Assembly: GCF_013745115.1 (NCBI RefSeq)
Contig: NZ_CP051151.1
Coordinates: forward strand, 806,001 to 870,000
Length of the DNA: 64,000 bases
DNA from: Hujiaoplasma nucleasis
GTDB taxonomy: Bacteria; Bacillota_I; Bacilli_A; Izemoplasmatales; Hujiaoplasmataceae
Direction of reading: 5' to 3'
Shown here: in pieces, positions 1 to 64,000 of the stretch
How positions within the stretch are numbered: position 1 is the stretch's first letter
How the letters are laid out: each line of letters begins with the position of its first letter
Program-made: the position numbers and the translations under genes
The notes under the pieces: model-generated
Told to the model about the DNA's origin: nothing
The model's database searches: none
The model's input: the letters and a program-made list of their open reading frames with translations, nothing else

Positions 1-513
1 AATAAGATCTTTTTTTAATGTAGATTCATCAACTTCTTCAACATCACTATCGCCACCTTGATTTATCTCACTGATGGTAACCCCAGGTTCCAACTTACTA
101 ATTATTTTTTGAGTGATGTCTATAATTTTATTTTTCTCTGACACGTTAGATAACACTAATTTTAATTTTTTAGACATGAAGTCAACGCTGGCATCTATTA
201 TGCCATCTGTTTTAATTAATTTATCTTCGATTTTAGCAGCGCAATTTGCACAATCAAGACCTTCTATCGCAAATAATAGATTTGTGCTAATTTCACAAAC
301 TTCAGTGCTACTTTCTTCGTCTTTTACTATTTTCTTTATTTTGCTGAAAAGAGTTTCAGAATCATATGATTTTTTCGGTGTGATCGTGATTTCTTTTGTG
401 ACAAAGTTCACTGAAGCCACCTCAACATCATCTAGTTTATTCACTTTTCTTTCAATTCTATCTGCGCAACTTGCACAACTCAAATCGGATAAACTGTATT
501 TAATATCTTTCAT
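1..513 (-). CDS. Heavy-metal P1B-type ATPase, N-terminal part (runs off the left edge)
   Basis: Only the first 171 residues lie in the window. They form two successive heavy-metal-associated (HMA) domains, with metal-binding CASC at residues 13-16 and CANC at 88-91, then an acidic linker. Tandem HMA domains ahead of a membrane pump are usual for CadA/ZntA/CopA exporters. The adjacent CadC-like repressor favours a Cd/Zn/Pb exporter over a copper pump, but the metal-selecting membrane motif is outside the window. Start chosen at the ATG six bases after GGAG; another in-frame ATG lies four codons upstream without a ribosome-binding site. It follows the repressor by 13 bases and is probably cotranscribed with it. 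Confidence 0.8.
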   Translation of the reverse strand, partial: MKDIKYSLSDLSCASCADRIERKVNKLDDVEVASVNFVTKEITITPKKSYDSETLFSKIKKIVKDEESSTEVCEISTNLLFAIEGLDCANCAAKIEDKLIKTDGIIDASVDFMSKKLKLVLSNVSEKNKIIDITQKIISKLEPGVTISEINQGGDSDVEEVDESTLKKDLI

Positions 514-526
514 TTTTTTCTCCATT

Positions 527-892
527 CTATTTATGAGTTATATGATTTAACCCTTGTTTTATCACTGTATGTACATGCTCATCATCTAATGAGTAATAAA
601 CAACATTTCCTTCTTTACGAAATTTAACTAGTCTTGCTTGTCTTAGGACCCTAAGCTGATGAGATACTGCAGAGCGAGAAATATTAATCACTGTCGATAA
701 ATCACAAACACAAAGTTCAGTCTCTTCCAAAGCAAGAATTATTTTCATTCGAGTAGAATCACTAATAGATTTGAAAAAATCTGCTAGATCAAAGATAATC
801 TGATCTTCAGGAAGTGTTTCAATTGCTTTGCTAACTTTTTCTGGATGAACAACATTACACGTGCAAACATCATTTACATTTGTTTTAGACAT
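527..892 (-). CDS. cadC: ArsR/SmtB-family metal-sensing repressor, CadC-like
   Basis: This 121-residue winged-helix repressor is expected to leave DNA when Cd, Pb or Zn binds, which would derepress the downstream ATPase. The ELCVCDL motif at residues 59-65 supplies Cys61 and Cys63 of the alpha-3 metal site, and Cys10 and Cys12 near the N-terminus would complete it, as in CadC of plasmid pI258. The C-terminal helix also keeps the second site (Asp104, His106, His117, His120). The recognition helix follows (SRSAVSHQL). ATG 892 is preferred because GGAG sits just upstream; a GTG at 925 would extend the protein by 11 residues but overlaps the operator. Confidence 0.88.
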   Translation of the reverse strand: MSKTNVNDVCTCNVVHPEKVSKAIETLPEDQIIFDLADFFKSISDSTRMKIILALEETELCVCDLSTVINISRSAVSHQLRVLRQARLVKFRKEGNVVYYSLDDEHVHTVIKQGLNHITHK

Positions 893-906
893 AAAACGCT
901 CCAATC

Positions 907-928
907 TATGTGAGAAGTTGCTCACATA
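907..928 (-). promoter_or_regulatory. Probable CadC operator (palindrome TATGTGAG-N6-CTCACATA)
   Basis: A perfect inverted repeat with 8-bp arms and a 6-bp centre lies at the expected transcription start of cadC, just downstream of its -10 box. ArsR/SmtB repressors bind this type of 12-2-12-like palindrome, so autoregulation by blocking initiation is the likely mode. The palindrome is read directly; binding is inferred. Confidence 0.75.
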
Positions 929-934
929 CGATAC

Positions 935-963
935 ATATTATCAAATCTCATTCTTTTTGTCAA
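935..963 (-). promoter_or_regulatory. Promoter of the cadC-ATPase operon
   Basis: Consensus -35 TTGACA (958-963), 17-bp spacer, -10 TAATAT (935-940) preceded by TGA (extended -10). It has the best -35 box in the window. The predicted start falls inside the palindromic operator. Confidence 0.85.
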
Positions 964-1040
964 TTTTTTTGATTATTATTGGTTTGAATATATAGCGGTG
1001 CATTTTCCATTAACACATTATATTTTTACATATTTACTTG

Positions 1041-1100
1041 TAATCGTGTAAATGGTTGAGTAATCGTGTAAATGGTTGGGTAATCGTTAAAAGGTTGAAC
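1041..1100. repeat. Three tandem 20-bp repeats in a gene-free stretch
   Basis: The 310-base stretch between the cadC promoter and the tmRNA holds no gene I can support. In it the unit TAATCGTGTAAATGGTTGAG occurs at 1041-1060, again with one change at 1061-1080, and in a diverged form at 1081-1100. Three contiguous copies with no spacers rule out a CRISPR array. No function can be assigned. Confidence 0.8.
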
Positions 1101-1193
1101 GAATTAAATAAATATGCCCTGCAAAAAATCTATATTGAACCTAAACAGGCCATATGGAATTTGGAATATAGGGAGAAAACGCCCTTTCTGCAT

Positions 1194-1226
1194 GAAAAAA
1201 AGGCCTGATACTTTTGTATCAAACCT
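1194..1226 (-). terminator. Rho-independent terminator of ssrA
   Basis: Reading the minus strand, an 11-bp stem (arms 1216-1226 and 1201-1211, two G-U pairs) with a TTTT loop is followed by a run of seven U. It lies 13 bases beyond the tmRNA CCA end. Confidence 0.88.
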
Positions 1227-1238
1227 ATGCTTTCAATA

Positions 1239-1584
1239 TGGTGGAGCTGAGGGGATTTGAACCCCTGTCCAAAATAGCCAATCATTTAACCTTCTACATG
1301 CTTAGTAGATTGCAAAGTTTCGATAAACACACGCCAACCTACACACAAATGTTTATCTATTCTTATTCATCTCATGAATACCCTTAAGAAGGCAGGGTCA
1401 TACACTATTCTATATTTCTGGAATTCAAGACAGGTCTATAGACAAACCTGAATGAATTTGCAGCTTCTTCTTAAGCTGCGTAAGCGTAATTTTGATTTCC
1501 GGTTATATTTAACCATGCATTTTTATATCTGCCGATAGCATGCTAGTCAAACTCGAACTACCCTGTCGAATCCAGAACAGCCCC
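1239..1584 (-). ncRNA. ssrA: Transfer-messenger RNA (tmRNA)
   Basis: tmRNA rescues ribosomes stalled on broken mRNA. The 5' end (GGGGCTGTTCTGGATTCGAC) and 3' end (GGTTCAAATCCCCTCAGC then TCCACCA) are diagnostic. The acceptor stem pairs GGGGCUG with CAGCUCC and keeps the G3-U pair read by alanyl-tRNA synthetase. The tag reading frame ends GNQNYAYAA followed by UAA at 1471-1473. The first tag codon is not certain; GCA, eight residues further upstream in the same frame, is the best candidate for the resume codon. CCA is genome-encoded. Its partner gene smpB lies 3 bases upstream, so the two may share a transcript. Confidence 0.95.
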
Positions 1585-1587
1585 ATA

Positions 1588-2028
1588 TTAGTAAAGTGCT
1601 TTTTGAATTCTCTTTTCAGCATCTTCACTTTTTTTGCTTTGACGTTTATCGTATAGTTTTTTACCTTTAGCTAAGACAACTTCAACTTTACATAATCCGT
1701 CTTTTAAGTATACTCTTTTTGGAACTAAAGTCAAGCCTTCTAATTTAAGTTTTTGTTCTAGTTTTTTTATAGTGTGTTTATGTGCCAATAACTTCTTTTT
1801 TCTTTTTTCTTCATGATTAAACAAATTTCCGTGATCATATTTTGATACATGCATATTAATAATCATGAGTTCAAAATCCTTTGTAATGGTTACATAAGAC
1901 TCATTAATAGAAAACTTACCTTGTCTAATTGATTTTATTTCAGTACCTTTTAAGACAATACCAAATTCAAATGTTTCCAGTATATGATAATCATGACTGA
2001 CTTTTTTATTATGTGCTAATACTTTCAT
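1588..2028 (-). CDS. smpB: SsrA-binding protein SmpB
   Basis: SmpB binds the tRNA-like domain of tmRNA and delivers it to stalled ribosomes. At 146 residues it has family length. Recognisable blocks are the OB-fold start (LKGTEIKSIRQGK), the central HGNLFNHEEKRKKKLLAH block, and the C-terminal GKKLYDKRQ followed by a basic tail that probes the empty mRNA channel. The ribosome-binding site GGGGGAG lies in the gap after rnr. The order secG-rnr-smpB-ssrA is the common Firmicutes arrangement. Confidence 0.96.
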   Translation of the reverse strand: MKVLAHNKKVSHDYHILETFEFGIVLKGTEIKSIRQGKFSINESYVTITKDFELMIINMHVSKYDHGNLFNHEEKRKKKLLAHKHTIKKLEQKLKLEGLTLVPKRVYLKDGLCKVEVVLAKGKKLYDKRQSKKSEDAEKRIQKALY

Positions 2029-2037
2029 ATACTCCCC

Positions 2038-4113
2038 CTAAACGAGCTCGAAGTCAATTTTACCTAGAACTTTATTAACTTTTACAAGTTTAACTCTTAC
2101 TTCCTTACCTATATTATAACTTGTATTGGTAGAAAGACCAATTAATTTCATATTTTTCTCATCATATTGCATTTCTTCTTTGAAGGTAGAAATATGAACC
2201 AATCCTTCGACAGTGTTAGGTAATTCAATAAATACCCCAAACTTAAGTACAGATGAAATGACACCATCAAATTCTTGATTTAAAAATTGTTCCATATATT
2301 CTGCTTTTTTAATGTCCATGATTTCTCTTTCAGCATCCATGGCAAGTCGCTCTTGTTTAGAAGATTGTTTGGCTATGTCATCTAATTTAGAAATCATATG
2401 ATCATTAGTTTTCCTATGGTTATCAAAAAGATATCTTCTAAGATTTCTATGAACAATTAAGTCAGGATATCTTCTGATAGGTGAAGTAAAATGTGTATAA
2501 TGTTCAAAGGCTAAGCCATAATGACCTAAACTTTCTTTAGCATATCTAGCCTTGGACATTGATCTTAATAATAAAGTATTAATGACTTTTTCATATTTAG
2601 TATCTTCAACACTTTTTAATAGTTTTTGTAATAATTCTTGAGACATTTCTTCATCTATTTCAATATCAATACCTAATTCCTTTACCATGGTGAATACATG
2701 ATTGATTTTATCCTCATTAGGTAGTTCATGAACACGATAAATAAAGGGTAATTCTAAATGATTGATGTGTGACGCTACAACTTGATTAGCAACCAACATA
2801 AACTCTTCAATCATTTGTTCTCCTATACCTCGTTCTTGTACGATCATATCAGTGATTTTACCAGATTGGTTAAAAATAAATTTTGGTTCAATAGTCTCAA
2901 AATTAATAGATCCCATTTTTTCTCTAACAGCTGATAAAATATCTTGAAGTTCTTTCATTTCTAATACATTTTGATAAATATCTTTATACTCTTCAATGAT
3001 TTCTTGATCTCCAGCAATCATTTTATTAATATTGGTGTAAGTCATTTTGTACTGACTATGAATAACTGAAGGATAAATTTCATAATGAATGACTTCGCCA
3101 AATTTATTAATTTCCATTTGGCAGGTCATGGCTAAACGATCTACATTAGGATTTAATGAACAAATACCATTAGATAAGGCTTTTGGCAACATGGGTATAA
3201 CTGAATCAGCTAAATAAACTGAAGTTCCTCTTTCATAAGCTGCTTTATCTAAAACCGAGTCTTCTTTCACATAATGACTAACATCGGCAATATGAACCCC
3301 TAAGACATAGTTCTTATCTTTTGTTTTCTTAATTGAAATTGCATCATCTATATCTTTGGTAGATTCTGAATCAATGGTAAAGATTATTTCATTTCTTAAA
3401 TCTTTACGATCTTGCATTTCTTCTTTCAAGACTGTTTGCGGAAGACTATTTGCATATTCTAATTCTTCGGGACTAAATTCATTATTTAACCCATACTTAT
3501 GTGAAATTTCCAAAATTTCAATACCATCATCAGTCGCATTGCCTAAAACTTCTAAAAGTTTGACTCTTTTGACGATAGGGTGCGTATAATCAATGATTTC
3601 AGTTTTAATGATTTGATTATTATTGACTTTTTTTCTATCCTTATATTCTAGTTCAAAGATAATATCTAAAGAATAACCTTTAGGGAATACTTGTCCTTCA
3701 AAATATTCACCTATGATTGTTTTCATTTTTCTTTCTAATATTTTGACTACTTTTCCTTCAATTTTTAAATTAGATTTTCTTCTTGTTATCTCAACTAAAC
3801 ATAAGTCACCATTCATAGCTGTTAAAGATTTACCTTGAGGAATATAAATATCTGCTTTATCTTCCAATACCAAAAAACCATAACCTTGATGTTTTAAATC
3901 CAAGATACCTTTTTCATATCTTGAATTATCTATGTCATGATAAAGACCAGATTTATCACGATAAATCTTCATCTCTTTTTCTAGAATATTAAGATACTTA
4001 GTCAGTTCTTGAAAGTCTTCTCCAGATTTCATATTTAAAATCTTGGCTATATGATTTAAGCTTCTTTTCTTATAATTTAGTTTTTTTATGGTATGGTAAA
4101 TCTTGTTTTTCAT
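2038..4113 (-). CDS. rnr: Ribonuclease R (3'-5' exoribonuclease)
   Basis: RNase R degrades structured RNA and, with tmRNA-SmpB, removes non-stop mRNAs. Order of parts in the 691 residues: winged-helix RNA-binding start, cold-shock OB folds, the RNB catalytic domain with the acidic cluster DSESTKDIDDA near residues 247-257, and a C-terminal S1 domain from about residue 600 (FDGVISSVLKFGVFIELP). It is slightly shorter than B. subtilis RNase R because the lysine-rich tail after S1 is missing. Start ATG follows AAAGGAG. A terminator between secG and rnr means rnr needs read-through or its own weak promoter; I see no strong one. Confidence 0.95.
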   Translation of the reverse strand: MKNKIYHTIKKLNYKKRSLNHIAKILNMKSGEDFQELTKYLNILEKEMKIYRDKSGLYHDIDNSRYEKGILDLKHQGYGFLVLEDKADIYIPQGKSLTAMNGDLCLVEITRRKSNLKIEGKVVKILERKMKTIIGEYFEGQVFPKGYSLDIIFELEYKDRKKVNNNQIIKTEIIDYTHPIVKRVKLLEVLGNATDDGIEILEISHKYGLNNEFSPEELEYANSLPQTVLKEEMQDRKDLRNEIIFTIDSESTKDIDDAISIKKTKDKNYVLGVHIADVSHYVKEDSVLDKAAYERGTSVYLADSVIPMLPKALSNGICSLNPNVDRLAMTCQMEINKFGEVIHYEIYPSVIHSQYKMTYTNINKMIAGDQEIIEEYKDIYQNVLEMKELQDILSAVREKMGSINFETIEPKFIFNQSGKITDMIVQERGIGEQMIEEFMLVANQVVASHINHLELPFIYRVHELPNEDKINHVFTMVKELGIDIEIDEEMSQELLQKLLKSVEDTKYEKVINTLLLRSMSKARYAKESLGHYGLAFEHYTHFTSPIRRYPDLIVHRNLRRYLFDNHRKTNDHMISKLDDIAKQSSKQERLAMDAEREIMDIKKAEYMEQFLNQEFDGVISSVLKFGVFIELPNTVEGLVHISTFKEEMQYDEKNMKLIGLSTNTSYNIGKEVRVKLVKVNKVLGKIDFELV

Positions 4114-4134
4114 AAATTCTCCTTTTATTCCAAT

Positions 4135-4162
4135 TAAAAAAGAACACGTGATGTGTCCTTTT
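4135..4162 (-). terminator. Terminator or attenuator between secG and rnr
   Basis: On the minus strand, an 8-bp stem AAGGACAC/GTGTTCTT (one G-U pair) is followed by six to seven U. It ends about 20 bases before the rnr start, so it probably reduces rather than abolishes transcription of rnr-smpB from the secG promoter. Confidence 0.7.
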
Positions 4163-4167
4163 GAATG

Positions 4168-4389
4168 TTATAATACTGTCGCTAAAATCGCAAATAAACC
4201 AAATATTAGAGCGAATCCTAAAGTTAATCTTGCCATAAATAACTCTGGACCTCTTTGTTTTTGGTTTTTAAATAAATCTGATTTTTCACCTGAAAAAGTA
4301 TTTTTAACATCATTCTTAGACTCTTGTAACATCACTAATCCAATTAAAATTGCTGATATAGCAAATAATATCCAATGTAAAGCTGTCAT
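4168..4389 (-). CDS. secG: Protein translocase subunit SecG
   Basis: This 73-residue protein has two transmembrane helices (about 4-20 and 51-72) joined by a loop containing LQESKNDVKNTFSGEKSDLF, which matches the SecG pattern of a conserved loop before the second helix. SecG is the accessory subunit of the SecYEG channel and eases SecA-driven export. Family length is 70-80. The ribosome-binding site AAGGAGGG sits 6-7 bases before ATG. It stands upstream of rnr as in Bacillus. Confidence 0.93.
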   Translation of the reverse strand: MTALHWILFAISAILIGLVMLQESKNDVKNTFSGEKSDLFKNQKQRGPELFMARLTLGFALIFGLFAILATVL

Positions 4390-4429
4390 AATTTGCCCTC
4401 CTTAACGTACATATCTCTGTATCGTTACT

Positions 4430-4438
4430 ATTATAACA
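4430..4438 (-). promoter_or_regulatory. secG promoter (extended -10)
   Basis: TATAAT (4430-4435) preceded by TGT (4436-4438) gives an extended -10. The -35 position (TTCCAA at 17 bp) is poor and lies in the stem of the eno terminator. The predicted start is about 33 bases before secG. Confidence 0.6.
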
Positions 4439-4480
4439 TAAAAAAGTATTTTTGGAAGAACCAAAAATACTTTTTTTATG
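4439..4480 (-). terminator. Terminator of the gpmI-eno operon
   Basis: A perfect 12-bp stem (arms 4461-4472 and 4444-4455) with a 5-base loop is followed by U on the minus strand and also flanked by T on the plus strand, so it could work both ways. It separates eno from secG. Confidence 0.9.
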
Positions 4481-4499
4481 CTATGTATTATGATTCTAA

Positions 4500-5804
<1,305 letters not shown>

Positions 5805-6284
5805 CTAATATGTTTCTTTTAATCCTATATAAATTCCTACTCCGTAGAGTAAATAAGTAATCATGTAATTCAAAATTTGAAAGAGTCCACCTGTGAAAGT
5901 AGATTTCAACATCCATAGAAATTCTTCTATATAAATTTGTTCATTTAAAAAGATCTCAGGATATTGAATAATATTAACATCATAAGATGTTGTTATCGTT
6001 TGAAGGACTAATACAATCACTGCTTGAATAAACAAACCTATAAATGCAATCAAGACGTAATAGAAATGAGGTATTTCATATAACTTTCTTATTTGTCTTC
6101 CTAACCAGCGACTGGAAAGAAAGAAAAAGATAAAAGCTAAAGAAAACCCTATTGATGCATAGATTAAGGAATCAACCAATCCGATTAATATTCCAAATAA
6201 TATTGATAAAACAACCCCATAAAGTAAGACAAAAACTAAATCCTTAAAGGCTATATTTTTTATGGAACGATCTAACTTATTCAA
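5805..6284 (-). CDS. Small integral membrane protein, function unknown
   Basis: I do not recognise a family. The 159 residues contain four to five hydrophobic segments (about 14-32, 38-57, 75-95 and 133-153) and a basic start (MNKLDRSIK), so the N-terminus is probably cytoplasmic. The gene starts with TTG and overlaps the end of gpmI by 8 bases, with 15 bases to eno, so it is translated with both glycolytic genes. No charged residues in the membrane or other motifs suggest an activity. Confidence 0.7.
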   Translation of the reverse strand: MNKLDRSIKNIAFKDLVFVLLYGVVLSILFGILIGLVDSLIYASIGFSLAFIFFFLSSRWLGRQIRKLYEIPHFYYVLIAFIGLFIQAVIVLVLQTITTSYDVNIIQYPEIFLNEQIYIEEFLWMLKSTFTGGLFQILNYMITYLLYGVGIYIGLKETY

Positions 6285-7791
6285 TGATTGATTTTCCTGT
6301 CATTGCTTTTGGTTGTTTTAATCCTAATAATTTTAACATGGTAGGGGCTATATCTCCTAAAGCTCCTCCACTTCTTAATTGAACAGATGGGTCTGTCACT
6401 ATAAAAGGAACTAAGTTCGTGGTGTGGGCTGTGAAGACTGTCCCATCATCATCCAACATTTTTTCACAATTCCCATGGTCAGCGGTTAATAAAGCGATAC
6501 CACCAACTTCTTTAACCTTATCAACAACTTTTCCAACACATTCATCCACAGCTTCTACAGCTTTTACAGCAGCTTCGATAACACCAGTGTGTCCAACCAT
6601 ATCACCATTAGCAAAATTTAATATCACGACATCATGTATTTTAGAATCTAATTCCCTTAAAACATTGTCTGTAATTTCATAAGCACTCATCTCTGGTTTT
6701 AAATCATAAGTAGGAACTTTTGGTGAAGGGATTAAAACACGTTTAGCATTTTTAATTTCTTTATCCACACCACCATCAAAGAAAAATGTCACATGAGCAT
6801 ATTTTTCTGTTTCAGCAATCCTTAATTGATTTAAACCTTGATCTGCAATATAATCACCAAACATATCTGTTAAATCATTTAAGCCAAAAGCAATTTCGCC
6901 TTTAACTGAATCAGCATATTTCATTGTTGAGACAAAACCAACATTCTTAGGACCGTTTTCAGTATTTAAATTTGGTGCTTCTTCTGGATTTGAATAAGCA
7001 GTCGCAATTTGAATGGCCCTGTCAGGTCTAAAGTTCATGAAGATAATTGAATCATTATCCTTAATCATTCCCTCTTTATCCACAACAAAAGGTATTACAA
7101 ACTCATCGTTAACTCCATTTTCATATGAAGTCAATACTCCTTGAGCAGCTGAATCAAAATATTCAGCTTTTCCAAAAGACATTGCATCGTAAGCTTTTTG
7201 AGTTCTTTCCCAATTTTTATCTCTATCCATAGCATAATATCTGCCAGAAACCGTTGCAATTTTACCATATTGTATATGTTCCATAAAAGCTTCTAACTCT
7301 TCAATATAAGTCACAGCTGATTGTGGCCCAACATCTCTACCATCTAAAAATGCATGAACAAAAGTTTTTTTAACACCTGCAGCTTTGGCTGTTCTTATCA
7401 TGGCTTTGATATGTTCAATATGGGAATGAACCCCACCATCTGACAATAAACCAAAAATATGCAATTTTGAATCATTGCTTATGGCATGATTAAAACCACT
7501 TGCATAAGCTTCATTTTCTAAAAATTTGTCTTCTTCTACAGATTTATTAAGTCTAGTCAATGATTGATATACCACACGACCAGCACCAATATTCATATGT
7601 CCAACTTCAGAATTACCCATTTGTCCTTTAGGTAAACCTACTGCTTCTCCTGAAGCTTGTAAAGTTGTATGAGGAAAACTATCAAAATATTTATCTAAAT
7701 TTGGAGTATTGGCTATACTATACGCATTACCTTTTCCTGCATTAGCTAAACCAATACCATCCATTATCACTAAAACTACTGGTTTTTTCAT
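6277..7791 (-). CDS. gpmI: 2,3-bisphosphoglycerate-independent phosphoglycerate mutase
   Basis: This Mn-dependent, alkaline-phosphatase-fold enzyme interconverts 3- and 2-phosphoglycerate. The 504 residues (usual about 510) show the N-terminal metal motif VLVIMDGIG, the phosphorylated Ser in GNSEVGHMNIGAG near residue 62, the HSHIEH region, FLDGRDVGP, RYYAMDRD(K)NWER, FMNFRPDRA, and the C-terminal metal motif LTADHGNCEKM with GHTGV before it. ATG follows AGAGGTGA. It heads the gpmI-membrane protein-eno operon. Confidence 0.97.
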   Translation of the reverse strand: MKKPVVLVIMDGIGLANAGKGNAYSIANTPNLDKYFDSFPHTTLQASGEAVGLPKGQMGNSEVGHMNIGAGRVVYQSLTRLNKSVEEDKFLENEAYASGFNHAISNDSKLHIFGLLSDGGVHSHIEHIKAMIRTAKAAGVKKTFVHAFLDGRDVGPQSAVTYIEELEAFMEHIQYGKIATVSGRYYAMDRDKNWERTQKAYDAMSFGKAEYFDSAAQGVLTSYENGVNDEFVIPFVVDKEGMIKDNDSIIFMNFRPDRAIQIATAYSNPEEAPNLNTENGPKNVGFVSTMKYADSVKGEIAFGLNDLTDMFGDYIADQGLNQLRIAETEKYAHVTFFFDGGVDKEIKNAKRVLIPSPKVPTYDLKPEMSAYEITDNVLRELDSKIHDVVILNFANGDMVGHTGVIEAAVKAVEAVDECVGKVVDKVKEVGGIALLTADHGNCEKMLDDDGTVFTAHTTNLVPFIVTDPSVQLRSGGALGDIAPTMLKLLGLKQPKAMTGKSIIE

Positions 7792-7820
7792 AAAATCACC
7801 TCTTCTTGATAACCATAAAC

Positions 7821-7849
7821 ATTATACTATAAATGCTTATTTTTTTAAA
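7821..7849 (-). promoter_or_regulatory. gpmI promoter
   Basis: -10 TATAAT (7821-7826), 17-bp spacer, -35 TTTAAA (7844-7849, four of six consensus bases). It is divergent from the GH13 gene promoter in the 144-bp intergenic region. Confidence 0.6.
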
Positions 7850-7887
7850 GTTATATACGCTTTATGTAAACATTTACATTTGATATC

Positions 7888-7917
7888 TTACATAAGTTTA
7901 TATATTTTTGGTATAAT
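7888..7917 (+). promoter_or_regulatory. Promoter of the GH13 gene
   Basis: -10 TATAAT (7912-7917) with TGG directly before it (extended -10), and a -35-like TTACAT 18 bp upstream. The transcript would start about 12 bases before the ribosome-binding site GGAGG. Confidence 0.6.
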
Positions 7918-7935
7918 AAAAAATGGAGGTAGAAA

Positions 7936-9969
7936 ATGAAATTAAATCTTGAAAAATTATATGATATTTTAAACAAAAAAACTGAACAAGGACACATCAA
8001 TTATGTTGTACCTGATTTATGGAATGCTTGGGATTACCAAGGTGATGAAATCAGAAGACTTCCTAGCCAAGAATTCTTAGTAAATCCTTATAAATTTTAT
8101 AGTCGTTTAATCAAAGATATATATTTAGAATTTGCAGACAAAAGAAGGAATTATTTAAAATCATTATCATCCATCCATAAGGATCATAAAAATCATCATT
8201 GGTTATTGGAATCAGTAGTTTATTCATCTCACATTAGAACTTCTGCTTCTTGGGACCATGATCGATCTTTTTCTTTAGACATTAGTAATTTTGATGGTTT
8301 AAAGGAAACAGGTACCTTTATCAAAATGTTAGCCTATCTACCAACCTTGAAACGCATGGGTATAAACTCTATATACTTATTACCAATCACAAAATATTCT
8401 ACCCAACATAAAAAAGGTGAGTTAGGTTCTCCTTATGCAGTAAGATCTTTCTTTGACTTAGATGAAAATTTAAAAGATCCAATGACAGATGACCAAATGA
8501 CCATCGATGATGAATTTAAAGCCTTTGTTGAAGCTTGTCATATCCTAGACATGCGTGTTATTATCGATGTCATTCCTAGAACTAACGCAGTTAATAGTGA
8601 TTTTATTAGAGAACATCCAGAGTGGTTCTACTGGATCAAAGCCGATGAATTAACTAATTATCACTCACCACATGTTGAAACAATTGGTGAAACTATAGCC
8701 CCTAAAGAAGAATATTTAAAAGATGTTTTCGAATCGAAAAATGTCAAGAAACATCTTGCAATGTTCCAAAAAAATCCTAAGGAACAAGATCCTGAACTAT
8801 ATAATATAATCAAAGACAAAGAAAACTATTTGGACTTGATTAAAGAAAAATTTAATCTTGTGGTAGCTCCAGCATTTTCTGATTGGATTAATGACCCACA
8901 ACCCCCATGGTCTGATGTGACTTTCTTTAGATTCTATTTTGATCACCCAGCAGTCTCACAAAAGTATATAGATAAAGACCAAGCGCCTTATATTTTATAC
9001 GATTCTATAAAAACCAATCTCTACCCAGGAAAAAAACCGAATAAAGAGTTATTCGATATGATTAAAAATATCATCCCATATTTCCAAACAAATTACGGTA
9101 TTGATGGTGCCAGAATTGATATGGGACATGCCCTTCCAAATGAACTTTTAAAAATGATTATGGCCGAGGCAAGAGCGATCGATCCAGATTTTGGTTTCAT
9201 AGCTGAAGAACTTGATCCAAGTCATTTTGAACAAGCCAATGAAAAAGGCTATAACGCTGTTGTTGGTAATGGCTTTTGGATGGAAGCTAGATATGAAGAA
9301 CAAAAATTAAAAGAGTACATCTTCTCAAGTCATAAATACACCCTACCTATGTTTGCTTCTATAGAAACTCACGATACACCTCGGGCAGCGAGTAGAAAAG
9401 GTGGTATAGAGTTTGCTAGAATGATTACTGTTCTAAATATGTTTGTCCCTAAAATGATGCCTTTTATTAATTCAGGACAGGAAGTATATGAAGTCCAACC
9501 AATGAATTTAGGTTTAGACGCAACTGAACAAGACTTGTATCATTTAGATTCAAATGACTTATTTTACAAAAAATTAGCCTTATTTGATAAATTCGCCTTA
9601 CATTATATGAATCCTAATAGATGGGAATTATTTGACCACTTAAAGGGAATCGTCGATTTAAGAAAAGAATGGATTGAAGCAATGATTGATCCAAATCATT
9701 TAATAAGATTTAATATTTCTAACAACCATACCATTGAGTATGCTTTTGCAAAAGACAATGAGGGATTGATTATCGTTGCTAATACTTCAAATCATGAAAT
9801 TCATCACAATTTCTCTATTCAACCATTACGACTCATGATTAACAAAAATGATCACCAAGGTGATTTGTTATATTCAACCTACGAACTACCTAGAGACTAT
9901 GAACACCTTTATGATGAATCTATCTATGTTCACTTACAAGCATTTGAAGTAAAAATTATCAAAATATAA
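7936..9969 (+). CDS. GH13-family alpha-glucan enzyme (maltosyltransferase/amylase-like)
   Basis: A 677-residue cytoplasmic protein (no signal peptide) with the four GH13 regions in order: VIIDVIPRTN (about 206-215), GARIDMGHA with the nucleophile Asp (about 393-401), IAEELD with the acid Glu (about 420-425) and ETHDTPR with the transition-state Asp (about 476-482). The catalytic triad is intact. Region I ends in RT rather than the usual NH, as in atypical branches such as maltosyltransferases; the EHPEWF stretch after it recalls GlgE-type enzymes. A C-terminal beta domain follows. It probably remodels glucans from the glycogen pathway; transfer versus hydrolysis cannot be read from the sequence. 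Monocistronic, with its own promoter and terminator. Confidence 0.75.
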   Translation: MKLNLEKLYDILNKKTEQGHINYVVPDLWNAWDYQGDEIRRLPSQEFLVNPYKFYSRLIKDIYLEFADKRRNYLKSLSSIHKDHKNHHWLLESVVYSSHIRTSASWDHDRSFSLDISNFDGLKETGTFIKMLAYLPTLKRMGINSIYLLPITKYSTQHKKGELGSPYAVRSFFDLDENLKDPMTDDQMTIDDEFKAFVEACHILDMRVIIDVIPRTNAVNSDFIREHPEWFYWIKADELTNYHSPHVETIGETIAPKEEYLKDVFESKNVKKHLAMFQKNPKEQDPELYNIIKDKENYLDLIKEKFNLVVAPAFSDWINDPQPPWSDVTFFRFYFDHPAVSQKYIDKDQAPYILYDSIKTNLYPGKKPNKELFDMIKNIIPYFQTNYGIDGARIDMGHALPNELLKMIMAEARAIDPDFGFIAEELDPSHFEQANEKGYNAVVGNGFWMEARYEEQKLKEYIFSSHKYTLPMFASIETHDTPRAASRKGGIEFARMITVLNMFVPKMMPFINSGQEVYEVQPMNLGLDATEQDLYHLDSNDLFYKKLALFDKFALHYMNPNRWELFDHLKGIVDLRKEWIEAMIDPNHLIRFNISNNHTIEYAFAKDNEGLIIVANTSNHEIHHNFSIQPLRLMINKNDHQGDLLYSTYELPRDYEHLYDESIYVHLQAFEVKIIKI

Positions 9970-9973
9970 GCAA

Positions 9974-10012
9974 GAAAAAAAGTTCATTTTCAATAAATGA
10001 ACTTTTTTTTGT
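9974..10012 (+). terminator. Bidirectional terminator between the GH13 gene and folT
   Basis: A roughly 10-bp stem (AAGTTCATT...AATGAACTT) with A-tract before and eight T after on plus, and an equivalent U-run on minus. It serves both convergent units. Confidence 0.88.
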
Positions 10013-10051
10013 ATATACTATAAAAATTTCACTATACAATCTCGTATTTAA

Positions 10052-10792
10052 TTATCTATTAGTCTCTAAAGATTTAACTAAAGCATAAATTCTAACAAGT
10101 AAAATTGAATAAAGCATCGCTTCTAAGGGTAATTTAATTATCCTTAAAGGTAATTGAATCAAGTAAGGATGTCCAAATAACTGAGATACCCAAAGAGGCG
10201 TTAAAAATACTGAAGTAATCAATAATAATGAAGTCACAAAAAAGATAATTTGGTGGTTGTTATTGTGTGATTTTCTAAAGATTACAAAGATTAACATTAA
10301 AATAACAGCCAACAAACTTGAAGTAACTAAAATATAGGCTAAAGATTTACCTAATTCAATGGTTCCTCCTACTTCAAGTCTTAATGTCACATCAGTAATG
10401 ATTGTGATATCAATCAATAAGATAATACCGGCAATAGCCAATATTGAGCCGACCACAATATTAATTATCTTATATACTTTGTCTTTAAAAGGCATATACT
10501 TTAATAAAAAACCAGGCATAAAACCAATAATCATTGCGTTTAACAAGAAACCAAAATGGAAATACGCCAAACCTCCGCCAATGGTCAAACCTAAAACATC
10601 TTGAATAATGGCAGATATAAGACCATATAAAGGTCCATATAACAAAGAAATAAGCATTAAAGGTAAGTATCCTATACCAATTCTAATAATAGTTGTTTGA
10701 GGCGGTATTGAAATAGAAAGAAACTGAGATAATACAATACCGATTGTAATTAATAAGCCAGTAAAAATAAGTTTTTGTGTTTTATTGTTCAT
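10052..10792 (-). CDS. folT: ECF transporter substrate-binding (S) component, folate type
   Basis: This membrane protein of 246 residues has six to seven hydrophobic segments and the FolT pattern: an early GIGYLPLMLISLLYGPLYG block, IQDVLG, and the late TPLWVSQLFGHPY...LPLRIIKLPLEA block, which is characteristic of folate S components. S components capture the vitamin and dock to a shared energising module (EcfA, EcfA', EcfT), which is not in this window. The start overlaps the ung stop by 4 bases (ATGA). No riboswitch is seen upstream. Confidence 0.82.
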   Translation of the reverse strand: MNNKTQKLIFTGLLITIGIVLSQFLSISIPPQTTIIRIGIGYLPLMLISLLYGPLYGLISAIIQDVLGLTIGGGLAYFHFGFLLNAMIIGFMPGFLLKYMPFKDKVYKIINIVVGSILAIAGIILLIDITIITDVTLRLEVGGTIELGKSLAYILVTSSLLAVILMLIFVIFRKSHNNNHQIIFFVTSLLLITSVFLTPLWVSQLFGHPYLIQLPLRIIKLPLEAMLYSILLVRIYALVKSLETNR

Positions 10793-11460
10793 GATGTACT
10801 CCTTGTTGAAAATTTTATTGGATTATAATTGTTATCCATTAAAAAACGATTGATCTGAGAAAATGGTTTTGAACCAAAAAAACCTCGATAAGAAGATAAG
10901 GGTGATGGGTGAACATTTTCAATAATCAAATGTCTTTTATTTGTAATCAACTTCTTTTTTGTTCTCGCATAAGACCCCCATAATACAAAAACCATAGGAT
11001 CACTTTTATCATTTAATAAAGAGATAATTTTATCAGTAAATTTCTCCCATCCACGATCTTTATGAGATAGGGGCTGACTATGTCTAACTGTCCAAATTGA
11101 ATTGATTAATAATACACCCTGTTTTGCCCAAGAACTTAAGTCTCCGCAAGTATTATCGATACCTATATCGTTCTTAAGTTCTTTAAAAATATTTTTTAAA
11201 GAAGGCGGCAAAGCTATCTCATCCGGTACTGAAAAAGCTAAACCCATGGCTTGCCCTGGCTGATGATAAGGGTCTTGACCTAAAATTAAAACTCTAGAAT
11301 CATGATATGACGTTAATTCTAAGGCTTTAAAGATATGATTATATTGAGGATAAATAGTAAAATTTTGATATTCTTCATGAATAAAATCCATCAACTCTAG
11401 AAAATAGGGTTGGTGGATTTCACTTTTCAAATGTATTTGCCAATCATTTTTCAAATTCAT
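10789..11460 (-). CDS. ung: Uracil-DNA glycosylase (family 1)
   Basis: Ung removes uracil from DNA as the first step of base excision repair. The water-activating motif GQDPYHQPGQAMGLAFSVP and the Leu-loop HPSPLSSYRGFFGSKPFS are intact. Start placed at the ATG of MNLKNDWQ because it aligns with the Bacillus N-terminus; this gives 223 residues and a 17-base overlap with the small gene upstream. An earlier in-frame ATG at 11487 would add nine residues. Neither start has a strong ribosome-binding site, consistent with translational coupling. Confidence 0.95.
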   Translation of the reverse strand: MNLKNDWQIHLKSEIHQPYFLELMDFIHEEYQNFTIYPQYNHIFKALELTSYHDSRVLILGQDPYHQPGQAMGLAFSVPDEIALPPSLKNIFKELKNDIGIDNTCGDLSSWAKQGVLLINSIWTVRHSQPLSHKDRGWEKFTDKIISLLNDKSDPMVFVLWGSYARTKKKLITNKRHLIIENVHPSPLSSYRGFFGSKPFSQINRFLMDNNYNPIKFSTRSTS

Positions 11461-11611
11461 TTTTTCTTGAACTACAATGTGATGCATGACAACTCTTGCA
11501 TTCTAAGTCCTCTGCCCCTTCAGGCTTATCACATTTTTCATTGGCTGAGTAAGACCAAAAATAAAGTCCTACAATGGCTACGATAATTAAAATACCATAG
11601 ACGATTTCCAT
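11444..11611 (-). CDS. 55-residue Cys-rich single-span membrane protein
   Basis: A short gene between pgm and ung. Residues 4-20 form one hydrophobic helix (IVYGILIIVAIVGLYFW), followed by a tail with Cys27, Cys38, Cys41 and Cys46 and two histidines, in the pattern CKSCHASHC. It begins 1 base after the pgm stop, with AAGAAGG in the pgm 3' end as ribosome-binding site, and overlaps ung by 17 bases. The TGA stop is in frame. The layout resembles the small Cys-rich membrane proteins found near feoB, and CxxCH is formally a haem c motif, but one motif in so short a protein does not prove either. Function unknown; likely metal or redox binding. Confidence 0.72.
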   Translation of the reverse strand: MEIVYGILIIVAIVGLYFWSYSANEKCDKPEGAEDLECKSCHASHCSSRKNEFEK

Positions 11612-11612
11612 A

Positions 11613-13319
11613 TTATTTAACCTTCTTTACAACAGCTGTTAATTCATCTAAAATACGAATCATTTTCTCTTTAGAAGTATCTAAAGATTCTGTAACAACA
11701 CCTGCATATAATTTTAATTTTGGTTCAGTACCTGATGGTCTAAGAACAAACCAAGATCCATCTTTTAAGACATATTTAATAACATTAGATTTTTCTAAAT
11801 CAATATCTTCAATATGATTGTTTATATACTTAACAGACTTCTCAAAATCTTCAATAGAAACAATCTCTTGACCCATCAAAGATTCTAATGGATTTTCTCT
11901 AAAGTGAGACATAATTCTAGTAATTCTTTCTTGCCCTTCTTTGCCTTCTAAAACAATTGATTTTAAGCCTTCCAAGAAGTATCCATAAGCTTCATAGATA
12001 TCCAATAATTTATCATACAAAGTTTTATTTTCACTTGCGTGATAATAATTAGCGGCTTCTGACACCAACAACATGGCTTGTAAGGAATCTTTATCTCTGA
12101 CAAAGTCTTTGACCACATATCCATATGACTCTTCATAACCAAAGACAAATTCTCTTTCATCATCTTCCAAATACCTTGCTTGCTCACCAATAAATTTAAA
12201 TCCAGTGAGAGTTGATATAACATCCATATTGAATGATCTGGCTATTTTAGCCCCTAAATCTGAAGTAACAATGGTATTAAATACCACACCTTTTTTTGGA
12301 AGTTGTTTTAATTTACTTTTTTCATTTAAAATATAATAAATAAGTAGAGCACCTGTTTGATTACCATTCAAGAAAACAAATTCATTTTGATGTTTTACAG
12401 CTACCCCTAACCTATCTGCGTCTGGATCTGTAGCAATCAAGATATCAGCATTGATTTCTTTCCCTAAATCTAAAGCAAAATCAAAAGCTGATTTGTCTTC
12501 AGGATTAGGAGACTTAACTGTAGAAAAATTAGGATCAGCTATCATTTGAGCCTTCACTGGGTAGACTTTGTATGAAGTCTCTTCTAAAAGTCTTGTTCCC
12601 ATCATGGCTGAAGTGCCATGAAGAGGCGTAAATACTATTTTTAAATCTTTTTTGATTTCAGGATGTATTTGAATGGTTTTCAATTCTTTGATATATGCAT
12701 CATCTATTTCTTGATCAATATAATTTAAGAGTCCTTGACTCATTAATTGATCAACTGATAAAGCCTGAATTCCAAATAAATCTTCTACTTCATTAACATA
12801 AGTGATAATTTCATTCGCGTATTTAGGTGTATATTGGCAACCATATTCATCATATATTTTATAACCATTATAATTAGGTGGATTATGACTAGCTGTCACA
12901 ACAATACCCGCCATCGCCTTTAAATACCTAACTGCATAAGATAACTCTGGTGTCGGTCTTAAACTCGTAAAAACATGAGTCGGTATCCCTTGAGCACCTA
13001 ATACTTTAGCAGATTCAATCGCAAACTCTTTTGATAAATGACGGTTATCATATGCAATAACAACACCTCTTTTTAAATTCTGTTGACTATAATGTTTTAT
13101 TAAATACTTAGCTAAACCAGCATTGGCTCTTCTAATCGTATATATATTTAAACGATTGGTTCCAGGGCCTAAGATACCTCTCATCCCCCCGGTACCAAAA
13201 GATAATGATTGATAAAAACTATCTTCTAATTCGCTTTCATTCTTTTGTAATAAAGCTTCTCTTAAATCAACATCTAAAGTTTCATTTTGAAGCCACTTAT
13301 CATACTCATTGCGCCACAT
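11613..13319 (-). CDS. pgcA: Phosphoglucomutase / phosphomannomutase (alpha-D-phosphohexomutase family)
   Basis: Interconverts glucose-1-phosphate and glucose-6-phosphate, linking glycolysis to the glgC-dependent glycogen pathway further right. Signatures: the phosphoserine loop VTASHNPPNYNGYK, the metal loop ATDPDADRLGVAV, the sugar-binding loop GYEESYGY and the phosphate-binding loop RPSGTEPKLKLY. Length (568 residues) fits the PgcA type of Firmicutes. Two adjacent ATG codons occur; the second (13319) is better spaced from GGAGG. It lies 11 bases after the nitroreductase gene. Confidence 0.93.
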   Translation of the reverse strand: MWRNEYDKWLQNETLDVDLREALLQKNESELEDSFYQSLSFGTGGMRGILGPGTNRLNIYTIRRANAGLAKYLIKHYSQQNLKRGVVIAYDNRHLSKEFAIESAKVLGAQGIPTHVFTSLRPTPELSYAVRYLKAMAGIVVTASHNPPNYNGYKIYDEYGCQYTPKYANEIITYVNEVEDLFGIQALSVDQLMSQGLLNYIDQEIDDAYIKELKTIQIHPEIKKDLKIVFTPLHGTSAMMGTRLLEETSYKVYPVKAQMIADPNFSTVKSPNPEDKSAFDFALDLGKEINADILIATDPDADRLGVAVKHQNEFVFLNGNQTGALLIYYILNEKSKLKQLPKKGVVFNTIVTSDLGAKIARSFNMDVISTLTGFKFIGEQARYLEDDEREFVFGYEESYGYVVKDFVRDKDSLQAMLLVSEAANYYHASENKTLYDKLLDIYEAYGYFLEGLKSIVLEGKEGQERITRIMSHFRENPLESLMGQEIVSIEDFEKSVKYINNHIEDIDLEKSNVIKYVLKDGSWFVLRPSGTEPKLKLYAGVVTESLDTSKEKMIRILDELTAVVKKVK

Positions 13320-13330
13320 CATGGCCTCCT

Positions 13331-13867
13331 TTATAATACGTAATCAACTAAATTTTCTTTTCTTAATTTTGCTTCTGGTAGTTCTCCCTTTGGATAACCC
13401 ATACAAATACTCACTTCATGCCCATAACCATTAGGTATCTTTATGAGTTTATTCACATCAATTTCATTGGCTTTATGGTACATATATCTTGTTTGTCCTA
13501 CGATACAAGAACCATAACCTAAGGCCTTTGCAGCAAGTGCTAAATTTTCTACAGCACACCCAATATTAATGGCTGAAAAAGCAATTCGAGAACTAATCAC
13601 AATCACCACAGGAGCATGATAAAAAATATGACCATCGCCTTCTCTTTCCAAACCTATTTTTTTCATACCTTCAATGGCCATATCAGACATTTGATCAATG
13701 ACCTCTTTATTAGTTATTACAGAAAAATGCCAATCTTGTTTATTCTTAGCACTCGGTGCGTAAAGACCAGCTTTAATGATTAATTGTAAGTCTTCGTCAG
13801 GAATAGCTTTATCTTGATAAGATCTAACAGATCTACGAGATAAAATATCCTCAATGGTTTTATTCAT
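13331..13867 (-). CDS. Nitroreductase-family flavoprotein
   Basis: A 178-residue FMN-dependent oxidoreductase of the nitroreductase fold. Evidence: RRSVRSYQDKAIPDEDLQ at the N-terminus (FMN phosphate contacts), AGLYAPSAKNKQDWHF, the hydrophobic core helix GCAVENLALAAKALGYGSC, and MGYPKGE near the end. The natural substrate cannot be told; members reduce nitro compounds, quinones or flavins. ATG follows AAGGAG. It is in the same-direction run from 14605 to 10052. Confidence 0.85.
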   Translation of the reverse strand: MNKTIEDILSRRSVRSYQDKAIPDEDLQLIIKAGLYAPSAKNKQDWHFSVITNKEVIDQMSDMAIEGMKKIGLEREGDGHIFYHAPVVIVISSRIAFSAINIGCAVENLALAAKALGYGSCIVGQTRYMYHKANEIDVNKLIKIPNGYGHEVSICMGYPKGELPEAKLRKENLVDYVL

Positions 13868-13885
13868 ACTAACACACTCCTTTAT

Positions 13886-14605
13886 TTATTCTAATATACT
13901 AGTTTGAATATAATCAATGTCTAATTTCACTATTTTTTCAGCAGTTTCTTTATCATCTACTTGGCCAGTCATGACTTTCAAACCAATTAAATGACACTTT
14001 TTTACAAATTCTTTATCTATATTTTTTTTATCTAAATAAATATTAACCTTGTGTTTATTAGAAAACTCATCATTAATTTGATTTAATTCTAAATGATGAA
14101 AGAATATTTGATTCGCTGGCACTGATTCTAATAAATATTCTATTTGTTTCTTATCTTCAGAAATAAACAAACAATGATTTATATCATAATACTCAGATAT
14201 TTTCTTTAACATCATATCTAAATTTATATTTTTTAAAGATGGATGTAATCTTATAATGGACGTTTTTTCATAAGCCTTACAAATACTTAAAAAATCCCTT
14301 AATAAAGGTATATATAAGAAATGATTAATATTTTCAGTTTTTCGATCAACCAAAGAATATTTAACCAACTCTTCATAATCAAAACTTTGAATATCTAAGT
14401 TTAATAAACCAAATTTTAATAAAGATGTTTCAGCTGTTAATATAAGTTTTTCATCTTTTGATAAAAATAAATCACATGAAATTCCACAGTAAGAATGGTT
14501 GGCAGCTGCCAAATAAGAAAAGACAGTATTTTCTGTTTCAATACCACTTAATCCCCGATGTGCAATCATGCCTTTATAATATTTATCGATTTTTATTGTT
14601 TTCAT
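13886..14605 (-). CDS. Degenerate glycerophosphodiester phosphodiesterase-like protein
   Basis: A 239-residue protein with the N-terminal signature of the GDPD TIM barrel: HRG at about residues 16-18 and TENT at 24-27. The next catalytic block is altered: the metal-binding E-x-D of active enzymes reads SCD (ISCDLFLSKDEK) and the second catalytic His of the HD motif is replaced (LTAETS). Two of the residues needed for catalysis are therefore missing, and a binding role or another substrate is more likely than diesterase activity. The late strand GLKVMTGQVDDKETAEKIV and the terminal DYIQTSI still resemble the GDPD C-terminus. No signal peptide. Start is the ATG after AAAGAGTG. Confidence 0.65.
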   Translation of the reverse strand: MKTIKIDKYYKGMIAHRGLSGIETENTVFSYLAAANHSYCGISCDLFLSKDEKLILTAETSLLKFGLLNLDIQSFDYEELVKYSLVDRKTENINHFLYIPLLRDFLSICKAYEKTSIIRLHPSLKNINLDMMLKKISEYYDINHCLFISEDKKQIEYLLESVPANQIFFHHLELNQINDEFSNKHKVNIYLDKKNIDKEFVKKCHLIGLKVMTGQVDDKETAEKIVKLDIDYIQTSILE

Positions 14606-14700
14606 CTGCATCACTCTTTCATTGAATTACTTATATTTTAACACTATTAAAGCATCTTTTGAATGATAAACTTAAATTTTATCACAAAGGCTATAAGATA

Positions 14701-15135
14701 TTAATCAAGCTTAGATAATTCTGTTAAAATAGAGCTAATGCTTGTGAATTTAGTTTCAAAGTTATTTCCACTCACTTTGACTAAGGTTGGTGTACTTGAA
14801 ACACCAAATGAATCTTCAATAGCAATTCCAGCACGAGGATTATTATAGGCATCAAATAAAAGCAATGTATCCGTTTCTAACAATAAAATCAGACCCAAAA
14901 CATCTTGTTTAATATATTCACAAGCCGAACATCCTTCTTGATAGTAATAAATATAAAAAACATCATCATTATAATATAATTGATCTTCTAAAGTAAATAA
15001 CTGATAAGTATAAAATTGATCATAATCTAAATATTCTATGGTTTCTTGTAGGCTTGTATCTTCTGTTCCTTGTTCAGAACAAGCCATTAAAAAGAAAGAT
15101 AATCCTATCATTATAAATGTTAAAATTTTTTTCAT
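14701..15135 (-). CDS. Thioredoxin-like lipoprotein
   Basis: A 144-residue secreted lipoprotein. Residues 1-18 form a signal peptide ending in lipobox LMAC with the lipidated Cys19. The mature part has a thioredoxin-like core with CSAC at residues 69-72 (a CxxC redox pair) and the cis-proline loop STPTLVKV. This suggests a membrane-anchored thiol-disulfide exchanger on the cell surface. It is monocistronic, with an extended -10 promoter. Partners are unknown; no CcdA-like membrane reductant is nearby. Confidence 0.8.
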   Translation of the reverse strand: MKKILTFIMIGLSFFLMACSEQGTEDTSLQETIEYLDYDQFYTYQLFTLEDQLYYNDDVFYIYYYQEGCSACEYIKQDVLGLILLLETDTLLLFDAYNNPRAGIAIEDSFGVSSTPTLVKVSGNNFETKFTSISSILTELSKLD

Positions 15136-15159
15136 TTTTTCACTCCTTGTCTAAAGAAT

Positions 15160-15168
15160 ATTATATCA
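15160..15168 (-). promoter_or_regulatory. Promoter of the thioredoxin-like lipoprotein gene
   Basis: Extended -10: TGA followed by TATAAT (15160-15165). The -35 position is weak (CTTAAA at 17 bp). Confidence 0.55.
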
Positions 15169-15187
15169 TAAAAGCCTATATTTTAAG

Positions 15188-15214
15188 AGAAAAAAAGCCT
15201 GAAACAGGCTTTTT
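15188..15214 (-). terminator. Terminator of the riboflavin transporter gene
   Basis: On the minus strand a GC-containing stem (AAAAAGCCTG with CAGGCTTTTT) ends in a run of seven U, 20 bases after the stop codon at 15235. Confidence 0.9.
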
Positions 15215-15234
15215 ATGATAAATCAATTATAACA

Positions 15235-16083
15235 TTAAACTATGGTCAAAAAACGTTCTCTAATAAAATAAAACCTTTTCCAAGTCAAGTTAATAAAGAC
15301 AGCATTTAATCCCCATTTTATAATATTAAATACACCAAAAATCGCTAATACTTGTCCAAATGACATATCAATATTATAAATATAAGGTAAGTTAATAAAT
15401 TGATTAAATAAGACCATTAAAACAACTGTCCCAACAAAGCCTAAAGCCGTCAAGAAGAGGACATAATAATGATTGTTTTGATCTTGAATTCGATCTTTAT
15501 TTAAAATAAGTGCTGTTGGTAAAATAAAGATCATTGTTGCTAAAAAGTTAATCATCTCATCCAATAAAGGAATGATTGGTGCACTACTTGGCAAAAAGAA
15601 ATGAACAACATTGGTCACAAAAGACACAAAAACAGCTGTTTTAAAATCAAACCAAATTAAGGTCATAAAAATAATTAAAGCAGATAATTCAACCTTTAAA
15701 AAAGGTGCAGCTGGCATAACTGGAAAACTAATAAGCATTAAAACCGAAGCTATTCCCACTAAAATACCCTGAATGGCTATTTTATGAGTCGTTACCCTTT
15801 GTTTTGGTTTGTCTTTTTGATGAATTCTTAATACCGAGAATAAACCAATCAGATAAATAGCCACAACAATGATGTTGGTTAAAATAATCTTTGAAATCTC
15901 GACTTTTTCACCATCTACTTCAATCAAGAACAAGTAAGCATAGGTGATTCCACCAACAATAAACAATAGTGATAATAAAGAAACAATCAGTAATTTTTGA
16001 TTGTTCTTTGTGTTATTCCCTAAGAAAAACATCAACAACAAAGCACCAATAAGTGCCGATCCTGCGATTAAATAAATTTCCAT
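15235..16083 (-). CDS. ribU: ECF transporter S component, riboflavin type (RibU-like), with extra N-terminal helices
   Basis: Expected to import riboflavin, since it sits directly behind an FMN riboswitch. The S-component domain starts near residue 100 (HKIAIQGILVGIASVLML) and includes FPVMPAAPFLKVELSALI, the substrate-loop region of RibU. At 282 residues it is about 85-90 longer than usual RibU. The surplus is an N-terminal unit with three hydrophobic segments (about 3-21, 31-53 and 66-86), of unknown role. ATG follows AGAGGGA. It is monocistronic, closed by its own terminator. Confidence 0.8.
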   Translation of the reverse strand: MEIYLIAGSALIGALLLMFFLGNNTKNNQKLLIVSLLSLLFIVGGITYAYLFLIEVDGEKVEISKIILTNIIVVAIYLIGLFSVLRIHQKDKPKQRVTTHKIAIQGILVGIASVLMLISFPVMPAAPFLKVELSALIIFMTLIWFDFKTAVFVSFVTNVVHFFLPSSAPIIPLLDEMINFLATMIFILPTALILNKDRIQDQNNHYYVLFLTALGFVGTVVLMVLFNQFINLPYIYNIDMSFGQVLAIFGVFNIIKWGLNAVFINLTWKRFYFIRERFLTIV

Positions 16084-16123
16084 TCTATCCCTCTTTCTTT
16101 CTTTTATTTGAGCATTTTTTTAA

Positions 16124-16152
16124 ATAAAAAAATGCCCAAACTTCGGGCATTA
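16124..16152 (-). terminator. Riboswitch-controlled terminator ahead of ribU
   Basis: On the minus strand AATGCCC and GGGCATT form a stem closed by a 7-base loop and followed by seven U. It lies 19 bases beyond the FMN aptamer and 40 bases before the start codon, so it is the expression platform. Confidence 0.88.
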
Positions 16153-16170
16153 GAAAATACAAAAAATCAT

Positions 16171-16275
16171 ACTTCTCTCATCCAGACTTTAACTGTCGGT
16201 TTGGGAATTACACCCAATCATGCCTAAGCTCGCGGACTATACCGCCGGTAGGGAATTACGCCCTGCCCTGAAGTT
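16171..16275 (-). promoter_or_regulatory. FMN riboswitch (RFN element)
   Basis: The aptamer matches the consensus closely: CTTCAGGGCAGGG at the 5' side, AATTCCC, ACCGGCGGTA, CCGCGAGC, TGATTGGGTG, CCGACAGT and finally GTCTGGATGAGAGAAG closing the P1 helix. FMN binding should promote the downstream terminator and shut off ribU. Confidence 0.95.
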
Positions 16276-16294
16276 ATTTATTTAATTCGTAATC

Positions 16295-16323
16295 ATTATA
16301 AAATATTAAATAGCAAAATGCAA
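16295..16323 (-). promoter_or_regulatory. Promoter of the riboswitch-ribU unit
   Basis: -35 TTGCAT (16318-16323), 17-bp spacer, -10 TATAAT (16295-16300). The -35 box lies 7 bases beyond the stop codon of the cyclase gene, with no terminator in between. Confidence 0.72.
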
Positions 16324-16329
16324 GTACAA

Positions 16330-16959
16330 TTATAAGTTTTTTGCAATGACATTTACAAGCGCAGCTTCAAGTCCCTTTATCGGAATAGGTAAAACCATTA
16401 ACTCAATATGAGAAGACAAGCGATCCAAATGAACTAAATTTTCGAGCAAATAAATATCATTGCTTAATAAATCTCTATGCATTTGTAACATATCACCTTC
16501 AACATATTCATAACTTGGTAAATCAGCTGCTAATAAACGAATATGATGCTTTTTTAAGAATTCTAAAATTGAAGGTTCAAATTTAGGATAGGTCCAATAA
16601 GCTTGAGTATTTATTTTATGTTCATGATTGGTTGAAATAATTAACATATCTTCTGCTTGATTGATATATTGATAAGCCAACTCTATATCTTTAGTTTTAA
16701 TGATCCCTGACTTAGCTTGGATAAAAATGACATTAGCTTTGCCTATAAACTGATTAAAATCAAGATGGTCTTCTTCATTTAAGACATGTGATTTATAATC
16801 CAAATGCGTACCCAAATGCATGGTTAAATATACTTGGGATAAAAGGTAATTATCTTTATCCCAAGTCTTAATTTTATTTATTTTTAGCCCTTCATCTCCA
16901 GGAAAAGCTAAGGTTGATTCATCAATTTCTAGAGATAAACTCAACCATTGTTCTTTCAT
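16330..16959 (-). CDS. Cyclase / kynurenine-formamidase-like metal hydrolase
   Basis: A 209-residue protein of the PF04199 family. The metal signature HxGTHxDxxxH is present as HLGTHLDYKSHV near residues 48-59, after the typical N-terminal WLSLSLEID and FPGD motif. Family members hydrolyse amides or esters such as N-formylkynurenine, but no kynurenine pathway is visible and the substrate is unknown. The start codon overlaps the glgP stop (ATGA), so it is the last gene of the glycogen operon; a link to glycogen is not established. Confidence 0.8.
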   Translation of the reverse strand: MKEQWLSLSLEIDESTLAFPGDEGLKINKIKTWDKDNYLLSQVYLTMHLGTHLDYKSHVLNEEDHLDFNQFIGKANVIFIQAKSGIIKTKDIELAYQYINQAEDMLIISTNHEHKINTQAYWTYPKFEPSILEFLKKHHIRLLAADLPSYEYVEGDMLQMHRDLLSNDIYLLENLVHLDRLSSHIELMVLPIPIKGLEAALVNVIAKNL

Positions 16960-19358
16960 GATAAAGAATCAATCTCCCAAATTTTTTGGCTATAATCTCT
17001 AATAGAACGATCTGAAGAAAACTCTCCTGATTTTCCAATATTGATTAATGCCATTTTAGCCCAATGACTTTGGTCTTTATAAGCTTCATTTACAAGTTCA
17101 GATGCTTTTAAGTAAGCATGGAAATCTTTAAGGACATAATAAGGATCTCTATTGACTAGATTTTCAAATATTTCTCTAAATTCTTCTCTATCAACTTGAT
17201 CAAAGAAACCATTAACCAATTGTTTTAGAAGTAAATTAATAGTCGAATCTGTTTCATATAAGGTTCTAGGATTGTATTTATGACTAGCATTTAAGGTGTT
17301 TACTTCATTTGCGTCTAATCCAAAAATATAGATATTATCATCACCAACAAGTTCTTTTATCTCAACATTGGCCCCATCTAAGGTTCCTAAAGTTAAGGCA
17401 CCATTCATCATAAATTTCATATTACCTGTCCCACTTGCCTCTTTTGAAGCTGTTGAAATTTGTTCAGACACATCACAAGCAGGCATAATCATTTCAGCAT
17501 AAGATACATTATAATTTTCTACAAATATTACTTTCAAATATGAATTGGTCTCAGGATCATTATTTACTTTAGTAGCTATCGTGTTAATTAATTTTATAAT
17601 CTTCTTAGCAAAGTGATAAGAACCTGCAGCTTTAGCACCGAAAATATAAGTGTGAGGTACATAATTTTCCCTATATTCTTTTGAAGTTTTCAACTGATGG
17701 TAAACATACATAATATGAATTGCATTCATTAGCTGGCGTTTATACTCATGTAGACGCTTCACTTGAATATCAAAAATAGAATTAGAATCAATTTCAATGC
17801 CTTGTTCTTCATAGATACGTTTAGCCAAAGCATCTTTTTTAATTTTTTTAATTTTCAAAAATTCTTTTTGAGTATTTTTATCATCAACAAATTCTAATAA
17901 CTTTTCTAAGTCTTTAGGATTTTTTTGATATTCTTGGCCAATCTTCTTATTTAAAAATTCACTTAATTCAGGATTTGAATGTAATAACCATCTACGATGA
18001 GTAATACCATTGGTGATATTAACAAATTTATTAGGATATAAATCATTAAAATCCTTCATCTCTATATTCTTCAATATATCTGTGTGTAGTTTAGCAACAC
18101 CATTGACGGAGAATGAAGAAATAATACATAAATGCGCCATTCTAACTTCATTATGATTAATGATTCTTAAATCATTAATTTTATCAATTGATTCTCCATC
18201 TTGATTCATTTTCTCAACAAAACGACGGTCTATTTCTTCGATTAATTGATAGACTCTTGGTAATAAAGGTTGAATAATATTTACAGACCAACGTTCTAAA
18301 GCTTCAGCTAAAATCGTATGATTCGTATAAGCAAAAGTATGGTTCGTAATGTCCCACGCCTTATCCCAAGACATATGTTCTTCATCTAATAATATTCTCA
18401 TCATTTCAGGAATTAATAAAGCTGGATGTGTATCATTAATATGAATCACATTCTTTTCAGCAAAATTATCCATAGTATTATATTTAGCTTTATGTTTTTT
18501 TATAATGCTTTTTAAACCGGCAGCTGATAAGAAATATTGTTGCTTAAGTCTTAAAGTTTTCCCTTCATGGGTAGAATCATCAGGATATAAGAAACCAGAA
18601 ATTTGTTCTAATTCACTTTCATATTCAAAAGGTGACTTATATTCAGGATAACGTTTATCTGGTTCTGCAGACCAAATTCTTAATTGATTAACAAAACCAT
18701 TATCATCTCCAATGATTGGAATATCATAAGGCACTGCACGAATGAATTCTCCCGGTTTATAAACCATATCTCCATTATGATATTCTACATGGCCATAGAA
18801 AGGAATAGATTCTGATTCTTCGGTTTTTCTAACTTCCCATACATAGCCATCATTTAACCAGTTGTCTGGTCTTTCTTCTTGATAACCATTTTTTATACGT
18901 TGTCTAAATAACCCATAACGATAACGGATACAGTTACCTGAACCAGGTATTTTTAAAGAAGCCATTGAGTCTAAGAAACAAGCTGCTAAACGACCTAGTC
19001 CACCATTTCCTAGACCTGGATCAGATTCATAATCTTCGACCTCATTTAAATCAAAACCTAATGATTTAAAACCTGCCTCAGCTACATCTCTAATTCCTAA
19101 ATTAATTAAGTTATTGGTAATTAAACGGCCCAATAAGAATTCCATTGAAAAATAATGAATTTGTTTGGCATCTTCTTTTTCTATTTTTTCATGAGTATCT
19201 ATCCATTGGTCAGCCATTTCTTCTTTAACCAACATACCTAGAACATGATATCTTTCTCTTATGGTTGAATCTTTAACATCTTTGAAATAAGTTTTTCTTA
19301 AACGATCTTTAAATACTTTTTCAAATTTATTACTTGTTGAAAATATTTCCTTTTTCAT
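16956..19358 (-). CDS. glgP: Glycogen phosphorylase
   Basis: Releases glucose-1-phosphate from glycogen ends by phosphorolysis. Its 800 residues match family length. The PLP signature EASGTGNMKFMMNGALTLG, containing the Schiff-base lysine, is intact near residues 638-656, as are YRYGLFRQRIKNGYQ, HINDTHPAL and NITNGITHRRW. The N-terminal allosteric phosphoserine region of animal enzymes is absent, as in other bacteria. ATG follows AGAGGAGA, 16 bases after the glgD/A fusion. Degradation and synthesis genes are in one operon, so control must lie at enzyme level. Confidence 0.97.
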   Translation of the reverse strand: MKKEIFSTSNKFEKVFKDRLRKTYFKDVKDSTIRERYHVLGMLVKEEMADQWIDTHEKIEKEDAKQIHYFSMEFLLGRLITNNLINLGIRDVAEAGFKSLGFDLNEVEDYESDPGLGNGGLGRLAACFLDSMASLKIPGSGNCIRYRYGLFRQRIKNGYQEERPDNWLNDGYVWEVRKTEESESIPFYGHVEYHNGDMVYKPGEFIRAVPYDIPIIGDDNGFVNQLRIWSAEPDKRYPEYKSPFEYESELEQISGFLYPDDSTHEGKTLRLKQQYFLSAAGLKSIIKKHKAKYNTMDNFAEKNVIHINDTHPALLIPEMMRILLDEEHMSWDKAWDITNHTFAYTNHTILAEALERWSVNIIQPLLPRVYQLIEEIDRRFVEKMNQDGESIDKINDLRIINHNEVRMAHLCIISSFSVNGVAKLHTDILKNIEMKDFNDLYPNKFVNITNGITHRRWLLHSNPELSEFLNKKIGQEYQKNPKDLEKLLEFVDDKNTQKEFLKIKKIKKDALAKRIYEEQGIEIDSNSIFDIQVKRLHEYKRQLMNAIHIMYVYHQLKTSKEYRENYVPHTYIFGAKAAGSYHFAKKIIKLINTIATKVNNDPETNSYLKVIFVENYNVSYAEMIMPACDVSEQISTASKEASGTGNMKFMMNGALTLGTLDGANVEIKELVGDDNIYIFGLDANEVNTLNASHKYNPRTLYETDSTINLLLKQLVNGFFDQVDREEFREIFENLVNRDPYYVLKDFHAYLKASELVNEAYKDQSHWAKMALINIGKSGEFSSDRSIRDYSQKIWEIDSLS

Positions 19359-19374
19359 AATAATCTCTCCTCTT

Positions 19375-21792
19375 TTAAACCATCATCTCATATAACTCTA
19401 TATATTTGATGGCTGAATCTTTTATAGTAAAACGGGAATTCATGGCATTAATGATTAACTGATGCCAATCATTAGGATGGTTTTTATAGATTGAATAAGC
19501 AAATTCTAATTGAAAGACCAAATCTCTTACATCAAAATTATAAAACTTAAAGCCATTACCACGTTTACTTGATAAATCATAATGGTCTACAGTATCATTT
19601 AAACCACCAGTTTGTCTCACCAATGGAATGGTACCGTATTTTAAAGCAATCATTTGCCCCAAACCACAAGGTTCTACCCTAGAAGGCATTAAAAATAAAT
19701 CAGCCCCAGCATAGATATAATTAGGATTGGTCGCATCATAAGTCAAGTTGACACTAACCTGATTAGGGAACTGCTTTTCTAAATTTCTTAGATTATCTAA
19801 ATACTTTTCTTGTCCAGTTCCTAATATCACAAATTGAATTTGAGGATTTTTAAGAATTTCATATAAGGCTGGTAATATGATATCAAATCCTTTTTGTTCA
19901 ACAATCCTTGTGACCATACCAATAATAAAGAAATCTTTAGAAAGAGTCAAGCCTAATTTTTTCTGTAGGTCTTCTTTATTTCTTGGTTTTGCGGAAAAAA
20001 CATTGACCAAATCATATTTTTGATAAATATCCAAATCATTTTTTGGACCAACATTTTCACTGACACCATTTAAAATACCATAAAAATCCCTTGCTCGTCT
20101 TTGAATAGCATCCACAAGATTTTTAGAATAATATTCATAAGCTAACTCATCTTTATAGGTTTCAGATACAGTTGATACTTTATCGGCTAGATGAATACCT
20201 GTTTCTAGAAAATTTAAAGCATTGGGTCTAAAAAAATTATATGCTGTTTTTACTTTTAATTTACTTAAAACCCTTTGAGTGAATTTCCCTTGATATTCGA
20301 TATTATGAATAGTTAATAAAGTCTTTATCTTCATTCCATATTCTTTTAATAGCATAGGAATTAAGGCGCTATGCCAATCATGAACATGAATGACGTTAGG
20401 AAATGACTCTAAATACTCTAAAAAGTCAATAACAGCTAGACTGAAGAAAGCAAATCTTTCATCATCATCTGGATAACCATAAATTTTATCCCTATCAAAA
20501 AATTGATAAGTCTCAATAAAATAATATACGGTATTTTCATTGTTTAAAGCATATAAAGAAGCCTTATACTGATCATCACCAAAGTCAATGGTTTTATCCC
20601 CAACATGTTTAAGTAATAATTCATAATTTTCAAAAATTTTAGGATACATTGGCATAATCACTAATGATTTTTTTCCTAGACTAGAGTAGGCTTCAGCATT
20701 AGCACCCACAACATCAGCCAAACCTCCTGTTTTCATAAAGGGTTGAACTTCAGCTGAGACCTGTAAAATGGTCAATCCTTTTTCAGTTGTGACGATTTGT
20801 TTTTTTTCAGATACAAATAACTGGTCTATGGTACCTAGGACTTTTGCGTGATCAATAACCTTTGTTTCTTTATCCAAAATTGAATATTGCACTTGGGCAT
20901 TTTCGCCTATATCAGCATGGTTCATTAAAACCGAATGATAGACTTTGGCATTTTTCCTAACATGAACTTTTCGTCCAATGACTGAATGGTATACTTCTCC
21001 TTCAATTACAGCTCCTGAAGCAATTATAGAATTCTTCACAACAGCTGATTCACCATACCTTGTTGGAGCGGACATGGTTTCTTTAGAATAAATAGGCCAA
21101 TCTTTAATAAAGATTTCTTGTCGAACCTGTTCATTCATTAACTGCATATTAGCATTAAACAAACCCCTTGATGATTCGATTAGAAATGAAGATTGTTCTA
21201 TGCGATGAGCTGCCTTTTTTAAACTAGAAGAAAAATCAAAAACATCTGATAAATTCCTATATTGAATTTGATCATACTTAGAAATATAATCAATCAATAA
21301 TTCTTTATTGATTATATAAATCTTTAAACGCTCATAATCACTCCCAACAAAAGTAGACAGGTCTAAATCAGCATCAATATGCTTATCTAATAGAGACATA
21401 TAATCGATATTGATGACTACGTTGGCTGGTGTAATCAAGGCATACTCTTGACTTGAACGTTTAAAATATTCTATGTGTTCATACATTCTTTGAAAAGAAA
21501 TTTCATGGTCAATGGTATTGGTTAATACTTTGGGAGGTAAAATAAAAATACCATCCTTCCGACGGTTTAAATCCCAACGGTTACCAGAACCAATTTGGTC
21601 AGATAAAGAACGATAATTACCATAAGGAAAAATAGCGACATTATATATTTTTGAATTTTTACAATTAGACAAAGTAAAATCAATCAAACGATACTTAGCC
21701 CCAAAAGGCATAGCCCCTGGAACACGATGTCTGGTTAAGTGAGAGAAACTGCCTTGATTTGTTGCATCAACGACCACAAATAAATTATTCAC
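19375..21792 (-). CDS. glgA: GlgD-GlgA fusion: inactive ADP-glucose pyrophosphorylase-like domain joined to glycogen synthase
   Basis: One continuous 805-residue frame. Residues 1 to about 333 are GlgD-like: PGAMPFGAKYRLIDFTLSN matches nucleotidyltransferases, but the catalytic GGxGTRL loop is replaced by VVVDATNQGSF, as in regulatory GlgD; a left-handed beta-helix follows (about 255-330). From about 338 the GT5 glycogen synthase begins (LTILQVSAEVQPFMKTGGLADVVG, the ADP-glucose-binding KxGGL loop) and ends with the EPCGLGQMIALKYGTIPLVR block. In Bacillus the two are separate genes. GTG 21792 is chosen because AGGTGA precedes it; GTG 21801 would add three residues. It overlaps glgC by 8 bases. 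Confidence 0.93.
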   Translation of the reverse strand: MNNLFVVVDATNQGSFSHLTRHRVPGAMPFGAKYRLIDFTLSNCKNSKIYNVAIFPYGNYRSLSDQIGSGNRWDLNRRKDGIFILPPKVLTNTIDHEISFQRMYEHIEYFKRSSQEYALITPANVVINIDYMSLLDKHIDADLDLSTFVGSDYERLKIYIINKELLIDYISKYDQIQYRNLSDVFDFSSSLKKAAHRIEQSSFLIESSRGLFNANMQLMNEQVRQEIFIKDWPIYSKETMSAPTRYGESAVVKNSIIASGAVIEGEVYHSVIGRKVHVRKNAKVYHSVLMNHADIGENAQVQYSILDKETKVIDHAKVLGTIDQLFVSEKKQIVTTEKGLTILQVSAEVQPFMKTGGLADVVGANAEAYSSLGKKSLVIMPMYPKIFENYELLLKHVGDKTIDFGDDQYKASLYALNNENTVYYFIETYQFFDRDKIYGYPDDDERFAFFSLAVIDFLEYLESFPNVIHVHDWHSALIPMLLKEYGMKIKTLLTIHNIEYQGKFTQRVLSKLKVKTAYNFFRPNALNFLETGIHLADKVSTVSETYKDELAYEYYSKNLVDAIQRRARDFYGILNGVSENVGPKNDLDIYQKYDLVNVFSAKPRNKEDLQKKLGLTLSKDFFIIGMVTRIVEQKGFDIILPALYEILKNPQIQFVILGTGQEKYLDNLRNLEKQFPNQVSVNLTYDATNPNYIYAGADLFLMPSRVEPCGLGQMIALKYGTIPLVRQTGGLNDTVDHYDLSSKRGNGFKFYNFDVRDLVFQLEFAYSIYKNHPNDWHQLIINAMNSRFTIKDSAIKYIELYEMMV

Positions 21793-22912
21793 GAATCTCA
21801 CCTACTTTAAAAAGGTTATCTTCTGTAATTAAAATACAATGTTCATTTATTGAATGATAATGATCGGGAATTTTTACTCCTTCATTGATAATTGCCTTCT
21901 CTATATGAGCCTTATAGCCTATTTCAACACCAGACAAGATAACACAATCTTTAACCAATGAGTTTTTCTTCATATGAACCTGATAAGCAAGGGTTGAGTG
22001 AATAACATGCCCATTGATCAAACATGCATCAGCGATCACTGATGATTGAACCAAACCATCATTTAAAACTATATGAGGATCTAAATTCAATGATCTTGAA
22101 AAAATCGGTAAGTTTTTTGAAGAATTTAAACCTAAAAAATGTTCATCATTTAACATATCCATATTGGCTTCATAAAGGGACTCTAAAGTTCCAACATCCC
22201 GCCAATAACCCTTAAATTCATAAGATAATATCTTATAATTTTGATGAATAGCTTCTGGGATAATATCACTGCCAAAGTCTAATAAATCTTTTTCAGAAAA
22301 CAACAGAGATTTTAAGACCTCTGTTTTAAAAATATATATACCCATTGAAACTAAATTTGATGATGGATGATTAGGTTTTTCAGTAAAGGATAATAAATGG
22401 CCGCTTGGATCAGTTTCAACAATACCAAAGCGATATAAATCTGATTGATTAAGTCTTGTGGAAGCCACAAGAATATCACTTTGGTCTTCATCAATGGCTT
22501 GAATCATTTTGTTATAGTCCATTTTGTATATATGATCTCCTGGCAATATTAAAACATATTGACTTTGATAGTGGTCAATAAAATCAAAAAACTGTTTGAC
22601 TGCATGACCAGTTCCCTTTTGCCATTCAATGGCATCTTTCTTTAAATAAGGGGTTAAGAACCTTATTCCCCCATCAGTGTAGTCTAAATCCCAAGAAGAA
22701 CCATTACCAATATAATTCATTAAATCCATGGGTTCGTATTGGGTCACTAAGCCACAAACATCAATATGAGAATGGCTTAGATTGCTTAATGTAAAATCTA
22801 TTAAGCGATATTTTCCACCAAAAGAAATGGCTGGTTTAGCCTTTCCTTTGGTCATATCCCCTAATCTTGTGCCCTTGCCTCCAACCAAAATCATTGAGAT
22901 GATTTTTTTCAT
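21785..22912 (-). CDS. glgC: Glucose-1-phosphate adenylyltransferase (ADP-glucose pyrophosphorylase)
   Basis: Makes ADP-glucose, the committed step of glycogen synthesis. The catalytic loop MILVGGKGTRLGDMTKGKAKP is complete, unlike in the GlgD part of the next gene; PGDHIYKMDY (metal Asp) and SFTEKP also fit. A C-terminal beta-helix domain carries hexapeptide repeats. Its 375 residues are typical. In Bacillus the active enzyme is a GlgC-GlgD heterotetramer; here the GlgD partner is tethered to the synthase. ATG follows AAGGTGG, 9 bases after glgB. Confidence 0.97.
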   Translation of the reverse strand: MKKIISMILVGGKGTRLGDMTKGKAKPAISFGGKYRLIDFTLSNLSHSHIDVCGLVTQYEPMDLMNYIGNGSSWDLDYTDGGIRFLTPYLKKDAIEWQKGTGHAVKQFFDFIDHYQSQYVLILPGDHIYKMDYNKMIQAIDEDQSDILVASTRLNQSDLYRFGIVETDPSGHLLSFTEKPNHPSSNLVSMGIYIFKTEVLKSLLFSEKDLLDFGSDIIPEAIHQNYKILSYEFKGYWRDVGTLESLYEANMDMLNDEHFLGLNSSKNLPIFSRSLNLDPHIVLNDGLVQSSVIADACLINGHVIHSTLAYQVHMKKNSLVKDCVILSGVEIGYKAHIEKAIINEGVKIPDHYHSINEHCILITEDNLFKVGEIRE

Positions 22913-22921
22913 GGAACCACC

Positions 22922-24778
22922 TTACTTTCTAAGTTTAAAGACTTGAATTGCGAGTGGTGCGATTACTATTTGAATAGACTGTTCAAACCCATGATGAGCA
23001 AAATCTTGACTGACAGGATCTAAGCCATTGTAGGTATTTGAACCTTCATATTTATCTAAATCTGAATTAATAATTTCTTGATATACACCTTTTTTTGGTA
23101 TGCCAATACGATAGTCATGATATACCATAGGTGTCATATTTAATACAACCAAACAAAAATCACCCTTTGAATCATACCTTAAGAAAGAAAAGATACTTTG
23201 TTCTGCATTGTTAGAATCAACCCATTTAAAGCCGTTGGATTGATAATCAAGTTCATAAAAACAAGGATTCTCATGGTAGACTTTAACCATGTCTTTAAAA
23301 AACAAATTGGCCTTTTGATGCATAGGATATTGGAATAAATGCCAATCTAACTGACTCGTATCCCTCCACTCATGCATATGTCCAAACTCTTCACCCATAA
23401 ACATAAGTTTTTTTCCTGGATGAGTGACTTGTAAACCAACCAATAAACGATAGTTAGCAAATTTTTGCCAATAATCTCCTGGCATTTTTTCTACTAATGA
23501 ATGTTTACCATGGACCACTTCATCATGTGACAAGGCCAAAACAAACCTTTCAGAATGATGATATACCATAGCGAAATTTATATAATGGTGATGGTATTTT
23601 CTATAGATAGGGTCTTTTTCAAAATACTTCAAGGTATCATTCATCCAACCCATATTCCACTTATAATCAAAGCCAACGCCTCCATCATGAACAGGAGCGG
23701 TTAATTTTGGGAAAGTTGATGAATCTTCAGCAAACAATAAAACAGAAGAATCATAGGCTTTTACAGTATTTGATAACGTTTTTAAGAAGTCTAAAGCGCC
23801 CATATTGGTTCCTCTAGATGGGTCTCCTAAATAATGAAGAATGTTTGAAACAGCATCAATTCTAAATCCATCAATATGGAAGTAATCCATCCAAAAACGA
23901 GCATTAGATAGTAGAAAAGAACGAGTTGTTCCCTTGCCCAAGTCAAGATTTATAGTCCCCCATACTTCATTTTCCCTGATTGAATCATCAGAATATTCAT
24001 AAAGATAAGACCCATCAAATTTATATAAACCATGAGCATCTTTAGAAATATGTGATGGAACCCAATCCAATATCACACCAATCCCAGCTTGGTGTAAACG
24101 GTCTATCAAATAGAAAAGATCCTTGGGCACACCAAATCTAGAGGTAGCTGAATAATATCCTGTAGCTTGGTAACCCCATGATTCATCTAAAGGATGTTCA
24201 GCCAGAGGCATCATTTCAACATGAGTAAAACCATGATCTAATAGGTAGGGAATTAATAAGTCTACCAAGTCATTATATTTATTAAAAGTAAAATCTGGTT
24301 TTCTCATCCATGAACCTAAATGCATTTCATAAATGACCATAGGTTCTTTGAAAGAATTTCTTTTCTTGCGGTTTTTCATATACTTGGAATCATTCCAAGT
24401 ATAACCTTCAATATCATAGACTTTAGAAGATGTTTCTGGCCTAAAATCAGAGAAAAAAGCATAAGGATCTGACTTAAAAATAGTTTCATTTTGATAAGTC
24501 ACAAAGCAATACTTATATTTCTCCCATTCAGATAAACCTTCAATATAAAGTGAAAACACACCCGCATCATCGATTTTATTCATGATGTGTGTACGAGAAT
24601 CCCATGAATTGAAATCACCAACAATAGAGGCAATTCTAGCATTTGGTGCATATACCGTAAACTCAACACCTAAAATCTTTTGGTTTTTATCCTTGACTAT
24701 ATGGGCACCAAAATGTTTGTACGCTTGAAGTAATTGTCCATTGTCAAATAAATACATGATTTCACTATTCATATTCAT
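22922..24778 (-). CDS. glgB: 1,4-alpha-glucan branching enzyme (GH13/CBM48)
   Basis: Introduces alpha-1,6 branches into glycogen. The 618 residues carry an N-terminal CBM48 domain (VYAPNARIASIVGDFNSW) and the GH13 barrel with region I DWVPSH, region II DGFRIDAVSNI (nucleophile), region III AEDSS (acid) and region IV LALSHDEVVHGKHS, the branching-enzyme hallmark. The start overlaps recX by 14 bases; GGAGAAG lies upstream. First glg gene in the operon. Confidence 0.97.
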   Translation of the reverse strand: MNMNSEIMYLFDNGQLLQAYKHFGAHIVKDKNQKILGVEFTVYAPNARIASIVGDFNSWDSRTHIMNKIDDAGVFSLYIEGLSEWEKYKYCFVTYQNETIFKSDPYAFFSDFRPETSSKVYDIEGYTWNDSKYMKNRKKRNSFKEPMVIYEMHLGSWMRKPDFTFNKYNDLVDLLIPYLLDHGFTHVEMMPLAEHPLDESWGYQATGYYSATSRFGVPKDLFYLIDRLHQAGIGVILDWVPSHISKDAHGLYKFDGSYLYEYSDDSIRENEVWGTINLDLGKGTTRSFLLSNARFWMDYFHIDGFRIDAVSNILHYLGDPSRGTNMGALDFLKTLSNTVKAYDSSVLLFAEDSSTFPKLTAPVHDGGVGFDYKWNMGWMNDTLKYFEKDPIYRKYHHHYINFAMVYHHSERFVLALSHDEVVHGKHSLVEKMPGDYWQKFANYRLLVGLQVTHPGKKLMFMGEEFGHMHEWRDTSQLDWHLFQYPMHQKANLFFKDMVKVYHENPCFYELDYQSNGFKWVDSNNAEQSIFSFLRYDSKGDFCLVVLNMTPMVYHDYRIGIPKKGVYQEIINSDLDKYEGSNTYNGLDPVSQDFAHHGFEQSIQIVIAPLAIQVFKLRK

Positions 24779-25580
24779 TTGCTTCTTCTCCTTTTAATAT
24801 CTGAATTATTTTATGGTAACTATAACCTTTTTGCATTAACTTTGGAAGGATAAAATCCCTAAAAGATTGACTTTGATTACTTTTCTTATACTTTCTTAAA
24901 TAATTATCATAATCTTTTTCTAAGGCCACATCTTCATCGATTTCATCTTCGATATGACTTGACATTCTTTCAACTATTTCTTGAATCAAATCATAATCAT
25001 AACCCTTATTTACAAGGTATGCTTTTAAAGATTCTTTAATCTTATATATGGGCTTATTTTTTGATGATTTCACTCTCTTTTCAACTAAAGTTTGAATATT
25101 CTCAGTCATTAATTGCTTAGAATATTGATGAAGATGTCTATCAATCATTGACTGAGAAATTCCTTTTTGTAGTAAATCAAAAGTAATTTTATTGGGTCCA
25201 ATCATCCGAAAATGACTATACTCATCAATGTATTGTTTGGTATATAAGTCATCATCAATAATCTTAGCTGTTTTTAATTTATCAATGTACTTTGCTTTAG
25301 CCTTTTCAGGAATTGAAAACTGGTCTAAATACTTACTGGCTTCTAATTCTGTACGAGCTTTAAATGTCGCATAGTGCAATAACTTTTGACGATAATTATC
25401 ATGTTTTATTGCTTCTTTTAAGTCTAAAAAGTCTTTTTTTTCAAGGACTTTACCTTTAACTAAACGAAATTCTAAGATGATTTCGTCAGAAACCTCAAAT
25501 TCAATACTTTTTTCTTGGTGTTTCAAGGATAAAATATATTTGTTTTTATTTTTTTCTATTTGATTTACTTGATAGATCAT
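24765..25580 (-). CDS. recX: Regulatory protein RecX
   Basis: RecX inhibits RecA filaments and strand exchange. The 271 residues contain three-helix repeats typical of the family, e.g. LLHYATFKARTELEASKYLD, then IDDDLYTKQYIDEYSH and PNKITFDLLQKGISQSMIDR, with a basic N-terminal extension as in Gram-positive RecX (Bacillus about 264). It is linked by ATGA overlap to prfB and by a 14-base overlap to glgB, so a recombination regulator is embedded between translation and glycogen genes. Confidence 0.88.
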   Translation of the reverse strand: MIYQVNQIEKNKNKYILSLKHQEKSIEFEVSDEIILEFRLVKGKVLEKKDFLDLKEAIKHDNYRQKLLHYATFKARTELEASKYLDQFSIPEKAKAKYIDKLKTAKIIDDDLYTKQYIDEYSHFRMIGPNKITFDLLQKGISQSMIDRHLHQYSKQLMTENIQTLVEKRVKSSKNKPIYKIKESLKAYLVNKGYDYDLIQEIVERMSSHIEDEIDEDVALEKDYDNYLRKYKKSNQSQSFRDFILPKLMQKGYSYHKIIQILKGEEANEYE

Positions 25581-26674
25581 TTCTTCAACATAGTTAAATA
25601 CGCAAAGATAAACCCATCCAAGTCTCCATCCATAACCTTGTCACCATTTCCGGTTTCAAAATTGGTGCGATGGTCTTTAACCATTGTATACGGATGAAAA
25701 ACATAAGAACGAATTTGTGACCCAAAGGCATTTAACTTCCCATCATGAAATTTGGCCAATGCTTCTTGTTGCTTCTCTAATTCTAAATTATATAACTTAC
25801 CTTTTAAAACCTTCATTGCTGTTTCACGATTTTGAATTTGTGACCGTTCATTTTGACACGTCACAACAATATTAGTAGGTAAGTGGGTAATTCTAATGGC
25901 AGAATCAGTCGTATTAACCCCTTGACCACCCTTACCACTTGAACGATAGGTGTCTACCCTAATTTCAGTTTCATCAATTTCTATATCAATAGAATCATCA
26001 ATTTCTGGATATACTTTAACTGAAGCAAATGAAGTGTGTCTTCTTCCTGATGAATCAAAAGGAGAAATTCTCACCAAACGGTGAACACCAGATTCAGCTT
26101 TTAAATAACCATAGGCATACTTGCCACTCACTAAAACGGTTGCTGATTTTAAACCAGCTTCTTCACCATCTAAATAATCTAAAATCTTAAATTGGTATTG
26201 GTGTTGATCACAATATTTTTTATACATCCTAAACAACATTTCAGCCCAATCTTGGGATTCAGTTCCTCCTGCTCCTGGATGAAACTCAATGATGGCGTTA
26301 AACTTATCATAGTCTTCATTTAATAATAATCTTAAGGTGAAAGCTTGATTTAATTGCTCAAATTCTTTAATGAGTTTTTCAATCTCATTTAAGTCTACAT
26401 GTTCGTCTTCATTCAATAACTCGATACTTAAATCAATGGTTTCATAAATATCTTTTAATCTTTGATAATCATCAATTTTGCTTTTTAACTCATTAACTTC
26501 TCCGATGATGGTCTGTGCTTTGTCATTATCAAGCCAAAAATCTGGAGAAATCGTTAAATTTTCCAGATCTTTTAAATGTTCTTTAGTTTCTATGATGTCT
26601 ATGCTTTGATCAATCTTCTCAATATCTTCAGAAAACTGATTCGAATATTTTTTTAACTCATCTAAAGTAATCAT
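25577..26674 (-). CDS. prfB: Peptide chain release factor 2
   Basis: Terminates translation at UGA and UAA. The 365 residues include the GGQ motif (SSGKGGQGVN) for peptidyl-tRNA hydrolysis. The N-terminal helical domain is read in one frame: the site where most bacterial prfB genes carry the CUU-UGA +1 frameshift is replaced by AUA-GAC (in QSIDII, about residues 23-28). Autoregulation by frameshift is thus lost. Presence of RF2 supports UGA as stop. It overlaps the secA stop by one base (TAATG). Order hpf-secA-prfB is as in Bacillus. Confidence 0.96.
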   Translation of the reverse strand: MITLDELKKYSNQFSEDIEKIDQSIDIIETKEHLKDLENLTISPDFWLDNDKAQTIIGEVNELKSKIDDYQRLKDIYETIDLSIELLNEDEHVDLNEIEKLIKEFEQLNQAFTLRLLLNEDYDKFNAIIEFHPGAGGTESQDWAEMLFRMYKKYCDQHQYQFKILDYLDGEEAGLKSATVLVSGKYAYGYLKAESGVHRLVRISPFDSSGRRHTSFASVKVYPEIDDSIDIEIDETEIRVDTYRSSGKGGQGVNTTDSAIRITHLPTNIVVTCQNERSQIQNRETAMKVLKGKLYNLELEKQQEALAKFHDGKLNAFGSQIRSYVFHPYTMVKDHRTNFETGNGDKVMDGDLDGFIFAYLTMLKK

Positions 26675-29151
26675 TATCCATTCCTACCATGACAATGTTT
26701 ATATTTTTTTCCACTTCCACAAGGACATGGATCATTACGACCAATAGTATCGGACTTAGTCACAGGTTTTCTCTTGGTGTTTTCATCTTCTTTACCAGAA
26801 TATGTGCTGACTGGTTTAGCAACCTGTACACGTTCAGTGTTTTGTCTTACTTCAGCTCTTAAAACATATCTAGTTACATCTGATTGGATGTTTAATACCA
26901 TAGATTCAAACATAGAAAAACCAACTTCTTGGTATTCTCTAAAAGGATTATTTTGACCATAACTTTGAAGTCTTACAGCCTGTCTTAACTCGCTCATGGC
27001 ATCAATATGTTGGACCCAATGAGTATCAACCACTCTTAGAGTAATTGATTTTAAGAAATCATTAAAAACTTTCTCTCCAACCAATTCTTTTTTATGGGCT
27101 TTGTCTCTTTGATAAATATCAATCAAGTATTGATATTGATCATTTTCAGTTTTCAATATTCCTAAATCAACCAATTTAGGGCCAAAGAAATTATGGATAG
27201 CCTTAGACATTTCTTCAAAATTACCCTTATGTTGGAAAACAATTCTTTCTATAGTCGCAAAAATCATTTGGTCAATTGATTCTTCAATTGTATCTTTAAA
27301 TAAAACATCTGTTCTTTGTTGGTAGATAATATCTCTTTGTTTTTTAAGAACCTCATCATATTGTAAAACCGTTTTACGACGATCATAATTATTACCTTCA
27401 ATTTGTCTTTGCGCTCTCAAAACAAGTTTTGAAAACATCTTGAAATCTAAAGGTGCATCTTTATTATCACCCTTACCATTGACCATTTCGATCATTCTTT
27501 TAAAACGATCACTACCAAATCGTCTTAACAAATCATCATCGGCTGATAAAAAGAATCTTGAATAACCTGGATCCCCTTGACGACCAGAACGCCCTCTTAA
27601 CTGATTATCAATACGTCTTGATTCATGTCTTTCAGTCCCAATGACTGCAAGACCTCCAAGTTCAACAACTCCTTCACCTAACTTAATATCTGTCCCACGT
27701 CCAGCCATATTTGTCGCAATAGTAACAGCGAATTTTTGACCAGCATTGGCAACGATTTCAGCTTCTCTTTCATGTTGTTTAGCATTTAATACATCGTGTT
27801 TAACACCATTCTTTTTTAAGAGTCTTGATAAAAGTTCAGATGATTCAATAGAAACAGTACCAATCAATTGTGGTTGACCTAGTTTATAACGTCTTGTAAT
27901 TTCTTCAGCCAAAGCTTTGTATTTTGCTTCTATAGAAGCAAAAATTAAATCATTATCATCAATTCTAACCACAGGCATGTTGGTAGGAATAACCACAACA
28001 TCCATATTATAGATTTCTCTAAACTCTTCTTCTTCAGTTTTTGCAGTACCAGTCATACCTGATAATTTAGAATACATTCTAAAGAAATTTTGAAAAGTAA
28101 TGGTGGCTAATGTTGTTGTTTCTTTCTTGATTTCCACAGCTTCTTTAGCCTCTAAAGCTTGATGTAAACCTTCAGAAAACTGACGACCATGCATTAAACG
28201 ACCTGTAAAGGCATCAACAATAACAACTTTTCCATCTTGGACAACGTAATCTACGTCTTTTTCCATAATATAATTGGCCCTTAAAGCATTATTGATATGA
28301 TGTAATAAAACCACGTGATTCACATCATATAAATTCTCTAAGTTAAAATGAGCTTCAGCTTTCCTAATACCTTCTTCAGTTAATGTGATTGATTTTGTTT
28401 TTATATCAATCTCATAATCCTCTTCATCTTTAAGCCTAATAACAAAATAATTAGCATGCTTATACAATTCCGCTGTATTTCTTTCGCCACCAGATATAAT
28501 CAAAGGCGTTCTCGCTTCATCAATCAAGATTGAATCAACCTCATCAATGATTGCGAAGTTCAAATTCCTTTGAACTATTTTTTCTTTATAAACAACCATG
28601 TGATCTCTTAAATAATCAAAACCCAACTCATTATTGGTTGAATAAATTACATCACATTTATAGACTTCTCTTTTTTCATCAGCTGATAATTCACGGTGAT
28701 TCATTCCAACGCTTAAACCTAACCATCTAAATAAATCTCCAATTTCACCTTCTGCTTCACGTCTGGCCAAATAATCATTGACTGTAACGATATGGACACC
28801 TAATCCAGATAAAGCATTTAAATAAGCAGGCATAACTGCGGTTAAAGTCTTACCTTCACCTGTTTTCATCTCAGCAATATTTCCTTGATGAATAGCCACA
28901 GCACCCATGACTTGAACCTTGAAAGGTGTCATTTTTAATACTCTAGTACTTGCTTCCCTAACAGTCGCAAAAGCCTCTACTAATAAATCATCTAAAGACT
29001 CTGTCTCTAATCTCTTTTTAAAGACCTCTGTCTTTGCTTGAAGCTCCTCATCAGATAATTGTTTATATTCATCCTCTAAGGCCAAAACGTCCAAGGCTAA
29101 TTTCTCTAATTTTTTTAATACTCTTTTATTACTATCCAAAAATCTAAACAA
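26674..29151 (-). CDS. secA: Protein translocase ATPase SecA
   Basis: Motor of the Sec export channel. The 825 residues contain DSNKR at the N-terminus, Walker [10 protein letters not shown], the [15 protein letters not shown] block, GTDIKLG, the [13 protein letters not shown] helicase motif, and a C-terminal zinc/SecB-type tail with [17 protein letters not shown] at 29151 is preferred as start because GAGGTGA lies 6 bases upstream; the in-frame GTG at 29160 is inside that ribosome-binding site. It heads a run of seven or eight linked genes ending at 16330. Confidence 0.96.
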
Positions 29152-29177
29152 TATAATCACCTCAAATACTCTATATA

Positions 29178-29206
29178 ATCATACCATTTTTATGCTATTT
29201 ATTCAA
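29178..29206 (-). promoter_or_regulatory. secA promoter (drives secA and probably the glycogen genes)
   Basis: -35 TTGAAT (29201-29206), 17-bp spacer ending in TGG, -10 TATGAT (29178-29183). No other promoter-like gap exists between here and the FMN-riboswitch promoter, since all genes touch or overlap. Confidence 0.72.
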
Positions 29207-29225
29207 TCATTTACGGTCCCAAGAC

Positions 29226-29253
29226 AAAAAAAAGTGGCCATTAAATGGCCACT
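29226..29253 (-). terminator. Terminator of hpf
   Basis: On the minus strand AGTGGCCATT pairs with AATGGCCACT, followed by eight U, just after the hpf stop. Confidence 0.9.
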
Positions 29254-29256
29254 AAA

Positions 29257-29793
29257 CTATTCAGTTTCAATCAAACCATATTTACCATCATCTCTGAGGT
29301 ATAAAATACAAGTTTCATTGTCTTCGTTTTTATAAATAAAGAAATCATGATCCAATAAATCCATTTGTGTTAAAGCTTCTTCTAAGGATAAAATTTCAAG
29401 ACTAATTTTTTTCTTTTTAACTGGATCAATTAATTCTTTTTCCAATTCTTCTAAATCCAATTCATCTGATGCAAAAGTGTTTTTTAAACCCTCTCTTTCT
29501 TGCAATGAACGATTCATTTTGTGTTTGTTCTTTCTTAACTGAGCTTCTAACTTATCTACAGACCTATCAATAGCTGCATATAAATCACGATCTTTGACCT
29601 CAGCCCTTAAAGTTAAAAACTTAATTGGAATGGTGATTTCTACTTTCGTACCATCTCTATAAACCTTACATACCACCACAGCTTCAAGCTGTTCTGTAAA
29701 GAGACGATCGATTTTATTCAATCTCTTTTCTACGTAGTTTCTGATTGCATCGGTAATAACAAAACCTGACTTGCCAACAATTTCTAGTTTCAT
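29257..29793 (-). CDS. hpf: Ribosome hibernation promoting factor, long form
   Basis: Long HPF dimerises 70S ribosomes into inactive 100S particles in stationary phase. The 178 residues consist of an S30AE domain (1-100; VEKRLNKIDRLF, VKDRDLYAAIDRSVDKLEAQL) and the C-terminal dimerisation domain (KKISLEILSLEEALTQMDLLDHDFFIY cut at about 125-178). ATG 29793 is preferred because AGGAGTGG lies upstream and the protein then starts like its family. Own promoter and terminator make it monocistronic, while its place before secA matches Bacillus yvyD. Confidence 0.94.
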   Translation of the reverse strand: MKLEIVGKSGFVITDAIRNYVEKRLNKIDRLFTEQLEAVVVCKVYRDGTKVEITIPIKFLTLRAEVKDRDLYAAIDRSVDKLEAQLRKNKHKMNRSLQEREGLKNTFASDELDLEELEKELIDPVKKKKISLEILSLEEALTQMDLLDHDFFIYKNEDNETCILYLRDDGKYGLIETE

Positions 29794-29827
29794 AAAACCA
29801 CTCCTTCTATATATATTTGTACAATTA

Positions 29828-29856
29828 ATTATACCATTATCAAAAACAATAGTAAA
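29828..29856 (-). promoter_or_regulatory. hpf promoter
   Basis: -10 TATAAT (29828-29833) preceded by TGG (extended -10), 17-bp spacer, -35 TTTACT (29851-29856). Confidence 0.65.
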
Positions 29857-29871
29857 TAAAGTCACTTGTTT

Positions 29872-30264
29872 TTATAAAAATATATCTTTGTATACCAAAT
29901 CTTTCCTCATTAAGGAAAAGAAAAAAACTTTTCGATAATCTTTAATCAAGGGTCCTAATTCATAAAAAGTATGGTCTAACAAGTCATCATAATATATAAA
30001 TAAATCATAAGTATCTTCAACATCTAAAATTTTTAAATAGAGCCTATCTAAATATCGAGATAAATATATATCCTCATGAGTGTTTAGAGATAAATCATCA
30101 TAGATGTAATAATAATCAATTTGACCATTGTCTATGGGGATGCTTTCAAAATGGATGCTGACTTGAAATTTTTCCTTACAAGAAGGACATAAATCAGGAA
30201 AATCAAACCACCTATCAAAAGAAAACACATCAAGAAAATATGTTTTACATAATTTACATATCAT
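29872..30264 (-). CDS. ComFC-like zinc-ribbon remnant, no phosphoribosyltransferase domain visible
   Basis: Position directly after comFA (11-base overlap) and before hpf is that of comFC. The N-terminus fits: paired CKLC (residues 3-6) and CPSC (about 27-30) form the ComFC zinc ribbon, with a SFDRWFDF-like linker between. The remaining 100 residues are rich in Tyr, Asp and Leu and lack the glycine- and acid-rich PRPP loop of ComFC, which normally has over 200 residues. This looks like a shortened or highly diverged comFC. There is no frameshift that would restore the missing domain in the 78-base gap to hpf. Confidence 0.6.
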   Translation of the reverse strand: MICKLCKTYFLDVFSFDRWFDFPDLCPSCKEKFQVSIHFESIPIDNGQIDYYYIYDDLSLNTHEDIYLSRYLDRLYLKILDVEDTYDLFIYYDDLLDHTFYELGPLIKDYRKVFFFSLMRKDLVYKDIFL

Positions 30265-31468
30265 GATTTTTCACTTTATTATAAGCCATCAACTCTCTTT
30301 TTGTTTCTTTCATGGCAATACTTACAAATTGTGAATAAAAGATTAACAAACCTTGATGATAAATAGCATCTCTTCCTACTCTGCCACTTATCTGAATTAA
30401 AGTATCTTTATCAAAGATTGGATGATCAGCTTCTATTACAAAAACATGACAGTTCTTAAATGTGACACCTCTTTCCAAAAGCGTTGTGGTTAGTAAAATT
30501 CTAAAATTCCCTAAAGAAAAATCTTTTATGAGACTGTTTTTATATTTGCTTTGACTCGATAGCATTTTACAAGCAAGGCCCTTCTTATGTAAAAAATAAA
30601 AATATCTAGTCATCAAATGAATACTAGGAAAATATACCAACAGTAATATTTCCGAATCTTGATAAGATGCTATTTGCATAAATAATTCTTCATTAAATAA
30701 GTACTTATATTTTTTAAATTCAGGAATCACCAAATCTTTTCTATGATACCTTTCTGGAATTAAACAATAATCAAAAGCATGATTTGAAACTTGTTCTTGA
30801 TATATTTGAGGAAAGGTGGCGCTGATATAGATTAAAACACCATCACTTTTCCTAGATTTTTTAACCAGTCTTTCAAGATATTGATTTTTAAAAAAGGGAT
30901 AGGCATCCACCTCATCAATAATCATCAAATCAAATTCATGATAAAACTTTATCAATTGATGGGGTGTGGTTACATAGAGATCAGCCGACTCATCTAAAAC
31001 CATACCTTGATAAAGTGCACAAATATGACTTTTAGGTAAATAAACTTGAAATCTTTTGACCAGCTGCTTAATAATTTCTAATCTTGGAATCACAAAAGCA
31101 ATACTTAAGCCTTGATTTAAAGCTTTCAAAATCGTATGTAAAGTCATCTCTGTCTTCCCAGCCCCACAAACCGCATGTAAAAATCCCTGACGTTTTTCAT
31201 TAAAACAATTATCTATAAAATCTTGACCTTTGAGCTGTGCTTGAGACAAATTAAAATTCATTCTTAATTGATGATTCTTATTATTTCTTATTCGCTCATA
31301 CCGATTCAAAAATAAAAAATCAGACATGGATTGGTTTTGAGAACATTCTTGACAATATACATGATTATTTTCTGAAATTAATAAATCTTTACCCATACAC
31401 CGATGACAAATTTGATCAACCGCTTGGATACTTGATGCTTTATTATGGTATACTATTTTTTCAATCAT
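30254..31468 (-). CDS. comFA: ComFA-like DNA helicase (competence)
   Basis: ComFA is the cytoplasmic ATPase that drives transforming DNA inward. The 404 residues begin with a zinc-binding pair (CHRC...CQEC), then Walker A AVCGAGKTE (about 98-106), DEVD (about 184-187), YISATFP and the motif V/VI region LLERGVTFKNC...QISGRVGRD. ATG 31468 is chosen over upstream TTG/GTG because GGGTGA lies six bases before it. Other competence genes are not in the window. Whether the cell is transformable cannot be judged, given the shortened comFC. Confidence 0.88.
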   Translation of the reverse strand: MIEKIVYHNKASSIQAVDQICHRCMGKDLLISENNHVYCQECSQNQSMSDFLFLNRYERIRNNKNHQLRMNFNLSQAQLKGQDFIDNCFNEKRQGFLHAVCGAGKTEMTLHTILKALNQGLSIAFVIPRLEIIKQLVKRFQVYLPKSHICALYQGMVLDESADLYVTTPHQLIKFYHEFDLMIIDEVDAYPFFKNQYLERLVKKSRKSDGVLIYISATFPQIYQEQVSNHAFDYCLIPERYHRKDLVIPEFKKYKYLFNEELFMQIASYQDSEILLLVYFPSIHLMTRYFYFLHKKGLACKMLSSQSKYKNSLIKDFSLGNFRILLTTTLLERGVTFKNCHVFVIEADHPIFDKDTLIQISGRVGRDAIYHQGLLIFYSQFVSIAMKETKRELMAYNKVKNHDM

Positions 31469-31504
31469 TGATATCACCCATGAGTATATTACCTCTGATA
31501 TCAA
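31466..31504 (-). promoter_or_regulatory. Hairpin covering the comFA ribosome-binding site and start
   Basis: Inverted repeat TTGATATCA (31496-31504) and TGATATCAA (31468-31476) with a 19-base gap. In the mRNA the 3' arm contains part of the Shine-Dalgarno GGGTGA and the A of the AUG, so pairing would hide the start site. Confidence 0.55.
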
Positions 31505-31513
31505 TGTATTCTT

Positions 31514-31548
31514 TAAAAAAAATGTCTATTTTTCAATAGACATTTTTA
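31514..31548 (-). terminator. leuS terminator
   Basis: On the minus strand AAAAATGTCTATT and AATAGACATTTTT form a 13-bp stem closed by a short loop, followed by U. It begins at the leuS stop and leaves no clear room for a separate comFA promoter. Confidence 0.88.
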
Positions 31549-31549
31549 A

Positions 31550-33973
31550 TTATTTTATAACAATATTAACAAGTTTATTAGGTACAACTATCACTTTAAC
31601 AACAGTTTTTCCTTCAATATAAGCTTGTATTTTATCGCTATCTAAAGCGATTTTCTCTAAGGACTCTTTATCAAGATTATTTTCAACGGTCAACTTATCC
31701 CTAACCTTACCATTAACTGATAAAACAAGTTCTATCTGGTCTTTAACTAATTTTCTCTCATCATATTCAGGGAAAGATTCGAAAACTAATAAATCATCAT
31801 GTCCCAACATTTGCCATAATTCTTCAGCGATATGTGGGGCAATTGGATATAATAATTTCAATAAACTTTGATAATCAGCCCTAGTTATTTCTTCTTCTTT
31901 ATTAAACAAATTAACCAATTCCATTAATTTAGCAATGGCTGTATTAAACTTTAAATTCTCAACATCCTCACTAAAACCTTTAATGGTTAAATGAATGTCC
32001 CTTTCTAAAGCCTTAGAATAATCCATTTGATCAGTTACTTTAGGAAACATTCTCCATATTTTATCTAAGAATCTTCTAGCACCTTTAACACCATCATCAT
32101 TCCAAGGTGTAGACATTTCATAATCACTTAAGAACAAGACAAAAGTTCTTAATGTATCTGCCCCATATTCATCAATTATTTCCATTGGATTAACAACATT
32201 ACCTCTGGATTTTGACATTTTTTCATTGTCTGATCCTAAAATCAAGCCTTGGGCTGTTCTTTTTTTATAAGGTTCTTTATTAGGGACTAAGCCTATTGAA
32301 TTTAAGAACTGATTCCAAAATCTTGAATAAATAAGGTGTCTAGTCACATGTTCCATACCACCATTATACCAATCCACTTGGCCCCAATATTTTAGCTTAT
32401 CCATGGATGCAAATTCTTCTTGATTAAAAGGATCCATATATCTTAAGAAATACCAAGAAGAACCTGCCCATTGAGGCATAGTATCTGTTTCTCTTCTTGC
32501 TTTTCCTTGGCATTTAGGACAAGTACATTGAACATAATCATCAATAGATGCAAGGGGTGATTCACCTGTAGATGAAGGTGAAAACTTCTCTACATAGGGT
32601 AAAGTTACTGGTAAATCCTCATAAGGAACAGGCACAATACCACACTGATCACAATAAATAATAGGAATAGGTTCTCCCCAATATCTTTGGCGGTTAAAAG
32701 CCCAATCTTTCATTTTAAATTGGATGGCTTTATTACCAATTTTCTCTTTTTCGATAATATCTAATATTTTTTCTTTAGCTTCTTTAACTGATAAACCATC
32801 AATCAAAGGTGAATTAACTAAAACACCTGTTTCTGTATCCGTAAAAGCTTCTTCCTCAATATTACCACCTTGAATAACTTCAAGTATTTTTAAATCATAT
32901 TTTTTTGCAAAATCATAATCTCTTGTATCATGGGCTGGTACAGCCATAATAGCTCCGGTTCCATAAGTAATCATGACATAATCTGATATAAAAATAGGAA
33001 TTTCTTCTTTACTGATAGGGTTAATAGCCACCAACCCTTCAAGTTTAACACCCGTTTTATCTTTGACAAGTTCAACACGTTCAAATTCAGTCTTCATTTT
33101 TGCTTGTTCTTGATAGGCGATAACTTCATCCATATTCTTAATACGATCTTTATAGACTTCAATATAAGGGTGTTCTGGAGCAATAACCATAAAGGTCGCT
33201 CCATAAATAGTATCTGGTCTTGTGGTAAATACTTCTAATGATCGGTCACTATCTTTGATTGGAAAATGTAAATTCGCTCCGACAGACTTGCCAATCCAAC
33301 GTTCTTGTTCAGTCTTAATACGTTCATTAGATTCTAAATCCTTAAGTCCTTCTAATAAATCATTGGCATAATTGGTGATTTTTAAAAACCAAACATCTTT
33401 TTCCATTTGTGTGACTTGGGTATCACAACGATCACACTTGCCGCCTTGAGATTCTTCATTTGACAATACGACTTGACAAGATGGACAATAATTCACATAA
33501 GTTTTATCTTTAAAAACCAAACCATTTTCAAACATTTTCAAGAAAATCCATTGAGTCCATTTATAATATTCTGGATCTGTCGTATCAACTACTCTAGAAA
33601 AATCAAAAGAAATACCTGCTGATTTTAATTGGTTTTTAAATGTTTCTATATTTTGATCAGTAATTTTTCTTGGATGAATTTGAGTTTTAATGGCATAATT
33701 TTCTGTTGGTAAACCAAAGGCATCAAAACCAATAGGAAATAAAACATTATAACCTTCCATTCTCCTTTTTCTTGAGATAACCTCAAGAGATAAATAAGCA
33801 CGGATATGCCCTATATGCATACCCATTCCACTTGGGTATGGGAATTCAACCAAAGAATAATACTTTGGTTTATCTGAAAAATCTATAGCCTTAAAATAGT
33901 CCTTGCTATACCATTTATCTTGCCATTTTTTTTCAATCTTTTCATGTTCAAAACTTGGAATAAATTCACTCAT
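31550..33973 (-). CDS. leuS: Leucyl-tRNA synthetase
   Basis: Charges tRNA-Leu. The 807 residues contain the class I signatures HIGH (in GMGMHIGHIRAY, about residue 50) and KMSKS (about 583-587), the CP1 editing domain with TTRPDTIYGATF and GTGAIMAVPAHDTRD, a zinc site (CPSC...CDRC) and a second Cys cluster. Close to Bacillus length (804). Expression is controlled by the T-box leader. ATG follows AAGGAGGA. Confidence 0.98.
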   Translation of the reverse strand: MSEFIPSFEHEKIEKKWQDKWYSKDYFKAIDFSDKPKYYSLVEFPYPSGMGMHIGHIRAYLSLEVISRKRRMEGYNVLFPIGFDAFGLPTENYAIKTQIHPRKITDQNIETFKNQLKSAGISFDFSRVVDTTDPEYYKWTQWIFLKMFENGLVFKDKTYVNYCPSCQVVLSNEESQGGKCDRCDTQVTQMEKDVWFLKITNYANDLLEGLKDLESNERIKTEQERWIGKSVGANLHFPIKDSDRSLEVFTTRPDTIYGATFMVIAPEHPYIEVYKDRIKNMDEVIAYQEQAKMKTEFERVELVKDKTGVKLEGLVAINPISKEEIPIFISDYVMITYGTGAIMAVPAHDTRDYDFAKKYDLKILEVIQGGNIEEEAFTDTETGVLVNSPLIDGLSVKEAKEKILDIIEKEKIGNKAIQFKMKDWAFNRQRYWGEPIPIIYCDQCGIVPVPYEDLPVTLPYVEKFSPSSTGESPLASIDDYVQCTCPKCQGKARRETDTMPQWAGSSWYFLRYMDPFNQEEFASMDKLKYWGQVDWYNGGMEHVTRHLIYSRFWNQFLNSIGLVPNKEPYKKRTAQGLILGSDNEKMSKSRGNVVNPMEIIDEYGADTLRTFVLFLSDYEMSTPWNDDGVKGARRFLDKIWRMFPKVTDQMDYSKALERDIHLTIKGFSEDVENLKFNTAIAKLMELVNLFNKEEEITRADYQSLLKLLYPIAPHIAEELWQMLGHDDLLVFESFPEYDERKLVKDQIELVLSVNGKVRDKLTVENNLDKESLEKIALDSDKIQAYIEGKTVVKVIVVPNKLVNIVIK

Positions 33974-33993
33974 GATTGTCCTCCTTAAATATT

Positions 33994-34200
33994 AAAAAAA
34001 ATCGTCCTTGTATAAAGGACGATTAATCACCGTGGTACCACCTTAGTTCTAGTTAACTAGCACTTTATCTCTTAACGCGAGTCACGGATTTTACTTACGA
34101 GCTGCATAAAATCTACTCCACAGACTAATTCAATCAATTCCTATATTGGTTTTCACCAGCCACCAACTCTCTAAAATATTTATTGATTTACTATTTCTGT
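33994..34200 (-). promoter_or_regulatory. T-box riboswitch of leuS, with terminator
   Basis: Uncharged tRNA-Leu is expected to bind and prevent termination. Stem I holds AGAGAG, GGTGG and the distal loop GGTGAAAACC. Its base shows the loop-E pair AGTA / GAA, followed by the specifier codon TTA (34126-34128), a Leu codon. The T-box AAGGTGGTACCACG is at 34031-34044; UGGU in it fits an A discriminator base. The terminator (33994-34024) pairs AATCGTCCTT with AAGGACGATT and ends in a U-run. Confidence 0.95.
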
Positions 34201-34218
34201 ATCACTGTATTTGAATTT

Positions 34219-34246
34219 ATTATATCATATTATAAAAAATTAACAA
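34219..34246 (-). promoter_or_regulatory. leuS promoter
   Basis: -35 TTGTTA (34241-34246), 16-bp spacer ending in TGA, -10 TATAAT (34219-34224). Confidence 0.65.
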
Positions 34247-34248
34247 GA

Positions 34249-35049
34249 TTATTCATCATCCTCTTCTTGATCAATAACGTCTTCTTCTTTAATATCATCT
34301 TTATCCGTTTCATGGAAACGATCTTCATAATACTGTTTTTGTTTTCTCATCATTGAACGAACGTAAAGTTCTTTTTGTAAGACAAATATTGATCTATAGG
34401 CCAAGAACATCACAACAAAGAAAATGATCATGTCCAATTCTAATAAATTATTAATTGATAAGACAATGAAAATAGGTGTTGCAGCAAAAGTAACCATCTT
34501 GAAGATTTTTTTATATCTGATTTCTTTCCTAAACCTTAAGAAAGGAAGGGTTGAAATTAAAACAATAAAAATAATAATTAAAATATTTTGTAAGATTGTC
34601 GCAATAATCAATGGAACAACAACCGTGGTTTTAATAAAATCATACAAGTCAGAGACTGACTTAAAAGATGAAATATCCATTTGATAGAATTGTGTGCTTC
34701 CAAAACGATAGGTCATGCTTTGGTCTTTCACAACAATTACATAGTCATTATCAGTAATATCAGTAATTTCTTGGTTATCAGATAAAAAATAAATAGGAAT
34801 CCCATAAGCAGAATAATCTTGACTTTCAATCAATCTTTCACTGCATTCAAAAGAACCATCAACCACTTGACAATTTGTTGTTTCTTCATTAACCATAGGA
34901 TTGTTAGTAGCTATTAATAAAACAATGATGTCTAATGATAAAAGTATAGTGAAAAAAAGCATGTAAAAAAATACAAACCAGCCTTTTTTTGAATGATATT
35001 TAATGATCTCTTTTGGAGCTGTGATACTTTCTCTAATAATGTTATACAT
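34249..35049 (-). CDS. Membrane protein, DUF1189-like
   Basis: A 266-residue protein with an N-terminal hydrophobic segment (about 23-45), an extracytoplasmic region of about 100 residues with a Cys pair (TTNCQVV...FECSE) that could form a disulfide, then three to four helices (about 140-225) and an acidic cytoplasmic tail (DIKEEDVIDQEEDDE). The first 30 residues (SITAPKEIIKYHSKKG) and layout recall DUF1189 membrane proteins; the assignment is tentative and the function unknown. ATG 35049 is chosen because GAAGGTGG precedes it; longer in-frame starts lack one. Confidence 0.6.
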   Translation of the reverse strand: MYNIIRESITAPKEIIKYHSKKGWFVFFYMLFFTILLSLDIIVLLIATNNPMVNEETTNCQVVDGSFECSERLIESQDYSAYGIPIYFLSDNQEITDITDNDYVIVVKDQSMTYRFGSTQFYQMDISSFKSVSDLYDFIKTTVVVPLIIATILQNILIIIFIVLISTLPFLRFRKEIRYKKIFKMVTFAATPIFIVLSINNLLELDMIIFFVVMFLAYRSIFVLQKELYVRSMMRKQKQYYEDRFHETDKDDIKEEDVIDQEEDDE

Positions 35050-35141
35050 AAAACCACCTTCACCTATTATAAACAATAAATATATGACTTGCAAGAAATA
35101 ATGTCCTTCTAGTGAAAACATCATCAAAAACTCATAAACTA

Positions 35142-35150
35142 TGATATAAT
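35142..35150 (+). promoter_or_regulatory. Promoter of the ytqA-DMT-mnmM operon
   Basis: Extended -10: TGA then TATAAT (35145-35150), with no good -35. The start site would be about 8 bases before the ATG of ytqA, with GGTGA just after it, so the leader is very short. Confidence 0.5.
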
Positions 35151-35165
35151 TTTATTGGTGATTTT

Positions 35166-36098
35166 ATGAACTATTTTACAAATGAAAAACATTATAATAC
35201 ACTTAACCATTATTATCGACACCGCTTCCAATCAAAGATAATGAAGATTGCTTTAAACGGTGATTTTTCATGTCCGAATCGAGATGGTGTTTTTTCGTCA
35301 AAGGGTTGTATATTTTGTTCTGAATCTGGGTCTGGTGATTTTGCTGGTCAAAAAGAAGATTCTTTAAGAAAGCAATTTGATGATATCTTAGCTATGATGA
35401 AGAAGAAATGGGATAATGCCAAGTATATTGCTTATTTTCAAGCAAATTCCAATACCTATGGACCTATAGAAAAATTAAAAAATTTATACAATGAAGCCTT
35501 ATCTTTAGATGATAATATTGTGGGGTTAAATATAGGGACTAGAGCAGATTGTTTTAGTCCGAAAATATTTGATTTATTAGAAGAACTCAATCAAAAAACT
35601 TATTTAACCATAGAACTAGGTTTACAAAGTTCTCATTTAAAAACCTTAGAACTAATTAACCGGGGTCATGATATCCTTACTTTTACCAAGACAGTTAAGG
35701 AACTAAGAAAAAGAAAGATCGATGTGGTTGTCCATATTATTAATGGTCTACCTGGCGAAGATGAATCTATGATGTTAAAAACCATTGATTATCTTAATCA
35801 ATTAGATATACAAGGCATTAAGATTCACATGTTGTATGTATTAAAAAATACCGCTCTTGAAGATTATTATAAGAAGCAACCTTTCCATATACTTACATTA
35901 GAAGAGTATGTTGATATCACCGTTAAACAATTAAAAAATTTAAGAGAAGACATCATCGTTCATCGTATCACAGGAGACCCGCCTAAAGACCTGCTTGTAG
36001 AACCTCTATGGACTTTAAAAAAGTTTGTTGTGTCAAATGAGATCGATAAAGTAATGAGAAAAAACAAAGACTATCAAGGAGATTCTTATCATGAATAA
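35166..36098 (+). CDS. ytqA: Radical SAM protein, YtqA/YhcC type (TIGR01212)
   Basis: A 310-residue radical SAM protein. The cluster-binding Cys pattern is in the extended spacing of this family: CPNRDGVFSSKGCIFCSESG near residues 36-55, then GDFAGQ. HIINGLPGEDESMMLKT is another family block. In Bacillus ytqA neighbours ytqB, and the pair is implicated in wobble-uridine (mnm5s2U) tRNA modification; my recollection that YtqA acts as MnmL should be checked. It overlaps the DMT gene by 8 bases. Confidence 0.85.
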   Translation: MNYFTNEKHYNTLNHYYRHRFQSKIMKIALNGDFSCPNRDGVFSSKGCIFCSESGSGDFAGQKEDSLRKQFDDILAMMKKKWDNAKYIAYFQANSNTYGPIEKLKNLYNEALSLDDNIVGLNIGTRADCFSPKIFDLLEELNQKTYLTIELGLQSSHLKTLELINRGHDILTFTKTVKELRKRKIDVVVHIINGLPGEDESMMLKTIDYLNQLDIQGIKIHMLYVLKNTALEDYYKKQPFHILTLEEYVDITVKQLKNLREDIIVHRITGDPPKDLLVEPLWTLKKFVVSNEIDKVMRKNKDYQGDSYHE

Positions 36099-37032
36099 AT
36101 GGGCACATCTATCAGGCATTGGTTTTTCAGTTATCTTTGGTTTTTCTTTTATGTTTTCAAAAATACTTTTAGATTTCATCATGCCTATGGGCGTTATAGC
36201 TTATCGATTTTTAGTTGCTTTTCTAGTTTTTGAAATATTAAGACAACTTAAAATAGTAAAAATTAATATTAAATTAAAAGAAAGCTTCCCCATATTTCTA
36301 GTCGCAATATTTCAACCAGTCATGTACTTTATATTTGAAACTTTTGGCTTGCAACTCACAACCAGTGCTGAAGCTGGTCTAATGATTGCTTTAATTCCTA
36401 TTTTTGTGACTATCTTATCTGCCTTCATACTCAAAGAAAAACCTAAAACCATTCAAGTCTTGTTTATTTTAGTGTCTTTCATTGGCGTTATCATTATTCA
36501 GTTATTTAAACCTGACATAGGATTTAATACGAATATTTTAGGCTTTGCCTTATTATTATTGGCTGTTATCTCAGCTGCACTCTTCAATATAGCATCTAGA
36601 TCAGCTTCTAAAACTCATAAGGCAGTTGATACCACTTATTTAATGATGTTTATGGGAATGATTTCATTTAACAGTATTTATATCATTCAACTCTTATCAA
36701 ACAATCAAATCCACCGCTATTATGAAAATTTAATAAATATACAAGTGGTTATTCCTATCTTATATTTAGGTGTTATCGCTTCAATACTTGGTTTCTTTTT
36801 GGTGAACTTTACCCTAAGTAAGGTTCCTGCCCATGTTTCTAGCATTTATGCCAATATTTCAACCATTGTATCAGTCCTCGCAGGATATTTTTTCTTACAA
36901 GAAGATATTTACTTAAATCATTTTATTGGTGGTATATTGATTATTATTGGTATCTATGGTACAACGAGAGTCAATTATTTAGTTAAGAAAAAGAGGTTTA
37001 TTAATGATCAAACTCACCCAAATATATCATAA
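36091..37032 (+). CDS. EamA/DMT-superfamily permease
   Basis: An integral membrane protein of 313 residues with ten predicted helices in two EamA repeats (about 6-140 and 150-295). The repeat starts GFSVIFGFSFMFSKILLD and GFALLLLAVISAALFNIASR match. Such permeases export or import small metabolites; the substrate cannot be predicted. It lies between two tRNA-modification genes with overlaps on both sides (8 and 29 bases), so it is cotranslated with them. ATG follows AAGGAGA. Confidence 0.85.
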   Translation: MNKWAHLSGIGFSVIFGFSFMFSKILLDFIMPMGVIAYRFLVAFLVFEILRQLKIVKINIKLKESFPIFLVAIFQPVMYFIFETFGLQLTTSAEAGLMIALIPIFVTILSAFILKEKPKTIQVLFILVSFIGVIIIQLFKPDIGFNTNILGFALLLLAVISAALFNIASRSASKTHKAVDTTYLMMFMGMISFNSIYIIQLLSNNQIHRYYENLINIQVVIPILYLGVIASILGFFLVNFTLSKVPAHVSSIYANISTIVSVLAGYFFLQEDIYLNHFIGGILIIIGIYGTTRVNYLVKKKRFINDQTHPNIS

Positions 37033-37522
37033 TATAATTCAAGAAAAGAAAAATATTCAAGTTTCTGTAGATATGACTTGTGGTCATGGCAATGACACGC
37101 TATTTTTATCTCATATTTCAAAAAAAGTCTATGCATTTGACATCCAAGAGGTCGCCATGATAGAGGCTAAAAATCTTACAAAAACTTATGATAATATTCA
37201 ATACATTCTAGATAACCACGAAGCTATAGACCAATACATTCATGAAGGAATTGATGTCTGTATCTATAATTTAGGTTATTTACCCAACCATGATCATTCA
37301 ATCATCACTCAAACTTCTTCAACTTTAAATTCACTCGAGAAAGTTTTAAAGTTATTGAATAAAGATGGCTTGGTTATCATTGAACTTTATCCTCATAATC
37401 AAGAAGAAATGTATAGTATCCTTGCCTATACTAAGACTTTAGATAATGAATTTGATGTTCTTAAAATCGAATTATTCAATAAAAATAATCCACCAATTTT
37501 AATCACAATCAAAAAAAATTAA
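37004..37522 (+). CDS. mnmM: SAM-dependent methyltransferase MnmM/YtqB family
   Basis: A Rossmann-fold methyltransferase of 172 residues; the SAM loop reads VDMTCGHGNDTLFLS (about 22-36) and the acidic loop AFDIQ. This is the rRNA_methylase (PF06962) family; Bacillus YtqB was shown to be MnmM, which methylates 5-aminomethyl-2-thiouridine at tRNA position 34. YNLGYLP near residue 87 is the family's N-x-G-Y-L-P block. GAGG lies upstream of the ATG. Confidence 0.85.
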   Translation: MIKLTQIYHNIIQEKKNIQVSVDMTCGHGNDTLFLSHISKKVYAFDIQEVAMIEAKNLTKTYDNIQYILDNHEAIDQYIHEGIDVCIYNLGYLPNHDHSIITQTSSTLNSLEKVLKLLNKDGLVIIELYPHNQEEMYSILAYTKTLDNEFDVLKIELFNKNNPPILITIKKN

Positions 37523-37545
37523 GGCGCAAATATTTGCGCCTTATT
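37513..37545 (+). terminator. Bidirectional terminator between mnmM and the lemA-like gene
   Basis: A perfect 11-bp palindromic stem AAGGCGCAAAT/ATTTGCGCCTT (37521-37542) with eight U on the minus side and a weaker ATTCTTTT on plus. Confidence 0.85.
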
Positions 37546-38014
37546 CTTTTGGAGTATAAAGATAAAATTTTTGAAATTTTAAAATTTTAGCATAGAGGTT
37601 AAAAGGGAATAAAGATAATTTATCATTGTATATAATAACCTTTGAATCTCTATCTCTTCTCACTTCTTGTAGTCTTTGATATGTTTCTATAATATATGCG
37701 TTTTCTTCAAGCTCTAAATTAATGTCTTGATATGCACTTTCAATAATATCTAAAATTTGTGATTTTTCATCATGAGATAACTTTTTAATCACAAGCTTAT
37801 GATATTTTTCTAATGAATCAATCTCTAAAAAGTTATGCATGATATTGATTAATTTTCTTAACTCTATATCGAATTTAGATTGAACTTTATATACTTTTTT
37901 ATACTCAGTTCTTAAATGTCTAACTATAAATACAGATGCGACACCAATTAAAGCCAATAAAATGATGACCAAAATACTGATTTCTAAATAAATATTTAAA
38001 CTATAAGGACTCAA
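37541..38014 (-). CDS. LemA-like membrane protein
   Basis: A 157-residue protein with one N-terminal helix (about 8-31) and a helical cytoplasmic or exposed domain. The C-terminal segment YNDKLSLFPFNLYAKILKF matches the LemA signature (YN..I..FP.NL.A...GF), and the helix ELRKLINIMHNFLEID occupies the place of the LemA IP-NLV region in diverged form. LemA function in bacteria is not settled. Start is TTG with AAGGATGTGA from the metK 3' end upstream, so it is coupled to metK. Confidence 0.7.
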   Translation of the reverse strand: MSPYSLNIYLEISILVIILLALIGVASVFIVRHLRTEYKKVYKVQSKFDIELRKLINIMHNFLEIDSLEKYHKLVIKKLSHDEKSQILDIIESAYQDINLELEENAYIIETYQRLQEVRRDRDSKVIIYNDKLSLFPFNLYAKILKFQKFYLYTPKE

Positions 38015-38015
38015 T

Positions 38016-39182
38016 TTAAATCACATCCTTAGTCAAATAAGTTTTTAAGAGATCAACCATGTCTAGTTTTTCCCAAGGCAAATCTAAATCATCTCTACCG
38101 AAATGCCCATAAGCAGCTACTTGACTGTATTTTACAGATCTTAATTTTAATCTATCTATAATTGCTTTTGGTCTTAAGTCAAAGTGTTTTTCAATAATTT
38201 TTATGATCTTAACTTCTGATATTTTTTCTGTATTGAAGCAATCAATGCCAATACTCACTGGTTTGGCTTCACCGATAGCGTAAGAAACTTGAATTTCTAT
38301 TTCATCAGCCAGTCCAGCAGCGACAATATTTTTAGCGATGTGTCTTGTCGCATAAGCAGCTGAGCGGTCCACTTTAGAAGGATCTTTCCCAGAAAAAGCA
38401 CCGCCACCATGGTGAGCTCTACCACCATAAGTATCAACAATAATTTTTCTTCCAGTTAAGCCAGAGTCTCCTTGTGGTCCTCCAACCACAAATCTACCGG
38501 TTGGATTCACATGAATTTTAGTGTCTTCCTTGATATAATCTTCAGGAACCACTACTTTAATAACATGATTAATAATATCTTCTCTGATTTGTTCTTGAGA
38601 GATATCTTGAGCATGTTGAGTTGAAATCAAAATATCAGTGAAAAATAAAAATTTCCCATCATCTGAAAACTTAGCTGTGACTTGAGTTTTACCATCAGGT
38701 CTAAGATAATCAAGAATATTTTCTTTTCTAACAAAGGCAAGTCTTCTAGCAAGTAAACTCGCGTAATAATGACTAATAGGCATGTAAGTTGGTGTTTGAT
38801 TAATAGCATAACCAAACATCATCCCTTGGTCTCCGGCTCCTTGTTCTTTTTCAGTTGTTTCATCTACACCCATAGCTATGTCTTTACTTTGTTCATTTAA
38901 ACAAACTAGGACAGCTAAATTTTGAGCATCAAATCCATATTTCCCCCGGTCATAACCAATGGCTTCAACTTTGTCTCTGACTATTTTTTGAATATCCACA
39001 TAAGTTTCTGTGGTGACCTCACCAGCAACCAATACTAAACCAGTTGAAACAAGTGTTTCAACCGCAACTCTAGCTGATGGATCTCTTGATAAAATTTCTT
39101 CTAATATAGCATCTGATATCTGATCACAAATTTTATCAGGATGACCTTCTGTCACCGATTCAGATGTAAAATATTTATACAT
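38016..39182 (-). CDS. metK: S-adenosylmethionine synthetase
   Basis: Makes S-adenosylmethionine from Met and ATP, the methyl donor for the methyltransferases in this window. The 388 residues show [20 protein letters not shown], the [15 protein letters not shown] motif, [16 protein letters not shown] and [22 protein letters not shown] follows AGAGGTCG. No SAM riboswitch is seen upstream; the gene follows the HD-GYP-like membrane gene by 10 bases and is probably cotranscribed. Confidence 0.98.
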
Positions 39183-39192
39183 AATACGACCT

Positions 39193-40770
39193 CTATTCTT
39201 CTAGTAAATCATGATACGTTGATTCAAATTCAGCTTCATACTTAATAAATCGATCAATAATTTGTGGATCAAAATATTCATTAAACTCATATTTGATTAA
39301 ATCAATCGTACGCTGATGATTTAATTTCTTCTTATAATTACGTTCTTGTCTTAATATATCATAGATGTGTGATAATAATATGACTTGAGATTCTCGGTTA
39401 TTTTGGATTCCATTCATTTCTTTAATAAAATCTCTACTCACCGTTTTTTCGAAATGAGCTCTAACGATATCTTCAGCTTTTTTATCTAATTGAAGCCTCT
39501 TAATAATAATAGAACCAACAATGGTTTTTTGTCTTATAGACTTATAATCGGCTTCATTTAATTGTTCCTTAGAATCATATTCATCTACATTAAGGATATC
39601 TCTTTTATCGATATGAATGGTAGAAAATTCAAATATTTCTTGACAGAGTTTAGAAGAATATCCTAAAAAACCACCAAGTTCACCGGCTATTTTGGCCACT
39701 CTTTTAGCAGATTCAGCATATTGCCTTTCGGCTATATCTTCTCCACGTTGTTTATATACAGAAATCACATCAAAGACATCTGATACAACATCTTTAAAGT
39801 CTTTTTCCATTTTTCTACGTTTGACAAGTTCTTGTTTTCTTTTTATATTAATATCTTCAGATATTTTAACTGTAGAATATAAACCAATCATAAATATTGC
39901 TAAAATCAAAGTTCTTAGAATTAAGTCGGTTAATATAGGACCCTTAATATAATCCCATAGTTGTACGAAATCATTGGCATAGCGATAAACTGGGTACATA
40001 ACCACCACATGAATAATGGTCATAGCAACAATGGTAATCTTAAAGATAACATTTAATAACTTAGGATCTTGGTATAAGGCTATCACAACCAAAGAAAAAT
40101 AAATTAAAGAATATCCAGCTTGAGTGATAGAAAAGAAGCCGCCCTCTAAAGAATCACCTAAAGTGAGTCTTAGTTTTATATAAACAGCGATGGCCATCAT
40201 TAAAACATATATACCTGATAAATATTGACCCATTTGTTGTTTATGAAGTGTGGTTGGTTTTTCTTTGATAATACTACCGATAGATTGGCCAGCAATCACC
40301 ATAATTAAACCAATGACAAAGGTAACTATGATATTAATCCGTTGATTTAAACCATCTGAACCTATCAAAGTAAACAATAAAAACACAATGTTGGTGATGG
40401 TAATAATATTTTGAATAACAATATTTTTTCTAAACAAAACAGATGTATCATCAAGAATATCTACACCAGCTTCAAAAGAGAATTTCCTTATAAAGTAATC
40501 TTTAATATGATACCATCTTTTTCTAAGATGGGTAGATTTAATAATTTCAGTTCTTTTTTTATTTGATGATACTTTATTTTCATCAAATTTATTTTTAAAT
40601 GAAATTAATCTAAAAAATTCAACAACCTTGTCAGAAAAAGTTTTTTTAGATTTTTGTTGAGAGACATCATTAAAATACTCATCAATTTGCTTAGAATCTT
40701 TTTCTTTTTTCTTCCTTTTCGACTTATTATTTCGAAAAAACTCATCTAAGGTTTTTTGACGATCATCCAT
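39193..40770 (-). CDS. Six-helix membrane protein with degenerate HD-GYP-like C-terminal domain
   Basis: 525 residues: a basic, charged N-terminal region (about 1-100), six transmembrane helices (about 110-310), a short coiled segment, and a C-terminal all-helical domain (about 340-525) laid out like HD-GYP phosphodiesterases ([19 protein letters not shown], then a helix with [58 protein letters not shown]). The metal pair HDxGK is replaced by HIDK and the HHE by AHFE, and no GYP loop is present, so cyclic-di-GMP hydrolysis is unlikely; a sensor or scaffold role is possible. ATG 40770 has GGGGG six bases upstream. Confidence 0.6.
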
Positions 40771-40809
40771 AAACATCCCCCTTCCTTAAAAGAATTATTA
40801 ATGGATAAG

Positions 40810-41370
40810 TTAGAATAACTTAGGTTCTTCTATAATACTAGGATCTTTTCTTGCTTCTAACTCATTTTCGATTTGAGCAACTCTAGTTGAAGCTGCCGCA
40901 GCTACTGCACCAACAATATCATCTAAAAATGTATGGCAAGCTTTTTTTTCGCCCTTACCTTTTTCATTAAGTTCAGAAACGATTCCTGGTTTATTAACAT
41001 CAATATCACCAAAATTAGTTTTACCAATGGTCCCGTATAAACCAGCAAGCTCTATCCCAAATAATTCATCAATACCAAACATACCTAAATCAGTGGCTAG
41101 TATAGATTGAATTGGACCTTTAAAAGCATTTTCTTCTGTTAATCGATCAATTTCCGCACCCAATTGTAAAATATGAAATACATCTCTTAATGAAAGAATT
41201 TTTTCAACAGATTCAACACATTCTTGGTATGAAATATTATCTTTCCATTTTGACTGTTGACGAAAAGCAATCTTAGCAATTTCATCTACTGAAACTCCTC
41301 TAGATTTTAACATTTCAATATTCATTTCTAACATTTCTTCTCTAGAAAATAAATTTCTATCTCTATTCAT
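40810..41370 (-). CDS. YutG/PgpA-like phosphatase-family protein
   Basis: A 186-residue soluble protein closely resembling Bacillus YutG, which carries a phosphatidylglycerophosphatase A-like domain. Matching blocks: ARGVSVDEIA-like LKSRGVSVDEIAKIAF, LQLGAEIDRLTEENAF, QSILATDLGMFGIDE, YGTIGKTNFGDIDVNKPGI and CHTFLDDIVGAVAAAAS; the last includes the acidic residues of the PgpA active site. PgpA homologues dephosphorylate phosphatidylglycerophosphate; activity of the YutG branch is not certain. ATG follows GAGGTG. Confidence 0.8.
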   Translation of the reverse strand: MNRDRNLFSREEMLEMNIEMLKSRGVSVDEIAKIAFRQQSKWKDNISYQECVESVEKILSLRDVFHILQLGAEIDRLTEENAFKGPIQSILATDLGMFGIDELFGIELAGLYGTIGKTNFGDIDVNKPGIVSELNEKGKGEKKACHTFLDDIVGAVAAAASTRVAQIENELEARKDPSIIEEPKLF

Positions 41371-41408
41371 ATTGTTTACACCTCTTTATAAAATAGACTT
41401 AATTATTA

Positions 41409-41417
41409 ATTATAACA
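41409..41417 (-). promoter_or_regulatory. Promoter of the yutG-like gene
   Basis: Extended -10: TGT followed by TATAAT (41409-41414); the -35 position is weak. This likely drives yutG, the HD-GYP-like gene, metK and the lemA-like gene. Confidence 0.55.
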
Positions 41418-41439
41418 CATTTACAATATAAAATAAATG

Positions 41440-42366
41440 TTAAATCGATGTGTTTAATTTAAAGATATCTTTCCCTAAACCATTCATAAAGGCTTGAATA
41501 TCCATTCTTTTTTTACCTTGAAGTTGAACTTCTTTTAAGATAAGCAAACCCTTGCCAGTCTGTATGTATACTCCGTTTTTATTAACATCTACGACTTGAC
41601 CTACAGGATGCTCGGTAGATATTTCTTGATAATCTGCTTTATAGACTTTTAATTTTTGACCATTGATTAGCATTTCAGCGATTGGCCATGGATGCAAACC
41701 CCTAACTAAGTCATAACAAACTTTGGCAGGTTGTTTTAAATCAATGATTTTTTCTTCATCTTTTATATGATAAGCATAGGTGACATCTTCAGGATTTTGG
41801 GCTAGGGCTTGTAAATTAGTCAATATAAGTTCATCTAATGTTTTTATCAGTAATTTTGAACCTAAATCAGCTAATTTCATTTCTAAAGAACCTACATCAT
41901 CATTATCTTCTATGACTAATGATTCTTGAGCCAATACAGGTCCAGCATCCATCTTCCTCACCATATACATAATTGAAACACCAGTCTCTTTATCACCATT
42001 CATAATAGCCCGATGCATAGGGGTTCCACCTCGATATTTAGGTAATAAGGATGCATGAACATTTATGGCTTTAAACCTTGCATGATTTAAAACTATATCT
42101 GGAATAATCTGACCATAAGCAGCGACAATCATAAAATCATAATTGCTTTGTAATATGCATTGATAATCATTCTTTATATTTTCAGGTTGAAAGGTTTTGA
42201 GTCCTAACTCAAGTGCTTTATTCTTCACAGGAGTCCCTTGTAATATTTTTTTTCTTCCAACAGGTTTATCAGGCTGAGTCACCACCAAATCAACTTCAAA
42301 TTTCTTATTTAATTCCTCTAATATTTTAACAGCAAAATCCATGCTGCCCATAAAACATACTTTCAT
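41440..42366 (-). CDS. fmt: Methionyl-tRNA formyltransferase
   Basis: Formylates initiator Met-tRNA using 10-formyltetrahydrofolate. The 308 residues show VCFMGSMDFAVKIL, VVTQPDKPVGR, the catalytic block NVHASLLPKYRGGTPMHRAI (Asn, His) and GVSIMYMVRKMDAGPVL, with the C-terminal OB domain. ATG 42366 is preferred because GGAG lies within the longer frame just before it. It follows priA by 11 bases; def, usual between priA and fmt in Bacillus, is absent here. Confidence 0.96.
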   Translation of the reverse strand: MKVCFMGSMDFAVKILEELNKKFEVDLVVTQPDKPVGRKKILQGTPVKNKALELGLKTFQPENIKNDYQCILQSNYDFMIVAAYGQIIPDIVLNHARFKAINVHASLLPKYRGGTPMHRAIMNGDKETGVSIMYMVRKMDAGPVLAQESLVIEDNDDVGSLEMKLADLGSKLLIKTLDELILTNLQALAQNPEDVTYAYHIKDEEKIIDLKQPAKVCYDLVRGLHPWPIAEMLINGQKLKVYKADYQEISTEHPVGQVVDVNKNGVYIQTGKGLLILKEVQLQGKKRMDIQAFMNGLGKDIFKLNTSI

Positions 42367-42377
42367 AGTAACTCCTT

Positions 42378-44723
42378 TCATATTCCTGGAAAATGATCAA
42401 CTCTAATATAGATATCTTTATCAACATATTTTGTCATCATCTTTTGGATAATTTCATTGATATCAGGTTCGTTTTTAAATTTTATCATGATCTTACTTGT
42501 GTACTTATTTTTTATTTTTATAACATCTGAAGAAGGTCCAAGACAAATACTATCTTCAGCAAGTTCTTTCTTTAAATCCTTAACCAAAGCCATACCAAAA
42601 ACCATGATGTGTTTCAATGATACGCCTGTTAATTCCATTTGAATTAAAAAGTAAAAAGGCTCATATCTAGCAATTCTCCTTAATCTCATCTCATGTTCAT
42701 AAAAACCCTGATAATCATTTTCATAGGCATATTTTATAGCATAATGATTTGGATTATAGGCTTGTATATAAACCTCACCTAAAGTATCTCTTCGTCCAGA
42801 TCTACCTGAAACTTGCATAATTAATTGAAAAGTTTTCTCTGGTGCTCTAAAGTCAGGAACAAACAAGTTACCATCTGCCTGTAAAACACCCACTAAAGTA
42901 ACTCGAGGAAAATCTAATCCCTTGGCTATCATTTGTGTACCTATCAAAATATCGCCTTTTTCTTGGAATTGATGCAATAATTTTTCATGTGAATTTTTCT
43001 TACTTGTTGTATCTGTATCCATCCTAAATATTTTCGCATGAGGAAATTTATTCTTTAAATCAGCTTCTATTTTTTGAGTACCTGTTCCCATAAATTCTAG
43101 ATCCCTTGACCCACAGTGTTCACAAGTTTTAGGAACCCCTTGTTCATAAGCACAATAATGACACTTCATTTGTTGAGAAGCTTGATGATAAGTTAAAGAG
43201 ATATCACAATTCTTACATTTTAATACATGACCACATTCCCTACAAATCATGAAATTAGAATAACCTCTTCGATTAATCAAAAGAATGACTTGTTGGTCAT
43301 TGTCTAATCTTTGCTTGATTGCCTCTAATAAGGCTCTTGATATATCATCACTATGACCATCTTTAAACTCTTCTAACATATTAATAATTTTGATAAGTGG
43401 AGGCTTAGAGTTTAAAGCTCTATTTTCTAATTTCAATAATTGATAATAGCCCCTAGATACTCTAGCATAAGATTCAATATTAGGGGTGGCTGATCCTAAC
43501 AGCAACAAAGCTTGATGGTTTTTAGCCCTTTTCTTTAAAATATCAATAGCATAATAAGGTAAATTCTCTGTTTGTTTATAAGAACTTTCATGACATTCAT
43601 CAACAATCATTAATCCTATATTTTTAAGGGGTGCAAAGCATGCACTTCGAGCACCAATGACTATTTTTGCTTCACCATTGATAATACGACGCCACTCATC
43701 ATATTTTTCCATAGATGATAAACCAGAATGAATAGAAGCAACAAGATGTTTAAATTTACTTTTAAAACGTTGAATCATCATCGGTGTTAAAGAAATTTCT
43801 GGAACAAGTAAAATTACAGTTTGATCTTTTTCGATAACTGATTCAATGGCTTTCATATATATTTCAGTCTTACCAGAACCTGTCACACCATGCAATAAAA
43901 TAGTATGTTCATGGCCTAATTGACTTAAAATCTCATGGTATACAACTTCTTGTTCATGACTTAAAGTAACATCAAAACTTTCTCTAGTATATACAGTTTC
44001 TACTTTTCTATAGACTTCTTTATCAAAAATCTTAATGAAATGATGTTTTTCCATAGTATTTAATACAGAAGCGCTAATATCAACTTTATTTAGGACAATA
44101 TTTACTAAATCCTTATGACCAGGTCTATGATATAAATAATCATAAACAAGTTTTTGTTTATCTGTTAAGGATTGATTATCTTTAATAAGTAATTGCACAA
44201 ATCTTTTTGAGAGATTTTTATTTTTTTTCTTAATATCGTAATTTTGCTTTAATTTCTTCTTTTTGATTAAGGATAAGACTTCTTCATAAATACTTTCATC
44301 AATTTGATCTAAATAAATCTCCTCTTGTTTTTTAAATAAGTCAAGCAAATTTTTATCGACACCATCTTCATCAATCAAAGATAATTTAGCTTTATACATG
44401 ACTTTTAAAGCCGAGGGTAAAATAGTTTCTAAAACAGATATTAATAAATATCCTGTTTCTCGACTTAAAGTTTGAGCTAATTCAATCAATTCTTGGTTTA
44501 AATATGATTCTAAGTCCACAAGCCTTTCAATTGACTTCAATTCCTTATGATATTCAGAATGTTCTGAAATTCCCAAACAATAACCCATCACTTGACGACT
44601 ACCAAAAGGTACGATTACACGTGATCCCAATGTTAAAATATTCTCATATTTTTTGGGAATCAAATAATCATACATTTTATCAACATTCTTAGATTTTACA
44701 TCAACTAAAACTTTTGCGAACAT
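42378..44723 (-). CDS. priA: Primosomal protein N' (PriA helicase)
   Basis: Restarts stalled replication forks. The 781 residues contain the N-terminal DNA-binding region (VIVPFGSRQVMGYC), the Walker A LLHGVTGSGKTEIYMKAI (about 275-292), the DECH box (VDECHESSYKQ), the zinc region with paired CxxC motifs (CRECGHVLKCKNC...CHYC...CEHC) and helicase motifs V-VI (GTQMIAKGLDFPRV, QVSGRSGR). ATG follows CAGGAG. Confidence 0.96.
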   Translation of the reverse strand: MFAKVLVDVKSKNVDKMYDYLIPKKYENILTLGSRVIVPFGSRQVMGYCLGISEHSEYHKELKSIERLVDLESYLNQELIELAQTLSRETGYLLISVLETILPSALKVMYKAKLSLIDEDGVDKNLLDLFKKQEEIYLDQIDESIYEEVLSLIKKKKLKQNYDIKKKNKNLSKRFVQLLIKDNQSLTDKQKLVYDYLYHRPGHKDLVNIVLNKVDISASVLNTMEKHHFIKIFDKEVYRKVETVYTRESFDVTLSHEQEVVYHEILSQLGHEHTILLHGVTGSGKTEIYMKAIESVIEKDQTVILLVPEISLTPMMIQRFKSKFKHLVASIHSGLSSMEKYDEWRRIINGEAKIVIGARSACFAPLKNIGLMIVDECHESSYKQTENLPYYAIDILKKRAKNHQALLLLGSATPNIESYARVSRGYYQLLKLENRALNSKPPLIKIINMLEEFKDGHSDDISRALLEAIKQRLDNDQQVILLINRRGYSNFMICRECGHVLKCKNCDISLTYHQASQQMKCHYCAYEQGVPKTCEHCGSRDLEFMGTGTQKIEADLKNKFPHAKIFRMDTDTTSKKNSHEKLLHQFQEKGDILIGTQMIAKGLDFPRVTLVGVLQADGNLFVPDFRAPEKTFQLIMQVSGRSGRRDTLGEVYIQAYNPNHYAIKYAYENDYQGFYEHEMRLRRIARYEPFYFLIQMELTGVSLKHIMVFGMALVKDLKKELAEDSICLGPSSDVIKIKNKYTSKIMIKFKNEPDINEIIQKMMTKYVDKDIYIRVDHFPGI

Positions 44724-44790
44724 AAATACTCCTGAACTATATTATATCACTTTTATCTTGATTAAAAAAGATTAAGAAGGTTTCAATTGA

Positions 44791-44819
44791 TTGCAAAATC
44801 ACTCAATAACCTATATAAT
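44791..44819 (+). promoter_or_regulatory. RNase J promoter
   Basis: -35 TTGCAA (44791-44796), 17-bp spacer, -10 TATAAT (44814-44819), about 24 bases before the ribosome-binding site. Confidence 0.7.
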
Positions 44820-44849
44820 AGATATGTTAAAATATGGAGGAATTATAAA

Positions 44850-46532
44850 ATGAATAACTTATTAAAACTAAATAATGAAGCAGCTGTTTTTGCTTTAGGC
44901 GGACTTGGAGAAGTCGGCAAAAACATGTATGTGATTCAATATGAGGATGAACTAATCATTGTAGACTCAGGCATTTTATTCCCTGATGAATACTTACTCG
45001 GTATTGATTATGTCATTCCAGAATATTCTTATCTCATCGAAAATCAAGATAAAATAAAAGCCTTAATCGTATCACATGGTCATGAAGACCATATTGGTGG
45101 TATCCCGTTTCTAGTCCAACAAGTGAACATACCTGTCATTTATGCTTCTGGTTTATCTTATGGATTAATCCAAGCTAAATTAGAAGAAAAAGTCAGCTTT
45201 CCAGTTAACCTAAAAAAATTCTCTGATGATGATGTCATTAAATTTAATAAACTAGAAATTGATTTCTTTAGGACTAACCATTCAATTCCGGATACTTTTG
45301 GAATTCGTGTCAAGACACCTGCAGGATCTATTGTTCACACAGGTGATTTTAAATTTGATTTTTCACCAACAGGAAAAGATACAAACTACCATAAAATGGC
45401 AAAAATTGGCGATGAAGGTGTCTTATGTTTATTATCAGATTCAACCAATGCTGAATTAGAAGATTTCACAACATCAGAAAAAGTTGTTTCTGAAACCATT
45501 AGAGAAATGTTTGAAGATATCGAAGGAAGAGTCATCATCGCAACATTCGCTTCTAATATTCACCGAATCCAACAAATTATTGAAGCCAGTGTTTCTACAG
45601 GTCGAAAAATAGCTGTATTCGGTCGTTCAATGTTGAGAAATATCGAAGTTGGAATGGAATTAGGCTACATTAATGTTCCTAAAAACACTTTTATTGATAC
45701 AAGAAACCGAAATGCCTTAAAAAACAAAGAATTAACCATTATATCTACTGGTTCACAAGGTGAACCCTTTGCTGCACTGACTCGTATAGCCAATAAATCT
45801 CATAGACAAATATCATTAATTCCTGGAGATACAGTTATATTATCATCGTCACCAATTCCTGGTAATCAAGAGTCTGTAAATAAAACCATTAATTTACTAC
45901 AAAAAAATGGCGCTAATGTCATTGTTCAATCACCATTTGCAGATGTCCATGCTTCAGGTCATGGTGGTCAAAGCGAATTGAAATTAATGCTAAAACTTAT
46001 GAAACCTAAGTTTTTCGCACCCATCCATGGTGAACACAGGATGTTAAAGGCTCACCAACAATTAGCCATTGATACCGGAGTAGAACCTAACAATACTTTC
46101 ATCCTAGAAAACGGCTTAGTTTTGGCCTTCTCTAATGGGAAAGCCTATATAAAAGGCAAGGTTAAAACTTCAGACGTTTATGTAGATAGCGAAAGTATAG
46201 GTGAAGTAGGATCCATGGTTATCAAAGATAGAAGAGAGCTATCTGAAGATGGTTTACTTTCTGTTGTTCTAACCATTAGCCAACAAAAATACGAAGTAAT
46301 CTGCATGCCAAATATTGTTTCAAAAGGTTTTATTTTTGTTAGAGACAATTTTCAAATGATTAAAGATATGCAAAAAATAGTCATTGAATCTTCTAAAAAA
46401 TACTTGAATCCTGAATTTAAAAAATTAAACATGAATGGTATCAAGAATGATATAACAAAATCTTTAAAAGCTTATATTAAAGAAGAAACTAATAGGGAAC
46501 CAATGATTATGCCAATCATTATGGTCTTATAA
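44850..46532 (+). CDS. rnj: Ribonuclease J
   Basis: A metallo-beta-lactamase-fold exo/endoribonuclease central to mRNA decay and rRNA processing in organisms without RNase E. The 560 residues show the metal motif HGHEDHIGG (about 78-86), HTGDFKFDFSP, the beta-CASP motifs (FASNIHRIQQ, STGSQGEP) and ADVHASGHGG, HGEHRML in the C-terminal part. ATG 44850 has GGAGG nine bases upstream; an earlier in-frame start lies inside the promoter. Only one copy is in the window, so J1 versus J2 is not decided. Confidence 0.95.
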   Translation: MNNLLKLNNEAAVFALGGLGEVGKNMYVIQYEDELIIVDSGILFPDEYLLGIDYVIPEYSYLIENQDKIKALIVSHGHEDHIGGIPFLVQQVNIPVIYASGLSYGLIQAKLEEKVSFPVNLKKFSDDDVIKFNKLEIDFFRTNHSIPDTFGIRVKTPAGSIVHTGDFKFDFSPTGKDTNYHKMAKIGDEGVLCLLSDSTNAELEDFTTSEKVVSETIREMFEDIEGRVIIATFASNIHRIQQIIEASVSTGRKIAVFGRSMLRNIEVGMELGYINVPKNTFIDTRNRNALKNKELTIISTGSQGEPFAALTRIANKSHRQISLIPGDTVILSSSPIPGNQESVNKTINLLQKNGANVIVQSPFADVHASGHGGQSELKLMLKLMKPKFFAPIHGEHRMLKAHQQLAIDTGVEPNNTFILENGLVLAFSNGKAYIKGKVKTSDVYVDSESIGEVGSMVIKDRRELSEDGLLSVVLTISQQKYEVICMPNIVSKGFIFVRDNFQMIKDMQKIVIESSKKYLNPEFKKLNMNGIKNDITKSLKAYIKEETNREPMIMPIIMVL

Positions 46533-46536
46533 AAGA

Positions 46537-46561
46537 AAAAAGCAGAAATTCTGCTTTTTTA
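46537..46561 (+). terminator. Bidirectional terminator between RNase J and the exonuclease gene
   Basis: AAAAAAGCAGAA pairs with TTCTGCTTTTTT; A- and T-tracts on both sides suit both convergent genes. It overlaps the exonuclease stop codon. Confidence 0.82.
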
Positions 46562-47431
46562 AATTTCTACTTTCATTTTATGATTACAAACATCTTTAAA
46601 CCAATAAAAGACATCTTTGGTCACCATAGCATCCTCTAAGGCATCGTGTCTTTGTTGGTTTAAATCTTCTTTAGCGTACATATTGTATGCATTAAATAAA
46701 CCCAAATCATTTTTTAACCTAAAATAAGTTTTATGTAAACTTAACAAATCTACAAACTGCATATCATTGATAAAGTCATCTAGGTCATGGATTCTATTCA
46801 ACTTAGATAATTCAGATTTATCATTTTTACCCCAAACATAAATAATGGGTTGATACTCTTGATTAATATTATATAAAATTTGATATAAGTCTTCAAACTT
46901 CGTACCATGATCAACATCATCTTGACTTAAATCTAAAAACTTTAAAGTTCTTTTCGATAGTTTCGGAAATAACTTTGGTTTAACAAAAGCGTTATATCTT
47001 TGAATTTCTTTGCCTCTAGCATCCGTTAAAACAAAGCCAACTTGAATAATCTCAGAAATGAATTTATTATAATTTTGATAAGGTGGCATAGACATTTCAA
47101 AATCGATAAATAAACGATATCTTTCTTGATTAATCAATTTTTTAATTTCGGTTTTTATCATTGAAATATCATAGAAAACTGTTGGTTGATTGCCCCTAGG
47201 AGACAATACCTTATCAATACTAACAACATTTTGAACTATAAAATCCTTGTAAATTCTCGTTTCTTTTTTTACTTTCAAGAAAACATAAATATCTTTATGA
47301 AAATAATCTAAAAACTGTCTAAACATGCCTTTGCTCATGTAGAAATAAGCTAATTTTTTATGTTGCATGATGGCGATTAAGCGTTTATCTTCGTTAACTT
47401 TTACAATTTTTCCATAAACTGTTTCTATCAT
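46559..47431 (-). CDS. DEDDh-type 3'-5' exonuclease with extra N-terminal domain
   Basis: 290 residues. The exonuclease part (about 105-285) has the DEDDh residues: FIDFEMS (Exo I, about 109), Asp in WGKNDKSEL (Exo II, about 198) and HDALEDAMVT with the general-base His (Exo III, about 264). This resembles KapD/DnaQ-like exonucleases. The first 100 residues are not recognised; they start with VYGKIVKVNEDKRLIAIM, which looks like a small beta-barrel. The substrate could be RNA or DNA. The start overlaps the uvrC stop by four bases. Confidence 0.78.
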   Translation of the reverse strand: MIETVYGKIVKVNEDKRLIAIMQHKKLAYFYMSKGMFRQFLDYFHKDIYVFLKVKKETRIYKDFIVQNVVSIDKVLSPRGNQPTVFYDISMIKTEIKKLINQERYRLFIDFEMSMPPYQNYNKFISEIIQVGFVLTDARGKEIQRYNAFVKPKLFPKLSKRTLKFLDLSQDDVDHGTKFEDLYQILYNINQEYQPIIYVWGKNDKSELSKLNRIHDLDDFINDMQFVDLLSLHKTYFRLKNDLGLFNAYNMYAKEDLNQQRHDALEDAMVTKDVFYWFKDVCNHKMKVEI

Positions 47432-49215
47432 GATTCATCTTCTTTCTTTGATTGATAAGTATTTAGAGCCAAATAGATGTTATCAATAGCCTCTTCTTGT
47501 ATTTTTAAAGCTTTGAGCTCTTCTCTTGGCGCATTCTTAATATTTTCTAAATTCTTATATTTTTTTAATAGTTTATTCTTTGTCACCTTACCAACTTTTG
47601 GAATGGTGTCTAAAATAGAAGCATATATTTTTTTACTAGCGACATTTCTTTGGTAACTTATCGCGAACCGATGGACTTCTTCTTGTATTTTGTAAAGCAA
47701 TGAGTAGAGATTAGAGTGTTTATCTAAAATGATTTCTTCTTCATTTTGCTTAATGATTGATTCAGTTTTATGCCGTGAATTTTTCTTTAAACCAATGAGA
47801 TTCAAATCTAATTTTAATTCTTCAAGGACTTGTTTTGCAGCTCTTAATTGAATTAATCCTCCATCAACAATCACTAAATCCGGTTTTTCTAAGTCATCCA
47901 TCATTACAGATAAATATCTTCTATAGATGATTTCTTTCATGATATGGTAATCATCATTAGTTTCCACAGTTTTAACCCTATATTTTCGATACTCGTTTTT
48001 GTCTGGTAAACCATTGGTGAATACCACCATGGCTGAAACTAAGTTCTGTCCAGAGATATTTGAATTATCAAAAGCATCAATCCTTCTAATAGAACTTACA
48101 CCTAATATTTTTTCTAATTCCCTAAGTGCATGAATGGTCTTATTTTCTCGATTTAAATAGGCTGATAAATTATTATTTAAGTGGTTTTTAGCGTTTTCAT
48201 AAGCTATTTCTAGTAATTTAACTTTTTTTCCTCTTTGAGGAATAAATATTTTATCTTCAAGAACTTCTTTAAAAATATCATAATTGTAGTCTTTAGGTAG
48301 AAGGATCTCATCAGGTATGGGTTGTTGCTCATAAAATTGAACAAGATATGTTAATAAGATGTCTTCAACTTGACCATAATATGAAAAGATTTTTGATTGA
48401 GAGAATAAAACACGCCCATTTCTCATAAATAAGATATTTATAGAAATATAATGATCATAAGTCACAAAATTTACAATATCCCTATCTAAGTTATCGTTAA
48501 ATATAACTTGTTGCTGCTCAGTCGTTTTTTCAATAGCGATAATCATGTCTCGGTATTCTTTGGCTTTTTCAAATTCTAAATTACGAGAATGTATTTCCAT
48601 TTTTTGTTTATATTCTTGAACAAACTCTTTTGTGTTTCCTGATAAAAAACTTCTCACTTTTTTTAATAAGTCTTTATAAGTACTTTCTTTAACCGGAAAT
48701 TCACATGGACCTAAACATTGTCCTATATGATAATACAAACATACTTTTTTTGGGAACTGAGAACATTTTCTAAAGGGGAATATTGTATCTAATAACCTTA
48801 CCGTTTCATTAGCATAAGTAGCGTTAGGATAGGGACCGAATACATTCTTTTTGTTTTTACTTACACTTCTTGTGACTCTAATGATTGGGTGTTCTTCATC
48901 AGTTACTTCGATATAAGGATAAGTTTTATTATCCATAAGTTTTATATTATATTTAGGTAAATATTGTTTGATTTGTGATAATTCTAATAAAAATGCTTCT
49001 TTTTCAGTTTGGGTAATAACATAGGTAAAGTCTTCTATCTCATGGACCAGTCTTGTCGTTTTATCATCATGAGCACCGACAAAATAAGAACTTACACGAT
49101 TCTTTAAGTTCTTAGCTTTGCCTACGTAAATAATTTTACCCTTACGATCAAGCATTTGATAGGTACCAGGTTTGTTAGGTACTTGTTTTATTTTTTCCTT
49201 GATATCGACATTCAT
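47428..49215 (-). CDS. uvrC: Excinuclease ABC subunit C
   Basis: UvrC makes both incisions in nucleotide excision repair. The 595 residues hold the GIY-YIG domain (PGTYQMLDRKGKIIYVGKA), the Cys cluster (CLYYHIGQCLGPC), a UVR motif (EFEKAKEYRDMI), the RNase H-like nuclease (DAFDNSNISGQNLVSAMVVF, LVIVDGG) and a C-terminal HhH (LDTIPKVGKVTKNKLLKKYK). ATG 49215 matches the Bacillus N-terminus. There is no ribosome-binding site, and the -10 box ends 9 bases before the ATG, so the mRNA is probably leaderless. Confidence 0.95.
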   Translation of the reverse strand: MNVDIKEKIKQVPNKPGTYQMLDRKGKIIYVGKAKNLKNRVSSYFVGAHDDKTTRLVHEIEDFTYVITQTEKEAFLLELSQIKQYLPKYNIKLMDNKTYPYIEVTDEEHPIIRVTRSVSKNKKNVFGPYPNATYANETVRLLDTIFPFRKCSQFPKKVCLYYHIGQCLGPCEFPVKESTYKDLLKKVRSFLSGNTKEFVQEYKQKMEIHSRNLEFEKAKEYRDMIIAIEKTTEQQQVIFNDNLDRDIVNFVTYDHYISINILFMRNGRVLFSQSKIFSYYGQVEDILLTYLVQFYEQQPIPDEILLPKDYNYDIFKEVLEDKIFIPQRGKKVKLLEIAYENAKNHLNNNLSAYLNRENKTIHALRELEKILGVSSIRRIDAFDNSNISGQNLVSAMVVFTNGLPDKNEYRKYRVKTVETNDDYHIMKEIIYRRYLSVMMDDLEKPDLVIVDGGLIQLRAAKQVLEELKLDLNLIGLKKNSRHKTESIIKQNEEEIILDKHSNLYSLLYKIQEEVHRFAISYQRNVASKKIYASILDTIPKVGKVTKNKLLKKYKNLENIKNAPREELKALKIQEEAIDNIYLALNTYQSKKEDES

Positions 49216-49224
49216 TGTATTTAA

Positions 49225-49253
49225 ATTATACCAAAATAAGACCTTTCTATCAA
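49225..49253 (-). promoter_or_regulatory. uvrC promoter giving a near-leaderless mRNA
   Basis: -35 TTGATA (49248-49253), 17-bp spacer ending in TGG, -10 TATAAT (49225-49230). A start 7 bases downstream leaves only about 3 bases before the AUG. Confidence 0.8.
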
Positions 49254-49257
49254 TATG

Positions 49258-49283
49258 AGAAAACTCTAGCAAAGCTAGAGTTT
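49258..49283 (-). terminator. Terminator of the nusA-infB-rbfA operon
   Basis: A 10-bp stem AAACTCTAGC/GCTAGAGTTT with a TTT loop, followed by only four U; it overlaps the rbfA stop. Possibly leaky. Confidence 0.7.
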
Positions 49284-49611
49284 ATTTTATATTCCTAATG
49301 ATATCATCAACTCTTTTACCGGTTTGATAAGATTCATCATATTTAAATACCAATTCTGGAACTTTTCTCATTTTAACACGTTTAGCAATTTGATTCTTTA
49401 TAAAGCCATTAGCTCTATCTAAAGTTTCTTTTGTTTTTTCTATATCTTGTTTTGAACCATAAACTGTGTAATAAGCATACATAAATGATAACTCATTGGT
49501 GATTTTAACACCTGTAATTGTGATAAAAGCAAGTTTATCTTTAATATCATTTTGAAGTATATCGCTTAAGACTCGTTGTACATCTGTTTCTAAATGAGCA
49601 ACTTTTGCCAT
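49282..49611 (-). CDS. rbfA: Ribosome-binding factor A
   Basis: RbfA helps mature the 30S subunit by binding 16S rRNA helix 1. The 109 residues have the KH-like fold pattern: DVQRVLSDILQNDIKD, FITITGVKITNEL, YAYYTVYG and the C-terminal RKVPELVFKYDES block. ATG follows AGAGGTG, 3 bases after infB, as last gene of the operon. Confidence 0.93.
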   Translation of the reverse strand: MAKVAHLETDVQRVLSDILQNDIKDKLAFITITGVKITNELSFMYAYYTVYGSKQDIEKTKETLDRANGFIKNQIAKRVKMRKVPELVFKYDESYQTGKRVDDIIRNIK

Positions 49612-49614
49612 ATA

Positions 49615-51444
49615 TTACACCTCTTTCATTGTTGAAACTTCAATGATGTCTCCTTCTTTGATATCATTGTAGTTTTCAATGGTAATACCGCATTCAAATC
49701 CTTGGCGCACTTCTTTTACATCATCTTTAAATCTTTTTAAAGAACCTAATTTTCCTTCGAAAATTATTTTTCCATTACGAACAATTTTAATCATTGAATT
49801 TCTTCGTACAACACCACTCGTTACCATGCATCCTGCAATGGTCCCAACTTTAGATACTGAATAGGTTTCTCTAACTTCTGCTTCACCAATGACTTGTTCT
49901 TCAAAGACAGGGTCTAACATACCTTTCATAGCTGCTTCAATATCATCTAAAGCTTCATATATGATTCGATAAGTTCTAATTTCCACGCCTTTTTCTTTAG
50001 CTAACTCTCTAACTGATGCAGGTACACCAACACCAAAACCAATTATTATTGCTGAAGATGCTTCAGCCAACAAGATATCACCATCTGTAACTGCACCAAC
50101 ACCTGTACCAACGATATCAATATCAGCACCTTCTACATCAATTTTTCCAATTGACCCTCTAAAGGCTTCAATTGAACCTTGAACATCTGCTTTAATAATT
50201 AAATTCATTTTCTTTGTATCATCAGAAGCTTGATTAAAGAAGTCTTCTAATGACATTACTTCTTTAGAATTATGTTGTTTATCAAAAGCTCTATTTTGTC
50301 TTTCATCTGCTATATCTCTAACAGTTTTTTCATCTTCAAAAACTCTAAAAGGATCTCCAGCTAAAGGAACATCATTTAATCCAATAATCTCAACAGCTTG
50401 TCCAGGTTCAGCTTCCTTAATTTGGTCGCCTAAGTCATTGGTCATAGCTCTAACTTTACCGTAGGTTGCACCAACAGCAAAGTAATCTTGAACTCTTAAG
50501 GTACCGTTATCAACTAAAATAGTCGCTACTGGCCCCCTGCCTTTATCAAGTCTAGCTTCAATAACTGAACCAGTTGCTTGACGATTAGGATTTGCTTTTA
50601 ACTCTTTTAATTCAGCCACAACTTGTATGGTTTCTAATAAATTATCAATACCTTGGTTTTTAAGAGCTGATACTTCCACGAAAGGAATATCTCCACCCCA
50701 TTCTTCAGATAATAAACCTAAATCAGCCAATTGTTGTTTGACACGATCAGGATTAGCGCCAGGTACATCCATCTTATTAACAGCCACAATAATTTCGCAT
50801 TGTGATGCTTTGGCATGGTCAATAGCTTCTCTGGTTTGAGGCATAACACCATCATCAGCTGCTACAACTAAGATTACTATATCAGTAATTCTAGCACCAC
50901 GGGCTCTCATTTCTGTAAAAGCCGCGTGTCCAGGAGTATCAATAAAAGTGATTTTCTTTCCGTTTTTCTCAACTTGATAAGCACCAATATGTTGAGTAAT
51001 ACCACCAGCTTCAGTTGATACAACTCTAGAATGTCTAATGGTATCTAACAAGGTTGTTTTACCATGGTCAACGTGACCCATGATAGTAACGACTGGTGGA
51101 CGAGAAACTAAATCTTCTTCTTTGTCTGTTTCAATGATTTCTTCAAATCTAGTAAGATCTGTAACTACTTCATCTTGTAAGTCTAAATTATATTCCATGG
51201 CTAATAATTCTGCATTTTCTCTATCAATGGATTGGTTTTTTGTTGCCATTATTTTTAAAAACATTAATTTTTTAATAACGTCAGATGCTGGTTTGTTAAT
51301 TTGATCAGCGAAATCTCCAACTGTCATACCTTGTTTATATGTTACAAATTTAGGCATCACTTTTTTGGGTTGTGAATTTTGCTTATTTTGATTTTTCTTA
51401 TTTCCTGTAAATTTCTTATTTTTATTTGGTTCATGTTTTGGCAT
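49615..51444 (-). CDS. infB: Translation initiation factor IF-2
   Basis: Delivers fMet-tRNA to the 30S subunit. At 609 residues it is a short form: a basic Asn/Lys-rich start, one IF2_N domain ([20 protein letters not shown]), then GTPase motifs [14 protein letters not shown] (about 122-135), DTPGHAAF and NKMDVPG, and domains II-IV. Larger relatives have long N-terminal extensions, which are missing here. ATG follows AGAGGTGG. Confidence 0.97.
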
Positions 51445-51465
51445 ATGACCACCTCTTTCTTAATA

Positions 51466-51765
51466 CTATAGTAAACTTATAATCTTTTTAGCGAATCCAG
51501 CATCTTGAATTGCTATGACCATCCGATTACTCTTGCCAATGGCTTTACTCAACTCATCTGATGTAAAATCCTTGATGATTTGAACTTGATAAGTCTTGGC
51601 TTTATCACTAACTCTTTTGCTTGTATTAAAACCAGCATCGCTTGCTAGAAAAACCAAGCGAGCTTTTTGGCTTTTAATTTTATCTAAAGACATTTCTTCC
51701 CCAGAAATTAAGCGGTTAGCCCGCATACATAATCCTAAGATAGATAATATTTTCTCTTTATTCAT
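51466..51765 (-). CDS. ylxQ: YlxQ, L7Ae-family RNA-binding protein
   Basis: 99 residues of the L7Ae/L30e fold, which binds kink-turn RNA. Seen: ILGLCMRANRLISGEE at the start, LVFLASDAGFNTSKRVSDKA and IGKSNRMVIAIQDAGFAKKI. The position between ylxR and infB is the standard one. ATG 51765 overlaps ylxR by 8 bases; no strong ribosome-binding site, so translation is probably coupled. Confidence 0.88.
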   Translation of the reverse strand: MNKEKILSILGLCMRANRLISGEEMSLDKIKSQKARLVFLASDAGFNTSKRVSDKAKTYQVQIIKDFTSDELSKAIGKSNRMVIAIQDAGFAKKIISLL

Positions 51766-52024
51766 TGTCAATCACTTTGAACAAAGTCTCAAAAACGTCA
51801 TTAGGAACTTCTACATCTAAATGTCTAGATAATATTTTGTGTTTCATGGCTTTTTCAATCACTATTTTGTTTTTTGATAGATAAACGCCGCGACCATTCG
51901 CTTTACCTGTTGGATCATAAATAACTTGCCCTTCTGGAGTTCTTACAACCCTTAACAAGTCTTTTTTTTCCATGCGTTCATTGGTCACAACACATTTTCT
52001 CATGGGAATTTTCCTAACTTTCAT
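51758..52024 (-). CDS. ylxR: YlxR family RNA-binding protein (RnpM)
   Basis: 88 residues of the YlxR fold: IPMRKCVVTNERMEKKDLLR, then the GRGVYLSKNK block that forms the nucleic acid-binding surface. Bacillus YlxR has been reported to bind and modulate RNase P and proposed as RnpM. ATG 52024 is preferred, with AGGTGA five bases upstream and 10 bases after the nusA stop. Confidence 0.9.
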   Translation of the reverse strand: MKVRKIPMRKCVVTNERMEKKDLLRVVRTPEGQVIYDPTGKANGRGVYLSKNKIVIEKAMKHKILSRHLDVEVPNDVFETLFKVIDNE

Positions 52025-52033
52025 TTTTATCAC

Positions 52034-53098
52034 CTAGAATTCTATACCCTCAGATAAGGCTTGAGATTCAGCTTTAATATCTATTTTCCATCCAGAAGAT
52101 TGGACAGCTAGTCTTGCATTTTGTCCTCTCTTACCGATGGCCAAAGACAATTGATCATCTGGAACAACAAGGATGGCAGATTTTTCTCTTTCATCATATT
52201 GGACAGACAAAGTTCTTGCTGGTTGAATCGAATTAGCAATTAATTCTTCAGGGTTTTTACTATATTTATATATATCAATTTTTTCGCCATTTAAACTATC
52301 AATAACATTTTTAATACGCATACCATTGCGACCTAAACAAGCCCCAACAGGATCAACATTTTCATCATTTGATAAGACACATACTTTGCAACGATCTCCA
52401 GGATCTCTAGCAAGACCAAAAATTTCAATAATACCTTCAGCTAATTCAGGAATTTCATTTTCCATTAAACGAATTACTAAATTACGGTCAGTTCTTGATA
52501 CATATACTTTTGGATCTTTGTTGGTTTTTTCTACCTTTGTGATATATACATTCACTTTTGAACCAACAATCAAATCAGATGCAAGTAAATCTCTAGATGG
52601 AATTGACGTTTCAGTATCTCTACCTAAAAACAATGTCACAAAATCATTTTTAATCTTAATGACTTCAGCAATAATCATTTCGCCAACACGTGACTCAAAA
52701 TACTCATAGTTTTTATCTCTCTCTAATTGTTTTAAACCTTGAGTCAACATTTGTTTGGCAGTTGAAGCTGCTAAACGACCAAAATTCTTTGGCGTGATTT
52801 TTTCTTTAATGATATCTCCCACTTTAGCATTCTTCTTGATTTCTCTTGCTTGTTCTAAAGTGATTTCATGTCCTGGTTCACTATTCGGATCTATTTCATC
52901 CACAACGATAGATTTAGAAACGATATCAATTTCCGCTTTTTCTGAGTTAAAAATAACTTCAGCGTTATTTTTACCCCCATAAGCTTTTTCATAAGCTTTG
53001 ATAAGCCCGTCTCCGAAGATCTTTAAAATCTCTTCTTGACTTACGTTTTTTTCAATGGCTAAATTTTCTAATGCTTTAAAAAAATCTTTACTAATCAT
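52034..53098 (-). CDS. nusA: Transcription termination/antitermination protein NusA
   Basis: NusA binds RNA polymerase and modulates pausing and intrinsic termination. The 354 residues comprise the N-terminal polymerase-binding domain (1-125), an S1 domain (about 130-200; GEMIIAEVIKIKNDFVTLFLG), and two KH domains (CKVCVLSNDENVDPVGACLG, and SLAIGKRGQNARLA near the end). It lacks the acidic repeats of E. coli. The start overlaps rimP by four bases. Confidence 0.96.
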   Translation of the reverse strand: MISKDFFKALENLAIEKNVSQEEILKIFGDGLIKAYEKAYGGKNNAEVIFNSEKAEIDIVSKSIVVDEIDPNSEPGHEITLEQAREIKKNAKVGDIIKEKITPKNFGRLAASTAKQMLTQGLKQLERDKNYEYFESRVGEMIIAEVIKIKNDFVTLFLGRDTETSIPSRDLLASDLIVGSKVNVYITKVEKTNKDPKVYVSRTDRNLVIRLMENEIPELAEGIIEIFGLARDPGDRCKVCVLSNDENVDPVGACLGRNGMRIKNVIDSLNGEKIDIYKYSKNPEELIANSIQPARTLSVQYDEREKSAILVVPDDQLSLAIGKRGQNARLAVQSSGWKIDIKAESQALSEGIEF

Positions 53099-53541
53099 TT
53101 TCTTCTCCTAAAATCAATGGCTAATCTTATTAGATTAACATCTATATAATTTACTTTTACTTTTTTGTTTTTAATCGATAAGGTTAAGGTATCTCCATCA
53201 AAAGCTATTAAGTCACCTTCAAAATTTTGAGTAAAGGTTTCAACATAAACCAAATGATTTATGGCGTGTTTAATCGCTTCAGCTGTTCTTAGTTCCCTTT
53301 CAGCCCCTGGAGATGATACTTCCATCATATACTCACCTTCTATAGGGTCTAATTCATCGATGAAGGGATTTAATTCTTGAGTTGCTAAAACAACATCATC
53401 CATATTGACGCCTTCAGTTATATCGATATAAATTCTTAAAATAGTCTCTTTTCTTTCCTTTACTATTTCCAAATCATATAGATCAAAACCAATGTTTTCT
53501 AAAAAAGATTTAACCTTTTCTTTAATTTCTTGAACCTGCAT
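53095..53541 (-). CDS. rimP: Ribosome maturation factor RimP
   Basis: 148 residues; RimP assists 30S assembly. The N-terminal KH-like part shows LYDLEIVKERKETILRIYID and SPGAERELR (the family hallmark), and the C-terminal SH3-like domain follows (FEGDLIAFDGDTLTLSIKNK). ATG follows GAGGTGA. First gene of the rimP-nusA-ylxR-ylxQ-infB-rbfA operon. Confidence 0.94.
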   Translation of the reverse strand: MQVQEIKEKVKSFLENIGFDLYDLEIVKERKETILRIYIDITEGVNMDDVVLATQELNPFIDELDPIEGEYMMEVSSPGAERELRTAEAIKHAINHLVYVETFTQNFEGDLIAFDGDTLTLSIKNKKVKVNYIDVNLIRLAIDFRRRK

Positions 53542-53565
53542 CCTATCACCTCACTAAAAAATTCC

Positions 53566-53596
53566 AATAAAAATGAGAGGGGATGACCCTCTCACT
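53566..53596 (-). terminator. Terminator hairpin inside the rimP-nusA leader (attenuator candidate)
   Basis: On the minus strand GTGAGAGGG and CCCCTCTCA form a strong GC-rich stem with a short loop, followed by UUUUUAUU. It lies between the operon's promoter and rimP, so the operon must be expressed past it. Confidence 0.82.
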
Positions 53597-53614
53597 TTAC
53601 CTTATGCTAAAAAC

Positions 53615-53643
53615 ATTATATCACAGGGCCTATGTAAAATCAA
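53615..53643 (-). promoter_or_regulatory. Promoter of the rimP-nusA-infB operon
   Basis: -35 TTGATT (53638-53643), 17-bp spacer ending in TGA, -10 TATAAT (53615-53620). The start is expected near 53608, upstream of the leader terminator. Confidence 0.75.
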
Positions 53644-53648
53644 GAATA

Positions 53649-53942
53649 TTATACCTTGGTTTTAACATTTATAACGATGTCTTGATAGTCTGGGTGTTTC
53701 TTAAACCAAGAAATGGCATATGGGCATTTTGCGACAATTTTTAAGTCTTGGCTTTTGATAAACTGATAGGCTCTCAACATCAACTCTGAAGCTACCCCTT
53801 GTCCTCTTAGCTCAGGAACGACAAAGACATGGGTAATATCCACTCTAGATTGATCTCGAGCTGGAAATAAGACTTCAGCCAATAAAATCATGTTATCATC
53901 CACAGAGTATATTCTATTATCATCATATAAATAATCCATCAA
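53649..53942 (-). CDS. Small GNAT-like acetyltransferase (YjdJ/Gcn5 type)
   Basis: 97 residues of the short one-domain GNAT group. The acetyl-CoA pyrophosphate loop is ELRGQGVASELMLRAYQFI (about 51-69) after the strand ITHVFVVP, and the end CPYAISWFKKHPDYQDIV is typical of this group. The substrate is unknown. It overlaps the TrmH-type gene by four bases (ATGA). Confidence 0.85.
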   Translation of the reverse strand: MMDYLYDDNRIYSVDDNMILLAEVLFPARDQSRVDITHVFVVPELRGQGVASELMLRAYQFIKSQDLKIVAKCPYAISWFKKHPDYQDIVINVKTKV

Positions 53943-54652
53943 CGATTACCTCCTAGTTCATACATTAAAATACTGCCTGCCACAGCTACATTTAATGATT
54001 CCACTTTTTTCATTTTTAATTTAATCACTGAATCGGCTTTATTGATAATTTCAGGGTCAACTCCTTGTCCTTCATTACCTAAAATTAATCCGAATTCTTC
54101 ATGATGTTTTTTTTCAAATTGGCCTTGGGCAGATAAATCAGTTGCATAATAATGTATAGGATGTTTATCCATGAAATCTATGATGTTATCTTCAATGATA
54201 TTTATCTTAAATAAGGCCCCTTGGGTAGATCTTATGACCTTAGGATTATAGACATCCACACAATGATCGACCACAAGACTTTCAAAGCCAAAAGCAAGGG
54301 CAGATCGAATCAGTGTTCCCATATTTCCGGGATCTTGAATACCATCACACAAAAGAACCTGTTTTGAAATATGACTTTCTTGGGGAAAGTGACAGACACC
54401 TATTAGTCCTTGAGGACTTGAAACATCTGATAACTTTTGAATAATCTCTTCAGTTACTAAATAACTTTCTATCTCATAAGGCAAATCTTGCCCTAGATGA
54501 AAAACTATCTCTAAAAGACCCGCTTCATAAGCTTCCTTAATAAGGTGTTCCCCCTCTATTAAGAATTTACGCTTATCTTGCCGGTATTTTTTTTGTTTTA
54601 GCTTGGCTGTTTCAATAATTAACTGGTTTTTAATAGAAGTAATCTCTTTGAT
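53939..54652 (-). CDS. TrmH/SpoU-family RNA 2'-O-methyltransferase, apparently AUC start
   Basis: A full-length 237-residue SPOUT enzyme: N-terminal RNA-binding part (ITSIKNQLI...KYRQDKRKFLIEGEHLIKEA), then the knotted domain with LLCDGIQDPGNMGTLIRSA, FGLILGNEGQGV and LNVAVAGSILMYELG. No ATG, GTG or TTG occurs in frame between the previous gene's UAA and residue 57 (TTG 54484), which would remove the N-terminal domain. AAGGGG stands seven bases before an AUC codon (54650-54652) where the family's sequence begins, so AUC is the most likely start; a nearby AUU is second choice. It probably modifies 23S rRNA or tRNA ribose. Confidence 0.8.
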   Translation of the reverse strand: MKEITSIKNQLIIETAKLKQKKYRQDKRKFLIEGEHLIKEAYEAGLLEIVFHLGQDLPYEIESYLVTEEIIQKLSDVSSPQGLIGVCHFPQESHISKQVLLCDGIQDPGNMGTLIRSALAFGFESLVVDHCVDVYNPKVIRSTQGALFKINIIEDNIIDFMDKHPIHYYATDLSAQGQFEKKHHEEFGLILGNEGQGVDPEIINKADSVIKLKMKKVESLNVAVAGSILMYELGGNR

Positions 54653-54664
54653 AAAAACACCCCT

Positions 54665-56554
54665 TTACTCTACTTGACTAGAATCATCACCCTGATTAAC
54701 TTCTTGATTAAATACAATGGATGACGTTCTATTAAAATCATTCAACATATCAAATTCATTAATTTCATTGTATGAAATTGTATAGATTTTGTCATTGATA
54801 AATATAGCTTTTTCGATATAACCATAATAATTGCTTGGTGTATTCCTTAAAATACTTACCTGACTTAAATGATTCATTTCATCAACCTGATATAAGTAAA
54901 TCGCTTGATAATACTGACCATATCCATAAGAATAAGCATAAACAGGTATAGCAAACAATAAAGAATTATTCCATTCATACTCTACAAATAATTTATGATC
55001 ATAGGTGACTGGAGAATATGAATATTCACCTTCAACCAACAAAGTTTCTAAAGTTATAGGTTGGTCACCTGATGTATCATATAAGGCGACTTTTACGCCC
55101 GTAAAAATAGTAAATCCATTTGAATTATCCGCTTGACGCCCAATACCTATCATTAAATCGTCATTGATAGGGTGTAAATAATCACTCACACCTTCTTCGT
55201 ATAATTCACCTAGAATCACCGGATGATAAGGGTCAGATAAATCAATCTTATATAAAGGATCTGTATTAACAAAGGTCACCACATAAGCAATATCTTGACT
55301 CATTCTTACTGCATATATACGTTCATTTGGTTTTCCCAATCCTCTTAAAACAGAAATAATACTTAGTTCATTATCTGTCGCATCTAACAAATAGAGTTGA
55401 TTGGTTAATTCTACACCTTCTTGACTATAAATATAATCTGTTGTAGCTAATCTTAAAATTCCTTCATACTCATCAAAAGAAAACTGATTTAAAGTCCATC
55501 CATCGATCTGATTTGCTGCTTGGAATACAAGCTTACCTTCTACAATTTTAAACCTTGAAATACTGGTGTATTGTCTATAATTTTCATCTTCTTCACTGTA
55601 ATGATAGACATGGCCAGAAATATATAGGTTTTCTTGATTCATATAAACCTCATAAGCGTAGGTTAAATAAGCATTTAAATCAATACTTACTTCTTGATTT
55701 ACATTAAAAGAAGCAACCATTAAATAAGATGAGACTTGATCAGAATCAGGATAATAAAAGATATCTTCATAAGTTAAATTAATAAAGTCATCACCTAAAA
55801 GAGAATCCTTGTAAGAAGGTGTGACTATTTCTTCATCATACCACCAATGATAAGAAGACATCATAATAAAGAAATCGCCTTCAATCATTCGACTATCCAC
55901 CAAATAAGTGTTCTTAAACTCGAATTGTCTTTCCACTTGAATATTTGACTTATCACTAACATCCAGAACATCAATTCGTAAGTTTGAAGATCCCCACCAC
56001 CAATAATAAGGAGTGACTTGATCATCATCAGTCATTCTTTGGTATTGGTCGTATAAGACAATTAATTTATCCTCATACAAATAGATACCATGGTAATAAG
56101 CATAAGCATAATATTGGTCTGTTTCATCTATTAAAGAATCTTCATAGACTAGACTCATTGATTCTACATCAACAATCCTTAAATCTTGGTTCTTGGCCAT
56201 ATATATGTAATTCCCGTCAGTAATGATGGTATCCATTTCAGAAACTCCGCTCACTTGAACATTGGTTTCAGAATGCCTTTCTTGGTCTTCTTCATTGGTG
56301 TCATCCAAACCGGCTTCTGGTGTTAAGATATTATCTCCACCATAATATTGAGTCTTTTGCGCCAAAGAATTTACATAATCATTCATTTCTTCTTGACTTG
56401 AAAATTGTTTTAAATAATCGCTTTCTATAATTTCTTCACTTGTTTCTTCACTGATATCTTCAGTGGTTTCATTAGTGTTAATCGCTTCTTCTCCACAAGC
56501 GACTAAAGCAAAAAATAGAAAAAGCATTAAGGTAAAGCTTAATAATTTCTTCAT
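54665..56554 (-). CDS. Secreted lipoprotein with beta-propeller domain
   Basis: A 629-residue lipoprotein: signal peptide with lipobox LVAC and lipidated Cys20, a Glu/Thr-rich linker, then the beta-propeller domain of the PF09826/COG4880 type, recognised by QVSGVSEMDTIITDGNYIYMA (about 99-119) and repeated blades such as LRIVDVESM and RIDVLDVSDKS. It is attached to the outer face of the membrane. Its role is not known; these propellers are proposed to bind proteins or carbohydrates. ATG follows GGAGGTG, 16 bases after pepF; part of the thiI operon. Confidence 0.85.
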   Translation of the reverse strand: MKKLLSFTLMLFLFFALVACGEEAINTNETTEDISEETSEEIIESDYLKQFSSQEEMNDYVNSLAQKTQYYGGDNILTPEAGLDDTNEEDQERHSETNVQVSGVSEMDTIITDGNYIYMAKNQDLRIVDVESMSLVYEDSLIDETDQYYAYAYYHGIYLYEDKLIVLYDQYQRMTDDDQVTPYYWWWGSSNLRIDVLDVSDKSNIQVERQFEFKNTYLVDSRMIEGDFFIMMSSYHWWYDEEIVTPSYKDSLLGDDFINLTYEDIFYYPDSDQVSSYLMVASFNVNQEVSIDLNAYLTYAYEVYMNQENLYISGHVYHYSEEDENYRQYTSISRFKIVEGKLVFQAANQIDGWTLNQFSFDEYEGILRLATTDYIYSQEGVELTNQLYLLDATDNELSIISVLRGLGKPNERIYAVRMSQDIAYVVTFVNTDPLYKIDLSDPYHPVILGELYEEGVSDYLHPINDDLMIGIGRQADNSNGFTIFTGVKVALYDTSGDQPITLETLLVEGEYSYSPVTYDHKLFVEYEWNNSLLFAIPVYAYSYGYGQYYQAIYLYQVDEMNHLSQVSILRNTPSNYYGYIEKAIFINDKIYTISYNEINEFDMLNDFNRTSSIVFNQEVNQGDDSSQVE

Positions 56555-56570
56555 AAAAACACCTCCGTTT

Positions 56571-58328
56571 TTATTCAGTTAATTCTAAAAATAATTCTAT
56601 GTCTTTCTTAAGTAATTCTAAGGAACTTACCCAAAATTCTTTTTTAGTCACATCAATCCCAGCCAAAGCAGCAACTTCTTCAACTTGCATTTGACCAGTC
56701 GCAGCTAATAAATCATCATAAATTTTAACAAAAGCCTCTTTGTCTTCTAAATACTTTGCATACAAGCCTTTTGCGAATAATAAACCGTAAGTATATGGGA
56801 AATTATAATAAGATAAACCACCAGAATAATAATGAGGTTTACATATCCACATATAAGGATGTAATAAGTTTTCATCTAAGCCATCGCCATAAGTTTGTTT
56901 TTGAGCATCAAGCATTAATTCTTTTAATTCTTTAGCATCAAAAACAGTTTTTTCTCTGCCTTCAAAAACAGATTTTTCAAATATAAAACGAGACATAATA
57001 TCAACAACAACTTGTGTATAATCTTGCAATGAAGACTCTAATAAAAAGATTTTTTCTTCCTTAGTAGTCACATCCTTTATAGCCGCATTATTAACAATAG
57101 TTTCACAGAAAGTTGATGCAGTTTCAGCCACAGGCATGGTGTAAGAACTATTTAAAACAGATTCCTTAAAAATTGCTTCCCCATGATAAGCGTGTCCTAA
57201 TTCATGAGATAAGGTAATCATATCAGAAAAAGACCCTGTAAAATTAGTCATAACTCGACTTTCTTTAATCACATGCATATTGGCACAAAACGCACCACCT
57301 CTTTTGCCTTTTCTTGGAGTATAATCTACCCATTCTTCATCAAAAGCTCTTTTAGCTAAATCATGCAAACTGTTAGAAAAAGTCTTGAAATTCTTTAATA
57401 TATAAGCGTTGGCTTCTTCAATCGTAAAACTCGTATCATTTTTACCAATAGGTGCAAATAAATCATAGAAAGGCAATCCATTTTTATGACCTAACAATTC
57501 AGCTTTTCTTTGTAAGTATTTTCTAAAAATACCGTAATATTCTTTAACAGCTGACTGCATAGCTTCTAAAGTTTCACTCTTCATCCTAGACTTGTTCAAT
57601 GCCTCAGCCAAAGGTGAGTCAAAATTTCTTGCTTTAGAAACAGTGTTAACTTCTCCTTTAATTGAATTCAAGGCAAAAGCAACAGAATCTTCTATTTTTT
57701 TATAGGCATTTAATTCAGCTTCATAAGCTTTTTTTCTTACCTCAGGATCTTTATCAGTGGCTAAATTTCTTACTTCTGATAAAGTAATAATTTTACCATC
57801 ATACTCAACATCCAATGTTGATGTTAACAAAGATTGTAAGCGTCCCCAAGATGAAGAACCTGTTTGTCTTAATTTAGCAAGCATTACTTCTAATTCAGTA
57901 CTTAGTAAGTGACCTGCATGATCTTTAACTTCATTTAAATAAAATTGATGTTCTTTTAAAAAATCATTATGAGCTATATCTTCTTCTAAATTTGGGTAAT
58001 CTTTCATCCAATTGGTAAATAAGGTTGAAATTTTAGTTAACTGTGTTAATTTTGTTTGTAATAAGTTGACCATTTTATTGGCTTCCTGATTGGTTGATTC
58101 AACTGAAGATGTTAAAGAAGCAAAATGATATAATTTATCAATCAATGCTTCTAAAAGCATTTCATTTTCTAAATACTTTACTAATTTTCTTTCCTTTTGA
58201 TCATAATTATCAAAATCTACAGATTGTGAATTAATCTCAAGAATTAATTGATCTAGTTGATTTAAATCCTCCGAATATTTTGGGTCATCAAACCCTAAGT
58301 ACAAACTTTTTAAACTCCATTTTTTCAT
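56571..58328 (-). CDS. pepF: Oligoendopeptidase F (M3B metallopeptidase)
   Basis: A 585-residue cytosolic zinc peptidase cleaving short peptides. The HExxH zinc motif is HELGHAYHG (about residues 372-380), with the third ligand Glu in PVAETASTFCETIV. The N-terminal helical domain (LYLGFDDPKYSEDLNQL) and the C-terminal YYNFPYTYGLLFAKGLY block are typical. The start overlaps the end of the acetyltransferase gene by one base. Confidence 0.93.
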   Translation of the reverse strand: MKKWSLKSLYLGFDDPKYSEDLNQLDQLILEINSQSVDFDNYDQKERKLVKYLENEMLLEALIDKLYHFASLTSSVESTNQEANKMVNLLQTKLTQLTKISTLFTNWMKDYPNLEEDIAHNDFLKEHQFYLNEVKDHAGHLLSTELEVMLAKLRQTGSSSWGRLQSLLTSTLDVEYDGKIITLSEVRNLATDKDPEVRKKAYEAELNAYKKIEDSVAFALNSIKGEVNTVSKARNFDSPLAEALNKSRMKSETLEAMQSAVKEYYGIFRKYLQRKAELLGHKNGLPFYDLFAPIGKNDTSFTIEEANAYILKNFKTFSNSLHDLAKRAFDEEWVDYTPRKGKRGGAFCANMHVIKESRVMTNFTGSFSDMITLSHELGHAYHGEAIFKESVLNSSYTMPVAETASTFCETIVNNAAIKDVTTKEEKIFLLESSLQDYTQVVVDIMSRFIFEKSVFEGREKTVFDAKELKELMLDAQKQTYGDGLDENLLHPYMWICKPHYYSGGLSYYNFPYTYGLLFAKGLYAKYLEDKEAFVKIYDDLLAATGQMQVEEVAALAGIDVTKKEFWVSSLELLKKDIELFLELTE

Positions 58329-58867
58329 TATTTTTCCCCTTTCATTAGTACAAAATTTAATTTTGTTAGTTGGTAAATTTTTGCTTTCTTTTCTCCATAG
58401 TCTCTAGATTGATAAAGAATATCTTCAATCCACTCAAAACCTATTTTTTCAATAAGTTTTTGAGAAGCTAAATTTTCATAAAAATGTCCTACATAAAGAC
58501 AATCTATGTTCCTTTCAAAAAATACTTCATATAAAATTATATCAATAGCTTCCGTCATTAAACCCATTCGATGAAACTTAGGGTGTAATACATAACCAAG
58601 TTCATAGACTTCACCTAAAGATCCAAGTTCGGTTAAGTGAACCCCTATAGAACCAATTACTTTCCTTGTATCTTTAAAGACAAGCGCATAAACATCATCT
58701 TTTTTGATAAAATTATCAATCACTGCTCTTGTTTCTTTTTTGTTTTTATGGGGTTTCCAACCAGCCATTGGCCCAACTGTATCTAACTTAGCATAATCAT
58801 ATACAGCCTTTACATCAGTTGTATTAAATTTTCTTAGAATTAGTCTCTTTGTCTCTAAAGATCTCAT
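58328..58867 (-). CDS. RimJ/RimL-type GNAT acetyltransferase
   Basis: 179 residues: N-terminal ETKRLILRKFNTTD motif, VIGSIGVHL strand, the acetyl-CoA region ELGYVLHPKFHRMGLMTEAI (about 88-107) and ASQKLIEKIGFEW near the C-terminus. It matches N-acetyltransferases acting on ribosomal proteins or small molecules; the substrate is not predictable. It overlaps thiI by 44 bases, a fairly long overlap; MRSLETKRL begins correctly for the family, so the overlap appears real. Confidence 0.85.
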   Translation of the reverse strand: MRSLETKRLILRKFNTTDVKAVYDYAKLDTVGPMAGWKPHKNKKETRAVIDNFIKKDDVYALVFKDTRKVIGSIGVHLTELGSLGEVYELGYVLHPKFHRMGLMTEAIDIILYEVFFERNIDCLYVGHFYENLASQKLIEKIGFEWIEDILYQSRDYGEKKAKIYQLTKLNFVLMKGEK

Positions 58868-60086
58868 TGAAGGCTTCCTCTACAGTAAAACCTAAATCAG
58901 TAATATTAAATTTCTCTCTGTCTTTAATCATGACTGATTTTGAATCTTTAACTGCTTTCTTTAATAAAAGTTCGTAATCTAAATTCTCTTCTATCATTTT
59001 AGCTTTTTGAATGGATGGTTTTATGACAGGATTCTTTGGCACATAAACCGTACAACAATCAGAAAATGCTTTATTAGATATATCTAAGGTCTTAATTTTC
59101 CTAGCTACTTTGATGATATCGGCCTTATCATAAGTTGATAAAGGTCTAATAATTAAAGTCGAGATAGGTTCTTGAACTGCAATTAAACTTTCTATGGTTT
59201 GAGAAGCGACTTGACCAATAGAATCACCAGAAATAATGACGGGTATATGATTCTTTTTAGCTACTTTTTCAGCAATTCGATACATCATCCTTCTCATTAC
59301 AGTTATCAAATACGGTTCTTCACAATCCTTTAAAAGAAGTTCATGTAAGTCTCTAAAAGGCACTAAATGTAAATTGATTTTGGATCCATTTGCGTATTTA
59401 GCTAATTTATAAGTTAAATCAATGACTTTTTGAACCGATTCAATCGGCGTTAAGGGTGTTGATTCAAAGTGAATACACTCTATTTCTAAACCTGTATTCA
59501 TCGCTAAATATCCAGCCACTGGCGAATCAATACCGCCACTTAACATGACCAAGGCCTTTCCTCCAATACTGGTAGGAAAACCCCCTAAACCAGGAATTTT
59601 ATCTAAATATATATAAGTACCATCATTCCTGACTTCTATGTTTAATGTTTTCTCTGGATGGTGAACATCGACTTTTAATATTTGAACTTGTCTTAAAATC
59701 AATTTAGATAATTGATTAGTAATTTCTAAAGAAGTTAAAGGAATTCTTTTATCGGCTCTTTTTGTTTCAATTTTAAAAGTGGTTTCTTTGTGAATTTCTT
59801 CCTTTATCATTTCCACAGCTTTTTGAGCAATCAAATCTAAATCAAAATCACAATGTTTGACTTTACTATAAGAAGATAAACCTGAAATATAATTAAGTTT
59901 ATCAATGATTTCATCTGGAGATTCTTCATTTAATTTTATAAAAACCAAATCATGTTGGAAAATAATATCAACTTCAAAGCCATGAAGTTTATGGGCAATT
60001 TGGTTATTAATGTTCCTTCTAAATATATGTTGATTTTTTCCTTTAAGGATTAAATCCCCATATTTAATCATAATGTAATCGTACAT
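58824..60086 (-). CDS. thiI: tRNA 4-thiouridine synthase ThiI
   Basis: Sulfurates U8 of tRNA and supports thiamine thiazole synthesis. The 420 residues: ferredoxin-like and THUMP domains (1-170), PP-loop SGGIDSPVAG (about 185-194), and the catalytic Cys region FSDCCTVYVPKNP (about 343-355). No rhodanese domain follows, as usual for Gram-positive ThiI, so a cysteine desulfurase must hand sulfur over otherwise. ATG 60086 has GAGGTG four bases upstream; a TTG five codons earlier is inside that site. Confidence 0.94.
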   Translation of the reverse strand: MYDYIMIKYGDLILKGKNQHIFRRNINNQIAHKLHGFEVDIIFQHDLVFIKLNEESPDEIIDKLNYISGLSSYSKVKHCDFDLDLIAQKAVEMIKEEIHKETTFKIETKRADKRIPLTSLEITNQLSKLILRQVQILKVDVHHPEKTLNIEVRNDGTYIYLDKIPGLGGFPTSIGGKALVMLSGGIDSPVAGYLAMNTGLEIECIHFESTPLTPIESVQKVIDLTYKLAKYANGSKINLHLVPFRDLHELLLKDCEEPYLITVMRRMMYRIAEKVAKKNHIPVIISGDSIGQVASQTIESLIAVQEPISTLIIRPLSTYDKADIIKVARKIKTLDISNKAFSDCCTVYVPKNPVIKPSIQKAKMIEENLDYELLLKKAVKDSKSVMIKDREKFNITDLGFTVEEAFNEIFRDKETNSKKI

Positions 60087-60120
60087 GGCACACCTCTTCA
60101 ATTATATTTTATCATATTCA

Positions 60121-60149
60121 TTGATATTTATAGAGTGATAAATTATAAT
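60121..60149 (+). promoter_or_regulatory. Promoter of the free-Met-sulfoxide reductase gene
   Basis: -35 TTGATA (60121-60126), 17-bp spacer, -10 TATAAT (60144-60149). It shares the gap with the divergent thiI start, whose own promoter is not clear (a TGA-TAAAAT candidate lies close to the gene). Confidence 0.72.
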
Positions 60150-60171
60150 ATTTAGAAGTGAGGTGTTATCT

Positions 60172-60615
60172 ATGGCTCAAATATCAGTCAATGAGTATTT
60201 AGGATTATATTTAGACAAAAATTATCAAACATTAACCAATCAAGCGAATTTTGTGGCCATCATTAAAGAGATGGTTCCTAATTTAAATTGGGTGGGTTTT
60301 TACCTATATGATGGTAAGGAGTTATACCTAGGTCCCTTCCAAGGAAAAGCAGCTGTTCAAACCATCCCTATGGGGGAAGGTGTCTGTGGAACATCAGCTG
60401 AAAAGAGACAAACTTTAGTGGTTGATGATGTTCATGCTTTTGCTGGTCATATTGCTTGTGATGATGCATCTAATTCAGAAATTGTCATCCCAATCATCAA
60501 AAATAACAACTTAATTGGGGTCTTAGATATTGACTCTCCAATTAAGAATAGGTTTGACCAAGAAACCGTTAAAATACTAGAAAAAGCAGTCGATTTTTTA
60601 TTTGACTTTTTATAG
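60172..60615 (+). CDS. msrC: Free methionine-(R)-sulfoxide reductase (GAF domain)
   Basis: 147 residues of the YtsP/fRMsr type GAF protein, which reduces free Met-R-sulfoxide. The NWVGFYLY strand, LGPFQGKAA, GEGVCGTSAEKRQTLVV and AGHIACDDASNSEIVIP blocks are all present, with the Cys in GVCGT and the Cys of HIACD, the catalytic pair of the family. ATG 60172 follows GAGGTG by six bases. In Bacillus ytsP is close to rpsD, as here. Confidence 0.92.
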   Translation: MAQISVNEYLGLYLDKNYQTLTNQANFVAIIKEMVPNLNWVGFYLYDGKELYLGPFQGKAAVQTIPMGEGVCGTSAEKRQTLVVDDVHAFAGHIACDDASNSEIVIPIIKNNNLIGVLDIDSPIKNRFDQETVKILEKAVDFLFDFL

Positions 60616-60630
60616 TCGTTCGTGTATAAT
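60602..60630 (+). promoter_or_regulatory. rpsD promoter
   Basis: -35 TTGACT (60602-60607), 17-bp spacer, -10 TATAAT (60625-60630). The -35 box lies within the last codons of the preceding gene. Confidence 0.8.
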
Positions 60631-60636
60631 ACCTTG

Positions 60637-60808
60637 TGCGCATGTAATAAAAAGCAGTTGTTTGAAATTGATTTAGATCTTGATTATTCCAAAATATAGG
60701 GTTGTTAGTATTGTTAACTGCTTAACAAGAAACCATCAAAATAATCAAGCTAAGTGAATGTAAAACTCCTCAATTACAGTGTAACTAAATTTAAAAGGAG
60801 GATCATAT
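60637..60808 (+). promoter_or_regulatory. Long rpsD leader, probable S4 autoregulatory RNA
   Basis: About 170 untranslated bases precede rpsD. Paired segments include AAGCAGTTG (60652-60660) with CAACTGCTT-like TTAACTGCTT (about 60714-60723), and TTGATTATT with AATAATCAAG across a large loop. ACTCCT at about 60767 can pair with the AGGAGG ribosome-binding site. In Bacillus S4 binds its rpsD leader and represses; this leader is a candidate for the same control. Confidence 0.6.
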
Positions 60809-61411
60809 ATGTCAAGATTTACAGGTTCAACATGGAAAAAAAGTCGCCGTTTAGAATACTCAATTTCTGAAACAGGAAAAGAGTTAAATAAACGCCCATA
60901 TGCACCAGGACAACACGGTCAAAAAAGACGTCGTAAATTATCTGAGTATGGTTTACAGTTACAAGAAAAACAACGTGTTCGTTTCACTTATGGTGTCAAT
61001 GAAAAACAATTCCGTAAAACATTTAATGAAGCTAAGAAAATGCAAGGTAAACAAGGTGAAAACTTCTTATTCTTATTAGAATCAAGATTAGATAACTTAG
61101 TTTATAGAGCTGGGTTCGCAAGAACTCGTCAACAAGCAAGACAACTTGTTAACCATGGTCATATTTTATTAGATGGTATTAAAGCAACGATTCCATCAAT
61201 GAGAGTTAAACCAGGTCAAAAAATTTCTTTAAAAGAAAAATCAAAAGACTTAGCTATTATTAAAGAAGCTTTGGAAGCTCAAGCATCAAGACAAGAGTAT
61301 ATTGATTTCAATGACGAAACCAATGTAGCTACTTACACACGCTTACCAGAACGTAATGAAATTCTACCTGAAATTCATGAGAATTTAATCGTAGAGTTAT
61401 ACAACAAATAA
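60809..61411 (+). CDS. rpsD: 30S ribosomal protein S4
   Basis: A primary 16S rRNA-binding protein. The 200 residues match S4: N-terminal [43 protein letters not shown] and the S4 RNA-binding domain ([29 protein letters not shown]). The zinc-binding Cys residues of some S4 proteins are absent. It is a single gene with its own promoter and terminator; ATG follows AAAGGAGG. Confidence 0.98.
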
Positions 61412-61418
61412 GATTTTT

Positions 61419-61446
61419 AAAAACCGAGAATTTCTCGGTTTTTTTT
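61419..61446 (+). terminator. rpsD terminator
   Basis: AAAACCGAGA and TCTCGGTTTT form a 10-bp stem followed by T; 8 bases after the stop codon. Confidence 0.9.
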
Positions 61447-61457
61447 ATGCAATCTAA

Positions 61458-61486
61458 TTGATTTTTCTTTCTAATAGGCGTACAAT
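61458..61486 (+). promoter_or_regulatory. Promoter of the CoA-disulfide reductase gene
   Basis: -35 TTGATT (61458-61463), 17-bp spacer, -10 TACAAT (61481-61486). Confidence 0.65.
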
Positions 61487-61516
61487 AACAATCGTGTGAG
61501 AAAGGTAGGTCTATTC

Positions 61517-63970
61517 ATGAAAAACAAGACTATTATTATTGGCGGTGTAGCCGGTGGAGCTTCTACTGCTACAAGATTAAGAAGACTTGATGAAACAAGA
61601 GAAATTATCATGTTAGAAAGAGGCGAATATATTTCATTCGCAAACTGTGGATTACCCTATTATATAGGTGGGGTTATTGAATCTAGAGACGCTTTAATTG
61701 TTGAAACAGTTGAAGATATGCAAGCAAGATTCAATATTGATGTTAGAATTTTTTCTGAAGTAACATCAATTAATCGTGAAGAGAAAACCATTACTATTAG
61801 AAATATTAAAAGTAATGAAATTTACAAAGAATCATATGATCAATTGGTCATATCAACAGGCGCATTTCCTGTTAAACCACCTATTCCAGGTATTAATGAA
61901 GCTAAACACCTATATACCTTAAGAAATATAGCTGATATGGATATCATTAAAAACTATATCAACCAAGAAAAACCAAAACACGCCAGTGTTATTGGTGGTG
62001 GTTTTATTGGTATAGAAATGGCTGAAAATTTACATCATTTAGGAATGGAAGTTTCAATTGTAGAAATGGCAAACCAAGTTATGGGTCCAATTGATATTGA
62101 AATGGCTGAGATTATCCACCAACATATTAGAAATAAAGGTGTTGATTTAATCTTATCTGATGGTGTTAAATCTTTTAATAATGAAGGTAAAGAAATCGAA
62201 CTGACTTCTGGCAAGAAAATCCAAACAGATTTAATTATTTTCTCAATTGGCGTTAGACCAGAAAATCTGCTAGCCAAAGAAGCTGGGATTGAATTGGGTA
62301 AATTTGGCGGGATTTCTGTCAATGAATATTTACAAACATCAGATCCTAATATATATGCTATTGGTGATGTTATTGAAGTCAATGATTTTGTTACTAAAGA
62401 TATAACCATGATTCCTCTAGCAGGGCCAGCTAATAAACAAGGAAGAATCGTCGCAGATAACTTATGCGGCATTGAATCTGTATACACAGGTTCTATGGGA
62501 ACTTCAGTAGCTAAGGTCTTTGATTATACCGTTGGTTCAACTGGTAATAATGAAAAAACATTAATTAAAAAGAAATTGAAATATAAAACCATTCATATCC
62601 ACCCAGGATCTCATGCGGGCTATTATCCAGGTTCTACAACCATAGCTATGAAACTCTTATTTGATCCTGAAACTGAAAAAATTTATGGTGGCCAAGCTGT
62701 AGGTATGGATGGGGTAGACAAACGTATTGATGTTATAGCAACCGCTATCCGTGCTAACCTAAAAGTCACTGAACTAAAGGATTTAGAATTATCATATGCA
62801 CCACCATTTTCTTCAGCCAAAGACCCAGTGAATATGCTTGGATTTGTTGCAGAAAATATCATCAACCATTTGGTTAAAGTCATCGAATGGAATGATGTCA
62901 ATGAACTCATTAAATCTAAATCATTTATCTTAGATGTTAGAGATGAAATTGAATATCAATTAGGATCAATTCCAAGTGCTGTCAATATTCCCTTACCACA
63001 ACTAAGAAATAGATTAAATGAACTTCCTCTAGATCAAAAAATATACATCTATTGTCAAACTGGTATCCGTGCGTATAACGCATATAGGATATTAAGTCAA
63101 AAAGGTTTCGATGTTTACAACTTAGATGGAGCCTTTAGAACCTATCAATGCGTCTTTAACCCAGGCGAGACTTCTTCTTGCCAAGAAACAGATGATTCAG
63201 GTGTTATGATTATTGATCAACCTCAAATCGATCTAAATGATATTAAATCAGACTTACAAGTAAACGCCATTGGTTTACAATGTCCAGGACCAATTGTAAA
63301 AGCATTCAAAAGTCTTGAAAGCCTTAAAGATGGGCAAATACTAGAAATATCAGCAAGTGATCCAGGTTTTGAAAAAGATGTTGTAACATGGGCTAAAAAA
63401 GGTGGACATCAACTATTAACTGTTAATAAAGAAAATAAAAGCATGACTGCTTTTATTCGTAAAGGAACCCATCATATTCCATCTTCTCCTGCAGCCGCAA
63501 AAGATGGATCTACCATTGTTGTCTTCTCTCAAGATTTAGATAAGGCATTAGCTGCTTTCATTATCGCTCAAGGTGCTAAGGCCATGGGTAAAGATGTATC
63601 ACTATTCTTCACATTCTGGGGATTAAATATCTTAAGGAAAGCTAAAAAACAAAAAGTTAAAAAAGCATTCTTAGAAAAAATGTTTGGCAAAATGATGCCA
63701 AGAGGTAGCAAAAAATTACCTATTTCTAAAATGAATATGGCTGGAATGGGTCCTCTTATGATGAAACATATTATGAAAAAGAAAAATGTTGATTCATTAG
63801 AACTCATGATAGAAAAAGCAAAAGAGTTAGATATCAAGCTTACTGCTTGTGCAATGAGTATGGATATTTTAGGTATTAAAAAAGAAGAATTAATCGACGG
63901 TATTGAAATCGCTGGAGTTGCGACTTACTTAGGTGATACCGCTGATTCAAATCATAATTTATTTATTTAA
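61517..63970 (+). CDS. cdr: Four-domain CoA-disulfide reductase: NAD(P)H oxidoreductase, rhodanese, TusA, DsrE-like
   Basis: 817 residues in four parts. About 1-445: FAD/NAD(P)H disulfide oxidoreductase (IIIGGVAGGASTATRLRRL, second GGGFIGIEMAENL) with the single active Cys in FANCGLPYY (about 44). About 455-545: rhodanese with active Cys in YCQTGIRAY (about 513). About 575-650: TusA-like with CPGP (about 589-592). About 660-817: DsrE/DsrF-like. It likely reduces CoA disulfide or per/polysulfides and passes sulfane sulfur along its domains. ATG 61517 is chosen as it follows AGGTAGG; a GTG at 61496 would add seven residues. Confidence 0.92.
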   Translation: MKNKTIIIGGVAGGASTATRLRRLDETREIIMLERGEYISFANCGLPYYIGGVIESRDALIVETVEDMQARFNIDVRIFSEVTSINREEKTITIRNIKSNEIYKESYDQLVISTGAFPVKPPIPGINEAKHLYTLRNIADMDIIKNYINQEKPKHASVIGGGFIGIEMAENLHHLGMEVSIVEMANQVMGPIDIEMAEIIHQHIRNKGVDLILSDGVKSFNNEGKEIELTSGKKIQTDLIIFSIGVRPENLLAKEAGIELGKFGGISVNEYLQTSDPNIYAIGDVIEVNDFVTKDITMIPLAGPANKQGRIVADNLCGIESVYTGSMGTSVAKVFDYTVGSTGNNEKTLIKKKLKYKTIHIHPGSHAGYYPGSTTIAMKLLFDPETEKIYGGQAVGMDGVDKRIDVIATAIRANLKVTELKDLELSYAPPFSSAKDPVNMLGFVAENIINHLVKVIEWNDVNELIKSKSFILDVRDEIEYQLGSIPSAVNIPLPQLRNRLNELPLDQKIYIYCQTGIRAYNAYRILSQKGFDVYNLDGAFRTYQCVFNPGETSSCQETDDSGVMIIDQPQIDLNDIKSDLQVNAIGLQCPGPIVKAFKSLESLKDGQILEISASDPGFEKDVVTWAKKGGHQLLTVNKENKSMTAFIRKGTHHIPSSPAAAKDGSTIVVFSQDLDKALAAFIIAQGAKAMGKDVSLFFTFWGLNILRKAKKQKVKKAFLEKMFGKMMPRGSKKLPISKMNMAGMGPLMMKHIMKKKNVDSLELMIEKAKELDIKLTACAMSMDILGIKKEELIDGIEIAGVATYLGDTADSNHNLFI

Positions 63971-63982
63971 ATTTAAAAATCC

Positions 63983-64000
63983 CTAGTTCATGAAAACTAG
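63983..64000 (+). terminator. Probable terminator after cdr, cut by the window edge
   Basis: CTAGTT and AACTAG form a 6-bp stem with a CATGAA loop ending at the last base; the expected T-run would lie outside. Confidence 0.4.

Follow-up and report, generated by a model that had tools for sequence, protein, structure and literature searches.

A conserved GlgD-GlgA fusion protein in the glycogen operon of Hujiaoplasma nucleasis and its relatives

The window analyzed here (the whole stretch of 64,000 nucleotides from Hujiaoplasma nucleasis) contains, on one strand, a glycogen operon in the order glgB-glgC-(glgD::glgA)-glgP, that is, the glgBCDAP order with glgD and glgA merged into a single gene. 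The genes, and the parts of the fusion gene that are relevant below, are as follows.

22922..24778, minus strand: glgB, branching enzyme, 618 aa (Pfam/NCBIfam)
21785..22912, minus strand: glgC, catalytic ADP-glucose pyrophosphorylase, 375 aa, overlapping the fusion gene by 8 nt
19375..21792, minus strand: glgD::glgA fusion gene, 805 aa; GTG start at 21792, stop codon at 19375-19377
20791..21792, minus strand: GlgD half (aa 1-334), dead nucleotidyltransferase domain plus left-handed beta-helix (TIGR02092, AGPase fold)
21448..21642, minus strand: conserved patch of the GlgD half (aa 51-115), with 18 of the 20 residues that fusions conserve and separate GlgD does not
21340..21345, minus strand: deletion site at about aa 150/151, with ~37 residues gone, including the sugar-phosphate loop segment (alignment with GlgC; two-part TIGR02092 match)
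20776..20790, minus strand: linker (aa 335-339, TTEKG)
19378..20775, minus strand: GlgA half (aa 340-805), complete GT5 glycogen synthase
16956..19358, minus strand: glgP, alpha-glucan phosphorylase, 800 aa (Pfam/NCBIfam)

Elsewhere in the window (25577-26674), a release-factor-2-like gene of 365 aa was found to be a single unbroken frame and therefore apparently lacks the programmed frameshift that is common to this gene in many bacteria.

Read from 21792 to 19375 on the minus strand, the fusion gene is a single uninterrupted frame of 805 codons. Its GTG start sits within the overlap with the glgC stop codon (GTGAATAA) and is preceded, at a distance of five bases, by AGGTGA. A protein of 808 aa would result from an in-frame GTG at 21801, a possible but less likely start. 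The NCBIfam model TIGR02092 matched the first 333 residues at 245.8 bits (cut-off, 236.6; 285 to 313 bits in relatives), TIGR02095 matched aa 341 to 802 at 452.4 bits (cut-off, 328), and the Pfam domain calls agreed with both. Separate GlgD proteins terminate at the position matching residue ~334 of the fusion, and some 5 residues further on the first strand of GlgA begins. This junction, preceded in the order by a VSEKKQIV-like motif, was free of indels in all 38 aligned fusions (five families). Since no conserved Shine-Dalgarno sequence (ribosome-binding site) with a start codon was found at the junction, free GlgA is probably not produced from the fusion gene, and an internal translation start that would release it alongside the fusion was rejected.

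The first-pass annotation of this DNA, made from its letters alone, had pointed out that a frameshift or missed stop codon might feign a fusion. This possibility was excluded by the order Izemoplasmatales, in which the fusion is full length, without internal stop, in about 66 of the 90 genomes searched. A further 11 of the 90 contain partial copies in which the frame is open across the junction, and all three families of the order are represented; in total, about 75 genomes of the order share the architecture. With the frame open in dozens of independent assemblies, we rejected an assembly error, frameshift, or missed stop. The same annotation had said that finding the fusion widely in described genomes would overturn its claim; by that test the fusion is not peculiar to one genome, extending as it does over the order and parts of two families. 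In the class sample, these two additional families are f10 (G129, G138, and G146) and f14 (G100, G111, G122, G133, G141, and G149). Every other glg operon read in the class has separate glgC, glgD, and glgA genes, as had been presumed, and the 850- to 870-aa "open frames" containing a stop in other families, considered as a second type of fusion, were rejected, as gene calling resolved them into separate glgD and glgA. A search of the phylum, the sample of which seemingly consisted of this class only, returned no additional fusion. Other phyla were covered solely by a close-relative scan of 84,980 species, and rarer or independent fusions may occur there; both halves were present at each of the 13 loci that the scan yielded, and several of these are named Candidatus Izimaplasma/Izemoplasma or Tenericutes/Bacillales metagenome-assembled genomes. 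Three nearly complete genomes of the order (G045, G057, and G063) do not carry the fusion; G045 and G057 retain a stand-alone GlgA, G063 gave no match, and the absence of the operon from all three looks like true loss. In summary, the fusion is genuine and ancient, and its conservation is strong across the whole order and two related families.

The domain make-up and order originally proposed, with a catalytically dead GlgD half followed by a complete GT5 half, were borne out by NCBIfam and by alignment with GlgC. In the GlgA half, K354 and the GGL that follows it (K354-x-GGL), H469, R629, K634, and E707 were invariant in 30 of 30 aligned fusions, and in the partner GlgC the GGxGxRL loop, D126, and EKP at 178 to 180 were invariant in 13 of 13 aligned sequences; the roles of these residues we take to be those established for the E. 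coli enzymes. The GlgD half, aligned with GlgC, lacks the GGxGxRL nucleotide loop, the GDHIYKMDY-type Asp, and the FxEKP loop. Nucleotide loop and catalytic residues are absent from all GlgD proteins. While the description as a dead, GlgD-type half with a beta-helix thus stood, its completeness as a GlgD did not: with ~37 residues near aa 150 missing, it measures ~334 aa, short of the ~370 aa of a full-length GlgD domain. The missing segment, absent from all fusions, corresponds to FxEKP plus SxLASMGIYIF of the glucose-1-phosphate site in GlgC, and for this reason the GlgD part cannot form a normal substrate site. A second, separate GlgD was not found in the genome.

The catalytic partner is rarely out of sight. 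At 58 of 59 fused loci, glgC adjoins the fusion gene, the single exception being a locus cut by a contig end, and the start or stop of glgC mostly overlaps the fusion gene. The genome also contains a second, unfused glgA-glgC pair (L039:4987-7654, corresponding to G000:C1:450986-453653) encoding proteins of 473 and 411 aa. The catalytic motifs of its GlgC are intact, no glgB, glgD, or glgP adjoins it, and a stand-alone GlgA similar to that of the pair occurs in most genomes of the order. The pair implies that glycogen formation in this organism does not depend on coupling and that the fusion system is not the sole route.

As to its origin, the fusions formed one clade (SH-aLRT, 100) in a combined GlgC+GlgD+GlgA tree, and a single branch set them apart in every FastTree tree built from GlgC, GlgD, or GlgA singly. 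The next branch on the combined tree was genus g84 of family f14 (SH-aLRT, 92); GlgA by itself did not yield this placement. The GlgD of both g84 genomes is 341 aa long, carries the ~37-residue deletion seen in the fusions, and is encoded directly ahead of GlgA in one frame (...KEW[E/I] TAA ATG...), with nothing but TAA between the two genes (L078:5284-5403 and L079:5815-5934). This is a natural near-fusion state, and glgA can make use of an AAGGAG that lies in the last part of glgD. Since the deletion is shared, it preceded the fusion or came with it, and since only a TAA separates the two genes, a single base change could join them. In the operon tree, placing g84 together with the fused f14 members was rejected (AU test, P = 2e-67); in an rpoB tree, g84 joined these members. 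That f14 is one clade by rpoB and is split by the glg operon hints that the operon was transferred, either to g84 or from it. The simplest account is that the fused clade arose once; retention of the old state together with transfer, a re-splitting that long branches conceal, or more than one fusion event are also conceivable.

The joining coincides with a marked shift in the constraint on GlgD. With separate genes, GlgD evolves faster than both GlgA and GlgC (subtree length ratios: D/A, 1.28; D/C, 1.94), whereas with fused genes it evolves more slowly than either (D/A, 0.78; D/C, 0.81). Among sister or near-sister pairs of fusions, divergence was lower for the GlgD half in 13 of 15 comparisons with the GlgA half (Wilcoxon P = 0.003) and in 13 of 14 comparisons with GlgC (P = 0.0004). 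Where computable, dN/dS was well below 1 in all parts, with dS near saturation. These rates led us to reject the notion that the GlgD half is a decaying remnant. It is the first ~120 residues, not the beta-helix, that show the added conservation. Out of 20 residues, which were chosen for the contrast between fused and separate GlgD, so that the g84 sequences are the only independent check, fusions keep 17 to 20, g84 keeps 7, and other separate GlgD proteins keep 0 to 4. By this check, with 7 retained in g84, the patch in which they concentrate arose with the fusion and not with the deletion. The natural reading is that this patch may be a new contact surface, either with GlgC or with the attached GlgA.

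The patch and the rates bear directly on whether the fusion matters at all. It could be a neutral by-product, in which the stop codon between abutting genes was lost and the two halves act as separate proteins, coupled only by their shared chain. The g84 arrangement, one TAA and one base change away from such a state with its short GlgD and GlgA genes in the same frame, illustrates how easily this might happen, and neighbors in an operon are translationally coupled in any case. However, a neutral join does not lead one to expect that the GlgD half is more constrained than its partners in precisely the fused lineages, that a conserved patch was gained that the split sister g84 lacks, or that the junction kept a constant length over three or more families. 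We therefore consider this explanation unlikely.

An AlphaFold2 model of the fusion (30 sequences) had a mean pLDDT of 89, with the linker block near 70. At a pTM of 0.68, the predicted placement of the GlgD and GlgA halves relative to each other is uncertain. In Foldseek, the model paired with the E. coli glycogen synthase 2qzs, by way of the GlgA half, and also with the bacterial ADP-glucose pyrophosphorylases 5w5t and 5l6v.

Bacterial glycogen synthesis is committed and regulated at the formation of ADP-glucose, and it is an open question whether a physical tie between this step and the synthase ever occurs; here a tie exists that is covalent, runs via a dead subunit, and is found order-wide. 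Because the covalent join is conserved, the making and using of ADP-glucose are probably physically coupled in these bacteria. We propose that the fusion gene product is a working glycogen synthase, the N-terminal GlgD domain of which would serve as a docking or scaffold and regulatory subunit for the catalytic GlgC encoded by the neighboring gene. The likely particle would be a tetramer of the GlgC/GlgD type, each GlgD subunit bearing one GlgA via the short linker, such that ADP-glucose might be made and used within one complex. GlgD subunits are known to be inactive, to form tetramers with GlgC, and to raise or tune its activity and regulation (PMC9093745). It is this known assembly, together with the near-constant presence of glgC next to the fusion gene, that makes us read the fusion as a GlgC-anchored synthase. 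The first-pass annotation had made the pairing of GlgC with the GlgD part its premise; we regard it as the best-supported reading, resting on the intact GlgC at these loci, the short and length-invariant junction, and the published heterotetramers (PMC9093745); the GlgC-GlgD contact, its stoichiometry, and any effect on activity are inferred. For the docking and regulatory reading of the GlgD half in a GlgC-GlgD-type particle, we estimate a probability of roughly 0.7. Counting against it are the unfused glgA-glgC pair of this genome and the Geobacillus enzyme, in which GlgC is active without GlgD.

How much further one may go is another matter. Channeling of ADP-glucose in such a docked system, or the joint allosteric control that the first-pass annotation also raised, is no more than a possibility. 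The structure of mycobacterial TreS-Mak speaks against channeling in spite of a physical tie (PMC11046441), a caution against deriving a claim of channeling from physical joining alone. The strict version, in which GlgC tetramer and fused synthase would make up a fixed particle, held together by the surface at residues 50 to 115 of the dead subunit and passing on ADP-glucose without mixing into the cell pool, strikes us as distinctly unlikely.

A different use of the GlgD half would be as a module for self-assembly or glycogen targeting, so that tetramers of the fusion cluster synthase domains while GlgC stays outside the complex. The beta-helix and catalytic-type domain of AGPases do drive the formation of tetramers, the GlgD half retains this fold, and the new patch in its N-terminal domain could be a self-contact. 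Nevertheless, a catalytic glgC lies beside the fusion at every locus with a visible neighbor and GlgD proteins are known to pair with GlgC (PMC9093745), which makes an assembly leaving GlgC out improbable in our view. That the GlgD half is instead an allosteric sensor, binding a metabolite in place of the lost substrate site and switching the attached GlgA, is very improbable: while GlgD has a regulatory role in certain Firmicutes enzymes (PMC9093745) and the patch overlaps a stretch whose GlgC counterpart lies close to the nucleotide and effector loops, the loss of the sugar-phosphate segment takes away a large part of the pocket, and no effector site was identified.

With one stop codon between its genes, g84 forms a natural before-and-after pair with the fused lineages, making the effect of joining directly testable. 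For research on pseudoenzymes, a dead domain under tighter constraint than the catalytic partner offers a useful example. The first-pass annotation had called the fusion not known from well-studied glycogen systems, and no description of a GlgD-GlgA fusion was found in the open-licence literature, although it may have been noticed elsewhere. PMC3571937 contains glgA, glgD, and "gene fusion" without giving an account of such a protein, and GlgD goes unmentioned in the available portion of a 2024 review of prokaryotic glucan enzymes.

Among known systems, the separate GlgC/GlgD and GlgA proteins of Firmicutes (Geobacillus, Streptococcus, and Ruminococcus type; PMC9093745) share with the locus described here the order glgB-glgC-glgD-glgA-glgP, the protein families, and an inactive GlgD beside an active GlgC; they differ in that here GlgD and GlgA form one chain, a segment of ~37 residues is gone, and a fusion-specific patch is present. 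Adjacent steps of a glucan pathway are likewise found in one chain or complex in the TreS-Mak (TreS-Pep2) fusion and hetero-octamer of the GlgE pathway, the enzymes of which are unrelated to GlgD and GlgA (PMC11046441). The nearest published parallel, termed exceptional by its authors, comes from Waddliaceae and Criblamydiaceae (Chlamydiae), where glycogen synthase is likewise joined to a second product of the glycogen operon, in a GlgA-GlgB fusion (PMC7935935). There, however, the partner is an inactive branching enzyme at the other end of the synthase and glgC has been lost, whereas here the partner is an N-terminal, strongly conserved GlgD and glgC is retained.

Follow-up and report, generated by a model that had tools for sequence, protein, structure and literature searches.

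In this genus, translation of rlmP, a gene coding for a predicted rRNA methyltransferase, appears to start directly at AUC or AUU codons. The case was detected in the window, which is the whole stretch of 64,000 nt that we have analyzed. The best explanation overall, to which we give a probability of about 0.72, is that the AUC or AUU start keeps the dose of the enzyme low, with sensitivity to initiation factor IF3 built in. The gene is found at the head of a conserved operon, rlmP-GNAT-rimP-nusA, which extends in the window through ylxR, an L7Ae-like gene, infB and rbfA. The names rimP, nusA, ylxR, ylxQ, infB and rbfA are presumptive, we have assigned them from the look of the proteins. The features are as follows, all of them on the minus strand.

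54665–56554, minus strand: beta-propeller gene upstream of rlmP (Pfam PF09826)
54665–54667, minus strand: UAA which ends the beta-propeller gene, in frame with the AUC of rlmP
54658–54665, minus strand: Shine-Dalgarno sequence of rlmP, AAGGGGTG, read in the window sequence
54650–54652, minus strand: proposed AUC initiation codon of rlmP, in an aligned column which reads ATC/ATT/ATC/ATT/ATG in five congeners
53939–54652, minus strand: rlmP/ysgA-like gene for a predicted SPOUT 23S rRNA 2'-O-methyltransferase, from the AUC start to a UGA stop (Pfam PF22435 and PF00588)
53649–53939, minus strand: GNAT-family gene (Acetyltransf_CG, Pfam), whose AUG overlaps the UGA of rlmP as TGATG
53095–53541, minus strand: presumptive rimP, the next operon gene
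52034–53098, minus strand: presumptive nusA
51758–52033, minus strand: presumptive ylxR
51466–51771, minus strand: L7Ae-like gene, presumptive ylxQ
49615–51444, minus strand: presumptive infB, initiation factor IF2
49282–49611, minus strand: presumptive rbfA

The minus-strand frame from 54652 to 53939 translates as (AUC)KEITSIKNQLI... up to the UGA. The initial annotation had claimed that the stop of the preceding gene shares this frame, and that ATG, GTG and TTG are missing over 56 codons which code for a conserved RNA-binding domain. All of this is confirmed. The UAA is found at 54667–54665, 12 nt ahead of the AUC, and no canonical codon occurs in frame until codon 57, a TTG at 54484. Pfam places an MRM3-like substrate-binding domain (PF22435) at residues 9–85, so most of the RNA-binding domain would be lost with a start at codon 57. 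The AAGGGG motif noted earlier is located at 54665–54660, separated by 7 nt from the AUC. We have thus a conserved protein head without any ATG, GTG or TTG, and an AUH codon at Shine-Dalgarno distance.

The initial annotation had described the product as a TrmH-type methyltransferase. This holds as far as the SpoU/TrmH superfamily is concerned: A SpoU_methylase domain (PF00588) covers residues 99–231. On the other hand, the protein is not a tRNA TrmH (Gm18), since it scores 28.5 bits with the NCBIfam TrmH equivalog, whose cut-off is 227; it falls below the cut-off of every other NCBIfam equivalog as well. The build, an L30-like N-terminal domain and a SpoU/SPOUT domain, is that of RlmP/YsgA, with RlmP closest, and the best PDB match is 7qiu (E 6e-44), followed by 1ipa (E 1e-26). 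The 7qiu structure is listed in a table of PMC12123411 as B. subtilis RlmP, which forms Gm2553 in the 23S A-loop. As this is the best solved relative, we have called the gene rlmP; its product is a predicted 23S rRNA 2'-O-methyltransferase of the RlmP/YsgA type. It has in common with RlmP/YsgA of Bacillus subtilis the protein family and the two-domain build (PMC12123411; 7qiu), but its role in Gm2553 is putative, deduced from sequence, and the AUH start is confined to the genus of the window in the loci read. The alignment of the five congeners presents conserved stretches which are invariant.

An alignment of close relatives had been proposed by the initial annotation as a check, together with the claim that the AUC lies exactly where relatives begin. 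Both points are answered by the five genomes of the genus: The start column contains ATC in G000 and G004, ATT in G002 and G003, and ATG in G001. Each of the five leaders has a GAGGTG-like site and zero in-frame canonical codons after the last stop. In the relatives, GAGGTG is found four to five bases ahead of the AUH or AUG. These sequences support the AUC as the best reading of the rlmP start.

Outside the genus the situation is different. None of the 25 other family loci has an AUH start (against 4 of the 5 congeners), and all 25 have ATG, GTG or TTG near the head. Family loci could be read except in G009 and G010 (no locus), G031 (a paralogue only) and G017 (no match). A loose test was applied to 80 loci from named genomes: In 79 of them, a canonical codon is found no more than eight codons from the aligned head; the exception, L191, matches from residue 21 only and is uninformative. 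Non-ATG starts as a whole are frequent in rlmP, with 13–14 cases in 30 family loci: 4 AUH, 5 TTG and 4–5 GTG. TTG is found in four of the six g10 loci.

A tree of rlmP and NusG_II places G003 with G001, and G000 with G002 and G004, with good support for both groups. Either the AUH start is ancestral in the genus and G001 has reverted to AUG, or it has two origins. The AUG of G001 also means that the weak start is dispensable or has been reverted. Among the congeners, the fourfold third bases of rlmP have come close to saturation (9–17 identical of 31–46), so the non-AUG start has persisted beyond the time of neutral turnover. By themselves, four non-G third bases would be unsurprising under neutrality, as third-position G content is about 8–15%; the argument rests on start codons being non-neutral.

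We have surveyed G000 and G002 for similar cases, using non-overlapping, reciprocal gene pairs. The first sample compared 410 kb of G000 (460001–870000) with 400 kb of G002 and gave 258 pairs; a further 400 kb of each gave 305. The total of 563 pairs covers less than half of each genome and contains roughly ten ORFs from rRNA or tRNA regions and some gene fragments. One screen, which demanded at least eight conserved residues ahead of the first canonical codon in either species, flagged 21 of the 258 and 38 of the 305 pairs, which were then sorted by eye. A conserved N-terminus without a canonical start in both species was found for infC and rlmP in the first sample, and for a membrane protein with a NusG_II domain in the second. 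The other screen, for AUH or CTG codons preceded by a site better than that of any canonical pair, printed 54 candidates among the 563; by eye, only the same three genes were judged real, the others being inside coding sequence, misaligned or near a canonical start. Starts of the AUU/AUC type in both species are thus limited to 3 of 563 gene pairs. There may be further AUH genes in the rest of the genome. In a published comparison of 36 genome triplets, a switch from AUG to AUU was reported for 1 of 61,358 ancestral AUG starts (PMC5622118).

The infC gene is the classical example of an AUU or AUC start: IF3 rejects such starts, and it autoregulates its own synthesis in this way. The parallel with infC which had been drawn earlier is real, since infC of the same genomes starts with ATT behind GGAGGTG in the five congeners. 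The spacing of 5 nt is the same as that of GAGGTG in rlmP of G002, G003 and G004. All 30 family loci have ATT or ATC at the head of infC; in some, G019, G020, G032 and G033 among them, a GTG or TTG also stands in frame immediately ahead of it.

The NusG_II gene codes for a small membrane protein with a NusG domain II (PF07009, E 5e-14). In the family f1, 34 genomes have a match, four of them without a locus, and 30 loci were read. One of these is L267, in G000 (C1:929374–929874, minus strand). ATC or ATT starts are found in 18 loci from six genera. These comprise every g1 locus (five) and every g10 locus (six), along with three loci of g2, two of g3 and a single one each from g4 and g11. The start of the remaining 12 is ATG, GTG or TTG. 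Two of the 18, those of G026 and G028, have an in-frame ATG or GTG no more than six codons upstream. The AUC or AUU is mostly preceded by AGGTGAT or a similar site. ATC is the preferred codon (14 loci, with 4 ATT and no ATA), though it is the rarest isoleucine codon in G000 (3313 of 16881, with 9523 ATT and 4045 ATA); this preference points to selection acting on the codon. In the neighbouring family f2, all 15 loci read, among 39 genomes with a match, have ATG or GTG. As a separate observation, the NusG_II gene L268 (G004, C22:18853–19350, minus strand) contains two in-frame stops, UGA and UAG, and is either decayed or misassembled.

The comparison thus extends the initial annotation: The AUH start would be genus-wide in rlmP and common to a NusG_II gene in the family. 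It looks as if AUU and AUC starts are used repeatedly in this lineage. Gene finders restricted to ATG, GTG and TTG miss such genes or shorten their proteins; the NusG_II protein would lose part of its N-terminus in standard gene finding.

The mechanism we propose is the following. Guided by a good Shine-Dalgarno sequence, fMet-tRNA would initiate rlmP directly at the near-cognate AUC or AUU. Initiation would be weakened, and the operon would produce little RlmP compared with NusA and IF2. As IF3 rejects near-cognate codons in the P site, the rlmP start should be sensitive to it. A weak start subject to IF3 discrimination means that rlmP would be made sparingly, and that its translation would increase when active IF3 is short, as in infC. 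Most likely, the AUH codon is a low-dose setting and sensitivity to IF3 is its built-in consequence. That IF3 would repress rlmP is inferred by analogy with infC and sigR. Such discrimination has been shown for sigR of Streptomyces and is described for infC (PMC5472188). In S. aureus reporters, non-AUG starts gave about 10% of the AUG output, and the ccpN start up to 30% in rich medium (PMC13009471).

Another explanation is nearly as good and falls only a little short of even odds. The AUU or AUC start, like the TTG of the neighbouring genus, would just set RlmP lower than the other products of the operon, and dependence on IF3 would have no regulatory role. In its favor, the 13–14 non-ATG starts in 30 rlmP loci contrast with the first sample of G000 and G002, where 216 of the 245 resolved pairs have ATG in both species. 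The distribution of TATAAT motifs may point the same way. In all 19 loci outside g1 and g10 (L019, L022–L039), a TATAAT ends 9–23 nt ahead of the aligned head, which implies a very short leader, with the Shine-Dalgarno sequence near the mRNA 5' end, at the head of the nusA operon. This TATAAT is absent from g1 and g10, G002 apart; in G002, alone among the five congeners, a TATAAT is found within 45 nt upstream, ending at 23 nt. These two genera, in which the near TATAAT is missing or (G002) further up, are also those where weak starts are concentrated. Nevertheless, UUG or GUG would suffice to lower the dose, and AUU or AUC has persisted in four species although it is one base from AUG. Moreover, it is the infC codon class. 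Folding of 65 nt around the start gives only weak structures, which differ among the five species.

Ribosomes leaving the beta-propeller gene might also terminate and restart at the nearby AUH, in which case the codon would matter little. The UAA found 12 nt ahead of the AUC in G000 suits this idea, and the same gene ends near the rlmP start in G003 and G004. In G002, however, the beta-propeller gene is elsewhere, pepF ends about 50 nt upstream, and the start is still AUU. We consider reinitiation improbable. An internal start giving a short protein, such as the TTG at 54484, has very little in its favor, even if canonical codons occur downstream in all five species. The first of them are found at scattered positions (codons 57, 18, 49, 29 and 114), and the first four in each species have no Shine-Dalgarno match longer than 4 nt; none was found for the TTG of the window, which is also preceded by the conserved N-terminal domain. 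A sequencing or assembly error of ATG in the window is the least credible of all, because four species of the genus have AUC or AUU at this position and their assemblies would have to share the error, with two different codons.

Direct initiation at AUU or AUC is well supported by these comparisons: The AUH codon is kept in congeners, only 3 of 563 pairs have such starts, and infC and NusG_II share this feature. No other reading accounts for all five species, as reinitiation suits G002 poorly, internal starts are unconserved and poorly sited, and an error would be needed in four assemblies.

Several other candidates were rejected. An out-of-frame GTG (54660–54658) followed by a frameshift lies atop its own Shine-Dalgarno sequence, and by eye there is no kept classical slippery heptamer; the same GGTG, also judged by eye, is out of frame in the leaders of relatives. 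A code with UGA as tryptophan would give no other start, as the upstream stop in the window is UAA, and in G002 the codons that separate the upstream UAA from the AUU do not include ATG, GTG or TTG. A fusion by readthrough of the upstream UAA was discarded because the beta-propeller gene does not adjoin rlmP in G001 and G002. In 40 stretches of G000 (800 kb), ARAGORN found three tRNA-Met (CAT), one tRNA-Ile (GAT) and no odd initiator tRNA.

As for known systems, AUU and AUC starts as such are of a known kind, the rlmP case and a small clade-specific set of AUU/AUC-start genes would be new. To our knowledge, only a few bacterial genes have such starts, and no rRNA modification enzyme has previously been linked to initiation discriminated by IF3. 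If our reading is correct, rlmP would supply the first such link. In the literature searched, whose coverage leaves out most subscription papers, we have found no AUU or AUC start reported for rlmP/ysgA or for a NusG_II gene. A close case is infC, which has in common with rlmP the codon class, the strong Shine-Dalgarno sequence and the 5 nt spacing, in the same genomes; RlmP differs in not being an initiation factor, so any feedback would act in trans through IF3. The pcnB gene codes for poly(A) polymerase and is unrelated to rlmP. In E. coli, it is a further example of an RNA-metabolism enzyme limited by an AUU start (cited in PMC13009471). The sigR gene of Streptomyces also has a non-canonical, expression-limiting start outside infC, but the codon is GTC, gene and phylum are different, and control by IF3, shown for sigR, is proposed for rlmP (PMC5472188). 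In Staphylococcus, AUH starts are described for cvfC1 (AUU), ccpN (AUA) and citZ (AUA), with extended Shine-Dalgarno sites in cvfC1 and ccpN; cvfC1 is the first gene of an operon, as is rlmP. These are other genes, whose starts come from ribosome profiling and reporters, while that of rlmP comes from sequence (PMC13009471).

A broader possibility is a family-wide set of AUU/AUC genes controlled by IF3, formed by infC, the NusG_II membrane protein and, in this genus, rlmP heading the nusA-infB operon. We regard it as doubtful. If true, a shortage of IF3 would raise an A-loop rRNA methylase, and perhaps also the genes of the IF2 operon through the TGATG overlap and the shared transcript, so that ribosome maturation would be coupled to the supply of initiation factors. 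By itself, the comparison has provided two conserved cases beside infC in one lineage, one of them across six genera, so the idea that IF3 governs a set of genes and not only itself becomes directly testable.

Downstream of rlmP, the succession GNAT, rimP, nusA is kept in the family loci with few exceptions. In 30 short family loci (the L001–L039 set), GNAT is found in 27 and rimP in 28; one of the loci, L021, stops inside rimP. Upstream, the beta-propeller gene does not adjoin rlmP in G002 and G001, where pepF is found directly upstream (window, L003, L006, L040 and L043).

Two other loci have unusual leaders. A gene which we take to be efp (G000, C1:513786–514388, minus strand; G002, C1:885865–886467) has AAGGAG 33 nt before its ATG. 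In both species the inverted repeat AATAATAAATT...AATTTATTATT lies between them, and this hairpin may draw AAGGAG close to the ATG. A presumptive dxs gene (G000, C1:491290–493143, minus strand; G002, C1:863233–865083) has a well conserved leader, whose GAGG precedes the ATG by about 18 nt. Four codons ahead of this ATG, an in-frame ATC stands at a better distance from GAGG, a possible further AUC start.
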